NCBI RefSeq assembly: GCF_000003815.2
Contig: NC_049980.1
Coordinates: 5,708,461 to 5,772,460, forward strand
DNA length: 64,000 nt
Direction: 5' to 3'
DNA from: Branchiostoma floridae
Lineage: Eukaryota; Chordata; Leptocardii; Amphioxiformes; Branchiostomatidae
In this document: positions 1 to 64,000 of the stretch, piece after piece
Layout of the letters: the number at the start of each line of letters is the position of its first letter
Position numbering within the stretch: the stretch's first letter is position 1
The notes under the pieces: generated by a model
Told to the model about the DNA's origin: nothing
Seen by the model: the letters and a program-made list of their open reading frames with translations, nothing else
Databases searched by the model: none
Translations under genes and position numbers: made by a program

Positions 1-860
1 CGCATATTCGACTTATCGGGCGACTTTATAATATTCAAGTGTTGAAAGTAACGCACATTTTGTTTGAAATTTCGGTAGTCCGATCGTAAGGGGTCGCTTT
101 TTTGCGGTTACCGAAGGGTTCGCTTAGCGGTTAGCGGTTATCCCCCAGGTGAGCCTTCATTCGTATGTAGAAAAGTTACAAAGTAATTTTGGGTACTCAA
201 ATCACTTTTTACCTTTTGCCCACGGGTTTAACTATGATATTAAAGTGTTGAAAATAACGCACATTTTGTTTGAAATTTCGGAAGTCCGATTGTAAGGGGT
301 CGCTTTTTTGCGGTTACCGAAGGGTTCGCTTAGCGGTTAGCGGTTATCCCCCAGGTGAGCCTTCATTCGTATGTAGAAAAGTTACAAAGTAATTTTGGGT
401 ACTCAAATCACTTTTTACCTTTTGCCCACGGGTTTTACTATGATATTCAAGTGTTGAAAGTAACGCACATTTTGTTTGAAATTTCGGAAGTCCGATTGTA
501 AGGGGTCGCTTTTTTGCGGTTACCGAAGGGTTCGCTTAGCGGTTAGCGGTTATCCCCCAGGTGAGCCTCCATTCGTATGTAGAAAAGTTACAAAGTAATT
601 TTGGGTACTCAAATCACTTTTTACCTTTTGCCTACGGGTTTTACTATGATATTCAAGTGTTGAAAGTAACGCACATTTTGTTTGAAATTTCGGAAGTCCG
701 ATTGTAAGGGGTCGCTTTTTTGCGGTTACCGAATGGGTCGCTTAGCGGTTAGCGGTTATCCCCCAGGTGAGCCTTCATTCGTATGTAGAAAAGTTACAGA
801 GTAATTTTGGGTACTCAAATCACTTTTTACCCACGGGTATTTTCGGGTTTTACTATGATT
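1..860. repeat. 206-bp tandem satellite, about four copies
   Basis: The motif GTGTTGAAA(G/A)TAACGCAC recurs at 39, 245, 451 and 657, an exact 206-bp period. The copies are near identical, with single-base differences such as CCGATCG/CCGATTG and CCCACGG/CCTACGG. The last copy loses a few bases near 830 and the array ends near 860. It runs off the left edge, so the true copy number is unknown. No open frame spans a unit, so I read it as non-coding satellite. Each unit contains the short internal repeat TTAGCGGTTAGCGGTTA. Confidence 0.95.
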
Positions 861-970
861 TGCGTCTTATATTCACGGATTACTTATTTGTGCGCATTCA
901 AAGTGCGTTTCGAAGGTAGATATATTTATTACCTTTGCTAGAATGGCAAGGTTATGTTTTAGGCTTGTAC

Positions 971-1002
<32 letters not shown>

Positions 1003-1040
1003 TTCTGTCTGCCTTTCTGTCTGTCTTTCTGTCTGTCTGT
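971..1040. repeat. (CTGT)n microsatellite
   Basis: About 70 bp of CTGT tetranucleotides with a few CTTT and CTGC interruptions. The reverse strand reads as a Thr/Asp/Arg/Gln-rich open frame, which is an artefact of the repeat. Confidence 0.95.
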
Positions 1041-1346
1041 GAACAGTATCACTCGAAAAGCGCCTTTGATTGATCCTGATGATATTTGGTAGGTGGATAT
1101 AGGGGTCGTAATCCCCATACTACTTCTCTTGCCCTCGCATGTTCTAAGTTTATGACCTTTGTGTCCTTTGTCCTGTTCAGACTTTTTTTGTCAATTTAAC
1201 CCTCCTAAGCTGGTTGTTTAATCTAATCAGTAAAACGTGACCTATTCTGTGCTGCTGCTGCAGACTTCCTGATCAATGCGGTTTCCTGTGGTAAGAAATG
1301 CCACAAACCTGTATTCACTGGACCCACCTACAGGAATCATATATGT

Positions 1347-1905
1347 NNNNNNNNNNNNNNNNNNNNNNNNNNNNNNNNNNNNNNNNNNNNNNNNNNNNNN
1401 NNNNNNNNNNNNNNNNNNNNNNNNNNNNNNNNNNNNNNNNNNNNNNNNNNNNNNNNNNNNNNNNNNNNNNNNNNNNNNNNNNNNNNNNNNNNNNNNNNNN
1501 NNNNNNNNNNNNNNNNNNNNNNNNNNNNNNNNNNNNNNNNNNNNNNNNNNNNNNNNNNNNNNNNNNNNNNNNNNNNNNNNNNNNNNNNNNNNNNNNNNNN
1601 NNNNNNNNNNNNNNNNNNNNNNNNNNNNNNNNNNNNNNNNNNNNNNNNNNNNNNNNNNNNNNNNNNNNNNNNNNNNNNNNNNNNNNNNNNNNNNNNNNNN
1701 NNNNNNNNNNNNNNNNNNNNNNNNNNNNNNNNNNNNNNNNNNNNNNNNNNNNNNNNNNNNNNNNNNNNNNNNNNNNNNNNNNNNNNNNNNNNNNNNNNNN
1801 NNNNNNNNNNNNNNNNNNNNNNNNNNNNNNNNNNNNNNNNNNNNNNNNNNNNNNNNNNNNNNNNNNNNNNNNNNNNNNNNNNNNNNNNNNNNNNNNNNNN
1901 NNNNN
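1347..1905. other. Assembly gap (559 N)
   Basis: An unbroken run of N. Nothing can be said about its content. Open frames that cross it are not evidence of a gene. Upstream exons of the Patched-like gene could lie here or to the left of the window. Confidence 1.
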
Positions 1906-3539
1906 TTGCAGCTAGTGCGTCATATGGGAAGTAGCAATCTTTCTTTCTATGACACATAATGTTTGTAAAGGATGTAATGTATCAATGCTATTGGAACATT
2001 CGTGAACAATGTGGCGAGTCATGATGCCACTTCGCTGGAAGACTAAGTGTGTGGCATCCATGCGGTGAAGAGGGCTATATGCTGTGATTCCGATGGCAAA
2101 AATTAGCATGAGGCACTAGGCACATTAGCGTGAGGCACAAGACTGGAATTCCATAGGATGGGGCTTGATAAAACAGACTAGGATATCACATTGGATAAAA
2201 TATGGTTGAATAACACGGAGCATAACAAGTTATAGCTCAACACATGATTTATGTTTGATGGAAGCAGGTTTATTGTAACTGCGCACATTGATGCAATGAG
2301 AAAATCGTTAGGCTCGACTGTTATGCAGCTGTGGAGTAGAATGGACTGGGGATGATCCTGGTTTTTGATGCAGAAAAACGTTAGGGGCTCAAGTCGCGCT
2401 TTTATGACACGTCACATCAATTATCTAAAACATAACTTTGTCTTTCCTTCACACAGTGACTCGCAAAAAAAACCCGTCAGATAACCGTAAGATAATCATA
2501 CTGACTTACTTGATACTTGATAAGGTCTCTTCATCGTTGTGTCAAGTGGTCTGCATCAAGGCGACGTCTCTTGTGGACCATCCTGCGCCATTCCATGCAA
2601 TTCTGGGCCGTCACTTCTACGTCTCTGGGATAATCATACGAACCCAGATTGTAATAGAATGTTACAACTTCCGCTGTCTATACGTGTTGCTCATCTTCTA
2701 AGGTTGTGCCCCTTTGTTAATAATGTCTATGGTTCTATTTTATTAATGAGGTTCAAACGTTGATTCAAAGAATAAAGCTTCTGCAACTGTTAACATATGG
2801 ATTGTAGTTTTACATGAATAGATTGATACTCTAAAGAGGGCGTATTTTCAACTAAAAATAAACTTGGATTATAGCAATTAGTAGGGATATCATCAAGTTA
2901 ATTTGACTCTTCAGACAATAACGATGTTACCTGATTTGGATACGCCTTCTCGTCATTGCAGAGTGGACCGTGAAGCAGCATCAAGATTGCTTCGCCACGG
3001 GAGTGCATCCTATGGCAAAGACAAGAAAAGCGCCGCCCTACGGTTAGAATTATCATTGCAGGAAAACCCGCATCCGTCATGGTCAAAACTAACTTGGATG
3101 GTATCACATCAAACAGGCCATACAAGATCGATGCACAAAGTCTGGAAGACTGGTATCATTCACCAACTTGACTACTACATGTACATCGAACTAGTTTCCC
3201 TTCTACAACTACGGTCATGGCTACATGTTTAAAATTAATGATGTCGTCATCCATGAAACTTACCTGCCGTGGACTTGCTGACATTTTATTTCCATGTCCC
3301 ATGAACAGCAGTACAGAAGAGGTTGGTGCTCATCATAAGCTGTGGTGTTAGAAACTACTGCACGAGTCTCCCAACAAGACGATGTGTCAGCTCTGGCCTG
3401 TGGGTCTACCTGGACAAGCTCAGCCAGTGGTGACCAGAACTGCATGCAAAGAGACAGAATAATCTTTGTGTACTATTCACAGCGTCACACCTGCCCCCGC
3501 ACGCCAGAGACAGGTGGTCAGTTAACTCAATTTTGGAGG

Positions 3540-3600
3540 GTAACCAATCAGAGGAGTTATGCAAACGTACACGTATGCTAATGAGTGCAGGGGTATAAAA
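3540..3600 (+). promoter_or_regulatory. CCAAT / octamer-like / TATA cluster
   Basis: ACCAATCAG at 3542, an octamer-like ATGCAAAC at 3559, TATGCTAATGA at 3574 and GGGGTATAAAAGG at 3590 sit within 60 bp in the order expected of a pol II core promoter. The LINE-like coding tail begins immediately downstream, so this may be promoter-like DNA inside a transposon. No transcript can be shown from sequence alone. Confidence 0.3.
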
Positions 3601-3960
3601 GGGAAAGATATTATCACAAAAAGGCGCACAGTTTGTCTTTAGCAAGACACCATAAAGTAGCCCTACCGGTCGAAACTCATCTAAAGCCTGTACCGCGCCA
3701 ATCGCGACACTCAAACCCAAATTCTTACAAGGCTCTACCTTTTCACAAAGACTGCTACAAACATTCCTTCTTCCCACAAACCGTGAGAGATTGGAACTCT
3801 CTACCGTACGAGGTCACGGAGATCACAGACGCTCCAAAGTTCAAGGAGGCAGTTCTCCGACGCCTCAGGGGACATTAAGGCGCAGCACTCCCCCTGGACG
3901 CTTTGCCCCAACTGAGGGGCGTTGTCCAGTACCCAATCAAGATCAAGATCAAGAAGACTT
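3585..3960 (+). mobile_element. LINE reverse-transcriptase C-terminal remnant
   Basis: The open frame 3585-3878 ends with the typical C-terminal tail of many APE-type LINE ORF2 proteins: a basic stretch, then SFFPQTVRDWNSLP, then a hydrophobic end (VLRRLRGH). After the stop, the tail carries a short tandem (GATCAA)n at about 3938-3957, as LINEs often do at the 3' end. Only about 90 residues are present, with no RT or endonuclease motifs, so this is a 5'-truncated dead copy. Confidence 0.8.
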
Positions 3961-5404
3961 TGGGGAGGAAATTAAAAAGGTGGTTGGCAGAAACAGGCGA
4001 AAATTAAAGTCGGGTCAATTAGGGACAGTAGGAAGGGTATGAGGGTGTTGAGATATAAAGAAGAAGGTATCTTTACCCTAAACACACAACCATCCTCTCT
4101 AATTTCTTATGGCTTGGGAAAAGTACTCGCCTCGCTCTCTGCTCAGGGATGGAGACTTTCCGCACTCCTTATCCCTCCATCACCTGTCTGGGGCGCGGGG
4201 TATGGGTGTGGTGGTATGAATCTTCCACTATATCAATCTAACCATGGCAGAATTATAGTTGACCAGCGTTTGATGTCCAATTAAACTTAAGGTTAGCAAG
4301 GAGGTTGAAAACCTTCTTGAGGTTAGTTATATACCCTGTTACAAAGAAAACCTTCCTGTGGATGCGGGTTTACCTGCAATGATGATTTCAGCCGTTTAAC
4401 GGCGCTTTTCTTCTTAAGATACACCAGCCTAAAGGATACACAAAACTTTCTTGTTCCTAGATCCTCATTCTTGCGACAAAAAGGCTTGTCCAAACAAGAA
4501 ATACATCTTTATGTACAAAATTCGTCTTTGAATACAAAAGAAAAGAAAGACATAGAAAAGAAATATTCTAATGAATAAAGACGCACTTACTCCCTGCAAA
4601 TCAGAGTTGCTTGGAGTGTATTGACTCAAGACAGATGCTAAAAATGCCCGCAAAGATCCGGCCAGCACAGTGTCACACTGTGTACGACTTGAAGGACATG
4701 TTGCAATACCAACCAGTGTAGATAGGTGGCGCTGTGAGACCTGTAAAGTCATGTCCAAACTTTGTAATGTTTACACATTTATTCCAGCCATGTAACTTTC
4801 CTCTTACGCTACTTGTTTGTTCTAATTGTGTTTCATCTACAAATGAAAAGAAGTTACGAATGTGTGCCTTGTATGTCAGGAAGGTGGAAATCGGGTTCTT
4901 GGTCCCTTAGCATAAAGGCCCCCTCTCACTTGACGTGCGGCACGCTTGCGGCATTGCTGCGTTCGTTCACTGAGGCACTGTTGTGTTAATTTCGCCGATT
5001 TTGTCTTGCACTCACACTGACGTGCGGCACTGTTGCGTTTCTAGACTAAATGAACAGCTGTGGAGTTCATCAATCCACGAAGCTTGGATATACCTCTGAC
5101 ATTTTGTGTATTTTTATGTCTTTTATATAATTCTTTTTGCTCCCGAAAGCTACCCGACCGGGTCACGGTTTGGAAATGTGACCTTAGCCATAGCGTTGGT
5201 AGAAACGTTACCAAAAAAACAACTGATTTTTGAGCACATGTAAAGTATTCTTAAAGCTTACGTAAAATCATACTTGCATAAAAAATGCGCCTTTACGCAT
5301 GCTTTTCGTGCAGTAAAATCTTGACTGTTGATCAGAAGTCTTATGTAGCAATCACCACCGTAACGGTAGTAACGACTGGTTCCCTCCTTTCTTCATCCTT
5401 TCAG

Positions 5405-7630
5405 GTGTCGGTGTGGACAACATGTTCATCCTGCTAGCGGCGTGGAGGAAGACCAACCCGTTGGACAGCGTGCAGGACCGGTCAGCCAACACCTACGCCG
5501 AGGCCGGAGTGTCCATCACCATCACGTCATTGACCAACGCCTTAGCTTTCGCCGTGGGCGCCATCACAAGCTTCCCGGGCGTCCGCGTGTTCTGTATGTA
5601 CAGCGGCATAGCTATCGTGTTTGCGTACTTGTTTCAGCTTAATTTCTTTGGGGCCTGCATGATATATGACGGTTACAGAGAAAAACAGAATCGACATTTC
5701 CTGACATGTATGAAGGTCCCAATAATTTCAAAAGATGACCAGACCAGTTGTTGTCAGCAATCTTGCTGTAGGGGCGACCCAAATAAGGCAGGGGTCGGAC
5801 AGGACGGCAAAGATCACAATGACCACCTCATTATGTTATTCTTTAAAAAGTACTACGGGCCTTTCTTGACAAATGTGTGGGTAAAAGTCGTAGTTATGAT
5901 TGTGTTTCTGGGGTACCTGGGCGTCGCGATTTGGGGGTGCGTCCAGCTGATGGAGGGTGTCCAGCTCAGTAAGCTTGCCGGCGACGCCTCGTACGTTGCC
6001 CGCTTCCTCGAGCAGGACGACCGCTATTTCAGCGAGTATGACGTCAGAGTCGCTGTGGTCGTAACAGAAAAATTAGACTACTGGGACCCTGACGTGCAGG
6101 ATCGAGTTGAGAACATGTTAGCGGAGTTTGAGGACACTGCGTTCACGTATGGAAAGAACGTGTCCGAGTCATGGCTACGCGATTACTTGGCATATATAGA
6201 CCGGATCTGCTCCAACCCCATGCTACCACCTTCGCAACAGTTGAACCTTACTGATAAAGATTCCTTCATAGAGTGCCTCAGAGACCGCTTTCTTAACGTG
6301 CAAGGGTTTACCAAATATGGTCATGACATATTGTTCAATGAAGACGGTACTGAAATCATAGCCAGTCGGTTCTTCGTACAGACAAAGGAAATTGACGGCA
6401 CTCTGAAGGAGAAAAACATGATGACAAAGATGAGAGAATTAGCCTCTGGGGCATCTGTAGAGGCGATTGTTTACCACCCAGCGTTCGTGTATTACGATCA
6501 GTACATCGCCATTCTACCCAACACCTTGCAAAACTTAGGTATCGCCACAGGAGCCATGTTGGTTGTTTCTCTCTTCCTCATGCCCCACGTAGTTAACGCC
6601 GTCTGGGTCACTCTCGCCATTGCGTCTATCTGCACGGGGGTGCTCGGGTTCATGACGCTCTGGTCCGTCAATCTAGACAGCGTTTCCATGATACATATCA
6701 TCATGTGCATCGGCTTTTCCGTCGACTTTTCGGCTCACATCGTATACTCCTTTGTCACGGCTAAGGAAAGTAATCGTGACGCCATAGTTGTGCATGCGCT
6801 GTACAGTCTGGGTGTGCCGATCCTTCAGGGGTCAATATCAACCATTCTGGGTGTAGCTGCGCTAAGCATGGCCCCCTCGTACGGTTTCCGGACCTTCTTC
6901 AAAACTGTGTTCTTAGTAGGGCTGGGTATCGGTACAGCGTACCGGTACAAAACCGGTTTTTCTTATTGGACCGGTCCAGAAAAACCGGACCTGAAAAAAT
7001 TAGGTGGACCGGATGTTGGACCTATTAGAAAATTAGCAGATTACTTGATCAGGTATTCACACGTTTTGGTGCTTGCAGGTGGAAGAAAATAACAAGAGTG
7101 AAGTAGAAAAGTTTTATAGTCATTTCTACCAAGTTTTACAGTCAATCGTACAGGCGCAGTTAGCGTTGTAGGATTTTAAGACGCCAGTGTAAGTCTAATA
7201 CTCCACCAAACAGATTTCTTTGTAGTGAAATGGACCATTAGAATGAGTCATACTGAATCAGGTACAGGTTCAGGTCCGGACCTGGACCTGATCCTCTGGA
7301 CCTGAACCGGACCTGGACCTGAATTTCTGTACCGGTACCCACCCCTAGTTCTTAGTCATCGTGTTCGGCCTGGTGCACGGTATTGTCTTCCTGCCTGTCA
7401 TGCTCTCCTGTTGGGGCCCGCAAGGGGGCGCGGTAAAGGTGAATGGAAACAGGCTGAGTGACGTGGCAAGAGCACAGAACAGAAACGAAAACCCGTTGAT
7501 GACCGTTAGTATGAAACTCTGGCTCGACCATTTAAAAGAAGACAATAGACAAAGAAACAAGGGGACAACTGAAAGTCAACAAAATCTGACTGCGAACCCG
7601 GAAATGGGTTTTTCATTGAAGCCGATCTAA
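5405..7630 (+). CDS. Patched-domain-containing protein (PTCHD3-like), C-terminal part, transposon-interrupted
   Basis: The exon opens after a TTTCAG acceptor at 5404, and the frame starts with GVGVDNMF, the TM4 GxxxD motif of the Patched/RND sterol-sensing region. TM segments follow, with a second GxxxD motif, GFSVDFSAHI, near 6708, then the C-terminal TMs. The frame runs cleanly to 6916, is broken by a 431-bp element (6917-7347), and resumes at 7356 through VFGLVHGIVFLPVMLS to a stop at 7628-7630. Without the element and one copy of its 8-bp duplication the two halves join in frame in a conserved helix. About 595 codons are visible; Patched-related proteins usually have 800 or more, so roughly 300 N-terminal residues lie upstream and were not found. 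Known Patched-domain proteins are multi-pass membrane proteins linked to sterol or hedgehog-type transport; the substrate here is unknown. As assembled the gene is broken unless the insert is spliced out. Confidence 0.88.
6917..7347 (+). mobile_element. hAT-type MITE inserted in the Patched-like exon
   Basis: The ends are inverted repeats: left TAGGGCTGGGTATCGGTACA, right (reverse complement) TAGGGGTGGGTACCGGTACA. The flanking 8 bp, GTTCTTAG, are identical at 6909-6916 and 7348-7355. An 8-bp target duplication with TAGGG-type ends is the hallmark of hAT transposons. The 431-bp interior carries repeated GGACCTGAACC-type words and no transposase frame, so it is non-autonomous. A diverged relative lies at about 34440-34734. 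Confidence 0.92.
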
Positions 7631-9589
7631 AACGTAGCCAAGCGAAGCTTTTTTAGGGCAGCCGCCAGGCAATTCCTGGCCAACTGAAATGTACGCAGAA
7701 AGACAGTGCCAATAACTCACCTTTCTGTCATACAAACTTACCCTCATATGAAAGTCCATCATCTCAACTGTGATAAAATCACACTAGAATTAGAATCATT
7801 ATTAGAAATCTTATGACATAATTTGCAGAAAAATACCCCAAAGCCCTCCCACCCCCTCAAACGCATAGGGCAAATGTCAGTATTTCCGGACTTGCGCAGA
7901 TGACCCAGTTTTAGTGCCCTCAGAATGCTTAGGTAGGCTTGTGAAAAGTGGCTGTAAAATTGTTTTTCTTGGGATATGTTTGGATTTTGGGGGTGCATCT
8001 TATAGGCAAGGGTTGTAGCTTCTATATTGTGTTGAAAAAACAGATTTTTAGTGATATTTGTGGTTGCAGTAGGCCTTAGAAGTTAGGTGTTTTGGTGTTG
8101 TTTACATGCAGTGAAAGGGGGTGAAAAGGTCTCCCACCTATGTTTCCATGGCGTATAATATAATTCCGCCGTAAATTTTTTCCCTTTTTTGTCGTTAAAT
8201 TACTCTTCAGAGGTCGGACAACCTTGCCAATGTGAGTTTTTCATGTTCTAAAAGTCAGGTAGGTGATTTTTGACAGCCTCTTTCTCCCATGATTCCCATT
8301 GTTAAGAATATGCATAGGAAATATTGAAATTTAGCCCATAACCACCAAGTGAAGAGAGACCCTTGCACAACCAAGAAATAGTCCCAACATTATGTCTCAT
8401 AGAAGCACCCCAAAAATCAAGATTTTCGGCCATAATCAGAAAGTAGAAACGCTCCCCTGTCACATCCACCTCAAAACTGCTAGAATTTCAACCCACTTTT
8501 CCAAGAAAAAATATGGAAGTTTTAGACCCCGAACTACATTCGAACACCACCAATTTGCATGGTGGATCCTCTTTAATCCTCGGCATCGGTAGGCCATGCT
8601 GCTAAACCACAGGACTATACGTTTAGTCCATTCATTCCCTGCTTAGTTTGTCTTATGTCCACTTCTAGTAAGACTGTAGGAGACAATCGTCACCGTTCCA
8701 ATAATGTTCATTAAAGGCGTTTTTCTTTAAAGAGGGGGACTGATTAAACCCCGTGCACATGCACATCTCCCACGCTCCCATGCACATGCACATGATAATT
8801 TGATCATTTGGGATGAAAATAAACGGACTATTGGCAGCTGTATTACATTAGGAACAAGTCGATATACACAAAGAGGAAGTGCTAAGCACAATACATGTAC
8901 GACATAGAAATCATGCCGCCGCCCAGGCGAAGATGACAGAATGACATAGACCCTACAATTTTGGAACAACTACCCGAACTTTAATTTCTAGCCAAAAGGA
9001 AATCAACCAGACATCTGTGCAGGATTCTATGTTCACGGTTCAACTGTTGCAAAGTACAAATGGAGCTTATATGCACGCGATACTTCATGTTCTCGTCTCA
9101 ACCATCAAAAACTGGGGAAAAAAAGTTTGGTCAAAATCGAGTTTAAATATCCTACATAATATTTTCTAAAAATGGGAAGCACATATTCTGCAGTATTTCA
9201 AGTTAGAGGGGCAAAACGTACCATTGAAGATGACCCACCTATAAAGTAATATAGGTCTTTCAACTAGGGACTAACAGATAACTACAGAATCGCTTTGATG
9301 CATGACCCCGGATGACCCAAAATGACCACCATATCTGTATCCTATCTGGAATATTGTCTATTGATAATCAGTGCCATGTTAGAAAATTTTAAGGTCTGAA
9401 TTTCGGAAATTCTGCATAACATATATTGTGTTTGTTCGGTTCAGTAGACGTATAGGATCGCCACATGTATAGTCAGGCTAGTATATTAGTTAATTCAAAA
9501 CACAACACCCAGCTACATTTGTAAGTGACTATCTTTAACGTAGCAACATTATAAGGCACAACGTTACCACTCTTGATCTTACTCACTCT
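7631..9589. other. Intergenic, nothing coding recognised
   Basis: AT-rich DNA downstream of the Patched-like gene. Open frames are short and of low-complexity composition, with no domain or splice pattern I recognise. A small cluster of CACATGCACATG words lies at 8755-8792. Confidence 0.6.
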
Positions 9590-11180
9590 TGTGCATGCAG
9601 TACAAGTTCTACTGAAATGTGGTGACGTCTTCGAAAGCACTTTTCACATGAAGGATTATTTTTTTGCATGCGTATGCTACTTTATGGACAAAAGCAACGC
9701 AAACATATGATGAGCAAGGCAATATTAAAGCTATGTGTGCGTCACCTTTGCATAAGTATATAATCTGGAAGATGTAACTATCAATGCAACGTATTTTTTT
9801 GCATATTTTACAAGTGACCTAATCAAATAGTATTATTAGAGTAGATTTACTCAAGAAAATTTGATTACTTAAATCAGCGTAATCATTTTATCCTTATTTT
9901 GTGAGTACAATTGGTCCTTTGTTCATTGTATGTATGATTTTCGATTGCAAAATGTTCAATGCGTGCAGTGCAAGTTCTTCATGAAGACTATTAGGTCTAC
10001 GCCACATACACTATTCTACATGAATGATTATTTTTGTAAGTGCAAAAAGATACTTTATAAACAAAAACAGCCCCACAATTATGATGAGCACCGCATTGTC
10101 AATGCAAAGTTTATGTTTACGTTAAAGTTGTATATTATGTGGGAGATACAACTATCAATACATTTATTTTTATATCTTATGAATGTCCTAATCAAAAAGC
10201 GTGGTAAATTACTCAATAAAATTATTAGGTATCAGTGTAACCATGTTATCGGTTGTTACAAATGGCCTTTTGACGTCTACTCGAGCACTTTTTTATATAA
10301 ATGATTGTCTTTTATATAAGAAGATACATTATTGACATCAATGTATGCATTTACCATATTTCATATATAAATGTCCTAATTAATAATTATCATAATAGAA
10401 GATTTACTCAAGAAAATTAAGTTTTACTTACATCAGCTTAAGCATGTGTTCCTTTTTATGTGATTGCAAATGGTCCTTTCTTCATTGTATGTATGTTTTT
10501 TTTTATTAAGCAAGTTAACGTTACAACGTTACTACCCTCTGATCTAAGACTCGTGAGAATTGTTCAATGCATGGATATGCAATGAAAGTTCTTCGTGAAG
10601 ACGATTAGGTTGTACGCTACACCCACATGAATGGTTATTTTTGTAAGTATCAAAGATGCTCAATGGACAAAAGCAACCCCTAAAATATGATGAGTATGGC
10701 AGTATCAATGCAATGTTTGTTTTATATTTGCATATCATTTGGGAGATACAACTATCAATGCATTTTTGTAATATCATAAATGTACTAATCAAGAAGAACG
10801 GTAAATTACTCAAGAAAATTTAATTGTTAGGTAGATCAGTGTAACTATGATATACTTTGTGTGGTTACAAATGGTCTTTTGCAAGTTCTACATGAATACG
10901 ATTACGACTTTTCGAGTAATTTTTCACATGAATGATTATTGTTGTGTAAGAAGATACTTTATATGCAAAAGCAACTAAAGAAATTATGGTGAGCAAGGTG
11001 TTCAATGTAATTTGTGCATTTTATTTGAAAATGCATATAATGTAAAAGATGCAAGTTATCAATGCAATGAATTTTTGTATGTGTTACTAAGTGTAATTTC
11101 TAATCAAGAAGAATGGTGGATTTATACAAAGAAATATCATTGTTATTCTCATCATTGTAGTCGTGTTTTACGTTTTTGCT
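9590..11180. repeat. Diverged AT-rich tandem array, ~300-370-bp units
   Basis: A recurring order of words appears about five times: GCANTGCAAGTTCT(T/A)C, then CACATGAATGATTATTTTTG, then AAGATACTTTATG, then GATGAGCAAGGC, then GGGAGATACAACTATCAATG, then AATTACTCAAGAAAATT, then TTACAAATGGTCCTTT. Unit starts are near 9595, 9960, 10270 (partial), 10570 and 10876. The copies have diverged considerably, implying an old duplication, and no frame is conserved between units. Confidence 0.85.
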
Positions 11181-11552
11181 TTGCAACGATAGCAAATTCA
11201 ACCCACCGGAAGGTAGTTTAAGACTGCGGAATTTCCAGCGTAAAAGCTATTTTAGCGGTTATTTAATTACACGTAATAAGTTAGGTGAACCTTTCAACGG
11301 AAATATATTCCATTTTCGTCCGTTTCCGTCCAGATGATAAAATTTCGATCATACTTTCAATCGTGTACAGCAGCTACAACATGAGGAAAAGTATGCCGTA
11401 CAGTGCAAATTATATCGTTGAATGCTACTCACAGAACGCCAAACTCGAACTTTCATGAAAGCTGATAGCGTCCCTGCAGTTCTGTCATGAGCTGCTAGAG
11501 GGAGCTCGTGAGCGGTGTGCATGCTAATCACATGACCGCATAGTCATCCAAC

Positions 11553-14500
11553 ATGGCAGACGATCGGGAGCCACCTCCTCTTTTCGACGACGAGAAACCC
11601 GACAAGAAAGAAGAGGAAGACGACCTGTTTGCGACTCCAAATGAGGTGGGAATACCTTGAACATACAAGGAAGCGTATAGCTGTTCTTAGAAGCCATTGC
11701 TGTTGATATAGTGGCGTTATCTTTATGCAAACATGGCAGTTTTTTTGGTGGTGCAGTGTTTGCTTTTGGGCGGAAGCTTAGTTAGTGGGACGGGTTCCCC
11801 ACAGTTTTGTCCGGATGTCCTTTTGCTCTGTCACCCGATAAGGTTAGGATGCTAGATCTAGTTAGGAAAGAAACACCTCAACGCCATGCTGTAGAAAAGA
11901 GAGTGCTCTGTGTGACATCAATCTAAATTATAGAAGTCGGAAGCAAAAATCTATGGTGTCCACGTTTCAACCCCCCTCCCACACAAATCAGTTATACCGT
12001 AAATCAGGTAACAGTAGTTACTGTAGTTTACAGAAATACGTATACTTCTCAGGGCACAAATAGCCCAGACAAGTTATATTAACTTTTAGAATGTGTTTAG
12101 TGGCAATGGAATTGTTTCCTGGTCTTTGGAAGACCGGTAGAAAGTATGAGCACCATATTTCTCTATTTGTGATCAGCAACCTGTTTGTAGATGTTTATTA
12201 ATATTACACAAAGATTGATATTGATTTTACAACAGTGTACAACATGTAAGATTGGTGAACAAAGATTAGAATGTAGTGGATTCTTTAGCCATTAAGGTCA
12301 TATTTGGGACTTAAACAGTCTTTTTGTAATTTATATAAACTTTCAGTTATTTGATCGCAAAATAATTGCTGCAGCCATCAATGATCTATGCAAAATTATA
12401 GACTAGATTTCAGACCACCAGCGCGATCTCGATATCTATCGTGCAGGATCTAACTCAGTTGACGTGTGTACTAGTAGGCCCTGGAAACAGTCTGCCATCC
12501 AGGCTACTACCAGTAATACTGTAAATGCAGAAATTTTAGCTGTGGCTTAATTATCGGGTTTTTGCGGTGGCCTCTTCACCGCAAACTTAAAAACACCTAG
12601 AACATTTTTCCATGGCAGTAAGAGACTACAGTGCTACCACGAACTTAAAAGAATACAGGGAAAAGTCCTTTTTCCTGCTAACGCGAAATAAAATCCACAC
12701 GAACTTAAATGCATTTACAGTACTATGCAAGGAATTAAAGTGAATAAACAAGGGTTACTCAGTAAATAAGAACAAACAAATTTGGGACTTTGAACATAAA
12801 TATTGACAAACTTTTGATGTTGTACCAACAGCAAGGTACTTGAACAATGTTGATCCCACGATGATTGTATTCTTTGTTTGTTTGTTTGCTTTTGTCCCCT
12901 TAAATAGTGCTTGAAAATGGGGTTTGTTTCAATCACTCTGCTTGGGTTAACAGTAATCATATGGAAAGATGCTAAGTAAGGCCCAATCTAGACACAGTTT
13001 TTACCGATATCTGTGGAGATGTCGGGAGGGATCTGGAACGTTGGCTGTAGGACACCCGTACGTGGCACTCGCAGTCATAAACAGCTACATAGCCTAATGA
13101 GCCTGCATTATATGCTAATGAGCCCTCCCGAAGTCTGGACGCATCTACACACACACGGAAGTTGTCGGGGACCCCTGCTAAGCTATCGGGGACCCCTGCT
13201 AAGCTATCGGGCAAATGTTCCAGACCTTTCGGGAGAAATTTTCCTGATATCTTTATGGCGATATTGCAGTTCCATCTAGACGCTGAAAAAAAAGCTGTCG
13301 GCACGAGGTTGTCGGCTCGCAGATATCGGGAGAAACTGTGTCTAGATTGTGCCTAAAACTGGGAATGGTTACTAGTAAACACCTCTAAACCAGCCCATGG
13401 AGAATGGTTACCAGGCTGATTCACATCATTGCTTAGATAATTAACAAGAAGATTTTTAACCCTCAGGCCCCTAAGGAAGAGGTAAAAGATGAGCCGGCCA
13501 GCCTGCCCACAGAACCAGCCCAGGACAAGGCCTCGGAGGATCTGTTCGCTGCAGACGATGACCTGTTTGGAGGTAGGGTGTATTACTGGAACGGTTGTTA
13601 GACCTTAGACTAGAGGTGCATGGGGCCCACTATGCATGTGGTGGAATCAACTTTATGGGCGTGTACAGGTGGTCACTATACAAGATGCTTAAAGTGTGTG
13701 TCATTGCAAAAAGCTATCTATAAGGACCACCAAAATGTTGTCATATTGGATTATCCGATAGGAGGTCCTTATGTGGAGGTAGTCACTACTTTGTATGTAG
13801 GTTTGATGATACAGTAGAAGCCGTTAAATTGCACACCCTGTAGCTATTTGGCAGTTTATTTCGTGCAATTATCAGAATGGCGCAACAAAGCGAAGTTATC
13901 CAACTGGACTGGACCAGTTTGGGACTTTTAAATCTTGTGCGATTAACAGAAGTGTGTGATAATCCGTTGTGCAATGAATTGGCTTCTACTGTACATGTAT
14001 CATATTTTTGGGACATGTGTCATATATTGGGTCAATGACATTTTTTCGATAGGTCATGTACAATATACTTTAAAAAGGCAGAAATTTCAAGACAAGTAGA
14101 TGTCAAATCAGCTATAGAACAAACCAAAAAGATTGTTTTCAACATAAAGATAACATGATGACATCGTGGTGATTGACAGATAAACAGGAAGGCCCGGTTG
14201 AGGTAGACACATCGAAGCTCCGTCGGAAACTTACAGAGGACGTAGACGACCTCTCACCCATAGAGGAACCAAAGCCTCTTATTCCGACAGCGGCAGATTC
14301 GGGCAAACCGCCCCAGAGTGATGCGGCTGCTAAAAAAGAACCTCCAAAAGAGAAAGAAAAGGCAAAGGAAGTCAAACCTGCTTATAAAGAAGAGCCAGCA
14401 AATGTTTCAACTGATCAGCCACTGCTCAAGCCAATGAAAGTGTCTGTAGACCTTCATACCCCAAAACCTGGTAACCAAGAATTTTTTCTCTCTATCTCTT

Positions 14501-17500
14501 CATGGAACAAGCAAGTTGGCATGTCTTCGGTTTTCCTTTTTCAGTCTTGATATCCAAAATACAAAATGTACATCTTGTTGCAAATTTGGATCTTGAAAAA
14601 ATTTTGTTTTTGTCACATCACTGGCAATGTCAAAGAGGATGATGAAAAAATGGACAAAGTAAATTGTAGACTAAATTTATCGTAGATCCAACTTGCTTGT
14701 TTCTAACACAGGTGGTGGCATGCTGTAGAACGGGTGCTGTTTTTTTCCTCGCACATTGAACAGTCCTCCAGGGTTGGACAATCCAAAATTTCACTAGCGC
14801 TAGTATAAGGCAACTACATGTACAATTTACATTGGTCATTCATACTTGTCCATTGACTAACTTTTTGCCGGCCCAAAATTTTAATAACGTTTTTCTGTTC
14901 ATTTTACTTGCAATGAAATACTGTTTTGTCTATTTTCAGTAAAAAAAAATCATAAAATCATACTAGCCCAGTTGGGTGATTAATAAGTAAAGCATGACAT
15001 GTGCTTGTCTGATAAGCACATTCACTTGCCTTGGGCAATTGGACCAGTGGACTTGTCCAACCCTGAAATTACTCTGAAATTGCATTGCTTCATAGAACCT
15101 ATACATAGCATTTCTAATTGCATTTATTTGGTTCTTTCTTTCCCTCAAATTCACGCATGTTACATACACATTGTGTAGGTAGCCCTATGCTATACTGATA
15201 TAAGCTGGTGTAATGTGTTTTCTGTTGTGTTTTTTTTAATACATTTTCAAAACAAATTTCAGGAGGTGGCATAATGTAGACTGCAGAAGACACTTTTACT
15301 GCTATACATAGCACGGAGACTCTTGCATTTTGACCTCTCAACTTTCGTTTCAATCTCATCTTAAGTTTCTTTCAAAATGGTCAAGATCTCGGTGTATCTT
15401 GGCGTCGTTGTCTTGACACAAATTTCTTACAGAGCCCTGGAACAAGGAAAAGTATTTAGCACAAAACCAACAGGAAGACACAACTGTGACTCCAGCTCAA
15501 GAGGCTCAAGAGGTGGAAGACCTCATGATGCCTCCTCAGACAAAATCGCCTGTTAAGCATGGTGAAGAACCAGCCGTTGAGACAAGTGAACAGCCACGAC
15601 TGAAACCTATGAAAGTGTCTGTTGATCTCTTTGGTCCCAAACCTGGTAACTCCAAAAATGTTTCTTTTTTCTTTTCTTCTCTTCTACATAAAGAAACAAG
15701 CCAGTCTTCTGACACTTAATTGTATTGAACGGAGTGATTTGAGTTTTTCTGCTGACCAAATATCTTACGAATGAACTTGAAGAAAAACTGTGAACAGCTT
15801 AGTTAGATTTGACTGGCTTGTTTCTTAAAGAAACAAGCCAGTCTTCTGACACTAAATTGTATTGAATAGAGTAATTTGAGTTTTTCTGCTGACCAAATAT
15901 CTTACGAATGAACTTGAAGAAAAACTATGAACAATTTGGTTAGATTTGACTGGCTTGTCTCTTGAAGATACAGGACTGGTGCAAAATCAGCTGGTGCAGT
16001 TTCTAAAAACTGTCATGTCTTAAGATTTCTGTGGCAGTGTCTTACTCCTTACAGATCTGTTGGTGGCACTGTACTGTAGAGACGCTGCTTGTATGTGCTT
16101 GTCATATATTTTTCCACTGCAAGAATGTTATACACATGCTTATAGTTACTAGTATATAGTGGCAAATAAATATCCTACAGTAGACCTGGTGTGGCATGTT
16201 TCTTATCATACTTAAAAATGGTACAACCACGTTAACAGCTTTCAATATTTTTTTGATAATGTTCCATTGAGTTGAAGATTACACAAAAATTTGTGTGCAT
16301 CTTCCTATTCATGAATATGTTTTCCTTTCATATCAAAATTTCTTATTATTTATAGGAGGAGGGGAAAGCTTAAAGGCTGCTGACACTGACTGCTTATCTT
16401 AACATGTACTTGATATTTCATTTTAGGGATAACCGTTTTACAATCTTTTCAAAATGCTAGCCTAAAGATTTCTGAATTTCATGAAGTTCTGGAGATGAAC
16501 AAGTCATGTTTTTTCGTGTGTGTGTTTAGCACAAAACATGCAGGAGGAATCGGCCGCCCCGCCCCAACTGGAAGTTGTGGATGAACCCCCTCCTGAGATG
16601 GACATCTCTGGTAACAACTCTGCAACTACTGTCTGTCTGTCTGTCTGTCTGTCTGTCCTTCTGTACTGTCTGTCTGTGTATACATTCATTGAAATGGCCT
16701 CATGGGATTATTCCTTGTTTTTTTAGGCCACAATTACTTTTTAAACTGTTTCATTGATTTAAAGTACTGTAAATGCAGAAATGTTCGCGGTGGATTAATG
16801 TTCGCGGTTTTCGCGGTGACCACTTCACCGCGAATTTAAAACCACCGCGAACATTTTTCTATTATAGTATTAGACTGCAGTCTATGGTGTTACCGCGAAA
16901 TTAAAACCACCGCGAAAAGTCCTTTTTCCCGTTATCGCGAAATTAAATCCCCGCGAACTTAAATGAATTTACAGTAACTAATTACAATGTAAGGTAGAAG
17001 ATTAGGCCATGTGAATTAAATTACATGGATGACATCTGTTTGTGCAACCGCGAAATTAAAACCACCGTGAAAAGTCCGTTTTCCTGCTATCGTGAAAAAT
17101 TAAATCTCTGCGAGCTTAAATGCAGTTACAGTACACGTATATCATACATTGCCCCCCAAAAAATATCGGTAAACGCATTATGTTGTAGAATGCCATTTTT
17201 AGTCAATTCCGAAGTCAAAATGTGGAAAATGTGTGCAAAAGTGGAAAATGTCTAGAATCTATTGTTTGCTTTACCATACCCTACATGTGTTAAGTCATTT
17301 GTTCAACCTTCCTAGCCACTTAGATTTTGTAATGAATTTGAAACTTTTTTCTTGCAAGATGTTTTTTTTCCACATGCTCGCATTAGTTTTGGGTTTCCCA
17401 GAGGACGTCATCCATTTATTATGAACATGGCCTAACACCTTTCTAATGTCCTCTCTGTCTGTCTTTCTGACTCTACTTCTTTACCTTCAGCTTTATCGAC

Positions 17501-20500
17501 AGGGCTAAATATTCCTTCAATTGAGTCTTAACTCATTGTTTGCTCTCAACTTGAACCCTAATCACAATGCCATGAATTTGAACTTAATCATCTTTATTGT
17601 TGATTTGCAGCCACGCAACTGACAGAAATCAGACAAATGAAAATGAAGAGATGTGCACCAATACAATATACAATTTTTACTTACCAACACACATAGAAAA
17701 TATATTGCAATGTCTTTCTGTTGATCTTGCTCATGATCAGTTACACATATACACTGTATATATATATTGCATTGCAGCAATTTTTAAGGGTAGACATCAG
17801 AGTTTGGCCTGCCCTTTGGAAATTAGAGCTTACCAGAAGAAACACTGAAACAAATCAACATTTAGGCATTATCTCAAATTTCAACCCGATTTTCAACGAT
17901 TTTGGTGACTTAATCATTAACCAATCTAAGCGTTCTACGGCCAAACGCAACTCTGACGTCCTTAGATTACACGGATTTTATCACTTTAATTATGTACACG
18001 TTTTCATGTCTGTATGTGTCTACTTCTCTTAATAAATTCAAGATGACAGTGTAAGCATGATTTCAATGATTGTGAATGACTGACATTGCTTATTTCCAAT
18101 AAGTCTATAGCCAACCCCACTTTGATGGTTAACTGGAAGAACTCAATATACTTCTGACTGTTGAAGATAAAATAAAAATTATGACAACATTAATTATCAT
18201 TTGCTGATGAACTAATGCCTTTTTTTTTATATTAGGTCTTGATTTTCCACTGAAAAAAACCCAGACATGATTGCATATTTTGATTGACATACCAATGAAC
18301 AGTTGATTTGAAAAATGATTGACACTTGTCCATGATTGACACCTGTCACAGGAGAAGGTGAGGAGGTAGACCTGGACTCCCCCGAGACAGAGGGCCCCTC
18401 CAGCCCGGCTAAGATGGAGCCAGACTCTGACTCCTCCCCCCTGGAGGCACCCCCCATGGCGGAGGTGCTCCCCCCTGCCAAACCTGTGACGGAGGAGAAG
18501 CCCAAGCCAACCCCCGCCCCCCGCAAACCCTCCATGGAGAAATCCAAGGAAGAGGTGAATAATTAAAAAAATTAAATAAGGCTCTGAACATGGTGTTACC
18601 TTGTATGTAAAGGGCATATCTCACTGGACTGAGGTACAGTGGCAGTACAGTAGCATCTGACACCACCAGGCATGCATATCACTACCAAAAAGGATTTTTT
18701 CTTATTTTGCTTACCCCATGGACAATTCTTATATGAAGAAAAATATTCTTGCAGGAAGAAAATTGAGAATAAAATTCAAGCAAAACGAGAAACCACAAAT
18801 TTTTTTTTTAGACATTTAAGCAAAATCTTCTTATTTTTTCTTATGATGCAAGAAAAAAATTCTACAAATTCTTGTTTTTTTCTTAGCAGGTTCAACTCGT
18901 AAGAAATACAAGAATTTTTTTCTTCCTGGAAGATAAATTTTCTGTTAGGAAGCAAAACAAGATAAACAAGAAAAAGCATTTTAAGAAATACAAGAAAACA
19001 AATCTCAAAGTTTCTCAAAAACTTGACAAGCAAAAATTTGCTTGCCCCATGGACAAGCACATTTTTCTAAGATTTCTTGGAGACAGAATAATTTTCTTCC
19101 TAGAAGAAAAATTTTCTGTGAAGAAGCAAAACAAGATAAACAAGAAAAAGCATTTTTGGTAGCATATAGGTCACGTATATGTGTGCCAGATACATTCGGG
19201 CGCGGCACATAGGTCACGTATATATCCGGTTGTGGCAGTTTAACAGAAAAAATAGTCGCTAAATGCCCCTAATGTATATTGGTGACAAAGGCAGAAAGGT
19301 GAAGTAAATAAATAGATGCCAACATACTGCAGTCCAGTGACATATCCCCTTTAGGTGTTGGTTTTCTTTTTGTCGTGATTTTGGTATCACCAGTAACTGT
19401 TTATTACTTTTCCTTTGCATCTTGCACTTATGAGGGAAAAAATAATTGTTATGTCTTTGTGGGACTGTCTGTGTCATTGGTTTCTTTACATTTATAAGAC
19501 AGGATCGTGTAGATGGAAGCCCTGTGTTATTTTTCTTCATGTCCAGATGTGTCATTTTTTGCTTGTTGGAGAAGGCAGTTATGAATGGTATTGGAAAAAT
19601 GATTTTCCCTATGACAATATCATTTACAAAGCCATCTTGCTCATTTTTTTTTCATTTCCTGCTTACAAAACTCAGATTTTTCTTTACTTTAACTGTTAGT
19701 GTTACAAGCCAAACTGATGTAACTTTGGTCCAAAGTTGAACCACTCAAACATGAAATGGTTTTCCCATTTTGTTACGTGTTAGTTGCCTCTAACTAGAGA
19801 AATCTGACTGATAATGTCCTCTTGTTGTGTGTTGTTACAGGTAGGGTACACCTCTTTTGCCCAGGTACCCTCTGCCCTTTCCTCACTGTACTGTAACGGT
19901 GTTTGTGATAAGGATACAAAATGTATACTGTAATAATATAAAGGTGCATGTGCATGGTTGGCACTTTTGGTCATCTTCAACTTTTTTTGTATAGCCTAAA
20001 TTTGCCTGTTTTTCTATTATGAGGATGCACGAGGGGGCATGTGTCGTTTTTTATTTTTGGTATCAAAATTAGATTATACAGTCAAAACTGTTCAAGAAGA
20101 CCACTCAGGACCGATAGAATCTTGTCTATGTGGACAGGTATTAAGGATTCTAAAAGACAGGTATTAAGGATTCTAAAAGACAGGTATTAAGGATTCTAAA
20201 AGACAGGTATTAAGGATTCTAAATGCTTGCCACATGGTTCTTATGGGAGGTCACTTGTACAGGTTTGACTGTACTTTTGCACTATACCTGGGCATTCAAT
20301 AGATAGGATTTAGTTTCAATTGTGTATTTTTATGTCAAGTACATTTGTAAGGTACATGGTAAATTTGGCTCACCTAGTTGCAAAAGGTTTAGAACAAGGA
20401 AATTTGTCATCTGACACGTTATCAACTTCTTTGCTTTTAAGTTGTATTAATCATAATGACATTATAATGTACTACATACATGTACCTACATTTAGTGTTT

Positions 20501-23500
20501 AACCATCATCAGCGTTTCAGTTTCTTGGGAATACATCGAGTATTTAGTTTACTACAGTTAGTTGTACATATATGTTCTATGTTCAACTTGCCATTCTACT
20601 GGTGGCATCTGTAAATAAGAGAAAGAGCTGATTCTTTTATTATAAAAGAGGGCAAGACTGCTAAGAATAAATGTATGTTGGGGGGGGGGCAGTCTTTAGA
20701 TGTCTAAAAGGTGTACAGTCAAACCTGTATTAGGGGCCACCTCTACAGAGGGGCCACCTGTCCATAGTGGCCACTTTTTGTCGGTCCCTTGGGTATTTTA
20801 TCTACAAGTTACCACCTCTATACAGAGGCCACCTGTCTATAGTGGCCACATTTGTCCAGTCCCTTGAGTGGCCGCTATAGACAGGTTTGACTGTACTATT
20901 TTGAAGTATGAAAATGAAGGTGGAGTCTTGTGCAATCATGTTCATTTTGTTTTCCGTTGTACAGCCGGTACATTTTGTTGTGAACTGGTTGCTTAACTTT
21001 GCCTAATCTATAACTTAATCTTTGGGAAAATATTGTGCTAGTGTCACTTTAACAGGCAAGTACACATGTTTGATCAGCCTCAGCCAGAAATAAGGTACAT
21101 AACTCAAATTTTGGGGCACAATAGTTATGAATCAGGTAATACTATGAATCCTTGTTTTATCGATTCATTATCCACCCAATTTTACATTATCAATTATAAA
21201 GTTGTTAGAAATGTACTTTTCAATAAACGTCTTCTTGAAAATCAGTATTGGTAAGTAAGTAGCAAGGAAACAATGATAAACTATGATCATGTGGATTGTG
21301 TCCCTCATATTAGGGGTGGCGCACGCCGGTTGAAACCCTTTACGAGGTCGAAAAACACTGAAAATGGGTCAACTTCACCGCCTTCAAACAGATATTTATC
21401 AAAGTAAATGTGTTTAAAATTTAGTATATAAGTTGAATAAAGTCTTTCTCTTACCATTTGTGCAATTTTTATTAAAATACCTTGAATAGTAAGCGAGAAA
21501 TGGCCCATCGGGCGACGCGAGTTTCGTCCGCGGGGCCTCGTGCACCCCGCGCCCGCGCGGACTTGCGCGGCGATCCGTCATCACTTGGAGCTCATTTCCC
21601 GATGACGTGTACACAACAGCCAAGAAAGCTAGCCACCAATTTGTAAGAGTCATATCATGAAATCTACAAACATTAAAAAAAAATATTTGATGCATATGAG
21701 GATACCCTTCGTATTTCAAAACTAGAAAGAAGCAGGTATCTGGCTTTCAGTGAAGCAAGTTGACCTGAGGTCACAGCTCTACTGTCCGAGTTTTTCATTT
21801 CTTTCTCTCGTACCAAACATTACTTGGTGTCCAGCAAAGTAACAAATTGACTGAATATAATCCCAACATTGATTTGAAAGTTTTGATAGATATTCCTAAA
21901 TGACTTCATTCTTTATAACTATTCCCCAAGACTTGAATTGTGCACCTTATTTGTGGTCGAGGCAGCAAACTTTCTCACCCCAAGTATGAAACTAACTTAG
22001 GCCAATAATAATTTTTAAAAGTGTGCTACATTGAGTTTTTATGCTGTTGTTTGTTCCAGATTGAAGAGGAGGAAAGTGGGGACCAGTTTGCCTTGGACAT
22101 CAAGGTGCATGATCCGGGCAAAATTGGTAAGTTTTACTGAGGTTAGCTGTCATACCAACAAAAATCTATACATTACAGTGTCACTGATCTTTTGGTAATG
22201 AAATTACATTTTATGATCGGCCTATGCGTACATTATGCAATGTACTGTAAATGCATTTAAGTTTGCGGGGATTTAATTTCGCGGTAGCGGGAAAAAGGAC
22301 TTTTCGCGGTGGTATTAATTTCGCGGTAGCACCATGCACTGTTGTCTCTTTAAGACTACCATGAAAAAATGTTCGCGGTGGTTTTAATTTCGCGGTAAAC
22401 GCGAACATTAATCCACCGCGAACATTTCTGCATTTACAGTATAGTATGTACATCTTTGTAATTCTTCAGTTTTCAGGGTTTAACAATAAATAACTTGTTT
22501 TTCTAAAATTCACTTGTCATATCAAGCAAATACCTGAAAAACTTACTTGCCTGAAACAATTGTTTTCACTTGCCCGTAATTGAAAAAAAAAATTCTATGT
22601 ATTTTCACTTCCTGCATTGCAATATTTTTATTATTGGCTCTATTTTTCTGTGTTGACCAATGCTTGATGCCATGACTGAAAAGTAACATGTCAAGTGCAT
22701 CAAAATCTCACCCATGGAAAAATCTTACTTGCCCGATCGGATAAGTTGAGTAGAACATTGGCTTACCCGATCAACACTTTCACTTGCCTGGGACAATTGG
22801 TCTAGTGGACTTCTCCAACCCTGGTTAAATATAGATTTTAAATACTTACATAATCTTTAAAAAATTGTGACAAAACATTAATCATCTTCCAGGTGATGGT
22901 ATGGGGGCCTACATGAGTTATAAAGTCACTACTCAGGTGAGCATTCATGCACATACAAGCACACATTTACGATTGCTGAGGATGTACCATGTATAATTGA
23001 GATAGGTATGTTATCTTATATGGTACGGTAGTGTACAAATGTAGTTCAGTGGATATTTTTTTTTTACAGTGTTTAAAAGAATAGAGTTGATGAAGATTCA
23101 ATGCAATGAAATGTACACAAGGTATATGTCATTGTGTATTTAATTTGTTACAACCAATGAAAGCCTGTGGTATGAATATATACAACAAGTTGCAGTGGAT
23201 ATGTCAAAGTTGTTGTCACATTTGTCGGATCGAAAGAAGTCAGAATACAAGACTTAGTGTTAAGATTGAGAGCTCCTTCAAAGTGAATATGCGTATCTAC
23301 ATTAAGTAATAAATCATATTAATCTTCACACAAGTGTCTCGATTTTGGAGAGGAAAAAAAGGTCAGTGCATACACACACTAGATATTTTCTTTCCCAAAC
23401 TTTCTGTACCTCCTAGTCCTACTTCTGCTTTCCTGATTTTTGTGGTATCTTTGTGATTTGTATAATGATCCTGTTTCTCTCTCTACTATATAGACCAGCA

Positions 23501-26500
23501 TTCCTGCCTTCAGGCGCCCCAGCATGACGGTCACGCGACGATTCAGCGACTTCCTCGGCCTTCACGAAAAGCTGTCGCAGAAACACGTCCACATTGGCCG
23601 CATCGTGCCCCCTGCTCCCGAGAAGAGTGTTGTTGGTGGGTGGTCCTTCTTTACTACACATTGTATTTATTTCATTGTAATTGTATCTCACTTTAAGATA
23701 GCCTGATTAAATCTCGCTTATAGCAGCCCGCCAATCATCTGCCGGCCCACTAGGAGGGGCCAGTTACAGCCCTGGACAGCGGAGTTTGTGTTACACAGAA
23801 TAACTTTAAGAGAGTCTTGTTACAGTATTGTTCAGGTTTGATTGTGTACCTTTGTCTATCTGAAAGACTGTGCTTAAATCCAGTTTCTTTTGTTCATTGT
23901 TTCTTGGCAGGCATGACCAAGATAAAGATGTCCAAGGAAGATACCAGCTCTACTGAGTTTGTGGAGAAGAGGAGGGCCCTCCTGGAAAGGTACAGAAGTG
24001 GGGATGGAATCTTATGATGTGAAGATAATTATCTATATCGTACAATGTAACAAGAAAGATACAGATTTACTCTGGTCAGGTAACATTTACACTCCCCTAA
24101 AAGGAGGATAAAGTATTCCAGGGTTTTCACCAGAAATTTAGAGTAGGGTATTGCTGTAGTTAAGAGGACAGTTAAAGATGCCTATAGGATAAGAACAAGT
24201 TATGAAAAATAGCTTGTATGATTCAACAGGACATTTATACGCAGTTGGTTGAATAGTATGGAAGCAGCGTATAACTACATGCATATGTAGCATGGCACCC
24301 AGGCTACTGAATTTATGCAAAATGACTTTTGAAAAAATTGCTGCAGCTTCTTTTTTGCATTGCTTAGGAAAAGGTTTGCATAACCCTGTAAATTTAGTTG
24401 TACTTTTTTGCCCAACATGCTGTAACACTTGTTTTGTTTTCCCTGTAGGTTCCTGCAGAGAATAAGTATCCACCCAGTCCTTCAGATGGACCCAGACTTC
24501 AGGGACTTTCTGGAGCAGGATGAGGTGTGTTAGTGCTTAATATACAAGTCTTGATCCTTCTTTGCAATGGATCTAAAACTAACTTGTACAGTTTCTAAGC
24601 CTTTTTAATGACTTATAGTGATTTATAGCTACATGGTCCATGTACAACAAAGTGCTCCTCAGCTAAGCGCTATGAGAAGGAGTATAGCAGCTATTATGAG
24701 AAAGAGTATGGCAGTTGAACTTGCTGTGCTATCCGTTGATCGACTAGCCGTCTTCTGTATAACGTACATGTAGGTCAATGTCCCTAACTGAAGCTAGGTA
24801 GTAATTTTCACCTAAGGCAAGTTAGGAATTAAGTGGGAAGGACTTGAACTTATTAATCATGAATCCTATATTGTACATGTACCATGTAGCTATAAATCAC
24901 TATAAGTCAATAAAAGGCTACTCTTCCATGGCCAGGGTGTCTTGCTTGAATGTAGGGCGTCCAATTTGTTATTATTTTGAGAATATGGCGTCCAAAAGAT
25001 GTATGGACGCATCCCTAACTAAAACCCTGTGACCTTTGACCCTCCAGCTGCCGCGTGCCACCAGCACCTCTGCGGTGAGCGGGGCGGGCGTGCTGCGTCT
25101 GATCAAGGGCGTGGGCGACACCCTGTCCAAGGTCACCATCAAGATGGACGAGTCTGACCAGTGGTTCGAGGAGAAACAGAACCAGGTGGAGGCTCTGGAC
25201 CAACAGCTGAAGAAACTACACGCCAGCGTGGAGGCACTGGTCACTTACAGGAAAGGTACATGTACAGTCACTTTGTTTTTGTTCTGCTTAAGGGAAAGGT
25301 ACAGTTTCTTTGTATTGTATAACGATAAACTGCTACACGGCAGCGTGAAGGCCTTGGTCACTTATAGGAAAGGTACAGTCTCTATTTTGTTTTTGTTTGT
25401 TTTGACATGACGATAAGCCACTGCACGCTAGTGTAAAGGCCATGGTCGCTTACAGGAAAGGTACAGTCTCAGTGTTTTTGTTGTTCCGCATATTTATTAG
25501 CCCATGTTGTATTAATTATGTAGATGCAGTGGATGACATCCTCTGGGTATCCCAAAACTGCTGTGAGGGAAAATGAAAATAAAAAGTTTGGCAGAAAAAA
25601 TGGCTTCAGTATGTCGAGGTCTAAGTGGTCAGGAATGCTGGATAATTCACTTAACACCAAAGTATGGTGTAGGCAAGAACAGATTCTTCATTTTCATTCC
25701 TTCACATCTTCTATAATTGTTTTCCAATATTAAAAAAAAGTGGTCAGGTTTGGCACATTTGGTCTCTTCAGTTATACACAAGATCTCTTCAGTTATACAG
25801 CTGATGTGTTCAGTACAAATGGGAAAGTCTCTTCAGTTATGTGGATCATGTATTTAGCACCAAGGACAGATGTATTCAGCTGTGTGAATGGTGTGTTCAG
25901 CACCAAGGACAGATCTCTTCAGCTGTGTGAATGGTGTGTTCATCACCAAGGACAGATCTCTTCAGCTGTGTGAATGGTGTGTTCATCACCAAGGACAGAT
26001 CTCTTCAGCTGTGTGATTGGTGTGTTCAGCACCAAGGACAGATCTCTTCAGCTGTGTGAATGGTGTGTTAATCACCAAGGACAGATCTCTTCAGCTGTGT
26101 GAATGGTGTGTTCAGTACCAAGGACAGATCTCTTCAGCTGTGTGATTGGTATGTTCAGCACCAAGGACAGATCGCTTCAGCTGTGTGAATGGTGTGTTCA
26201 GTACCAAGGACAGATCTCTTCAGCTGTGTGATTGGTGTGTTCAGTACCAAGGACAGATCTCTTCAGCTGTATGAATGGTGTGTTCAGCACCAAGGACAGA
26301 TCTCTTCAGCTGTGTGAATGGTGAGTTCATCACCAAGGACAGATCTCTTCAGCTGTGTGAATGGTGTGTTGAGCACCAAGGACAGATCTCTTCAGTTGTG
26401 TGATTGGTGTGTTCTGCACCAAGGACAGATCTCTTCAGCTGTGTGATTGGTGTGTTCAGCACCAAGGACAGATCTCTTCAGCTGTGTGAATGGTGTGTTC

Positions 26501-29500
26501 AGCACCAAGGACAGATCTCTTCAGCTGTGTGAATGGTGTGTTCAGCACCAAGGACAGATCTCTTCAGCTGTGTGAATGGTGTGTTCAGCGCCAAGGACAG
26601 ATCTCTTCAGCTGTGTGAATGGTCTGTTCAGCACCAAGGACAGATGTCTTCAGCTGTTTGAATGGTGTGTTCAGCACCAAGGACAGATCTCTTCAGCTGT
26701 TTGAATGGTGTGTTCAGCACCAAGGACAGATCTCTTCAGCTGTGTGAATGGTGTGTTCAGCGCCAAGGACAGATCTCTTCAGCTGTGTGAATGGTGTGTT
26801 CAGCACCAAGGACAGATCTCTTCAGCTGTTTGAATGGTGTGTTCAGCACCAAGGACAGATCTCTTCAGCTGTTTGAATGGTGTGTTCAGCACCAAGGACA
26901 GATCTCTTCAGCTGTGTGAATGGTGTGTTCAGCACCAAGGACAGATCTCTTCAGCTGTGTGAATGGTGTGTTCAGCGCCAAGGACAGATCTCTTCAGCTG
27001 TTTGAATGGTGTGTTCAGCACCAAGGACAGATCTCTTCAGCTGTTTGAATGGTGTGTTCAGCACCAAGGACAGATCTCTTCAGCTGTGTGAATGGTGTGT
27101 TCATCACCAAGGACAGATCTCTTCAGCTGTGTGAATGGTGTGTTCATCACCAAGGACAGATCTCTTCAGCTGTGTGATTGGTGTGTTCAGCACCAAGGAC
27201 AGATCTCTTCAGCTGTGTGAATGGTGTGTTAATCACCAAGGACAGATCTCTTCAGCTGTGTGAATGGTGTGTTCAGTACCAAGGACAGATCTCTTCAGCT
27301 GTGTGATTGGTATGTTCAGCACCAAGGACAGATCGCTTCAGCTGTGTGAATGGTGTGTTCAGTACCAAGGACAGATCTCTTCAGCTGTGTGAATGGTGTG
27401 TTCAGCACCAAGGACAGATGTCTTCAGCTGTTTGAATGGTGTGTTCAGCACCAAGGACAGATGTCTTCAGCTGTGTGAATGGTGTGTTCAGCACCAAGGA
27501 CAGATCTCTTCAGCTGTTTGAATGGTGTGTTCAGCACCAAGGACAGATCTCTTCAGCTGTGTGAATGGTGTGTTCAGCGCCAAGGACAGATCTCTTCAGC
27601 TGTTTGAATGGTGTGTTCAGCACCAAGGACAGATCTCTTCAGCTGTTTGAATGGTGTGTTCAGCACCAAGGACAGATCTCTTCAGCTGTGTGAATGGTGT
27701 GTTCAGCGCCAAGGACAGATCTCTTCAGCTGTGTGAATGGTGTTCTCAGCACCAAAAACAGATCTCTTCAGCTATGTGAATGGTGTGATCAGTACCAAGG
27801 ACAGATCTCTTCAGCTGTGTGAATGGTGTGTTCAGTACGAAGGACAGGTCTCTTCAGGTGTGTGATTGGTGTGTTCAGTACCAAGGACAGATCTCTTCAG
27901 CTGTGTAAATGGTGTGTTCAGTTAAAGACAGATCTCTTCAGCTGTGTGAATGGTGTGATCAGTACCAAGGACAGATCTCTTCAGCTGTGTAAATGTGTGT
28001 TCAGTACCAAGGACAGATCTCTTCAGCTGTGTAAATGGTGTGTTCAGTTAAGGACAGATCTCTTCAGCTGTGTGAATGGTGTGTTCAGTATAAAGGACAG
28101 ATCTCTTCAGCTGTGTGAATGGTGTGTTCAGCACCAAGGACAGATCTCTTCAGCTGTGTGGATAGTGTATTAATACTATAGTTAAGCAGAGCAATGAATT
28201 TTCTCTTGGTTTCTGCTCAATGTAGGAAAGTGACTTAAAAGTTTTTGTTCTTCTTTCCGCAGAGCTTGGCATCAGCACGGCAGCCTTTGCGAAAAGCACG
28301 GCTATGCTGAGTAACAGTGAGGAACACACGGCCCTGTCCCGCGCACTGTCTCAGCTGGCAGAGGTGGAGGAGAAGATTGAACAGGTCAGTCACAAAGGTT
28401 CCGTTCTGGGTTTACTTTAACATGTACAATCAAAAATTGCTACAGAAATTTTGAGAAAATGTTTATTATTAATTTTCTATAATATGGTCTTGCCTTTGCT
28501 TCTGTGATGCGAAAACGTTTGGAACGGGTGTTCCGGACTGTGTGATAAAACCTGTATCACACAGGCTCCAAAGTTGTATCACACAGGCCTAGTGAATAAT
28601 TCGAACATACTCTGAACACACTGAGTGTGGCGCAGTCAAAAATTTGAATACCTGATTCGGACGTTGGAACATTGCTGTTGCAGCAATTTTTGTTCGAGAT
28701 CACCACATTTTCTCAACTTTTGGCGCATTACTAATCAAAAGATGTGTTTTCTCAGGTGGGTATGACATAAATAGAATACAACACGGTGTGTTCCGCATCA
28801 CTTAGTCAGGAACACCCACTATCACAGGTATGACCTTAATGAACGTAAAAAAAACTTTGTATTACACAAATGTTATGTTTTCCTTTCTTCCCCAGGTTCA
28901 TCTGGAGCAAGCAGACAATGATTTCTTCCTGCTGTCTGAACTCCTGAAGGATTACATCGGAATCATCCAGGCCATACGGGTAAGAAGTGTCAAATTTATA
29001 TTTGTATATACAGTCAAACCTGCCCAAGACGACCACCCGGGGGACCGGGCAAAAGCGGTCGATTTGGACAGGTGGTCGGTTAGAAGAGTATCGACTCACA
29101 ACATGCCCGATGCAAATTTTAAATGTTTTCCGTTGTGTTTGATGGCATATAGCAAGCACACGCACATGCATCCGCCGCAATATTTTTCTTAAACATAACA
29201 TCGTAATGGTAGTCAAAATCCAACGCAAACTGGCCGAATTCGGCACAAAATCGCGCCAGTTATCATTGAAAATCGATTTCTGCATTTACATTATACGAAG
29301 CTGTGTGGCCCAGGGCTACAGAAATGGAGATGGGCGCTGGCCATTGCACCATTAATGGTTTCCATACCAAGGTGTAGAACTGCAACAGGGACTAGCCAGT
29401 GTGTTAATCACAGACCCTACCCCGCCATACTCTGGCACAGGGCTCTAGCCAGCTCAATTTTTTTTCCGTCAGCCAATTCCCACTGTCGCGAAAACACTAT

Positions 29501-32144
29501 TCCAGGAGTTAGAGAGACTGAACTGAGACCTTGAAAAACGGGTTTTCATGAGATTATCATATGCGAAAGGGCACCGACACACATTGTCAACAATCATAAC
29601 AATAGCAAAACAAACAGTGTGTGGCTTTTACGGCCGTGGACGGCGTCCCCAAGCAGCCTGTAGCTTCCACCAAGGACCTTTTATCAGATTTTTTACAGTC
29701 AAGGTTGACGGATTGGTTTTAAAATTTTTCCGTCACACGCAGCAAATTTCCATCAATTGACGGAAAAACGGATGCTGGCTAGAGCCCTGCTCTGGCAACT
29801 GAACTATTTGATCGTGTTATTCACACCTCCCCTCCTCTCCCCCCAGATTGTGTTCCATGAGCGTGTGAAGAGTTTCCACAACTGGCAGAACGCCCAGCAG
29901 ACCCTGGCCAAGAAGCGGGAGGCGGAGGCCAAGTTCAAGCAGACGGGGAAGACGGACAAGATCGCCCACGCACAGGAGGAGATCAGAGAGGTGCGTGGGA
30001 TGGAAAAATCTTCCTTCCGTTTTTGAGGCTACCAACTTCAATTTGCTGAAGACTCTTATAGCCTATATAGGAAAGTCGTGTAAAGTGCCTTTACCAAGGG
30101 CACAAGATCAGTGACACAGCGGGGTTTGAACTCAGGACCTTCTGGACCTGAGTCAAATGTGCTGCCAATTGCGCCACGCGGTCCCAAATCTTCCTGCGTT
30201 TGCAGAATATTCAGAAATTTTCATAAGATTTAAGCTTGGAAGGATGCATGACATTCTGAAACTGAAGTGCTGAACAACTTTTAACTGTCAAAGTCAAACT
30301 ACATTGTAGATACAAGGGCAGTCAAACCTGTGCTTGAAACCACCTCTAGTGCAGGTTTGACTGCCCATGTAAGTACAATATAGTTGAAGAGATGTTTGAC
30401 TTTGACAGTCAAAAGTTGTTCAGTAATTCAGAATATTGTTAGTATTGTTGGTCAGTAATTCACAACAGGAAGTGGGACCTTTTACATTGTATGTGTTCAA
30501 GTTTTGGCTCTCTTCAAACACAGAACCTCCATTTAACGTCCTATTCAAGGGACGTCTCTATATGACATATTGTCCTTATGTGACACTGTCCCTATGTGAC
30601 AGCTACGTAGTCATCTTCACCTGAGTGAAGTGAGGAAATTTGTGTTCAGTGGGATAGCACATCAGGGAACTCAAACCCAAGGCCTCTGAGCTTTGAGCAA
30701 CATGAGACCAGTTATAAACATTTAATTACAATAGAATTACTTCATTCTCTTTGCTAACTTGTGCTCACCTTTGCACTTGTCTTGTCCAGTGGGAAGGAAA
30801 GGTGGAGTAGGGGCGAGAAGACTTCGAGGAGATCTCCAAGACAATCCGCACGGAGATCAGGAGGTCTGAGGTCAGTGAACTCTTCTGTGATCCTGATGCT
30901 ATATTCATATCTAGTACAATACACAGTTTGTACAGTAGGTTAAAAATTCAGCTTTATAGCATGGGGGATTGGAACAAACTCTTTCCAAAAATAGGAATAT
31001 TGTCAGAGAAAATTTTTAATTCTTCTTCGAATTTGTTCATTTTTTTTTGTCATGACATGGGAAAGTCAAGACCATGTCCCTTATAATCAGTAACTGTATT
31101 TCTTGCTTGAAGTAGTGTGATGTCATTAATGTAACTGTGATGTCAGTAATGTTACAGTATCCAACTGTGATGTCAGTAATGTTACAGTATCCTCCTTTTC
31201 CCCGCAGACCAACCGTGTTAAAGATTTCCGTAACATCATCATCAAGTACATGGAAACACTCATGAACAGTCAGCAACAGGTCAGGAGACATCTACATTTT
31301 TTTTCTTTATTGTACATTTTTGCCAGGATGAAAAAGTTCTATTAGAGACTATTCTTAGTGGTTCTAAATAGTCTAAGTACAAGACTTTTGCATTTATTTT
31401 CAGCTAAAAGCCCATTCTAAAGCATTTGGGATCAAAAATTGCGAATAAAACAAAAATTGTTGAGAACAAAGCCTTCATGTGAATGATTTGCACAACCACT
31501 TTATAGCACATTTGCGTCATAAGGTCATATTTACCATGTTCGTGAACTGTATAAAACAGCTTTACAGTTTCTGAAACCATCTTAAACTCTGCATTTGGTT
31601 TTAATCAACAACATACAGTACACTTGTTTAAAACATCAGTTTGCAATTCAGTAGTATTGATCTCACTAAGGTAGGTTCACACGTGCGTATATATTTAAGT
31701 CCGCACGAGGCGCGCATGGGAGTATTTACCTCCACCAGGCCCCACAGATCGTTAGAAAAATAAAAGAAACTGGACAAACGTAAACAGGTAACATGTCAGA
31801 CGAGTTGGCTGGGTCGCTAACCATACTTCTCGATCAGCTAACTCATCTGGCATGTTATGTATCTTTATTTGTCCGATTTGTACTATTTTTCCCGCGACCT
31901 GTGGAGCCTGGTAGAGACTAAGAGCTTCATAGGCACCTCAAATGGACTTGAATATATATGCATGTGTGACCCCACCTTTACTATGTATTATTACTAAGAA
32001 ATGGTAGGAAAATCTACTTTGAAATTCTGTATTGTATGAATGTTACATAATGCACCTTTAAAACTAACTTCATCTTGTACCCATCTTCCACAGCTTATCA
32101 AGTACTGGGAAGGGTTCCTTCCCGAGGCCAAAGCCATCGCATAG
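11553..32144 (+). CDS. SNX2: Sorting nexin SNX1/SNX2 (SNX-BAR, retromer-associated), 18 coding exons
   Basis: Exons by splice sites and frame: 11553-11645, 13467-13572, 14180-14470, 15433-15645, 16530-16610, 18352-18554, 22060-22126, 22893-22936, 23494-23635, 23911-23989, 24449-24524, 25048-25255, 28263-28384, 28896-28979, 29847-29990, 30790-30870, 31208-31279, 32094-32144. All have GT-AG borders and matching phases, about 718 codons in total. SNX-BAR proteins bind endosomal phosphoinositides and tubulate membrane for cargo retrieval. The start [13 protein letters not shown] resembles vertebrate SNX2. The N-terminus has three acidic DLF motifs (EEEDDLF, SEDLF, DDDLF), the type bound by the SNX27 FERM domain. 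The PX domain spans exons 7-11 ([29 protein letters not shown]). The BAR domain spans exons 12-18, ending FLPEAKAIA as in vertebrates. Vertebrate SNX1/2 have about 520 residues; the excess here is in the disordered N-terminus (exons 3-6). An in-frame TAG at 30808-30810 would truncate the last BAR helix. Confidence 0.96.
12527..12722 (+). mobile_element. MITE with TACTGTAAATGCA ends, copy 1
   Basis: The ends are TACTGTAAATGCA and TGCATTTACAGTA, the inverted repeats of a family with six copies in this window. The interior is a diverged version of the shared AAATTTAGC/GCGGT/CCGCGAA/AAGTCCTTTTTCC core. It lies in SNX intron 1 and has no coding capacity. Confidence 0.9.
12979..13354. mobile_element. 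MITE with AATCTAGACACAGTTT inverted ends
   Basis: The left end AGGCCCAATCTAGACACAG matches the reverse complement of the right end (AGGCACAATCTAGACACAG), and the pairing continues into GATATCTG. The inside carries a duplicated CTAAGCTATCGGG phrase (13187-13211). No open frame of interest. It lies in SNX intron 1. Confidence 0.85.
13812..13991. mobile_element. pogo/Tigger-like MITE (CAGTAGAAGCC ends), copy 1
   Basis: The 180-bp element starts CAGTAGAAGCCGTTAAATTG, ends GGCTTCTACTG and is flanked on both sides by TA. CAG ends with TA duplication are typical of Tc1/mariner-pogo elements. The other copy is at 40456-40629. It lies in SNX intron 2. Confidence 0.9.
14769..15065. mobile_element. MITE with CAGGGTTGGACAA inverted ends
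   Basis: The left end CAGGGTTGGACAA and right end TTGTCCAACCCTG are perfect inverted repeats about 300 bp apart. A relative at 22474-22825 shares the right-hand phrase GGACAATTGG. No clear target duplication was found. It lies in SNX intron 3. Confidence 0.75.
15690..15966. repeat. Two tandem copies of a 137-bp inverted-repeat element
   Basis: Units start AAAGAAACAAGCCAGTC at 15690 and 15827 and each ends GACTGGCTTGT(T/C)TCTT, so each unit has inverted ends. The two copies differ at only a few positions (TTAATTG/AAATTG, CGGAGTG/AGAGTAA). They begin just 45 bp after the donor of SNX exon 4. This is a tandemly inserted or duplicated MITE. Confidence 0.9.
16628..16680. repeat. (CTGT)n microsatellite
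   Basis: CTGT tetranucleotides starting 17 bp after the donor of SNX exon 5, with one CTTCTGTACTG interruption. Confidence 0.93.
16765..16976 (+). mobile_element. MITE with TACTGTAAATGCA ends, copy 2
   Basis: A good copy of the family: TACTGTAAATGCAGAAATG at the left, ATTTACAGTA at the right, with an interior of alternating TTCGCGGT and ACCGCGAA words that can fold back on themselves. It lies in SNX intron 5. Confidence 0.93.
17046..17133 (+). mobile_element. MITE with TACTGTAAATGCA ends, partial copy 3
   Basis: Only the right half is present, starting ACCGCGAAATTAAAACCACC and ending GCAGTTACAGTA. It lies 70 bp after copy 2, so this could be a nested or duplicated insertion. Confidence 0.85.
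17160..17430 (-). repeat. Dispersed repeat D2 (GGATGACAT family)
   Basis: It shares ordered words with 25495-25735, 33430-33870 and 43440-43700: TGTTAAGTCATTTGTTCAA, CATGCTCGCAT, GTCATCCAT, and CATGGCC at the end. Orientation is opposite to the other three. No coding frame is conserved, so it is probably an old non-autonomous transposon. Confidence 0.65.
18682..19165. mobile_element. A/T-rich element with CTACCAAAAA inverted ends
   Basis: The element is bounded by CTACCAAAAAGG near 18680 and TTTTTGGTAG near 19165. Inside, AAGCAAAACAAGATAAACA occurs twice (18949 and 19122), and CCCCATGGACAA twice. The open frames here are A/T-run artefacts. It lies in SNX intron 6, which at 3.5 kb is one of the largest introns. 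Confidence 0.65.
20079..20271. mobile_element. MITE with CAGTCAAAACTG ends carrying a 23-bp tandem repeat
   Basis: Starts CAGTCAAAACTG, ends CAGGTTTGACTG, and is flanked by TA on both sides, so it is pogo/mariner-like. Inside it a 23-bp unit (ACAGGTATTAAGGATTCTAA plus AAG) repeats four times over about 20133-20221. It lies in SNX intron 6. Confidence 0.85.
20716..20893. mobile_element. MITE with CAGTCAAACCTG ends
   Basis: Starts CAGTCAAACCTGTATTAGGG, ends CAGGTTTGACTG, with TA on both sides. The interior has repeated GGCCACCTCTA-type words, which can also be read as two half-units. The same terminal word seeds the minisatellite at 61238-61970. Confidence 0.88.
22243..22441 (-). mobile_element. 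MITE with TACTGTAAATGCA ends, copy 4
   Basis: Inverse orientation to copies 1 and 2. It starts TACTGTAAATGCATTTAAG, carries CGCGGTAGCGGGAAAAAGG, and ends TCTGCATTTACAGTA. It lies in SNX intron 7. Confidence 0.93.
22474..22825. mobile_element. Decayed relative of the CAGGGTTGGACAA element
   Basis: The left end CAGGGTTTAACAA and right end TCTCCAACCCTGG resemble the ends of the element at 14769-15065. The interior shares CACTTGCC(T/C)-type words and GGGACAATTGG. It lies in SNX intron 7. Confidence 0.55.
24598..24919. mobile_element. MITE with ~50-bp inverted ends
   Basis: The left arm (24598-24650: AGCCTTTTTAATGACTTATA, then GTGATTTATAGCTACATGG) pairs with the right arm 24870-24919 over about 50 bp with few mismatches. 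Inside, GAGAAGGAGTATAGCAG is partly duplicated as GAGAAAGAGTATGGCAG. It lies in SNX intron 11. No transposase. Confidence 0.88.
25335..25467 (+). repeat. Two extra copies of the 3' end of SNX exon 12 with donor sites
   Basis: The last 40 bp or so of exon 12 (coding [14 protein letters not shown]) plus the donor GGAAAG|GTACA are repeated at 25335-25379 and 25423-25467. Both copies stay free of stops and keep a GTACAG donor. Copy 2 reads [15 protein letters not shown] and copy 3 reads [16 protein letters not shown] short fourth fragment (GGGAAAGGTACAG) lies near 25292. See the finding on an alternative donor. Confidence 0.85.
25495..25735 (+). repeat. Dispersed repeat D2, copy in SNX intron 12
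   Basis: It contains GGATGACATCCTCTGGGTAT followed by ACTTAACACCAAAGTATGG and TTCCTTCACATCTTCTATAA, in the same order as the copies at 33430-33870 and 43440-43700. Confidence 0.65.
25760..28168 (+). repeat. 43-bp minisatellite, about 56 units, in SNX intron 12
   Basis: The unit is CTGTGTGAATGGTGTGTTCA followed by GCACCAAGGACAGATCTCTT and CAG. The period is exactly 43 bp over most of the array. Rare variants (TTAATCACC, GGTATGTTC, GATCGCTTC) recur 1161 bp apart, which is 27 units, so a large block was duplicated. Units at both edges are degenerate. Because 43 is not a multiple of three, the long frames here (for example 27823-28173) are artefacts of the repeat. Confidence 0.97.
28507..28830 (+). 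repeat. Dispersed repeat D1, copy 1
   Basis: This ~320-bp sequence matches the reverse complement of 59290-59600 closely (GTGTGATAAAA, TATCACACAGGC, GGACGTTGGAACATTGCTG, GCAGCAATTTTTGTTC, GATGTGTTTTCTCAGGT). It also matches part of 35560-35790. It ends with AATACAACACGGTGTGTTCC. No coding capacity. It lies in SNX intron 13. Confidence 0.88.
29438..29789. mobile_element. hAT-type MITE with perfect 8-bp target duplication
   Basis: The ends CAGGGCTCTAGCCAGC and GCTGGCTAGAGCCCTG are perfect inverted repeats. The flanks CTCTGGCA at 29430-29437 and 29790-29797 are identical. The 352-bp interior has no transposase. It sits in SNX intron 14, about 50 bp before the acceptor of exon 15. Confidence 0.95.
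30055..30185 (-). mobile_element. tRNA-derived SINE fragment
   Basis: On the minus strand it begins with a tRNA-like head: GGCGCAATTGGCAGCAC resembles an A box and GAGTTCAAACCC a B box. It continues into GGCACTTTACACGACTTTCC, a body phrase repeated at 36635-36655 and 39090-39105. Confidence 0.7.
30252..30436. repeat. Long imperfect palindrome with nested CAGTCAAACCTG ends
   Basis: The left arm (ACAACTTTTAACTGTCAAAG at about 30276) pairs with the right arm (CTTTGACAGTCAAAAGTTGT at about 30400). The pairing continues inwards to CAGTCAAACCTG / CAGGTTTGACTG at 30319-30363. It is a foldback element about 185 bp long in SNX intron 15. Confidence 0.8.
30808..30810 (+). other. In-frame TAG in SNX exon 16
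   Basis: Exon 16 (30790-30870) reads in frame from both neighbours except for this TAG, codon 7 of the exon and about codon 658 of the protein. The SNX1/2 family has Gln at the aligned position (VQQGERDF), so CAG to TAG is the simplest explanation. It would remove about 61 residues of the BAR domain. It could be a base error, an allele or a real change. Confidence 0.85.
31119..31191. repeat. Short tandem repeat (ACTGTGATGTCAGTAATGTT)
   Basis: Three units of about 30 bp built on AACTGTGATGTCAGTAATGT, the first diverged. They end just before the acceptor of SNX exon 17. Confidence 0.85.
31669..31979. mobile_element. MITE with multi-part inverted ends, copy 1
   Basis: The outer arms pair AAGGTAGGTTCACACGTGCG with the right end read in reverse (AAAGGTGGGGTCACACATGC), continuing through TATATATT(T/C)AAGTCC. 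The inner arms pair CTCCACCAGGCCCCACAG with CTGTGGAGCCTGGTAGAG. The inner arms recur at 37024-37214. It lies in SNX intron 17. Confidence 0.85.
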
Positions 32145-32758
32145 AACTGCACACATCACGGTGGAAACATAGAACCAACAATTTAAGGAGAAAATCAACC
32201 AATAAAATCTATAGCAGATCTACATTGTAGTATTAGAAGTGATATCTTGATTGATACTGTTAGCACTGAGGCTAAAGATGTGTATGAAAATATGTAGCGC
32301 TAGATAAATTTAGTGCCTGTTGATGGTTTTTCGAAGGAGGGGGTTGTGAGTACATACATCATCATGACAAATTGTCCATTATGATACAATTTTAAACCAT
32401 ATATCCGTGCACAGAATACAGCACTTACCAACAAGCTTTCGTTCAGTCCTCTGATCCTTATCAAGTTGAATTGACCCAAAGCCTAGGTCACACATCCAGA
32501 CCAAAAGCGTGATGTCAGCAAAGGGTCAAAGGTGCTTGGCAGTCGGTATCGGCCCCCGTCTCGGTTGAGGGAAGGTTGGTGGGCTCTGATGTAAATGGCC
32601 TCTTTCACTCCCCTGAGAAAGTTATCCTGTTCAGAATCAAGTTCACAAATTGTACATTGTACATGAACATAGTCATGTACATTGCTAACCTTGTAAGCAA
32701 AGCTTATGTGTTCGCGGAGAGGTACCCCAAGTATGTTAAAGGGAAAGGGCTAGGAACC
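32145..32758. other. Putative SNX 3' UTR and intergenic
   Basis: This follows the SNX stop. AATAAAATC lies at about 32202, close to the stop, and is a possible polyadenylation signal. Nothing else coding is recognised. Confidence 0.4.
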
Positions 32759-33010
32759 TCACCTCACCGGTCCCATAGCCTCATCGGCCGTAGGGGCAGC
32801 GATGCCATCAACGTAAGTTTTCCATCTCCTTCTATCTTCAGCCAGGGTTTCTAGCTGATGTACTGTTTGTCCCGACCATTCTTTCAGGTCACTAGTCCAA
32901 GTCCGTCGTGGACGTCCCCTAGGTCTTACACCCTCCGCCCTGCCTTGCAGTATAGTGTGAGTTAGAGTGCCCTTTGCTCTTGTAGCATGGCCAAACCACT
33001 GTAGCTTCTT
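32759..33010 (-). mobile_element. LINE ORF2 C-terminal remnant (WFGHA type)
   Basis: The minus strand is open for 83 codons between stops, with no ATG start needed. It shows KKLQWFGHATRAKGTL, then RGRPRRTWTSDLKEW, then a tail DGIAAPTADEAMGP. This W(F/L)GH...GRP...TW pattern is the C-terminal region of many LINE reverse transcriptases. Only the tail remains. Confidence 0.88.
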
Positions 33011-33429
33011 CTAGGAACCACTCCCTGTAAAAACATACCCTGCTACAGAAACAGCATGGAAACTTGCTGTTTTATGTGACACCATGCACTACGTACAAAG
33101 GTCCGAACAAACACAAAAACATCTCATAAAGTAGCAATGAGGGGACTCTACAAGCCGAATATGCATGTACTTTGTGTAACATTCTTTGGAAATGGTTGCT
33201 TCTACATTTCCGATGTACTCTTATACCCTCCTTCGAATTGGCCTCAACTTGTGGGTAACCAGTCAATATTCAAGCGTCTCTCGTCTCTTCAATGCTTTTC
33301 GACACGTTGATTTGAATTTCTATGCTCGATCAAAAGAGATGTTTGTATTTTGCATACATGTATGTCTATATGGCTGGCATCTTAATAATTGATACAGTTT
33401 AATACAAAGTAAGGTTTGAGTACAGTAGC

Positions 33430-33870
33430 ATTCCATAAGGCTTCGTATGATTGAATATGTCATATAATGATTACTTGATAAGTGAAAACTAATACTTTGT
33501 GATTTTGGTATTGGTCAAAGTGAGGAAAAGAAGCTTCAGGCTCTTGCCATTTGGTACATGTATATGAATGAATTATAAGCTGAGTTTTCTTTCTTTTTTT
33601 TTTGTAATTATAAGGCCATGTTGATTTCTTTATATGGATGACATTTTTTGGCAACCCCATGCGAGCATGCGTAAAATTAACGTTAGAGAAAAGTTTGCAA
33701 AACTTACCATCAGTATGAAATCTAGATGGTCGTCAAGATTGAACAAATGACTTAACACACATGAGTATGGATTATTTTTCATTTTTGTTTATTCACATCT
33801 TCTTTGACTTTGGAATTGACTTTTGACATCCTACAACATATAGTATCCGTTTTTCATAATTTTTTGGACA
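33430..33870 (+). repeat. Dispersed repeat D2, copy 3
   Basis: Contains GGCCATGTTGATTTCTTTAT, ATGGATGACATTTTTTGGC, CATGCGAGCATGCG, TTGAACAAATGACTTAACAC and TCACATCTTCTTTGACTTTG. This order is shared with 43440-43700, and in reverse with 17160-17430. Confidence 0.7.
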
Positions 33871-34439
33871 ATTTGCATCATATATTTGCTCATTTTACAG
33901 CTACTTTGTATGATTTACATTATAATCGAAAACTTTTTATTGGAAACGGATGAACATTGATGCGCGCATGTATGTCATCCATAGGATTGAATCAACTTAT
34001 GGATGAGACATAGATCAGAATGACATCTGTCTGTCACAGAAATCTAGTTCATGAATTGAGTGGTTGATTTCTCACCAAGTGTTTAATGTGTAACGGTAGT
34101 GAGATGTCACTCAGGTCTCCCTGTAGACCAAAATGCACGCTACAGTTATAGGTATCGTCACAGAATAAAGAGCTCAGCGGACAACTTTGTTTTGTGTTTC
34201 TTGTGGATTTCATTATACATTGTGCATCATTATATACAATTATGCATTCAACAGAATTTTTTTAGCCGTCTAAGAAGGAAGGGTGTCGAAACAGCACACG
34301 TTGCATACAGTTGCCCCTGTGAAACTTAGTGCTCCAGTAGACGAGAGGGTGGAGAAGGAATTGCACACCCCTCCTTCACCATAAAAAGTCATGTGCAGGT
34401 CAGGCAAACAGGCAAATAACCTGTATGCCTCCTCATCTG

Positions 34440-34734
34440 TCCAATCGACAGGAGAAACCAGAAAAAAAATAAGTAGGTATATTGCTGAAGCTGCGGAATG
34501 TTGGTATTTTTACCAGGTTTTTACAGTCAAACTTGGTCAAAAACAGAGGCAGTTAGTGTTGTTTGCACGAAGGTAGTTTTTAAAACGCTAATGGACGTCG
34601 GATGCTCCACTGAACAGAATTCTTTGTACTTGTATCGAATTGGACAATTGGGTTGAGTATGAGCATCACAGATAATTAGGGTCCGTGCCTGGACTGTACC
34701 TGTAGCTGAATTTTCTGTACCGGTATACCCACCC
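34440..34734 (+). mobile_element. Diverged relative of the hAT MITE in the Patched-like gene
   Basis: It aligns by eye with 7080-7347: GAAACCAGAAAAAAAATAAG, TTTTTACAGTCAAACTTGG, GCAGTTAGTGTTGT, CAGAATTCTTTGTA, and the right end TTTCTGTACCGGTATACCC then ACCCCTA. The left end is too decayed to place. Confidence 0.8.
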
Positions 34735-34744
34735 CTACTGTGCA

Positions 34745-35120
34745 GCAGCTGGCGATAAACTGACAGACTGGTGTGATGGATGATGTGATAGCCTAGTTAG
34801 TGCGGTTACAGGTTGGCGTCAGGAAGGATATCCGGCCGTAAAAAACCCTATCCAAACCGAAATGGAAAGTTCTTCATACAGATAAAGGCACAGGCAGTGC
34901 CGGTAGCAGTCACGGACGAGCAGCCGGTAGTGTCGTGGGCTTGGCTAACTTGCGGGTGCGGAAGGTAGGGTCCGGCCATCGAGGCAAACCATGAAGTTGA
35001 AGCCCAGAGCTGGACTCACTGGACAGATCAGCCGCATGGAAGCACAGTGTGAAGACTATTCCGACTGCTGCCTACCCCTGTGACAGGGATCCCAGCAGCA
35101 GTATAATCAAAATGGATACG
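34745..35120 (+). mobile_element. LINE 3' UTR-like remnant
   Basis: GGCGTCAGGAAGGATATCCG followed by GCCGTAAAAAAC, and the terminal GGATACGACGACGACTG, resemble 3' untranslated tails of animal LINEs. No frame is intact. I cannot assign a clade. Confidence 0.5.
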
Positions 35121-35559
35121 ACGACGACTGTAAATCATACTTTTACATTGCATCATTATATACAATTATGCAATCAAGAGAAATTTTTAGCCGTCTAGAA
35201 GGAAGGGTGTCGAAAGAATAGCAATTTTTTTTTGGTTCAAATCATTATGAATTTGAAAGTGCAAAATACAATTAACAAAGATTTGCAAGGTGTACGAAAA
35301 TACTTTGAAAGTTGTGTTATTGCATGATTTGGGACAGACAAGACTACAAGAAGTGACAGCAAATATATATTATGTAAGGTTTTGTGGTATCAACCAATGA
35401 GACCATGTGCCTTCTTCTAACGAACCACATGCACCATAGTTGGAACGTTCTGTTCGAAAAAATTCGACATATCTACAAATTTAGATATTTCGACCGTGGT
35501 ACTGTTCGATACACTCTTAACCGGACCAAGGTACTAGTAGTTGCCAATGGGTTACCACA

Positions 35560-35905
35560 CGTAGGGTTTCTACTGTTTCACATAGGCTTTCATAGAACCA
35601 TTCGAACGCACGATCGAGTGCGCTGCTATCGAAAATTTGAATACGTAATTCGGACTTTAGAATTGCTGTTACCATTCTATGTTCGAGGACACCAAATTTT
35701 CTCAACTTCTGGCCCATTTCTCATTGAATCGAGTGTTTTCTCGGGTGAGTATGGCATAAATAAAATACAACACGGTGTATTCCGCATCACCCTCGGTCTC
35801 AGCCCTCCCGCGGGTCGGATCACATACCGGCCTTTGGGCGATCCGACCCGCGGTCGGGCTGTTACCTCGGGTGATATACTATTGAATAGACCGTGTTGTA
35901 TCCTA
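35560..35905 (+). repeat. Dispersed repeat D1 copy with long palindromic tail
   Basis: 35560-35790 matches D1 (TTCGAACGCACGATCGAGTG, AAAATTTGAATACGTAATTC, AAATTTTCTCAACTTCTGGC, AATACAACACGG). It ends in an interrupted palindrome. CCGCGGGTCGGATC (35808-35821) and GATCCGACCCGCGG (35840-35853) pair perfectly, and the outer arms TACAACACGG (35766) and CCGTGTTGTA (35891) also pair. The 187-codon frame across it is not a gene I recognise. Confidence 0.85.
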
Positions 35906-36579
35906 TATAACGTTAGTTATAACATCATAATTATGACAGTCTGCTAGTTTTACATACGTTCACGTTTTGCTTTGCCATGTATATCTGATTAGACCAAAGG
36001 AGTTTACTGCATGTAGCTTTGACGTTTCTGAACATACCATAACGTTACATGTATAGCGAGACAGAAACTAGTATTGTATTCCGTACAACCGGTCCAACAG
36101 GTGCCCGACACAACAATCCAGTGACCTGCGTTCTATCTATAGCAGGTGGGCCTATACTTCGTTTGCGAGGCTGGATTATATACAAACTATGATCTTACTG
36201 CAATGTGACATAGTACAAGCGACTTGAGAACTGCCTATAGAAGCCAGTCAGCGACAAGTGTAAGGTAGGACTTCATTCACTTTCTGTGTAATTAATGTTG
36301 AACAATTGTTTTCGTAATTGGCTTCCTATGACTTTTCTATCAACATGATAGACCTCTTCAAATGAAGGAGATTTGTTTTGTTTGTTTTAACCTTTGTTTA
36401 TTCATGAAAGCTCAATTCGGCCGAGGTGCCATAAATACAAGTGGTTGTTCTCTCGTGGTGTTGAGGGTAAAGATTAAAGTAGTTCCTTTTTATGCCATAT
36501 GGGCAGTGAGTTGTTGTCCACTATCGTATGCCTCGTCCACAGTATTGGAAGGCGGAACCCATCCCTCTCCTTCCACTGC

Positions 36580-36725
36580 CTTTTACCTCCCCAACCGAGA
36601 AGTCAGGTACCCATTTTTTTACACCTTCAAGGAGTTAGGAAAGTCGTGTAAAGTGCCTTTCAAAAGGACACAGGATAGGTTGTGTGACAGGATACAAACC
36701 TATGACCTCTGGGTCACACTCCGAA
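36580..36725 (-). mobile_element. tRNA-derived SINE fragment
   Basis: Shares GGAAAGTCGTGTAAAGTGCC with the SINE at 30055-30185. Its minus-strand head contains GAGGTCATAGGTTTGTATCC, a decayed B-box region. Confidence 0.6.
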
Positions 36726-36869
36726 ATAAGGTAAACAATTCAAATTTCGGGGCACAGTTATCAACTATAAAGCCTTTTATGAATGTCTAAAATTGAAATT
36801 CAGATCATTGTGATGCATCACTTTAATTAATTTGCAGGTGACATTCTTTTGAAAATCAGTAACGTTACG

Positions 36870-36897
36870 TGAGAGAAAGAGAGAGAGAGAGAGAGAA
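36870..36897. repeat. (GA)n microsatellite
   Basis: A GAGAGAAAGAGAGAGAGAGA-type run of about 28 bp. Confidence 0.9.
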
Positions 36898-37023
36898 CTA
36901 AGCTGCGAAGTGTGCACGTCAACTTTAGCTCTGCTGAAAATTATATACTACTAAGCACCGACTTCTTTCTATTTGAAGTAAGACGGGACTCCTTATCAAA
37001 ATTTTGAAAATCTTATAGATTTC

Positions 37024-37214
37024 ATTAGCCTCTACCAGGCTCAACAGGACGCTGGAAAAATAGTAGAAATTAGCCAATAAGACCAAAAAAATATGGCCGA
37101 GAAGAGCAGCGTCGCAAACTGTACTCCTAGGCCATCTAACTCCTCTGGTGTGTTTTCTGTCTTATTTGACTACTTTCTACTATTGTCCAGCGACCTGTGG
37201 AGCCTGGTAGAGGC
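37024..37214. mobile_element. MITE with TAGCCTCTACCAGGCT ends, copy 2
   Basis: The left arm TAGCCTCTACCAGGCTCAAC continues through GGACGCTGG and AATAGTAGAAA. It pairs with the right arm ending CTGTGGAGCCTGGTAGAGGC TA over about 60 bp. The inner arms match the element at 31669-31979. Confidence 0.88.
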
Positions 37215-38318
37215 TAGTATTTCATACCATTAGGAAAACAACCCACACAGCTCTGATGTTCACCTTGTTTTTTTTCTCAAAACTTACCAAAAGATTTTCA
37301 AAAAGGACGTCAACTGGACGGTAATGATCACAATGATTTGAAATTTAATGGACATATGGACATTAATTTTTTTTAAATTACATGACATTGCCAATTTGAG
37401 CTTGCACCTTATTTCTGGGACATAAAACGTCCTAAAACTATTTCACAGTTATATCTGAATAATAACTATATCTTTACCTAGCAGTTTGAACAAGGCCACA
37501 ATATAATGAAGCTATTGTTACACTGATGGAAATATGGCCCGGAAACATGTACAGACAAATAGCCTCCGGATACGGTAGTGTTTTGGGACAGACCCTAACC
37601 AAAATGTCTCGAAACACATAGAATTACACTAGCTGCAACATGATCTGTGGAAAGAACATACGAAATGAAGCATTTCGCAAACTAAGGAGAAAATTCAAAC
37701 TTCAAATAGTATTTTAAGATATTCTTGGTTGATTGTGCGCTTCTGGTTTGGACAGCTGTTTACTCAGTTCGAACTCCGAAAAATGTCAAATTTCCAATCC
37801 GACCAGTTTATCCGACTGTCATGCGTGGTTACCTGTATGTTTGTGTCTGTGTTAGCTCAACCATTCACTGACAGGTGCTTTCCTACGTATTATACATTAT
37901 TTTATTTTATTTCTAACTGCCTCTCTAATGACCAGGAAAGAAAAGAGTTATTTGAAGAGGCCTGCTAAACCCACAAAAATTTCCAAACGTTTACTGACGA
38001 AAACAAAACTATAACCCTGTTGATATGCTTTCTTTCTTTAATAGGTTAAAGATACTCTGACTAAAAGTAAAAATCTCAATCTATACCAAAATGTAATGAA
38101 ATATTTGGGAAATTTTTTAGGCTCTTTTTAAGTAATCTTCACCCGTTCTCCATGTAGATGCGTTTTTCTTTTAATTTGTAAAAAAAGGAAACAAAATAAG
38201 TCGTGCAACTTATGTACTACAGAAAAAGATCATAGTAATCAAGCAATTAATAAGTTGTTCAAAACTTTCCGAAACCAACCAAACCAACAACGATATGAAC
38301 AAACCGACACACAGACAT

Positions 38319-38320
<2 letters not shown>
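37215..38320. other. Intergenic, nothing coding recognised
   Basis: AT-rich. The frame at 37729-37968 (79 codons) has one hydrophobic stretch but no splice or domain support. Confidence 0.5.
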
Positions 38321-38367
<47 letters not shown>

Positions 38368-38580
38368 CACTCAATCACACAAACTCATACATACACCCAC
38401 GCAAACATCTGTACAGACGTACATACACGCGCACGCACAGAAACACACACATGTACACACACACACACTCAGGCACAAAACACGTGTTCACATAGACACA
38501 CAAACAAACATGTTCACACACACGTACGTAACGCACAAACATGTTCACACACACGTACGTAACGCGCACACATACGTAAA
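38321..38580. repeat. (CA)n microsatellite and degenerate CA-rich tract
   Basis: A pure (CA) run of about 45 bp, then about 200 bp of CA-rich DNA including two copies of CATGTTCACACACACGTACG. It starts just beyond the SLC16-like stop. The Thr/His frames across it are artefacts. Confidence 0.95.
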
Positions 38581-38602
38581 CATACTGTGCTGAGTGGGTG
38601 CT

Positions 38603-41497
38603 TTAGGAAGTCTCAAAGATACGACTTCCATCATCATCATCTATCATATGTCTAAACATGCTTAGTTTTCCCATATCATCGAGGGAGACTGTCTCATCTC
38701 TATTCTGGTCGGGTACTCGGGTCCACCTGTCCGTTGAACAGCTGATAGGAACAAGCACGAGCACAGACAGAAAGATGAAGATACCGGCTGCGTAGAAAGA
38801 CATGTCGTACTTTCCTGTTGCGTCATACAGCCAACCTGGACGAGAGACAAAAAATATATAAGAGTGATTTCTGAAAAATTGATTACAGCAACAGCTACTG
38901 CGAAAAAAAAAGAACCTGCGTCATCGCGCGACCGAGTACAGACGACATGCCAAACGACATACGAATGCGGCAGACGGAATTCGAACATAGACGAGAGATA
39001 CGTGTATAGGTGCGAACACTCAACACATAGACTGTTCAAAAAACTCTGTCGACTGAGGTTACCTTCCAGTCACAGAGTAACAAACTAGGCACTTCACACG
39101 ACTTTCTTCACTTCAAACTTCACTCAGTTGAAAAGGAGTACCTAGGTTCGGTTAAGGGTATCCCTTAGATATGACGTTAAATGGTGGCCCAGTGTTTGAG
39201 GAGAGCCACACTTCTATCACGCAAAATAACCCATCGCACTTATCGAAAAGAGTTGGGGCCTGGTGCGTGTGAGTGCACGTGGATCAAACAAATCTGTCAG
39301 GATATAAAGCTTCAAAGTACTCTTCAGTACAATCTATGAGGCGTTTTATACCTGGATTTATTACGGTGACAAACAAATTATGTTTAATGACAAAAAAAAC
39401 TCTGGGCAAAAAAGCTGCTTACCTGCGACAGGTGCTCCCAGGAGAAAGGCGGCACCTTCGAAGACGAAGGCCCACCCAAGTCCACAGGAAATCCTGGAGG
39501 CTCCGACATACTTCCGCACCAACACGGCAATCAAGGCATAGAATATGCCCGAGAAAAATCCGTACAACACCGCGCACACCACTAGAACTGCGTAAGACCT
39601 TGCGAACGGTATGACAATGTTACATACGGCAAGTCCTGTCAGCCCAACCATGTAGTAGTAGACTTTGCTGATAATTTCTCTATCCGACAGCCAACCGTTA
39701 AGAACTCTTGACACCGCTTCTGAGATTCCGAGAATGGACAGTAAGAAAGCGGCTGGTGTCTTGTCCACCCCGAGATTTTGAGCATTGGCTACAAAATGTA
39801 CAAAAATCATGGAGTTGCCAAGAAGTGTTCCAAACAACGACACACAGTAAACAAGAAAGGGTCGGTGTTTCAGTAAGGTAACGTCGAACGTTTTCGTGAT
39901 CTTCTGACAGAAATGATGGATTTTTTTCGTCTGTTTTTGGTCAGTGTTACTTCGTATGTCTACTTCTTCTTCCTTTCGGTCCTCTTTGAGATGAATGGGT
40001 CTCAACAGGGCACCGAAAACGCATCCATTTAGTAGCAAACCAGAAACGATTAAAAGGGCCCCTCTCCAACCGAACTCATCGATAAGAAACTGGAAGAGTG
40101 GGGGGAGGGCAAAGACACCGACACCAGTTCCACAGACTGCGATCCCATTGGCTGTGGCGTGCCGCTTGCCGAAGTAGCGTCCAATCATAGCCAAACCCGG
40201 TGAGAACATCAAGGAGAGACCAAATCCTGAGAAAATTAAGAAAACGATAAACAAGTCGTTGAAGGTTAAACATCCAGGTAAAAAGATCCTTTCACAGGCA
40301 TTTTAAGAATTTAATTGACCAGAAAAGTTATTGGGCCACATGTGGCTGACAGGCGAAAATGAAAGCGCGCGCGGATGTCATCCATAAAATCTTTTCATGT
40401 TTAATACCTGCAATCAGCCCTCGGGCGATCGAGAATTTGCATGAACTATTACTTACAGTAGAAGCCAGATAATTGCACAACGGATTAACGCACACTTCTG
40501 TTAACTGCACGGAATCCCAAAATCCCAAACTGGTGCGGTCCAGCTAGATAACTTCGCATTATTGCACCAGCCGGTTAATTGCACGAAATTCACTGGCAAA
40601 TAGGCCGTGCAATTAAGCGGCTTCTACTGTATAACGTTAATATACTTATAACCTATTATAAAAAAAGCTTCTCGAGCTATATGCACATTCCTTCATGGCA
40701 AAACCGAAAACATAACCTTTTTGGCAAGGGTAAAAAAATTGTGACATTCAAGTACTGACCTGTTAGAATCCCCACACTGAAGAATAGGTGTATCATGGTC
40801 TGGGCAAAGTAGCTCACGACAAGTCCCGCGGCGGAAATAACGCCCCCTACCATCACTACCGTTCTGCAGCTGCACAAGTTGCACAGTGCACCGGCAAATA
40901 GAGCTGCAACGGTGCAATATTGGCGATAATTAAGGGTTAATGACCCCCCCCCCCTCCGGAGGTGTATACGGTCGCAGGGTACAGTATTTCTACGGACCCC
41001 CGGAGCCAATGACGTAGGGGTAAAAAGGTAGTGCGTCCGAAGTGTGGAAGCGTCTGTACTGTAAACACTGTAACGTGAAAGACGTGAACATTCTTATCAT
41101 AATAGAAATACCTGCCTCAGTTAAGAAAAAATAAGAGAAGGATTCTCTCTCTATGAAAGAATTGATAAACAGCGATCTTCTTATATACATATAAATGAAA
41201 ATATTTTTCTCCATAAGAAAACAAGAAACATAAGAACACCTATGTTGGTAGTGTAGGTATCATGTATTTTGTGCAGGTCATATACTCACAAAATAGTAGC
41301 ACAGCAGATCCCAGGATAGAACTGATGAAGGAAGTAATGCCGGCGCTCTCTTGGAAAACCTCCCGGAACTCTGCGTAGAACACCCCGAACGATTTCGTAG
41401 AGCCGACCACCACAACATGGAGGAGAAATGTACTGGCCACAATAACCCAGCCCCAACCGCCGTCTGGCGGCTTTTCAACGAAGTGCACCTTTGCCAT
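38603..41497 (-). CDS. Monocarboxylate-transporter-like MFS protein (SLC16 family), four exons
   Basis: Coding exons in transcription order: 41497-41290, 40903-40760, 40226-39423, 38835-38603. All introns are GT-AG in phase 1, giving about 462 codons, within the usual SLC16 size. The ATG at 41497 precedes MAKVHFVEKPPDGGWGWVIV, whose DGGWGW is the first SLC16 signature. The second, YFGKRHATANG, opens exon 3. The pattern predicts twelve TM helices: six in exons 1-3, a charged loop (KEDRKEEEVD) and six more. The family moves lactate, pyruvate, ketone bodies, thyroid hormone, creatine or aromatic amino acids, often with H+. The closest paralogue, and so the substrate, cannot be told by eye. The short C-tail (about 30 residues after the last helix) is acidic (MIDDDDGS). 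It is divergently oriented to the MFSD2-like gene about 1.7 kb away. A pogo-like MITE lies in intron 2. Confidence 0.93.
40456..40629. mobile_element. pogo/Tigger-like MITE (CAGTAGAAGCC ends), copy 2
   Basis: A 174-bp element that starts CAGTAGAAGCCAGATAATTG, ends GGCTTCTACTG and has TA on both sides. It is the same family as 13812-13991 and lies in intron 2 of the SLC16-like gene. Confidence 0.92.
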
Positions 41498-42289
41498 TCT
41501 TTCTAGATGATTGTGCACAATGCGAGGTGTTGGATTCTCCTTTCCGCTTGAAAAAAAGACGTTTGAAACAACTTAAGTGCAAAGAGGAACCAAAGGATAT
41601 AATAACAATTCGGCGACAGGACAATTCGTCAACTTGCCGACCAGGACAGTTCGGTACGGTTCAGACCGGTTCGGAATGGGGTCAAGGTCGATTCGGCACA
41701 GCAGTTGTTCTAACACAATCATTATACCTTTAATCAATTGTTACAAAATGGCAGTCTCACCGCAGAAAAAAAAAAATCAAGCCTAAAACATAACCTTAGC
41801 CCTACTGGCAAAGGTAAACATATTAAACTGACACCGTAGCGTCTTAGTTCTCAAAATTAAACCGAAAATCAAACAAATGACGTAAACAAAAGAGCGAGTC
41901 GCATGAAAAAAGACATGCGTTTACCCATGATATATAGCTGGTGACAGACAGTCTAATGTTGTTACACGTCCGAATTCCAGGTTAAAAGTCCTTGTCACCC
42001 AGTGAAAATTTCAACATACAAAATGATAAACACTCCGAAAATATCCATACCTTACCTCAAACGTAAAACTTGGGTTGACGGGTCTGATCTTTGACCGGTT
42101 CTATTGAGACTTTTCAGAGATTCGCCTTGGCAAAAACCGGTTTCTGTAATGATGTCTGAACAGTGTGCATGATTTATAGGAAGTGTGCTAGATTGACACA
42201 TTTTATGCTGAAAGGCCAAAACAAACCGATAATTTGGTCTATGGTCAGCCAAATGATGCAGTGACACATGTTATGTTATAAATCACCTT

Positions 42290-42480
42290 GTGGCGTTGGT
42301 GTTGTGTAGTAGCTGGTAGAGCGTTCGGCTCGGAATTGAATGGTCCCGACTTCGATACACACCATGCCCCGACGTTGTGCCCTTGGGAGAGGCACTTAAC
42401 GCAATTTTCCCTGACGGTGGAGTGACGCCCACCGAGCCTCTTCAATTCGGCTAATCTGTCTACTTTTCTGCCCAAAAAAC
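42290..42480 (+). mobile_element. tRNA-derived SINE fragment
   Basis: The head TAGCTGGTAGAGCGTTCGGC looks like a tRNA A-box arm and CCGACTTCGATAC like a B box. The body GGGAGAGGCACTTAACGCAA matches other SINE bodies here. It runs up to the gap at 42495. Confidence 0.65.
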
Positions 42481-42494
42481 ACACTGCGGATTTG

Positions 42495-42594
42495 NNNNNN
42501 NNNNNNNNNNNNNNNNNNNNNNNNNNNNNNNNNNNNNNNNNNNNNNNNNNNNNNNNNNNNNNNNNNNNNNNNNNNNNNNNNNNNNNNNNNNNNN
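42495..42594. other. Assembly gap (100 N)
   Basis: Exactly 100 N, a common placeholder for a gap of unknown size. It is flanked by inverted-repeat sequence (see next entry). Confidence 1.
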
Positions 42595-42778
42595 TCGTCC
42601 TTTATCTCTGAAATTCGTTGATTAATCTTTTGAACCCCGCAGTGCCGCACCCGTGCACCAAATCCGCAGTGTGTTTTTTTGACTTCCACCAAAAACCGCA
42701 TCCCACTGGACTTGGGGCACGGGTGCGGCACTGCGGGGTTCAAAAGATTAATCAACGAATTTCAGAGATAAAGGACGA
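42595..42778. repeat. Perfect 62-bp inverted repeat beside an assembly gap
   Basis: 42595-42656 and 42717-42778 are exact reverse complements over 62 bp. The 60-bp spacer holds CAAATCCGCAGTGTGTTTTT. The reverse complement of that phrase also ends the sequence left of the gap (42472-42494), so the whole locus folds on itself. It may be a real foldback element or a misassembly. Confidence 0.97.
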
Positions 42779-42840
42779 ACTTTCTTACTTCGTTTTTTTT
42801 ATTGTCTTCATACTTTTACGTATTACGCAATATCTAAATC

Positions 42841-42847
42841 TCTCTCT

Positions 42848-42904
<57 letters not shown>
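42841..42904. repeat. (TC)n(TG)n microsatellite
   Basis: A TC run followed by about 26 TG dinucleotides, then TGCG units. The Cys/Val frames here are artefacts. Confidence 0.95.
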
Positions 42905-42905
<1 letters not shown>

Positions 42906-43228
42906 ACGCGTGCGTGCGTGCGTGCCTATCTGTCTACCTGTCTAGTTTCCGGTCATATGTCTGCATAACTTTAGAGCTTTTTCTTGTATCTTATATCCTG
43001 TACACCATGTTATATATATAGCCTCCTTTATTTCAGAATTCGGAGTACGTAAGGTACACTCAACTGAGCAACTTTAATTTCTGGTCTCTCCCCTGTTTTG
43101 AACCCGAAGGAAGATCAGTGTTTTTCTTTTTTTGGGGGGGGGGGGGGCTCCTGGTGGCCGACCTTGGTACTGAAGCAGAGTTTTTTCTGGTACATCATGC
43201 TATGGTCTTGTCTATTTCAGAATTCGAC

Positions 43229-46200
43229 ATGCATATGACGACGAAAGAACCACAGACAGTGTCCTTCTGTCAGAAGCTCATGTACGCTTCTGTATCGTTC
43301 TCTGTCGACGCCATCGTCAATATCGTGGCCATGTACGGGAACGTCTTCCTCCTGGAAGTAGCTCAGGTCAGTTTTCTTTTCGATCCAAACATTTATACGT
43401 CTCAAGTCAATTTGTGAAAGAATCGAGACATAGCCTGTAAGGTCATGTTGATTCGATGATATAGCGTTAGATGACATACTCTGGGGGCCCCAAATAAGAA
43501 AAAAAACTAATGCGAACGTACGAATAAAGATAAAATTTGTCAAAAAGACTTGCCTACATAATGAAATATATAAAGTTGTCACGAAGGTTGAACAGATATT
43601 GGTATAATGTTAATGAACGATAGATTGTCATTCTTGGTCTTACGCACCTTCTTCTTTGACCTTTGAATTATAGTCTTTTGCATTCTAGGATATTAGCAAC
43701 CGTTTTCTGATTCTTTTTAACTAACAGCATACATNNNNNNNNNNNNNNNNNNNNNNNNNNNNNNNNNNNNNNNNNNNNNNNNNNNNNNNNNNNNNNNNNN
43801 NNNNNNNNNNNNNNNNNNNNNNNNNNNNNNNNNNNNNNNNNNNNNNNNNNNNNNNNNNNNNNNNNNNNNNNNNNNNNNNNNNNNNNNNNNNNNNNNNNNN
43901 NNNNNNNNACGGACAAAATTTTATGCACAGTCGGATGCCACTTATAAGACCGAATCAACATGTATTGATGCTTATAATAAAACAAAATGATTCGGTGATT
44001 GCTAAGTTCTTGACATAAGCATTATAGTTCTTGTTGTTGCTGCTGATGTTGTTGTTGTTGTTGTTGTGAAACAGATTCTTAAACAAAAAAATTCTCTCGA
44101 CAACTTCCCTCAGCTGCCACCGCTGCAGACTTCAGGGATCATCTTCTCCAGCATGGTGTGCATGATCATGACGTCACCAGTTGCTGGGTACCTCATCGAC
44201 AGAACGGACACAAGATGGGGGAAGGTGAAACCATGGTAGGACATTGTGGGAGTTTTTATTTATTTATCTATTTATCAAGATTCTCCAAATACAGTGGAAG
44301 GTATGGCGGAACAGGTGTTTCTTGTTAGAGGACGTCTTTTCAAGACCGCCATACAAAAAAAACCGTTTATCTCATTCTTAGAGAAATTTCTTTAAGAAAA
44401 AACTTTTATTTCATTCTTAGCGAATGTTTATTAAGACATCTGCAAAATTTTACATTGCATTGAGGGCAGCTTGGATTTTAGGTGAGAAACCCGCTGATGT
44501 CCTATTTGCACCAGTGCCCGTAGGTGCCGTTGCCCCGGCCGGGCCCTTAAGTCACAAATTTGTCGCGGCGGACTGCCGGATACCGCGGGGGTACCTCGAT
44601 TAGCCTACGGCGTCTGTTTGCTACGGGTCCCGGGTTGGTTTTAATTCCGGGTAAAAATCAACGCAGGGCCCGGCCGTGCCCCAAAATTACCCGCTGGGGC
44701 CTCTTTTCCTTGAGAGACAATCAGTGCATCATGGTGACAGCTCTTCATAAGGAATCCATAGGTGAAAAACATAAAGTTTTCTGTAGTTGGCAAGGAAGTT
44801 TATCTGGTAAACAGCATTATTCTGAAGTTGCAAACTCGTCATGTTCGAAACAGTAGAGAGCTGTGCTGGAAACACATTTTACTTAATATAATAATCAATG
44901 GCAATATCTTGTGTTTTTTCTTACCCGGTTACAGTCTGTACTTACAGATGGCCTACTCGATACATGTTATTTGATGGCATATATCTATGTGTTTTAGGCT
45001 TTGGTGTACCTTACCCACGCAAATCGTTCTCTACTTCATGCGGTGGTACGTCCCAAACTTTTCCGATAACTGGCGGTTCGCCTACTACTTCCTGGTCTGG
45101 ACAAGTGCAGAGATTGTGCAGTGTGTGAGTATATGATATTGACATTCACTTTATTCACTTTCTTCATTCTAAAATGTGTATATGTACAGGGAAAACATAA
45201 GAATCAAGCTGAATGCAATGCAAAACATGTCTTTTCGATATTTCAACAACGGATGTCCCTGTAGCTCATGGTTAGCAGCCTCACAGGTTCAATTGGTAAC
45301 TGAAAGACCCTGGTTCAAATTTCAGGGCATCTCGGTTGAGTTGAACCTATCTTTCAGAAGGGACGTTCAATGGGTGTCCGATTTTCGTGGAGGTGTCTTT
45401 TAAGACACTTTAAAAGCACGTATACGTACTTAACACAGCCTCATTGCTCAGATGGGTACCTACTGGCTGGAATGATACAACAATGCCAACAAAAATTACA
45501 ACAATGTGTTCTTATATTCTCTGTTCTGTTTCTTTATAATATATTACAGAGTTATTCGGTGGCCAACAAGTGCAAAGTGATGTATATGACCACCGATACC
45601 AAAGAAAGGGACTCCATAACAGCATACAGTAAGTGTTCTCGTCTCTTTTCATGTAAGACCGATTTTGCACTATCAACCTTCTTTTGGAACGAACTTTCTC
45701 GGGAATAATCAAAGTTGCGACTATTAATATTTACATACACCGTAAGGATATATGATATGATATAATATGATATGATATGATAGGAGCAATTTGCATACCA
45801 TATGCAAATCAATTTGCATATGCATTGCATATCAATTTATAGGGTATAAAACCTGCTCTTCAACAAGTTTTCCTGTATTACAGTCGAAAGGTAGTGAATG
45901 CTACCTGAAACGTCCAAAATAATATCGAGTAACTGCTTTTTGGCTTATCTTATTACCTGGATGTCTACCCATCGACCGCCCTGCTGTGTTATGCCATAAG
46001 GCGTTTTACAGGGTACGTATACAAACAAAGAAACAAAAAAAAAAAAAAACAAATAAACAAACAAACCAGTGTTTGTCTGACAGGATCCGGTGCACAGTTG
46101 CTCGGACTAGTTGTAGGCGTGGCGTACCATGGACAGATCGTCGCTGCTTACGGACAGGAACTTCACTCCGAATGTTCCACCTCGTCCAACTCAACAGTGG

Positions 46201-49200
46201 ATCCAAACAGTCTTCAAAAACAGGTAAAGCTCTCAGATAATAATATAACATTCAGGTGAGGATTCACGTTATTGTGACGATGACTTGCACTTAGGTCTAA
46301 GAAAAACATGTTATGTCTGATTACTGTTGCATTTTTTTTTGGGTGATACACATTTATTTGTAAATTTCAGCGCGAGGGTTATTTGATCTCTGCGGGTGTG
46401 GCGGGTTGCCTACTTCTGGTCACCACATGCGCCAGCCTACTGGGAACTACCGATCGCCTCAGTGAGTGTTGTACTTCGTTGTAACGCTAGGTCACATTTA
46501 TTCTCGTCGCTGTATGTAGGTGGCGCTTTTGCAACGAGAACACAATCCCAAACGTTCACGCGGCTTAGTTTGTATCCCCCTCGTCCCGGTCCATCACTGG
46601 GGTAGTACTCCAATCAGAAGCTATGATGACGATGATGCCTGAGGCATCGAAACGTTCACAACAACTCCAATGTCCTATGTTCTACCAACTTGGTGAATCT
46701 ATTTCGGAACTAAAGTACACAAATTCAATGTTAACTCGTAATTCTCCCAGGCAGTGCAGCAGACGAGACAACAGAGAAACAGCCCATCTTCGAAAGCGTG
46801 CTGGACATCTTGAGTCACCGCCCGTTTCGATATCTACAGTGTATAGATCTGTTCCTTTGGATGGCGGTTTTCGTGAGTATTCTAATAGACATTCGTTTAT
46901 TGCAATCTCTCGAAAGTATATGCACTTTGTGTCACTGTGCTTTGTTCTGTTTTGAGCATGCATTTATATTTTGCGTGATATTCCAATTATGATGCCACTG
47001 ATCCTAAAAAAATCTATAGATGTGAAGCATGATGCTTTTTTTATTGTACTGCACTAAGGCTTCGCTGCGGATCGAGTTTTATTGGCCAAGCACACCATTT
47101 AACTATGTTGGTACGAGATCTACCAGGTTAATATATATACAATACAACACGTTGTATTCCGTATCNNNNNNNNNNNNNNNNNNNNNNNNNNNNNNNNNNN
47201 NNNNNNNNNNNNNNNNNNNNNNNNNNNNNNNNNNNNNNNNNNNNNNNNNNNNNNNNNNNNNNNNNNNNNNNNNNNNNNNNNNNNNNNNNNNNNNNNNNNN
47301 NNNNNNNNNNNNNNNNNNNNNNNNNNNNNNNNNNNNNNNNNNNNNNNNNNNNNNNNNNNNNNNNNNNNNNNNNNNNNNNNNNNNNNNNNNNNNNNNNNNN
47401 NNNNNNNNNNNNNNNNNNNNNNNNNNNNNNNNNNNNNNNNNNNNNNNNNNNNNNNNNNNNNNNNNNNNNNNNNNNNNNNNNNNNNNNNNNNNNNNNNNNN
47501 NNNNNNNNNNNNNNNNNNNNNNNNNNNNNNNNNNNNNNNNNNNNNNNNNNNNNNNNNNNNNNNNNNNNNNNNNNNNNNNNNNNNNNNNNNNNNNNNNNNN
47601 NNNNNNNNNNNNNNNNNNNNNNNNNNNNNNNNNNNNNNNNNNNNNNNNNNNNNNNNNNNNNNNNNNNNNNNNNNNNNNNNNNNNNNNNNNNNNNNNNNNN
47701 NNNNNNNNNNNNNNNNNNNNNNNNNNNNNNNNNNNNNNNNNNNNNNNNNNNNNNNNNNNNNNNNNNNNNNNNNNNNNNNNNNNNNNNNNNNNNNNNNNNN
47801 NNNNNNNNNNNNNNNNNNTCACTTAGAATTCTTCCTAACTACTAGCTAGAGCTTACATTTGATTTGTAGGATTAATGAGGAAAATTTAGACTTCAAGTGT
47901 GCTAAATGACAGGAACTTCATACTCAGTACATAACATGTAACTTGTTTTTTTTTATTTACTTAAAGTTCACCGCAAAACAAGGCTGTTGGAGCCACTTAG
48001 ACGTTTTGGGTTACAGTACTGTATAGTGAAGAAAGATGTGTGTTAGCCCTTGACTTAAACAGTTGTAGATTGTATCCCATGGGAAAGCAGGTCCGTGGAA
48101 GCTCATTCCATAGCGAAGTTGTTCTTGGAAAAAAGCCCTGAGCGTGGAACTTCCTCCTAGAAGGAGGATTGTGGAGGAAAAAAGGATGATTTGCTTCCGT
48201 GGAAGTGGCTAAACGGGTTCTTGCAGTGAAGGTTCGTATTGGAGGCACAGATGAGTGAAGTTCTGCCGAGCATTTACCATGGAAGTAGCGATAGAATAGT
48301 GCTAGGCTAGCTACATCACGCTTTCCCTATTCTTCACCACACTCCAGGTGGCTGCCTGTATCGGCGTGCCTGTGTGGCACTGTCTCATGACTCACTGGGG
48401 GAAGAAATCTACCCTGGGGCTAGCAGCAACGGTAGGATGTGATGTTCTTTCACATGTACATGTTTCAGACAATATTTCATCTGTTCTCCCATTTTTCTAA
48501 AAATGTTTATTATGATGATGCCGATGATGATGTTGATGATTGTGATGATGATATTGATGATGGTTTCGCTGATGATGTTGATACTGCTGTCTGATATGTT
48601 TAAAATGATGCTGTTGTTGATGATGATAATGTTGATTTGGATGAAGAAGATGACGTTGATGATGATGTTGACGGTGGCGGTGATGATGGTGATGACGATG
48701 CTGTTGATGATGGTGATGTTGGTGATGACGATGTGGATGATGATGATATGGATGTTGATGCTGCTGATGATGGTGATAATCGTGATGATGATGTTGTTGA
48801 TGATGTTGGTGTTGATAATGATCGATGATGATGTTGATGATGAGACACAGAAGACAAACACTCTGTTTTCCCTATAACTACAGCTGTTCCTGGGTTTCGC
48901 GCTGAGCCTTATGTTCCTACCGGGTCTCCTGTATGCTTTACTCCCGCTCTCTGCGTTTGGAGGACTTCTCTTCGCGCCGTTCATACTGATCCCCTGGTAC
49001 GTGTACAAAACGAAAAAGAAAACTTCCCCCAATGCTGCTAAACCATAGGATTAAACTTCCAGTCCAATCTTTCCAAGACCATGTTTTTCGAACATTTCAA
49101 TCATTCTTGTTTAAAGAGGGTCACACACCTTGACATGTGCCCCCTTATCCTGGAGAGTAGATTCTTTGGCAAGCATAAAATTCTGTTTGCTCAGGCATGC

Positions 49201-50598
49201 TGTTGTGTAAACATGTGGCGTGTAGAACAGGCGAAAATTAATGAACGCACGGATGTCATCCATACAATTAAGTATTGTGGCCTTAGAAGATACATAAACT
49301 TTTCCTTATCACTGACGATTCACTGATGATTCCACTTTCAGGAGTATGCTGCCTGACGTCATAGACGACTACACGTTAGAGCGAGGCGACAGCAAGGAGT
49401 CTCTGTTCTTCGGCGTCTTCTCGTTCTTCACTAACACGGGGAAAGCTGTTTCCCAGGGACTGACAGCGTTTGCACTCAAGTAAATACAAATTCTTATAAG
49501 ATGTATCAATGCACCCTGTTATACACACTATGGAGGGCAGTCTCTGTAGTTCAACCTGGTAGCAGTCTCACAATTGAGCTCCTGGTTCCGATTACTGTAG
49601 TTTATTCGTTGGTAGCTGAGAGATCCCGTCTCTCGGTTGGAGCTGCATCGTCTTTCGGACTGGGCGTCAATGGGAGTCCCGTGTTCGAGCAGGTGCCTCG
49701 GTCATATCAGAGGACGGGTTAGCAAACCCCTCTCCGTAATCCCTACAGCACATTTCCTACCGTGCTGTTTGCGGAAACAAAAGTTTATGGCAATAAACAT
49801 GCACAAGGCTTGCTGTTGAATTATTTTTGGTCCGTTTCGTGTTTTTGTTGTCTTTTAGATCGTGCTTTTTGTTCCCCCAAATTGTCCGGCCGGTCGGGCC
49901 CCTTTGTGGAAATGTGACGTAGGCCTAAAAAAATATGTGCCACAGGACACACACTATGTAAATGATTAATACTTTCTTCAGAGCTTCTCATTTACCAATG
50001 ATTTGAAACTCGATATCTTTAATTTGTATTTGACCCTCCTTGCGATGCAAGTGTAAAATACATGACATGGCATGGCAATCTCTATTCGACATCCGCAGTG
50101 CCACGGTAACCAACTCATATGCCTAAATTATACAATTGCGTAACAGTAAAAACATGGAGAAATTTTCATTCGTTACCGATGTTGATTGTCCGTGTCTGCT
50201 TACTAGGTTGTCACACTACAAGACGGGACGATGTAGCCAACCGGAGTCGGTCAGCCTGACCCTGCGGGTGCTGATCTCCATCTGCCCGGCCGTGTACTCC
50301 GCCTTCGGGCTACTGGCTCTGTGGCTGTACCCGATCACCGAGCACGGCAGGATCGCAACTAACAGGTTCTTAGAGAAAATACGGTAAGAAACGACGAACA
50401 TTGGTTTATTTCATTTCATTTCGGTTATACATTTATCCAGATACGTCATATCGTCACTGGGAAGGGTTACCTGACTGTATCTCACTTTTGTTCATTCTTA
50501 CCGCCAGGTTAAAGAAAAACAATAAAGAAGATGTCCCAACAAAAGATTCTTCGTCAAAAATGAAACCGGACCCGGGAACACCTTTACTTGACAAGTAG
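43229..50598 (+). CDS. MFSD2-like transporter (GPH/MFS superfamily), one exon missing in a gap
   Basis: Exons: 43229-43366, 44114-44235, 44998-45124, 45550-45628, 46084-46223, 46371-46461, 46751-46872, [missing], 48348-48431, 48884-48996, 49342-49479, 50207-50383, 50508-50598. Borders are GT-AG and phases agree; 473 codons are visible. The start is the first in-frame ATG of exon 1 (another six bases on). Diagnostic pieces: VFLLEVAQ; DRTDTRWGKVKPW; KERDSITAYR; MLPDVIDDYTLERGDSKESL; GRCSQPESVSLTLRVLI. These align with MFSD2A throughout, and MFSD2A carries lysophosphatidylcholine with Na+ in vertebrates. About 30 residues (TM8 region) are missing between 46872 and 48348, so their exon probably lies in the 47166-47818 gap. 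The two acidic residues of the MFSD2A Na+ site in TM2 appear as Met and Ser (MVCMIMTSPVAG), and the Lys after FFT is Asn, so Na+/LPC transport should not be assumed. Confidence 0.88.
43440..43700 (+). repeat. Dispersed repeat D2, copy 4
   Basis: GGTCATGTTGATTCGATGAT, GATGACATACTCTGGGGGCC, AGGTTGAACAGATATTGG and CACCTTCTTCTTTGACCTTT, in the same order as at 33430-33870. It lies in MFSD2-like intron 1. Confidence 0.65.
43735..43908. other. Assembly gap (174 N)
   Basis: A run of N in the first intron of the MFSD2-like gene. The flanking exons join in frame without it. Confidence 1.
44030..44068. repeat. (GTT)n microsatellite
   Basis: TTGTTGTTGCTGCTGATGTT followed by GTT units, about 45 bp before the acceptor of MFSD2-like exon 2. 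Confidence 0.9.
44530..44690. repeat. GC-rich inverted-repeat element
   Basis: The left word CGGCCGGGCCC (about 44538) is reversed at the right (GGGCCCGGCCG at about 44667), in otherwise AT-rich intron 2 DNA of the MFSD2-like gene. A related phrase (CCGGCCGGTCGGGCCC) lies at 49887. It is probably a transposon remnant. Confidence 0.5.
45250..45480 (+). mobile_element. tRNA-derived SINE
   Basis: The head CCCTGTAGCTCATGGTTAGC is an A-box-like arm, and GACCCTGGTTCAAATTTCAG carries a good B box (GGTTCAAAT). The body AGCCTCATTGCTCAGATGGG then trails into C/A-rich DNA. It lies in intron 3 of the MFSD2-like gene. Confidence 0.8.
45751..45985 (+). repeat. (ATATG)n tract, octamer-like palindromes and TATA
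   Basis: A GATAT(G/A)ATAT run at 45751-45782 is followed by ATTTGCAT/ATGCAAAT words in both directions (45790-45830) and GGGTATAAAACC at 45842. Then comes a small hairpin GGTAG-TGAATG-CTACC before TGAAACGTCC (45893-45920) and the phrase TTACCTGGATGTCTACCC. This mix is seen at ends of Penelope-like retroelements, but I cannot prove that here. Confidence 0.35.
47125..47165 (+). repeat. Dispersed repeat D1 end, cut by gap
   Basis: AATACAACACGTTGTATTCC then GTATC matches the tail of D1 at 35763-35788, and the sequence then drops into N. The gap probably starts inside the palindromic tail of a D1 copy. Confidence 0.7.
47166..47818. other. Assembly gap (653 N)
   Basis: A run of N inside the MFSD2-like gene, between the exons ending 46872 and starting 48348. 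The missing TM8-region exon is expected here. Confidence 1.
47975..48248 (-). mobile_element. LINE ORF2 C-terminal remnant
   Basis: The minus-strand frame 48248-47997 has a basic stretch (FLHNPPSRRKFHAQ), then GFFPRTTSLWNELPRTCFP and FKSRANTHLSSL, the usual C-terminal tail of an APE-type LINE ORF2. There is no RT core, so it is a 5'-truncated fragment in an intron of the MFSD2-like gene. Confidence 0.85.
48503..48845. repeat. Imperfect (GAT)n trinucleotide tract
   Basis: About 340 bp of GATGATGTTGATGATG-type DNA between MFSD2-like exons. All six frames give Met/Asp/Ile/Ser/His-rich artefacts. It ends about 40 bp before the acceptor at 48884. Confidence 0.95.
49530..49770 (+). mobile_element. 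tRNA-derived SINE fragment
   Basis: The head CTCTGTAGTTCAACCTGGTA then GCAGTCTCA, plus CTCCTGGTTCCGATTACTG, resembles A and B boxes. Body phrases TCTCGGTTGGAGCTGCATCG and CTTTCGGACTGGGCGTCAAT resemble other SINE bodies. It lies in an intron of the MFSD2-like gene. Confidence 0.65.
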
Positions 50599-50649
50599 GT
50601 CTTGATTAAGAGATCTAAATGCTGGCATGTTTGTGTGTTTGTGTTTGTG

Positions 50650-50736
50650 TCAGCATGTGTGTGTGTGTGTGTGCGTGTGTGTGTGTGTGCGTGTATGTGT
50701 TTGTGTGTGTTTCTGTGTGTGTATGTGTTTCTGTGT

Positions 50737-50789
<53 letters not shown>

Positions 50790-50790
50790 G
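50650..50790. repeat. (TG)n microsatellite
   Basis: TG dinucleotides with TGCG, TGTT and TCTG interruptions, 50 bp after the MFSD2-like stop and next to the 3' end of the LINE below. Confidence 0.95.
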
Positions 50791-50811
50791 TGCGGTGCGC
50801 GCGTGCATTAA

Positions 50812-53800
50812 TGAATGAAGACCTTTATTGTACATTCATACCCACTGGGTTTAGTACAGGTCACAACAAATGATACAACATGATATAATGATACAATGAA
50901 TCTACACTACTCAAGGATCGTATTCTACTGCGTACATTCGGCTTCTTCTCGTTTCTTTGTGATATTGAAAATGTAAGAACAGATATGCTTTATAAGTAAA
51001 GGCTTGTCTAGATTCATAAGGAATATAAATTTGTCTATATTACTTAGTTGTATGAAGTGGGGGAACATGGATTCTATTAGTCTGTAGAGTTCAGCTCTCT
51101 CTTTCTTGTACAAACTACATTCTACTACAAAATGATGTTCGTCTTCTAACTTATCTAGACTGCAGTATCTACATATTCGTTGTTCTAGAGGAGTGCGGTT
51201 ATGTCTTCCGGTTTCGATGTGTAATTTGTGGCAACTGACTCGTAGTTTTGTGACGGCCGTCCTGTGCCGAATATTGTCAATATCCAGGTATTGTTCCACA
51301 TTATAAGTGGACTTGAACAGTCTGTAAGACCTCAATTTGTTTTTAGCGGATCCACCTTTGTTGTCATTGTGTATCTCTCTTAGAAAAGTTTGAAAATAAA
51401 TGTCTTTCAGACGCTGATTGATAGAATTGATAATTTGAGACGAATTTGTAATGTGCTGTAGAGGACAATGCCATACATAACCATAGCCGCATTCCTCCAG
51501 TGACTGGCGAACTCCTGACGCCCAACACTTGGCTCCAGCCTTGTCTAAATCTATCTGGCAAGAAAGAGCGTCTGACTGGAAACTGTCTGCTGGTACTTTC
51601 TGGCGAAGTCTAATTAAGTGTTTAATAGCATTTAGGGATGCTTCCAAATGAATGGGGAACCTCCCTAACTCGGCTCTAGCGGCGAGGCCACTTGTGGATC
51701 TTGGCACGTGTAGGGTTTGCTTACAGAATTTTAGATGTATTGTTTCAATAGGACAGGATTTGGGGCTTTTAACAGAACCCCAGATTTCCGATCCATAGAG
51801 AATTATGGGCTTAACACATGTATCAAAAAGTTTGTTTCTGACAGACAAAGGAGCATCGGCTTTGTCTAGGGATTGATTTATCCCGAATAAAGCTTTCAGA
51901 CCCTTACTGTACAAGTGTTTGTTGTTCGCCTTGAAAGTACCCGCAGAATTGACAACAATACCTAAATAACAATAGTTTGTCACTATTTCAACAGGATTGT
52001 TCTTATACATGAAATACACATCTTTTGGTATACGACCACCCTTAGTGAAAACTATTATTTTTGTTTTCCTAAGGTTCACATTTAGGTGCCATGTTTGACA
52101 GTATTCTTCTAGTCTATTCAAAGAACATTGTAGACCTTGTTTGGATTCAGAGAAAAGAACTAAATCATCTGCATACAATAGACAAGAGACACGCTTACTG
52201 TACATAGTTGGGGGGTTACAAATATCATTATCAAAGACAGATGTAGTATCACTTAAAAATAAATTGAATAAAGTTGGGCTTAAATTACAACCCTGTCTGA
52301 CACCACAGTTTGTGACAAAAGGTTCAGTCAGACATTGACTGTATTTCACACGATTTGTAGTTTTTGAATACATGTCTTTGATAGTTCGAAGAAAGTTGCC
52401 CTGTATACCTAACTTGTTTAATTTGTAAAGGAGGCCATTTCTCCAGACGGAGTCGAACGCTTTACTAAAATCTACGAAACATGCAAAGAGACGGGAATTT
52501 TTACTTAGATACTTGCTAACTAATGTACTTAACACGAAAAGATTATCTGTAGTTCTAAAGTTCTTCCTAAACCCTGCCTGATGGGGTTTGAAAAGACTAT
52601 TGTTTTCGGCATAACTAACTAAGCGATTGTTTAATATAGAGGAGAATAGTTTACCTAAGCAGCTAATTATGGAAATTCCGCGGTAGTTGTCTGGGAGAGA
52701 TGGGTCGCCGGATTTGTGAATTGGAACAATGTGGCTAAGGGACCACTCTGTGGGTAATACCCGTTTTGCAGACAATTGTTAAAAAGTTGCAGGAGTGGCG
52801 TTTGAAGTACCGATTTACCAAATTTCAACATTTCATTTAAGATCAAATCATTTCCACTCGATTTATTGTTCTTGAGGTTTGAAATGGCATTATATAATTC
52901 TTCTGAAGTTATAGGGGAATCTAGAACAGATGGATTAGTAGCGGAGGACGACGGATTTAGTTGATCGTTTTCCGGAATTGGAGAGTCGTTTGTACCATTA
53001 TTAGGGAGTTTGTCTAAATTGCTAAAATGTTCAAACCACTCTTCTTCTGAGATTTGATTATTTTCTTGCGTTTTCGTCGGTTTTAGCTTATTAACTAAGT
53101 TCCAAAAGGCGCCTGGATTTTTGTCTTTGAGGGAAGACAATTGGGTCATGATTTGTTTGTGAAAGTCTGTTTTCTTCTTTTTTATCAGTTTTTTAAATTC
53201 TTTTTTTCTTTTGAAATATCTTCCCCTTATGTCGGAGTTAAATGGTTGTTTGGATAGTAAATATGCTAGGTTCTTTATTTCACGTTTTAGTTCGTTACAA
53301 CTCTTGTCAAACCATTGTTTATTTTGTCGTAGCTGCGGGTGTTTCTTATGTTTAGTTATCTGTACTGATAGGGATTTGAAACCAACGTCTCTCAGGATTG
53401 AACTAAATTCTGAAACAAAGGCTTCTATTTCTCCATTAGATTTTGTGTCCTTCGTATTTTGTGATGAGAGTGAATTCAGTCTATCGATAAAATGAGATTG
53501 AGAAAGGATGTGGTTGAATTTCTGTGCAGATTTATCATCCCAATGAAATCGTTTTGGAGCGGGATTTCTTTTACGCTTTTGTTGTTTTTCATGCTGGTTT
53601 TGATGGTCTGTGTTTGATTTAATGAAGACTGATATCAGGCAGTGATCTGAAAAGACAGCGGATGAATTTGAAATAATAAAATGTTTTGCAGAAACGATTG
53701 GCTGGAAATTATGTAGTCGACCGTGCTACTACCGTTTGGTTGGTGACAGGTATAGTTACCTTGCAGGTCCCCAGCCACCCTACCATTTAATATTCTGAGG

Positions 53801-54530
53801 TCTGCTTGTATGCAAAGCTCACTCAAAAGCCGACCAAACTTGTTTGGAGGTGACTTATCCATATATTGCCTATCACTAACTTGGTTCGAGGAGCTGGCGG
53901 GAAAACCGTCGATGTTAATTTCGCTATCCATGTAATCACGTAGGTTACCAATACGCGCATTTAGATCTCCCCCTAATAATACGAACCCCTCTGAACTATA
54001 TCTACTTATTTCCTCTTCTAGTATGTCTAATATATATGGTTATCGGCATTTTTATGAGTAGAAGAAGCGCTTGGGCTTAGGTAAACCGAACATATGAAAA
54101 GATCTTTCGTAAGTCCTAAGACGTTACGGTCTATCTTTACCCAGAGGGCATCAGTCGACTTAGAAGGTACTTTTTTGACATGATTTTTGAATTTGTTTTT
54201 ATAGAAAAATATAATTCCCCCTGATGAGCGTTTCGCTCGTTTGCTTTTTGTTCTGAATAGATGAAAATAACTATAGTTAGCGATGTTGATTTTTGTGTTT
54301 TGAGTGCTCCATGTTTCAAGTAACGAAAAGAAGTCGAATTTGCGAATTTCGTCTAAAAACTCTACATCTTCTAATTTAGAACCTAGGCCGTGATTAATGT
54401 GAATGTGTAAATTGTCCGTGCGTGCGTGCGCGCGAGTGTACATGTTTGTGCGCATCCGTGTGTGCGCCTGTGCTGAGATATTTCTCTTTTTTGTCCAGTG
54501 CATCATATGATTTACACGTTAACCTGCATC
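50812..54530 (-). mobile_element. APE-type LINE with reverse transcriptase, frameshifted
   Basis: Minus strand, 5' to 3': an endonuclease start at about 54410 (INHGLGSKLEDVEFLDEIRK, SLLETW), the core GDLNARIG at about 53970, then TCHQPNGSSTVDYIISS (53700s), a linker, and the RT from about 53150. The frame shifts near 54040, 53700 and 52770, so no single ORF is intact. The 3' end at about 50812 carries AATAAAGGTCTTCATTCATT. The 5' end is uncertain, near GT/CG-rich DNA at 54410-54480. The element lies about 210 bp behind the MFSD2-like stop, in opposite orientation. It resembles the CR1/L2/Jockey group in layout; I cannot name the clade. Confidence 0.9.
50925..52775 (-). pseudogene. LINE reverse-transcriptase segment (largest open frame)
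   Basis: 616 codons open on the minus strand. RT blocks in order: IVPIHKSGDPSLPDNYRGIS, then AGFRKNFRTTDNLF, FVDFSKAFDSVW, GVRQGCNLSPTLFNLFL, and the catalytic LLYADDLVLFSES, then LNVNLRKTKIIVF. A C-terminal Cys/His-like motif follows (CRYCSLDKLEDEHHFVVEC). The catalytic DD pair is present. The start is not real: the true ORF2 continues upstream in another frame (53149 region), so this is a broken gene. Confidence 0.9.
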
Positions 54531-56057
54531 TCCGGATTTCTTACAGATGAATGGCCACAACGATAGCGACGATCACAACATCAACGGCCATCAGCTTGAA
54601 CGTATAGGTATGCGACCGACAGGACATGTTATGTGACACGAAGAAATGGCCGAAATGGTTCTGATATAAAAACATTGGATAGGGTTGTAGGCGTGGTGGT
54701 CATTTCTTGACACTTACCAATATAATCGAGGATACTCCGCGCTATCAACCTGGACAAAACCTTGTGATGTCACCTCTCTCATGATGAACTGAACTGAACG
54801 TTTAACTGCTTGATACATAATGTTATATCCACCGTGCACTATCAAGCTCAAATATTCATTAATATATGATATTTGTAACGTATGAGCATAATTGTGTGAA
54901 GAAGAGATTTGATATCAGAACCTGTCATAAAACCGGATGTTAATTACGTATCAACGTATATATGGTGTATTGGGACGCACATAACTGACTGATAATGAAG
55001 TTAAGTGCAGAAAACCACAGCATTACTGTGCGGTACTTATACTCACTCTATATTCCATAGTGTAACGTTATGGTGGGGGTGCAGGAGAAAGAAGACGTGA
55101 TGAACTTACTTGCCACATTTATTTGTAAGCAAGAGACCAGTGTATCTATATTTTGTGCAAATATGTTATATAACGTTATGATCATTTATGGAAAAATGTA
55201 TTAAAAGTTATTGTACTTCTTGATGTTGTTTTTCTTATTAGCAACTATGATAATGTCAAAGTTAAAAGATGAGGTTTAATATTGTATTTGGAAAAGAAAT
55301 GTTCTTCATTAAAACTCGATGTTACGGACAAAATAACTATAGAGTTTGTAGTTACATCGGCAAATACTTTTTTCAGGAGTCGAGTCTGTTCACAAGTCGC
55401 TCTCCCTGTAGTTAATAAAAATACCGCTAGAGGTCGCCAATGCACTACCAGGTAAGTGCGCAGAATGCGCGGATCCGAATGTGTTACTGCCGTCTGTCCC
55501 GCGGACCGGTAGGAGGAACGTGACGAACATCTCGTCGCCTTTCCTGACATCATCGACTCAAAAATAACAGATCTGTGCTTTAGTCACGTCACGGACGTTA
55601 CTGACAGTTAGGTGTAGGCCTAAGGTAGGTCTTTGCTCTATAAATTATACTTGGAAATGGTTTACATTATCTGTATGAAGGTTTTCGTGCATGGGCAATG
55701 GTGGGGGAGGGGTGCAAGGCAAAGTGTGTTATGAAAAAGCATATCTCAAGGTGTGCACTTTCGCTTCTTTTGGACATGGTGTTAAATTTACCTTTCTATT
55801 ACTAATTTCAGTGCCTAAAATGGCATTCAGGTGATTTAAGAGTTTTAGAAGCAGCCAAAGTTTACGGAAATTAGAATATTTTCCTACCATACCAAAAGAA
55901 TGCTTTTTTTTTTAATCGTAAGATATTTTACTAGGTATGACTATTGAATAAATGTATTTTGAGCCCTGAATTGAATTCAGTGGAAGCTGGTTATATTGTA
56001 CTGACGACAAATCATGACACTTTTTTGTTAGCTGTATTTTTACGTGGCTTTGCTACA
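54531..56057. other. Intergenic with possible UBA6 5' UTR exon
   Basis: No coding gene recognised. A possible untranslated first exon of the UBA6-like gene ends at a good donor, AAG|GTAGGT, at 55624; the matching acceptor is TTCCCCAG at 56782, just upstream of the ATG-containing exon. A conventional CpG-rich promoter is not obvious. Confidence 0.4.
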
Positions 56058-56270
56058 TACTGTAAAATGCAAAAACTTTCGCGGTGGATTAATGTTCGCG
56101 GTTTTCGCGGTTGCCACTTCACCGCGACTTTAAATCCACCATGAACATTATTCTATAGCAGTAAGAGACTACAGTGTATGGTGCTACCGCAAACTTAAAA
56201 CCGCCACGAAAAGTTCTTTTTCCCGCTTCCGCGAAATTAAATCCCCGCAAACTTAAATGCATTTACAGTA
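56058..56270 (+). mobile_element. MITE with TACTGTAAATGCA ends, copy 5
   Basis: Starts TACTGTAAAATGCAAAAAC, ends AAATGCATTTACAGTA, with the same CGCGGT/ACCGCGA interior as copy 2. It is 840 bp upstream of the UBA6 start. Confidence 0.93.
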
Positions 56271-56481
56271 GTATACGGGTAGAGTATTTTTGCCAAGTCA
56301 CCCCTACTCTTCTTGATATTTAGGTTTGACGCTCGAGGCTTAAACCTGAAGCTCCCATGCACACGGGGCCACCGGCTTTATGTCACTATATAAATGATAA
56401 ATGCAATCCCTTACAACATGTCTGACCTGGGGATCAGACCCTAGGATCAAACTCCGTACCACGGATCCAAGGAATTTGATC

Positions 56482-56665
56482 TACTGTAAATGCATTTAAG
56501 GTTGCGGGGATTTAATTTTGCGTTAGCAGGAAAGTGGAGTGTTCGCGGTGGTTACATACTGTAATGGTAAAATGTTTGGATTGGTTTTAAGTTCACGGTA
56601 AGACTGCCACGCAAACACCACAAACATAAATGATAAAACCATCGCGAACATTTCTGCATTTACAA
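56482..56665 (-). mobile_element. MITE with TACTGTAAATGCA ends, degraded copy 6
   Basis: Starts TACTGTAAATGCATTTAAGG, with reverse-orientation features (GCGGGGATTTAATTTTGCG), ends CTGCATTTAC. The middle is rearranged, with an extra TACTGTAATGG. Confidence 0.85.
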
Positions 56666-56899
56666 AATATGGCGAAGCAGAGGGTTCCATTACCGCTTGT
56701 GCCACTTGGTCATGTATAACACAGCACATGCCTGATGAACTTGAATTTTAAGGTCTGTCTTTACACAGTGTTTCTTCCCCAGACCCCAGATTTCTTGCTG
56801 TGAACCTCCCTTGTCAAATCCATCAACACGAGCTTCCCCAGTAAGAGGTGTAGGCTGAGCTGCCCCCTACCTGGATCTGACAGTACTGCAGCTAGCGCG

Positions 56900-59800
56900 A
56901 TGGACACCATGGAGATAGACGATGCCTTGTACAGGTAGGTTTATGATTAGGGCAAACATTAGTAGTAACTGCAAATACATGCGCTAGTAGTAGCCATAAA
57001 TACATATATTGTAGCAGTGATATGAATTTTCAGAAATGAGAAAATGGAGCGTTCGCAGTGGTTGGAACTAGTGATAACACTATAGTCATGTTAATCACTC
57101 AGTCATACAGCAATTGAAACTAGCACCTTTCTAACACCTACTGTGGACTCAACAAGGCTGCTACAGAGAATGGTCGCCTCCCACACATTATATATAATGT
57201 ACAATGCTTAATGTTCAATGACATTGGTCCACAACTTTTGCTATATGTACCAATACTTGAGCACCTTTGTCTAGATTGTTGATGAGACTCTATATCTATG
57301 CTGACATGAAATGTTCATATCTCCCCTTGCTCTCTCCCCCTCCCCCCAGTCGTCAGCGGTATGTGCTGGGAGACAGTGCCATGGTGCGGATGGCCAGGTC
57401 CTCTGTGTTCCTCAGTGGCTTAGGAGGACTGGGGGTGGAAGTAGGTCAGTATTGTTGTTGGCATCCATCTGTCTCAAACGGTTACTCACCGTCTGCCTGG
57501 CCTGCACGTGACTTTTTAATTAAAGTGAAGAAGGGTTGTGCACTTCCTTCCTCACCCTCTCGTCTACTGGCACACTTAGTCCCACAGGTTCAAGTATACT
57601 TGTAGGGAATGTAGCAGAAAATGTACATGCAGGGCTCGAAATACTGGGTGCACCCAAAATTAGAACTGTGCACCCAATTATTTTCTGTGGGTGCACAGGG
57701 TGCACCCAAATATTTTCTCAGGTTTATGTACATGTATGAAAAGATATCAAAGTATACTATTATACATCATATTGTTGACATCTAAGTGTTAGAAAGATAA
57801 TAAAAATGTCTGTCATGGTACTTGTTTAAGAATTTGATAGCTTGTAACTAAGTTTTATCATTAGGTTATTACATTTGTACTTAAATTTAAGTGGTACACC
57901 CAAAATTTTTTTGGTGCACCCAATTTTTTAAGCTGGGTGCACCAGGGCACCTAATGCCAAAAATGAATTTCGAGCCCTGAAATGTAAGACTACCTGTAAT
58001 GTATGTTTAAACTCATTTCATTACCTTCGCCAAGAAGGTTCTGTTTTTTTAACATTTATGTGTGTTAAAGCTATGGTCAGGAAGACTCAGACAATTAGCT
58101 TTGGGCCTTGTATACAGCTATAGCTGCAACTTTTCTTGGAACTGTAGAGGACGAGGTCGAGAAGAAGTTTGGGCCCTCTAGGTTACAACGTTTTCTACAA
58201 TGTAACAACAAAAACGTGTGTTTTAAAAAATTCTAAATAAAAAATTTCAACGAATTGAGAAAAAGTGCAAGGATGTTATGTCTCTGTAAGTATGTCTTCC
58301 GTAGTGAGCTTGAAGAACTTAATATGAAACATTTGGAAATCTCCATAATTTCTTCCCACTGAATGATTTGTGTTTTTTTCATCTTTCAGCCAAGAACATT
58401 GTGCTAGCAGGAATCAAGGTAAGGAATGTTTTTCCTTGTATTTGTGTAACATCAATGAAAGTTAGACATATCAAAAGGTAATAAGATAGGCAAGATGGCA
58501 GTTACACAAGCAACTAGAAAGTCTCAAAAATCTATCCACTGCAGTTGCTTGAGTAACAGTTACAAGCCTTGTTTTGGTGTAATGACCCCAGAAAATCCAA
58601 AATGGCTTCCATAACGAGAAACAGGCATATTCAGGGCTCGAAATACCCACTTGCCCACTTGAAAATGCAACCACATTTTGCTTGGTGCAACTTAATTTTA
58701 AACCCAGGTTACACACTTCAAGCTGAAGTTTTGCAGTTGTAACACCGCTTTTCTCCCACCTACGTGCATAAGCTTTTGTATTTATTTTTTGATAACATAA
58801 AAAATGTACATGTAACTGGAAGAAAAGATAATGGATAAGTAGCTGATTTGAAGAAAGTAACAACTTGAAAGTGGTGCAACCAGAAATGTTGATGGCGCAA
58901 CCTGGCTTTTGACTCAGGTTGCCACTTGGACAATCTGGCCGAAAAAAGGAATTTGGGCACTGCATATTGTATTTCCTTGTAACAACCTACAGGAATAAAC
59001 AATAAACAATAGACAGAGAGTTGGCTACTGGAAGTAGAACATTTTCGCTCTAACAGTTGTTGTCCTGTCATATATATATATATACTTTGTTTGTTAACAG
59101 TTACACTGTATTTGTTCCCACTCCCAGAGCCTAACTGTCCACGACACCAAGACGGCCACCGTAGCAGACCTGGGAACACAGTTCTTCCTCAGAGAGGGCG
59201 ACATTAAAGAGGGGAAGAACAGGTCAGTTTGTAGACAAATACATGTACACAGTCATGTCAGTGGACTACAAAATCTGCTAGCTTTATAGGGTGATTGCCT
59301 ATGTGATACATATAGAATAAACGTCCGTGTTGTATTTTATTTATCTCATGCCAACCTGAGAAAACACATCTTTCAATTAGAAATGCGCCAGAACAAAAAT
59401 TGCTGCATCAGCAATGTTCCAACGTCCGTATCAGGTAATATTCAAATTTTCAACCGCGCTACACTCGGCGTGTTCAGAGTATGTTCAAATTATTCAGTGA
59501 AAGCCTGTGTGATACAACTTCGAAGCCTGTGTGATATGGCTTTTTATCACACGGCCCGGAACACTTGTATGTATCAAACATTTTCGCATTACAGGTATGA
59601 TATAAGGAAAATTATCGCCCAGTCGTATCAAAGGTTATCGCGGCCCAGGTATGACATACATGTAATATTAGGTACAATAACAAAGCAACAGGATAATTTT
59701 TTTTTATTGGTCAGATGTTTCAGATAGCATCCACTGTCTTTCATCTAACAAAGGATAGTGGATGCTCTGCTAACATGTTAACATTGGGTAATACTGTTTT

Positions 59801-61158
59801 AATGGTTTCCCTTTACTTTTTGCAATGGAAAGTTAATTGTGGATATGCTTTATTTTCAGAGCTGAAGCCAGTGTAGGAAGACTGGCAGAGTTGAACCCAT
59901 ATGTGACTGTGAAGGCCTCAACATCACCACTAGGGGAGGACACTGACCTGGCTTTCCTGAAAGAATATCAGGTGAAAAAATTATCAATGGAAAGATTGAT
60001 GTTTAAGGGATGGAATGGGAAAGATAAGGTCTCATTGATGAGTTTTGTCTTCCCATAGACTTCTATGTTATAATTTGTGGTTTACATGGGCGCGTTCATA
60101 ATGAAGATACGTAAAATTTTAGCATATTTTTCATTCTATGTTGAGTGCATTTACCCTATATCGTGGGAAAAAATTGCCAACGTGAACTATACATAGGTTC
60201 TTTTTTTATAGTCAATCCCCAAAAAAGGCACTTTTTTGCTGTTAGTGTACAACCGCACCACTCAGAACCCGGGACTGTGTACCTCCGACCTAGCGCGCGG
60301 CTGCAAAACTTTACCTGCTAATTTCTTCAGTTACAAACAAGCTGTCACCAGTTTAACTTTTGAGATCAGTTCCTCTAGCTAAAAGGGAATTTCTCACCGC
60401 TAAAAACACGCGTCCATGCAGCCGTTTATTTTTTTGGCTCAGATCTATTTTAGGGTACCCACTTGGAGTAATACATCAATGAGACCATAATGGAAAGTGG
60501 GAAATGTGTGTATTGCAACTAACTATACAATGGTAGGGATCTGAATGTGTTTTTTTCTTTTTTAGTAAATCATAGATTTTGTGCTGTAAAGGTTTATGTG
60601 ATATGTGGTTTGTCCTTCTAAATTGTGTTATTGTCTTATTTTCAGTTATGGTCTATTGTCATGATGTAAAGCACATGATAAAACATAGCAAACCAGAAGG
60701 TAACATTTGCAAGCAAATACGTAATATTATATCATACTGTCATCAATTGGTGTAGCCTAATAAACTACTGCAGCTGTATTATTTTATTCTTCAACGTGAC
60801 TCAAGCACATTCATATATATTTGGTGACCAGCCCCTCCAGATCTGTCCTGCCACTTACTACATGTACATGTAATTGAACACCACAGGGTGTTTGCTACTT
60901 CACCAGTGACAGCCATCTGGGCCAAGTTTTTATTGACCTTTAGTTATTTGTTTGAAGTTTGGACGAAGTAGATAAAAGAAGAGGAGGAAAAAACTGAGCA
61001 AAAACGATATGTTTCCCTTTTGTGAGGGTAAACATAACAATCTAATTTTAATGATGTCCCTTTGTTTCTTGTTCCAGTGTGTTGTCCTGACGGAGGCCAG
61101 TCTGGACCTACAACTGAAGGTGAACTCCTTCTGTCGCACACAGGACCCTCCCATCAAG
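56900..61158 (+). CDS. UBA6: UBA6-like ubiquitin/FAT10-activating enzyme E1, first six coding exons
   Basis: Exons: 56900-56934, 57350-57444, 58390-58418, 59128-59222, 59860-59971, 61078-61158, GT-AG with consistent phases, 149 codons. It starts MDTMEIDDALY, then SRQRYVLGDSAM, then FLSGLGGLGVEV (the glycine-rich loop of the inactive adenylation half), AKNIVLAGIK, TVHDTK, NRAEASVGRLAELNPYV and QCVVLTEASL. These match UBA6 better than UBA1, for example in QRYVLGD and AELNPYV. UBA6 adenylates ubiquitin or FAT10 and passes it to its catalytic Cys and then to an E2. The full enzyme has about 1050 residues, so six-sevenths are missing here. No further exon is visible in the 2.8 kb to the window end. 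The first ATG (56900) is preferred; a second lies nine bases on. Confidence 0.93.
57630..57979. mobile_element. MITE with CAGGGCTCGAAAT ends, copy 1
   Basis: CAGGGCTCGAAAT at the left and ATTTCGAGCCCTG at the right are perfect inverted ends, 350 bp apart. Inside, GGTGCACCCAAAATT-type words recur. It lies in UBA6 intron 2. No target duplication is obvious. Confidence 0.88.
58632..58962. mobile_element. MITE with CAGGGCTCGAAAT ends, copy 2
   Basis: The left end CAGGGCTCGAAATACCCAC is intact; the right end is decayed (GGAATTTGGGCACTG). CATATT flanks both ends directly (58626-58631 and 58963-58968), a possible remnant of the target duplication. It lies in UBA6 intron 3. Confidence 0.75.
59290..59600 (-). 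repeat. Dispersed repeat D1, copy in UBA6 intron 4
   Basis: This is the reverse complement of D1 at 28507-28830 over about 300 bp (GCAATGTTCCAACGTCCG, CCTGTGTGATACAACTTCG, TTTTTATCACACGG). Confidence 0.88.
59972..61077. other. UBA6 intron 5, nothing else recognised
   Basis: An intron of about 1.1 kb with no further exon or clear element. A GC-richer patch lies at 60240-60310. Confidence 0.6.
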
Positions 61159-61237
61159 GTAACCTTAACTGTTAGGTCTTTGGTTTGGAAGTACATGTAC
61201 ATGTAGTAGATCTACATCATACATGACATTGTACCTA

Positions 61238-61970
61238 CAGTCAAACCTGCACAAGTGACCACTTCTACATAAGGACCACCTGGCCATGGATATACAGTAA
61301 AACCTGTACAAGTGACCACCTCTACATATTAGGGCCACATGGCCATTGATATAGTCAAACTTCCATTGATATAGTCAAACCTCCACTATTAGTGAACACC
61401 TAAGAATAAATAGATAAAGAAAGAAAGGTCGACTTGGTCATTGATATACAGTCAAACCTGTACAAGTGAACACCTCCCCATAAGGACCACCTGGCCATTG
61501 ATAATGTACAGTCAAACCTGTACTACTAGTGACCACCTCTTCACAAGGACCACCTGGCCATTGATATACAGTCAAACCTGTACACCTGTACAAGTGACCA
61601 CCTCTACATAAGGAGCACCTGGCCATTGACATACAGTCAAACCTGTACAAGTGACCACCTCTTCGTAAGGACCACCTGGCCATTAAAATACAGTCAAACC
61701 TGTACAAGTGACCACCTCTACATAAGGACCACCTGGCCATTGATATACATGTACAGTCAAACCTGTACAAGTGACCACCTCTACATAAGGACCACCTGGC
61801 CATTGATATACATGTACAGTCAAGCCTGTACAAGTGACCACCTCTACATAAGGACCACCTGGCCATTAAAATACAATCAAACCTGTACAAGTGATCACCT
61901 CTACATAAGGACCACCTGTCCATTGATGTACACTGTACAGTCAAGCCTGTACAAGTGACCACCTCTACAA
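61238..61970. repeat. ~60-bp minisatellite derived from a CAGTCAAACCTG element
   Basis: About twelve units of the type ACAGTCAAACCTGTACAAGT, GACCACCTCTACATAAGGAC, CACCTGGCCATTGATATAC. Unit length varies from about 56 to 66 bp by small indels. CAGTCAAACCTG is the terminal word of the MITEs at 20716 and 20079, so the array has probably grown from such an element. The 200-codon minus-strand frame here is an artefact. Confidence 0.95.
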
Positions 61971-63659
61971 AAGAAACACTTTGTGATTGTGACCACTTTT
62001 TAGTGGTCCATTTGATAATTTTTAATAAAATGATTGACAACCCAAGCGGCAGTGGAAAATGTGCCTAATTTTTTATTTTATTTGTGAGTTTCACTGTGCA
62101 ACTTATGATGTAGGAAACTCTCAAATAAAATACTTCTTGGTTTTCTATCTTTGGTATTGTGTTTGTGGTGTTGATTTCTAGGTGTCGGAAAAGTGTTGAC
62201 ACAAGGTAGAAGTGGTGTAGGTTTGGGCGCCCCCTAGTAGGTTTCTGTGGAATTGCAGGATTCCTTTTTTTATACATCTATATAACCCCCTACTTTTGGT
62301 TGACCCCATGCAATGTCGACAGTATACTATTATAATATCAACCCTTTTCTCATACATCTTTTAAAAATGAAGTATTTGGGGCCATTTTGACTACAAATGT
62401 ATGTTTTTGACTCCTATGCCCTTGTATTAAACCAAATGACCTGAAATTTGGTATTAAGGCCATACCAATTTAATTGACTGTTTCACGGAAAATAAAATGA
62501 AAATAAAAATTACCACTCAGCAAATTTTCCCCATTAATGAATCCATTCACCAACTTTCTGGTGTAGCAAATTGGCCTTTATATTATAAGTTCCTTAAAAT
62601 GTGAGTATTATTATTGCAGTAACTGTTATATTTTCCATGGGACAATACTTTTGTAATTTTCATCGAACATGCAGGTGCTGTTACTGTACAGTAAAAGTGT
62701 TTTTGTACTTTTGTAAAGCTGAAAACTTTTTATTCTTCATGTTTTGGATTAGCCCTTATCTTTACCCCAACCATTTTACAATTTTTTTTTTCGCCCTGTC
62801 GCTCCATATTTTTTATGAAAAAATCCATGAACCAAGAAATTAAATCGGTGTGGCCTAAGGTGTGTATAGAACTTGAGTCCATAGTACCGTATTTTCTCGA
62901 AGAAAGTACGCACTTTTAAAACATTTCAAAATTAAAAGGCCGGCTACAAGTTGTTGCAAAAGTGGGGGTGCATGCTTTATTTTATGTTGTTGCACGGATG
63001 AATGGTTAAAGAGCATAAAATAAAGCAAGTTAGAGCTACAATTCTATGAAGGTTCAAAACATCCACATTGGTCTTGTCTTGGTGTTGTCTACCAAAAAAC
63101 TGTCTAAACATGATTTACATAAGAGTGACATTTGCATACAATCCTTTTGAGTGACTTTGACAATTGGTTTGTCCATTTAGATGTACCTGATTTCTTCTAC
63201 CAGTTCATTCTCAGTGGATTTTTAAAAATTATGAGATATAAATTATGCAAATTTGCATGATTAAGTAGGATTCTCTATATTTTAAGTGTTTTCCAGTCAC
63301 AAGACTTCAAAATATGTATTGTATATAATTAAAGATTGGCAAGATTAAGAGAAACGTATTATAAAGGTGTCATTTGCATATTTGATGCAAAATACCATAA
63401 TTCCTAATGACATATTATTTGTCATAATCAATGATGAACATTCAATTTGTGTAAGCTAGTTGTTAAATGGCCGTGTCACCAAGCATTGAGTATGTTAATG
63501 TGAAAATTTGAAAGACATTTGCATAATAATGCTCTAAATATTTCACTGAGGTGTAATATCTCTTAGCTTTATTTTTAAATTACAACCAACCACAAACTGT
63601 GGCTTAGGAGATTCAAAAAAATATTCATAGTCATAATCAAGGTGACAGTAAAACAACAT
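61971..63659. other. AT-rich intergenic or intronic, no exon seen
   Basis: I looked for the next UBA6 exon (the family reads HGIWSRLFCDFGDEF there) and found none. The DNA has many TTTGCAT words at 63240-63530. The open frame 62601-62843 is hydrophobic but unsupported. Confidence 0.55.
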
Positions 63660-63665
63660 TTTATT
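63660..63665 (-). terminator. AATAAA polyadenylation signal (minus strand)
   Basis: TTTATT on the plus strand, read as AATAAA on the minus strand, about 155 bp after the stop of the minus-strand terminal exon. Confidence 0.45.
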
Positions 63666-63820
63666 GTTCAAAATTGATGCAAACAATTTACAGTGCATTT
63701 TTTAATATCTATTTTTGATCAACAGTTGGTTGGCATAAAGAACTCATTTTCCATTATCTAACACCACAGATAAACCATAGAATACTGTATAACAGTTACA
63801 TTACTTGCCATTGTTGTAGA

Positions 63821-64000
63821 CTAATCAGTATGTACATTTTTTTCCGTGGTTCTAAAGTCAGTTCGTTTCAGTCTATGTCCACTATGGCAAGATGTTGTTT
63901 CCCACTTGCGGCTGACCATCTGGAGCCAGACCTGGTGTGTTTTGTCCCTCTCCATGTGCAGAACCTTGCTGTAGATTTGGGGGACCTCCTGTTCCAGCTT
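63821..64000 (-). CDS. 3'-terminal exon of an unrecognised gene, runs off the right edge
   Basis: The minus strand is open from the window edge to a TAG at 63823-63821, 59 codons. Composition is protein-like: KLEQEVPQIYSKVLHMERD, then KTHQVWLQMVSRKWETT, ending basic (RLKRTDFRTTEKNVHTD). The first half looks helical, perhaps coiled coil. The AATAAA downstream fits a true 3' end. I do not recognise the family. It is convergent with the UBA6-like gene. Confidence 0.55.
   Translation of the reverse strand, partial: KLEQEVPQIYSKVLHMERDKTHQVWLQMVSRKWETTSCHSGHRLKRTDFRTTEKNVHTD

What the first reader, a model, noticed from the sequence alone, without database searches (positions are those of the whole stretch)
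6909..7355. Clean hAT-MITE insertion splits a Patched-domain gene inside a conserved membrane helix
The exact 8-bp duplication GTTCTTAG and the paired TAGGG ends show a transposon insertion. Removing the element plus one GTTCTTAG joins FFKTVFL to VIVFGLVHG in frame, the usual wording of the PTCHD family. The net gain is 439 bp (not a multiple of three), so the protein as assembled would end 59 codons into the insert. The reading frames on both sides are otherwise intact, so the event seems recent or under rescue.
Basis: partly seen in the sequence, partly recalled or inferred. Interest (0 to 1): 0.75.

Follow-up and report, generated by a model that had tools for sequence, protein, structure and literature searches.

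The report
Recent jumping-gene insertion splits membrane-protein gene
A short, non-coding jumping gene of a common family has landed inside one member of a membrane-protein gene family in what is probably a lancelet genome; it most likely breaks this one copy, an ordinary kind of mutation unless the insert is spliced out as a new intron.

Summary
Bases 6917-7347 (431 bp) have 21-bp inverted ends (19 of 21 match) and lie between exact GTTCTTAG copies. Of 40 genome copies scored, 38 have an 8-bp target duplication with at most one mismatch (34 exact), of hAT pattern nTnnnnAn: a hAT-type MITE. The interrupted exon (5404-7630) codes for a Patched/NPC1-like protein; 15 of 15 paralogue loci examined run through the site without an insert. 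As assembled the frame stops at 7090-7092. The rest of the exon is open, with dN/dS 0.17-0.18 against its two nearest paralogues and no relaxation on its own branch; the element's terminal branch is about 1.2%. Best reading: a recent insertion, probably still polymorphic, that costs one redundant paralogue its last membrane helix. Another paralogue is split in the same exon by a LINE-like insert. Rival: splicing from GTAGGG (6916) to CCCCTAG (7348) would remove 433 bases and leave +6, in frame, like an introner; the donor is weak and no RNA was available: about 7%. No allele without the element was found in this assembly.

The parts
5404..6916 (+). Left part of a long coding exon of a Patched/NPC1-like (sterol-sensing) membrane protein; 3' splice-like TTCATCCTTTCAG just upstream
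   Evidence: Open frame; Pfam Patched E 5.1e-29 and Sterol-sensing E 3.5e-27; 54 exon-wise family matches in the own genome, own locus and fragments included
6909..6916 (+). Left copy of the 8-bp target-site duplication GTTCTTAG
   Evidence: Exact match to 7348-7355
6917..7347 (+). Non-autonomous hAT-type element (MITE), 431 bp
   Evidence: Inverted ends, target duplication, many similar genome copies
6917..6937 (+). Left terminal inverted repeat TAGGGCTGGGTATCGGTACAG
   Evidence: 19 of 21 complementary to 7327-7347
7327..7347 (-). Right terminal inverted repeat TAGGGGTGGGTACCGGTACAG
7090..7092 (+). First in-frame stop (TAA) met by the interrupted reading frame inside the element
6916..7348 (+). 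Hypothetical intron GTAGGG...CCCCTAG; removal would leave +6 bases, in frame (inferred, no RNA evidence)
   Evidence: Frame bookkeeping and splice-site scores
7189..7194 (+). Best-scoring donor-like site of 6851-7360 (agt|GTAAGT), inside the element; it lies downstream of the stop at 7090, so its use would not restore the frame
   Evidence: score from recalled human-like frequencies
7348..7355 (+). Right copy of the target-site duplication GTTCTTAG
7356..7630 (+). Right part of the exon: rest of the last membrane helix and the C-terminal tail, ending in TAA at 7628-7630
   Evidence: paralogue alignment

Best explanation
A hAT transposase made elsewhere in the genome inserted a short non-autonomous element into the long coding exon of one Patched/NPC1-like paralogue, duplicating 8 bp. 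Shown: the element, its ends, its duplication, its family, the empty paralogous sites. Inferred: transcripts keep the element, translation stops after 58 further codons, and the protein loses its last transmembrane helix and tail and gains a short element-coded end; because the stop lies in what looks like the terminal exon, the transcript may escape nonsense-mediated decay. The gene was under purifying selection for most of its separate history, and the insertion allele is young and probably still segregating, tolerated because the family has other members.
For: Exact 8-bp duplication and paired ends. The 40 copies scored, of 3,627 first-look candidates, are 94-100% identical; 38 of 40 have a duplication with at most 1 mismatch, 34 exact; T at position 2 and A at position 7 together in 27 of 38. 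15 of 15 paralogue loci examined align through the site with no insert. The joined exon is open for 595 codons. dN/dS 0.171 (L042) and 0.182 (L049); own-branch changes left of the site 35 synonymous to 16 non-synonymous, against 43.5 to 26.5 (L042) and 28.5 to 16.5 (L049); right of it 10.3 to 8.7 against 8 to 8 and 4 to 5. Terminal branch 0.0118 in a tree of 39 of the 40 copies, L037 left out. The site aligns near residue 1230 of NPC1, at the start of its last membrane helix (alignment; helix limits recalled). Redundancy: 54 exon-wise matches at E <= 0.001 in the genome, own locus and fragments included, and another member is split by a LINE-like insert.
Against: No RNA, no second haplotype and no other individual or species were available, so neither polymorphism nor loss of function is shown. 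The 5' exons of this gene were not found in about 14.4 kb upstream, which holds a 559-base gap of N, so it is not shown that it is a complete, expressed gene. The 1.2% branch rests on about 5 substitutions. An intact frame with no relaxation is also what a rescued gene would show.
Confidence: 0.86

Rival explanations
1. New intron: the last G of the left duplication and the first bases of the element make a donor (GTAGGG), the end of the element and the first G of the right duplication make an acceptor (CCCCTAG). Splicing out 433 bases leaves six extra, adding Phe-Leu in the helix and keeping the frame, an introner-like birth of an intron.
For: The arithmetic works and is in frame; any copy whose duplication begins and ends with G on the coding strand would do the same: 4 of 38 copies on the element's + strand, this one included, and 2 of 38 on its other strand. 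Intron-making transposons whose splice sites lie in or next to the duplication, some adding codons, are described in PMC9860276 (abstract and section 7 read). Both sides of the exon are intact and no relaxation is seen.
Against: The donor is weak: 24% of the 4,201 + strand GTs of the window score as well or better with a recalled human-like matrix, and the element carries a better-scoring donor at 7189. The AG at 7354-7355 competes, has the richer pyrimidine tract (0.80 against 0.67) and would give -1. Of 38 copies with duplications, this one alone lies in a clear coding frame (590 codons within the stretch used); the next longest joined frames are 171 (L025), 126 (L027), 117, 117 and 103 codons and were not searched for families. 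Intact flanks are equally expected from a young insertion.
Confidence: 0.07
2. The gene was already dispensable or a pseudogene copy (for example lacking 5' exons) before the element landed.
For: Upstream exons were not recognised in about 14.4 kb.
Against: No other stop or frameshift in 595 codons, dN/dS 0.17-0.18 and an own-branch ratio no higher than that of the two uninterrupted paralogues. The start of the exon and about 40 bases before it are shared with both paralogues.
Confidence: 0.06
3. Assembly error that placed the element here.
For: The published B. floridae assembly merged two divergent haplotypes (PMC7269912, passages seen); that this window is from it is not established.
Against: A mis-join would not be expected to make an exact 8-bp duplication around exact element ends; the copy has its own sequence, at best 98.1% identical to another scored copy.
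Confidence: 0.01

Closest known systems
hAT superfamily non-autonomous elements (MITEs)
   Same: 8-bp duplication nTnnnnAn, short inverted ends beginning TAGGG, under 500 bp, many similar copies; the family traits themselves are recalled
   Different: Nothing found; the Repbase name was not looked up and a transposase source with matching ends was not identified
Introners (intron-making DNA transposons; PMC9860276)
   Same: Sits in a coding exon; splice signals could be taken from the junction of duplication and ends; duplication of 8 bp
   Different: No RNA evidence; among the 38 copies checked this one alone is in a clear coding frame; weak donor
PRHOXNB intron gain with the MITE LanceletTn-2 in amphioxus (one sentence in PMC5802833, passages seen; the work it cites was not read)
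   Same: MITE in a lancelet gene associated with a change of gene structure
   Different: That element was found in a reported new intron; here splicing is unproven; the sequence relation of the two elements was not tested
Patched / NPC1 membrane proteins
   Same: Sterol-sensing and Patched domains; paralogue L042 aligns to NPC1 through the last membrane helix
   Different: One of a set of many paralogues in this genome; subfamily not assigned

Membership tests
hAT-type MITE | 8-bp target-site duplication, preferably nTnnnnAn | tested here: met
   GTTCTTAG exact; 38 of 40 copies with at most 1 mismatch, 27 of these 38 with T2 and A7; the consensus itself is recalled
hAT-type MITE | Short terminal inverted repeats | tested here: met
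   19 of 21; 17 to 20 of 21 in 39 of 40 copies, 10 of 21 in the remaining one; L037 has a diverged 3' end
hAT-type MITE | Short, many similar copies, no transposase gene | tested here: met
   431 bp, too short for a transposase; 40 of 40 scored copies 94-100% identical, 3,627 first-look candidates
hAT-type MITE | An autonomous element with the same ends supplies the transposase | tested here: inconclusive
Introner | Element is removed by splicing | not testable with these tools
   No RNA data; only site scores
Introner | Copies of the family form introns in many genes | tested here: inconclusive
   1 of 38 copies, this one, lies in a clear coding frame, which speaks against it; but the sample is the copies nearest to this one, a small part of 3,627 candidates, and no annotation or RNA was used
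Patched/sterol-sensing protein | Patched or sterol-sensing domain over the curated cut-off | tested here: met
   101.5 bits against 23; 95.6 against 22.3
PTCHD subfamily | Nearest to PTCHD proteins in a tree | not tested
   No PTCHD reference was used

The most novel reading that the evidence does not exclude
The element is a newborn intron: a hAT MITE whose ends, combined with a G-N6-G duplication, form GT...AG and are spliced out, leaving two extra codons in a membrane helix. A lancelet MITE family would then make in-frame introns whenever its 8-bp duplication starts and ends with G on the coding strand, an introner caught at its first step in a chordate.
Probability: 0.07. Interest if true: 0.65.

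Novelty: new member of a known kind. Interest (0 to 1): 0.27.

Why it matters
As it stands it is a clean, datable example of a MITE breaking a member of a redundant gene family, useful as a polymorphism marker. It also gives a simple, testable rule: with a TAGGG...CCCTA element and an 8-bp duplication, a G at both ends of the duplication makes GT-AG borders whose removal always adds six bases, in frame. That could be tested genome-wide with RNA reads to see whether hAT elements seed introns in this lineage.

Tried and rejected
Empty allele in the same assembly: the protein search gives this locus at 100%; the next full-length match is 89% (L042), and a partial 95% match over residues 1-168 belongs to the paralogue on C13 (L049/L052), 88% over residues 207-504. 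So no second haplotype was found. Ancestral intron at the site: rejected, 15 of 15 paralogue loci examined run through. Of the 20 loci L041-L060 I left out L041 (the window locus itself), L052 and L058 (the same loci as L049 and L053) and L051 and L057 (the C16 member split elsewhere; its right piece also aligns through the site); the matches below L060 were not examined for this. Upstream exons: comparison with 9-10 kb upstream of two close paralogues, and tblastn with the first 500 residues of two long-frame relatives, found nothing upstream of 5404; inconclusive. Other exonic copies: joined flanks of 38 of 40 copies searched for long frames; this one has 590 codons, the next 171, 126, 117, 117 and 103, without family searches; L027 borders a lectin-like frame (recognised from memory) that begins at its insertion point. 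Genome-wide pattern search for copies with G before the left end: not completed. Patched-family search of the genome (PF02460): not completed. Matching hAT transposase: 33 domain matches, ends not obtained. Literature listings: 'introner' with 'amphioxus' gave 1 paper, on gammarids; amphioxus with MITE and hAT 5 papers, none on this element by title and abstract start; 'LanceleTn' with amphioxus 0; 'amphioxus' with 'patched domain-containing' 1 paper, a sea anemone genome.

Full report
What is there. The window lies in a 513,431,437-base genome of 431 contigs, contig C2. From size and gene content I take it for a lancelet, probably Branchiostoma floridae; this is inference from memory, no call names the organism. 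Bases 6917-7347 are 431 bp with inverted ends (19 of 21 matching) between exact copies of GTTCTTAG. The exon 5404-7630 codes for a Patched/sterol-sensing protein (Pfam Patched 5.1e-29, Sterol-sensing 3.5e-27), nearest among solved chains to PTCH1 and NPC1. With one GTTCTTAG and no element the frame runs through FFKTVFLVIVFGLVHG to the TAA at 7628-7630, 595 codons in all. As assembled it stops at 7090-7092.

The element family. The DNA search scored 40 of 3,627 first-look candidates, 94-100% identical; 38 match over 1-431, one over 1-430 and one over 1-420. I read all 40 with flanks: 38 have an 8-bp duplication with at most one mismatch, 34 exact; of the other two, L017 shows its repeat out of register and L037 has a diverged 3' end. 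The duplications have T at position 2 in 32 of 38 and A at position 7 in 31 of 38, both in 27 of 38, the nTnnnnAn of hAT elements (consensus recalled). At 431 bp it cannot code for a transposase and is therefore non-autonomous. The genome has 33 hAT dimerisation-domain matches that could include the driver; I could not fetch their ends.

Age. In a tree of 39 copies (L037 left out) the terminal branch of the window copy is 0.0118 and its nearest relative is L002 at 98.1%. That is below the 3.2-4.2% heterozygosity stated for sequenced amphioxus species (start of abstract seen in listings, PMC12500494), so a segregating insertion is expected if the host is a lancelet. The published B. floridae assembly merged the two haplotypes of one animal (PMC7269912, passages), which would fit with no second allele in the genome search.

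The host gene. The protein search gives 54 exon-wise matches, own locus and short fragments included. I took 15 loci with alignments over the site: 15 of 15 have no insert, so the site was continuous coding before. The closest, L042 and L049, are 85-93% identical in DNA by piece. dN/dS to them is 0.171 and 0.182, and changes on the branch of the interrupted gene are no richer in replacements than on theirs, left or right of the insertion. So the gene was kept by selection for most of its separate history; this cannot tell a recently lost gene from a rescued one. No upstream exon was found in about 14.4 kb.

Consequence. The site aligns near residue 1230 of NPC1, at the start of its last membrane helix (alignment; helix position recalled). 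If the transcript keeps the element, the product loses that helix and the tail. Since the stop lies in what appears to be the last exon, decay of the transcript is not assured (inference).

The new-intron reading. The last G of the left duplication plus the TAGGG end reads GTAGGG, and the CCCCTA end plus the first G of the right duplication reads CCCCTAG. Removal of 6916-7348 (433 bases) leaves six extra bases in frame. Intron-making transposons with splice sites at such borders, including some that add codons, are known (PMC9860276, abstract and section 7 read; the words Branchiostoma, lancelet and hAT do not occur in its main text). The discussion of PMC5802833 mentions a MITE in a gained intron of an amphioxus gene (passages; the cited work was not read). 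Against it: 24% of the window's 4,201 + strand GTs score as well as the donor or better, a better-scoring donor lies inside the element, and a second AG seven bases on, with the richer pyrimidine tract, would break the frame; and of 38 copies this one alone is in a clear coding frame, the next longest joined frame being 171 codons. I keep it at about 7%.

A second case. The paralogue at C16 is split in the same exon by an insert of about 3.7 kb with a 7-bp repeat (AGATAGC) and a 1,009-residue frame that looks like a LINE endonuclease and reverse transcriptase (recognised from memory, not searched). Two members of one family hit by unrelated elements fits redundancy and element load, not a special property of this site.

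Verdict. The event is most likely an ordinary, young hAT MITE insertion in a redundant gene.

Noticed in passing
L072 (G000:C16:7349000-7356500), about 2038-5759 of its reverse complement: A Patched-like paralogue is split in the same long exon by an insert of about 3.7 kb that looks like a LINE, with a 7-bp repeat AGATAGC, an AAATA-type tail and an uninterrupted 1,009-residue frame; the right piece of the gene also holds a TAG.
   Followed up: partly
window 34578-34737: Two pieces, 78% and 84% identical to parts of the MITE, ending in GTACCGGTATACCCACCCCTA: apparently an older, 5'-truncated relative.
   Followed up: no
G000:C234, C384 and C6 (26.17-26.45 Mb): Short fragments of this Patched-like exon (query residues about 191-258, 67-81% identical) occur at several places, as if a piece of the gene had been captured by a repeat.
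   Followed up: no
G000:C6, 19.8-27.3 Mb: 11 of the 33 hAT dimerisation-domain matches of the genome lie on this one stretch of C6, which also holds Patched-exon fragments.
   Followed up: no
window 3585-3878: Frame resembling the C-terminal end of a LINE reverse transcriptase (FFPQTVRDWNSLPYEV...), upstream of the exon; recognised from memory only.
   Followed up: no
L027: A copy of the MITE lies right beside a C-type-lectin-like frame (GGYIRLGRHCVRLVPIPKSFDDAQQACKADGATLA), perhaps just in the intron; recognised from memory only.
   Followed up: no
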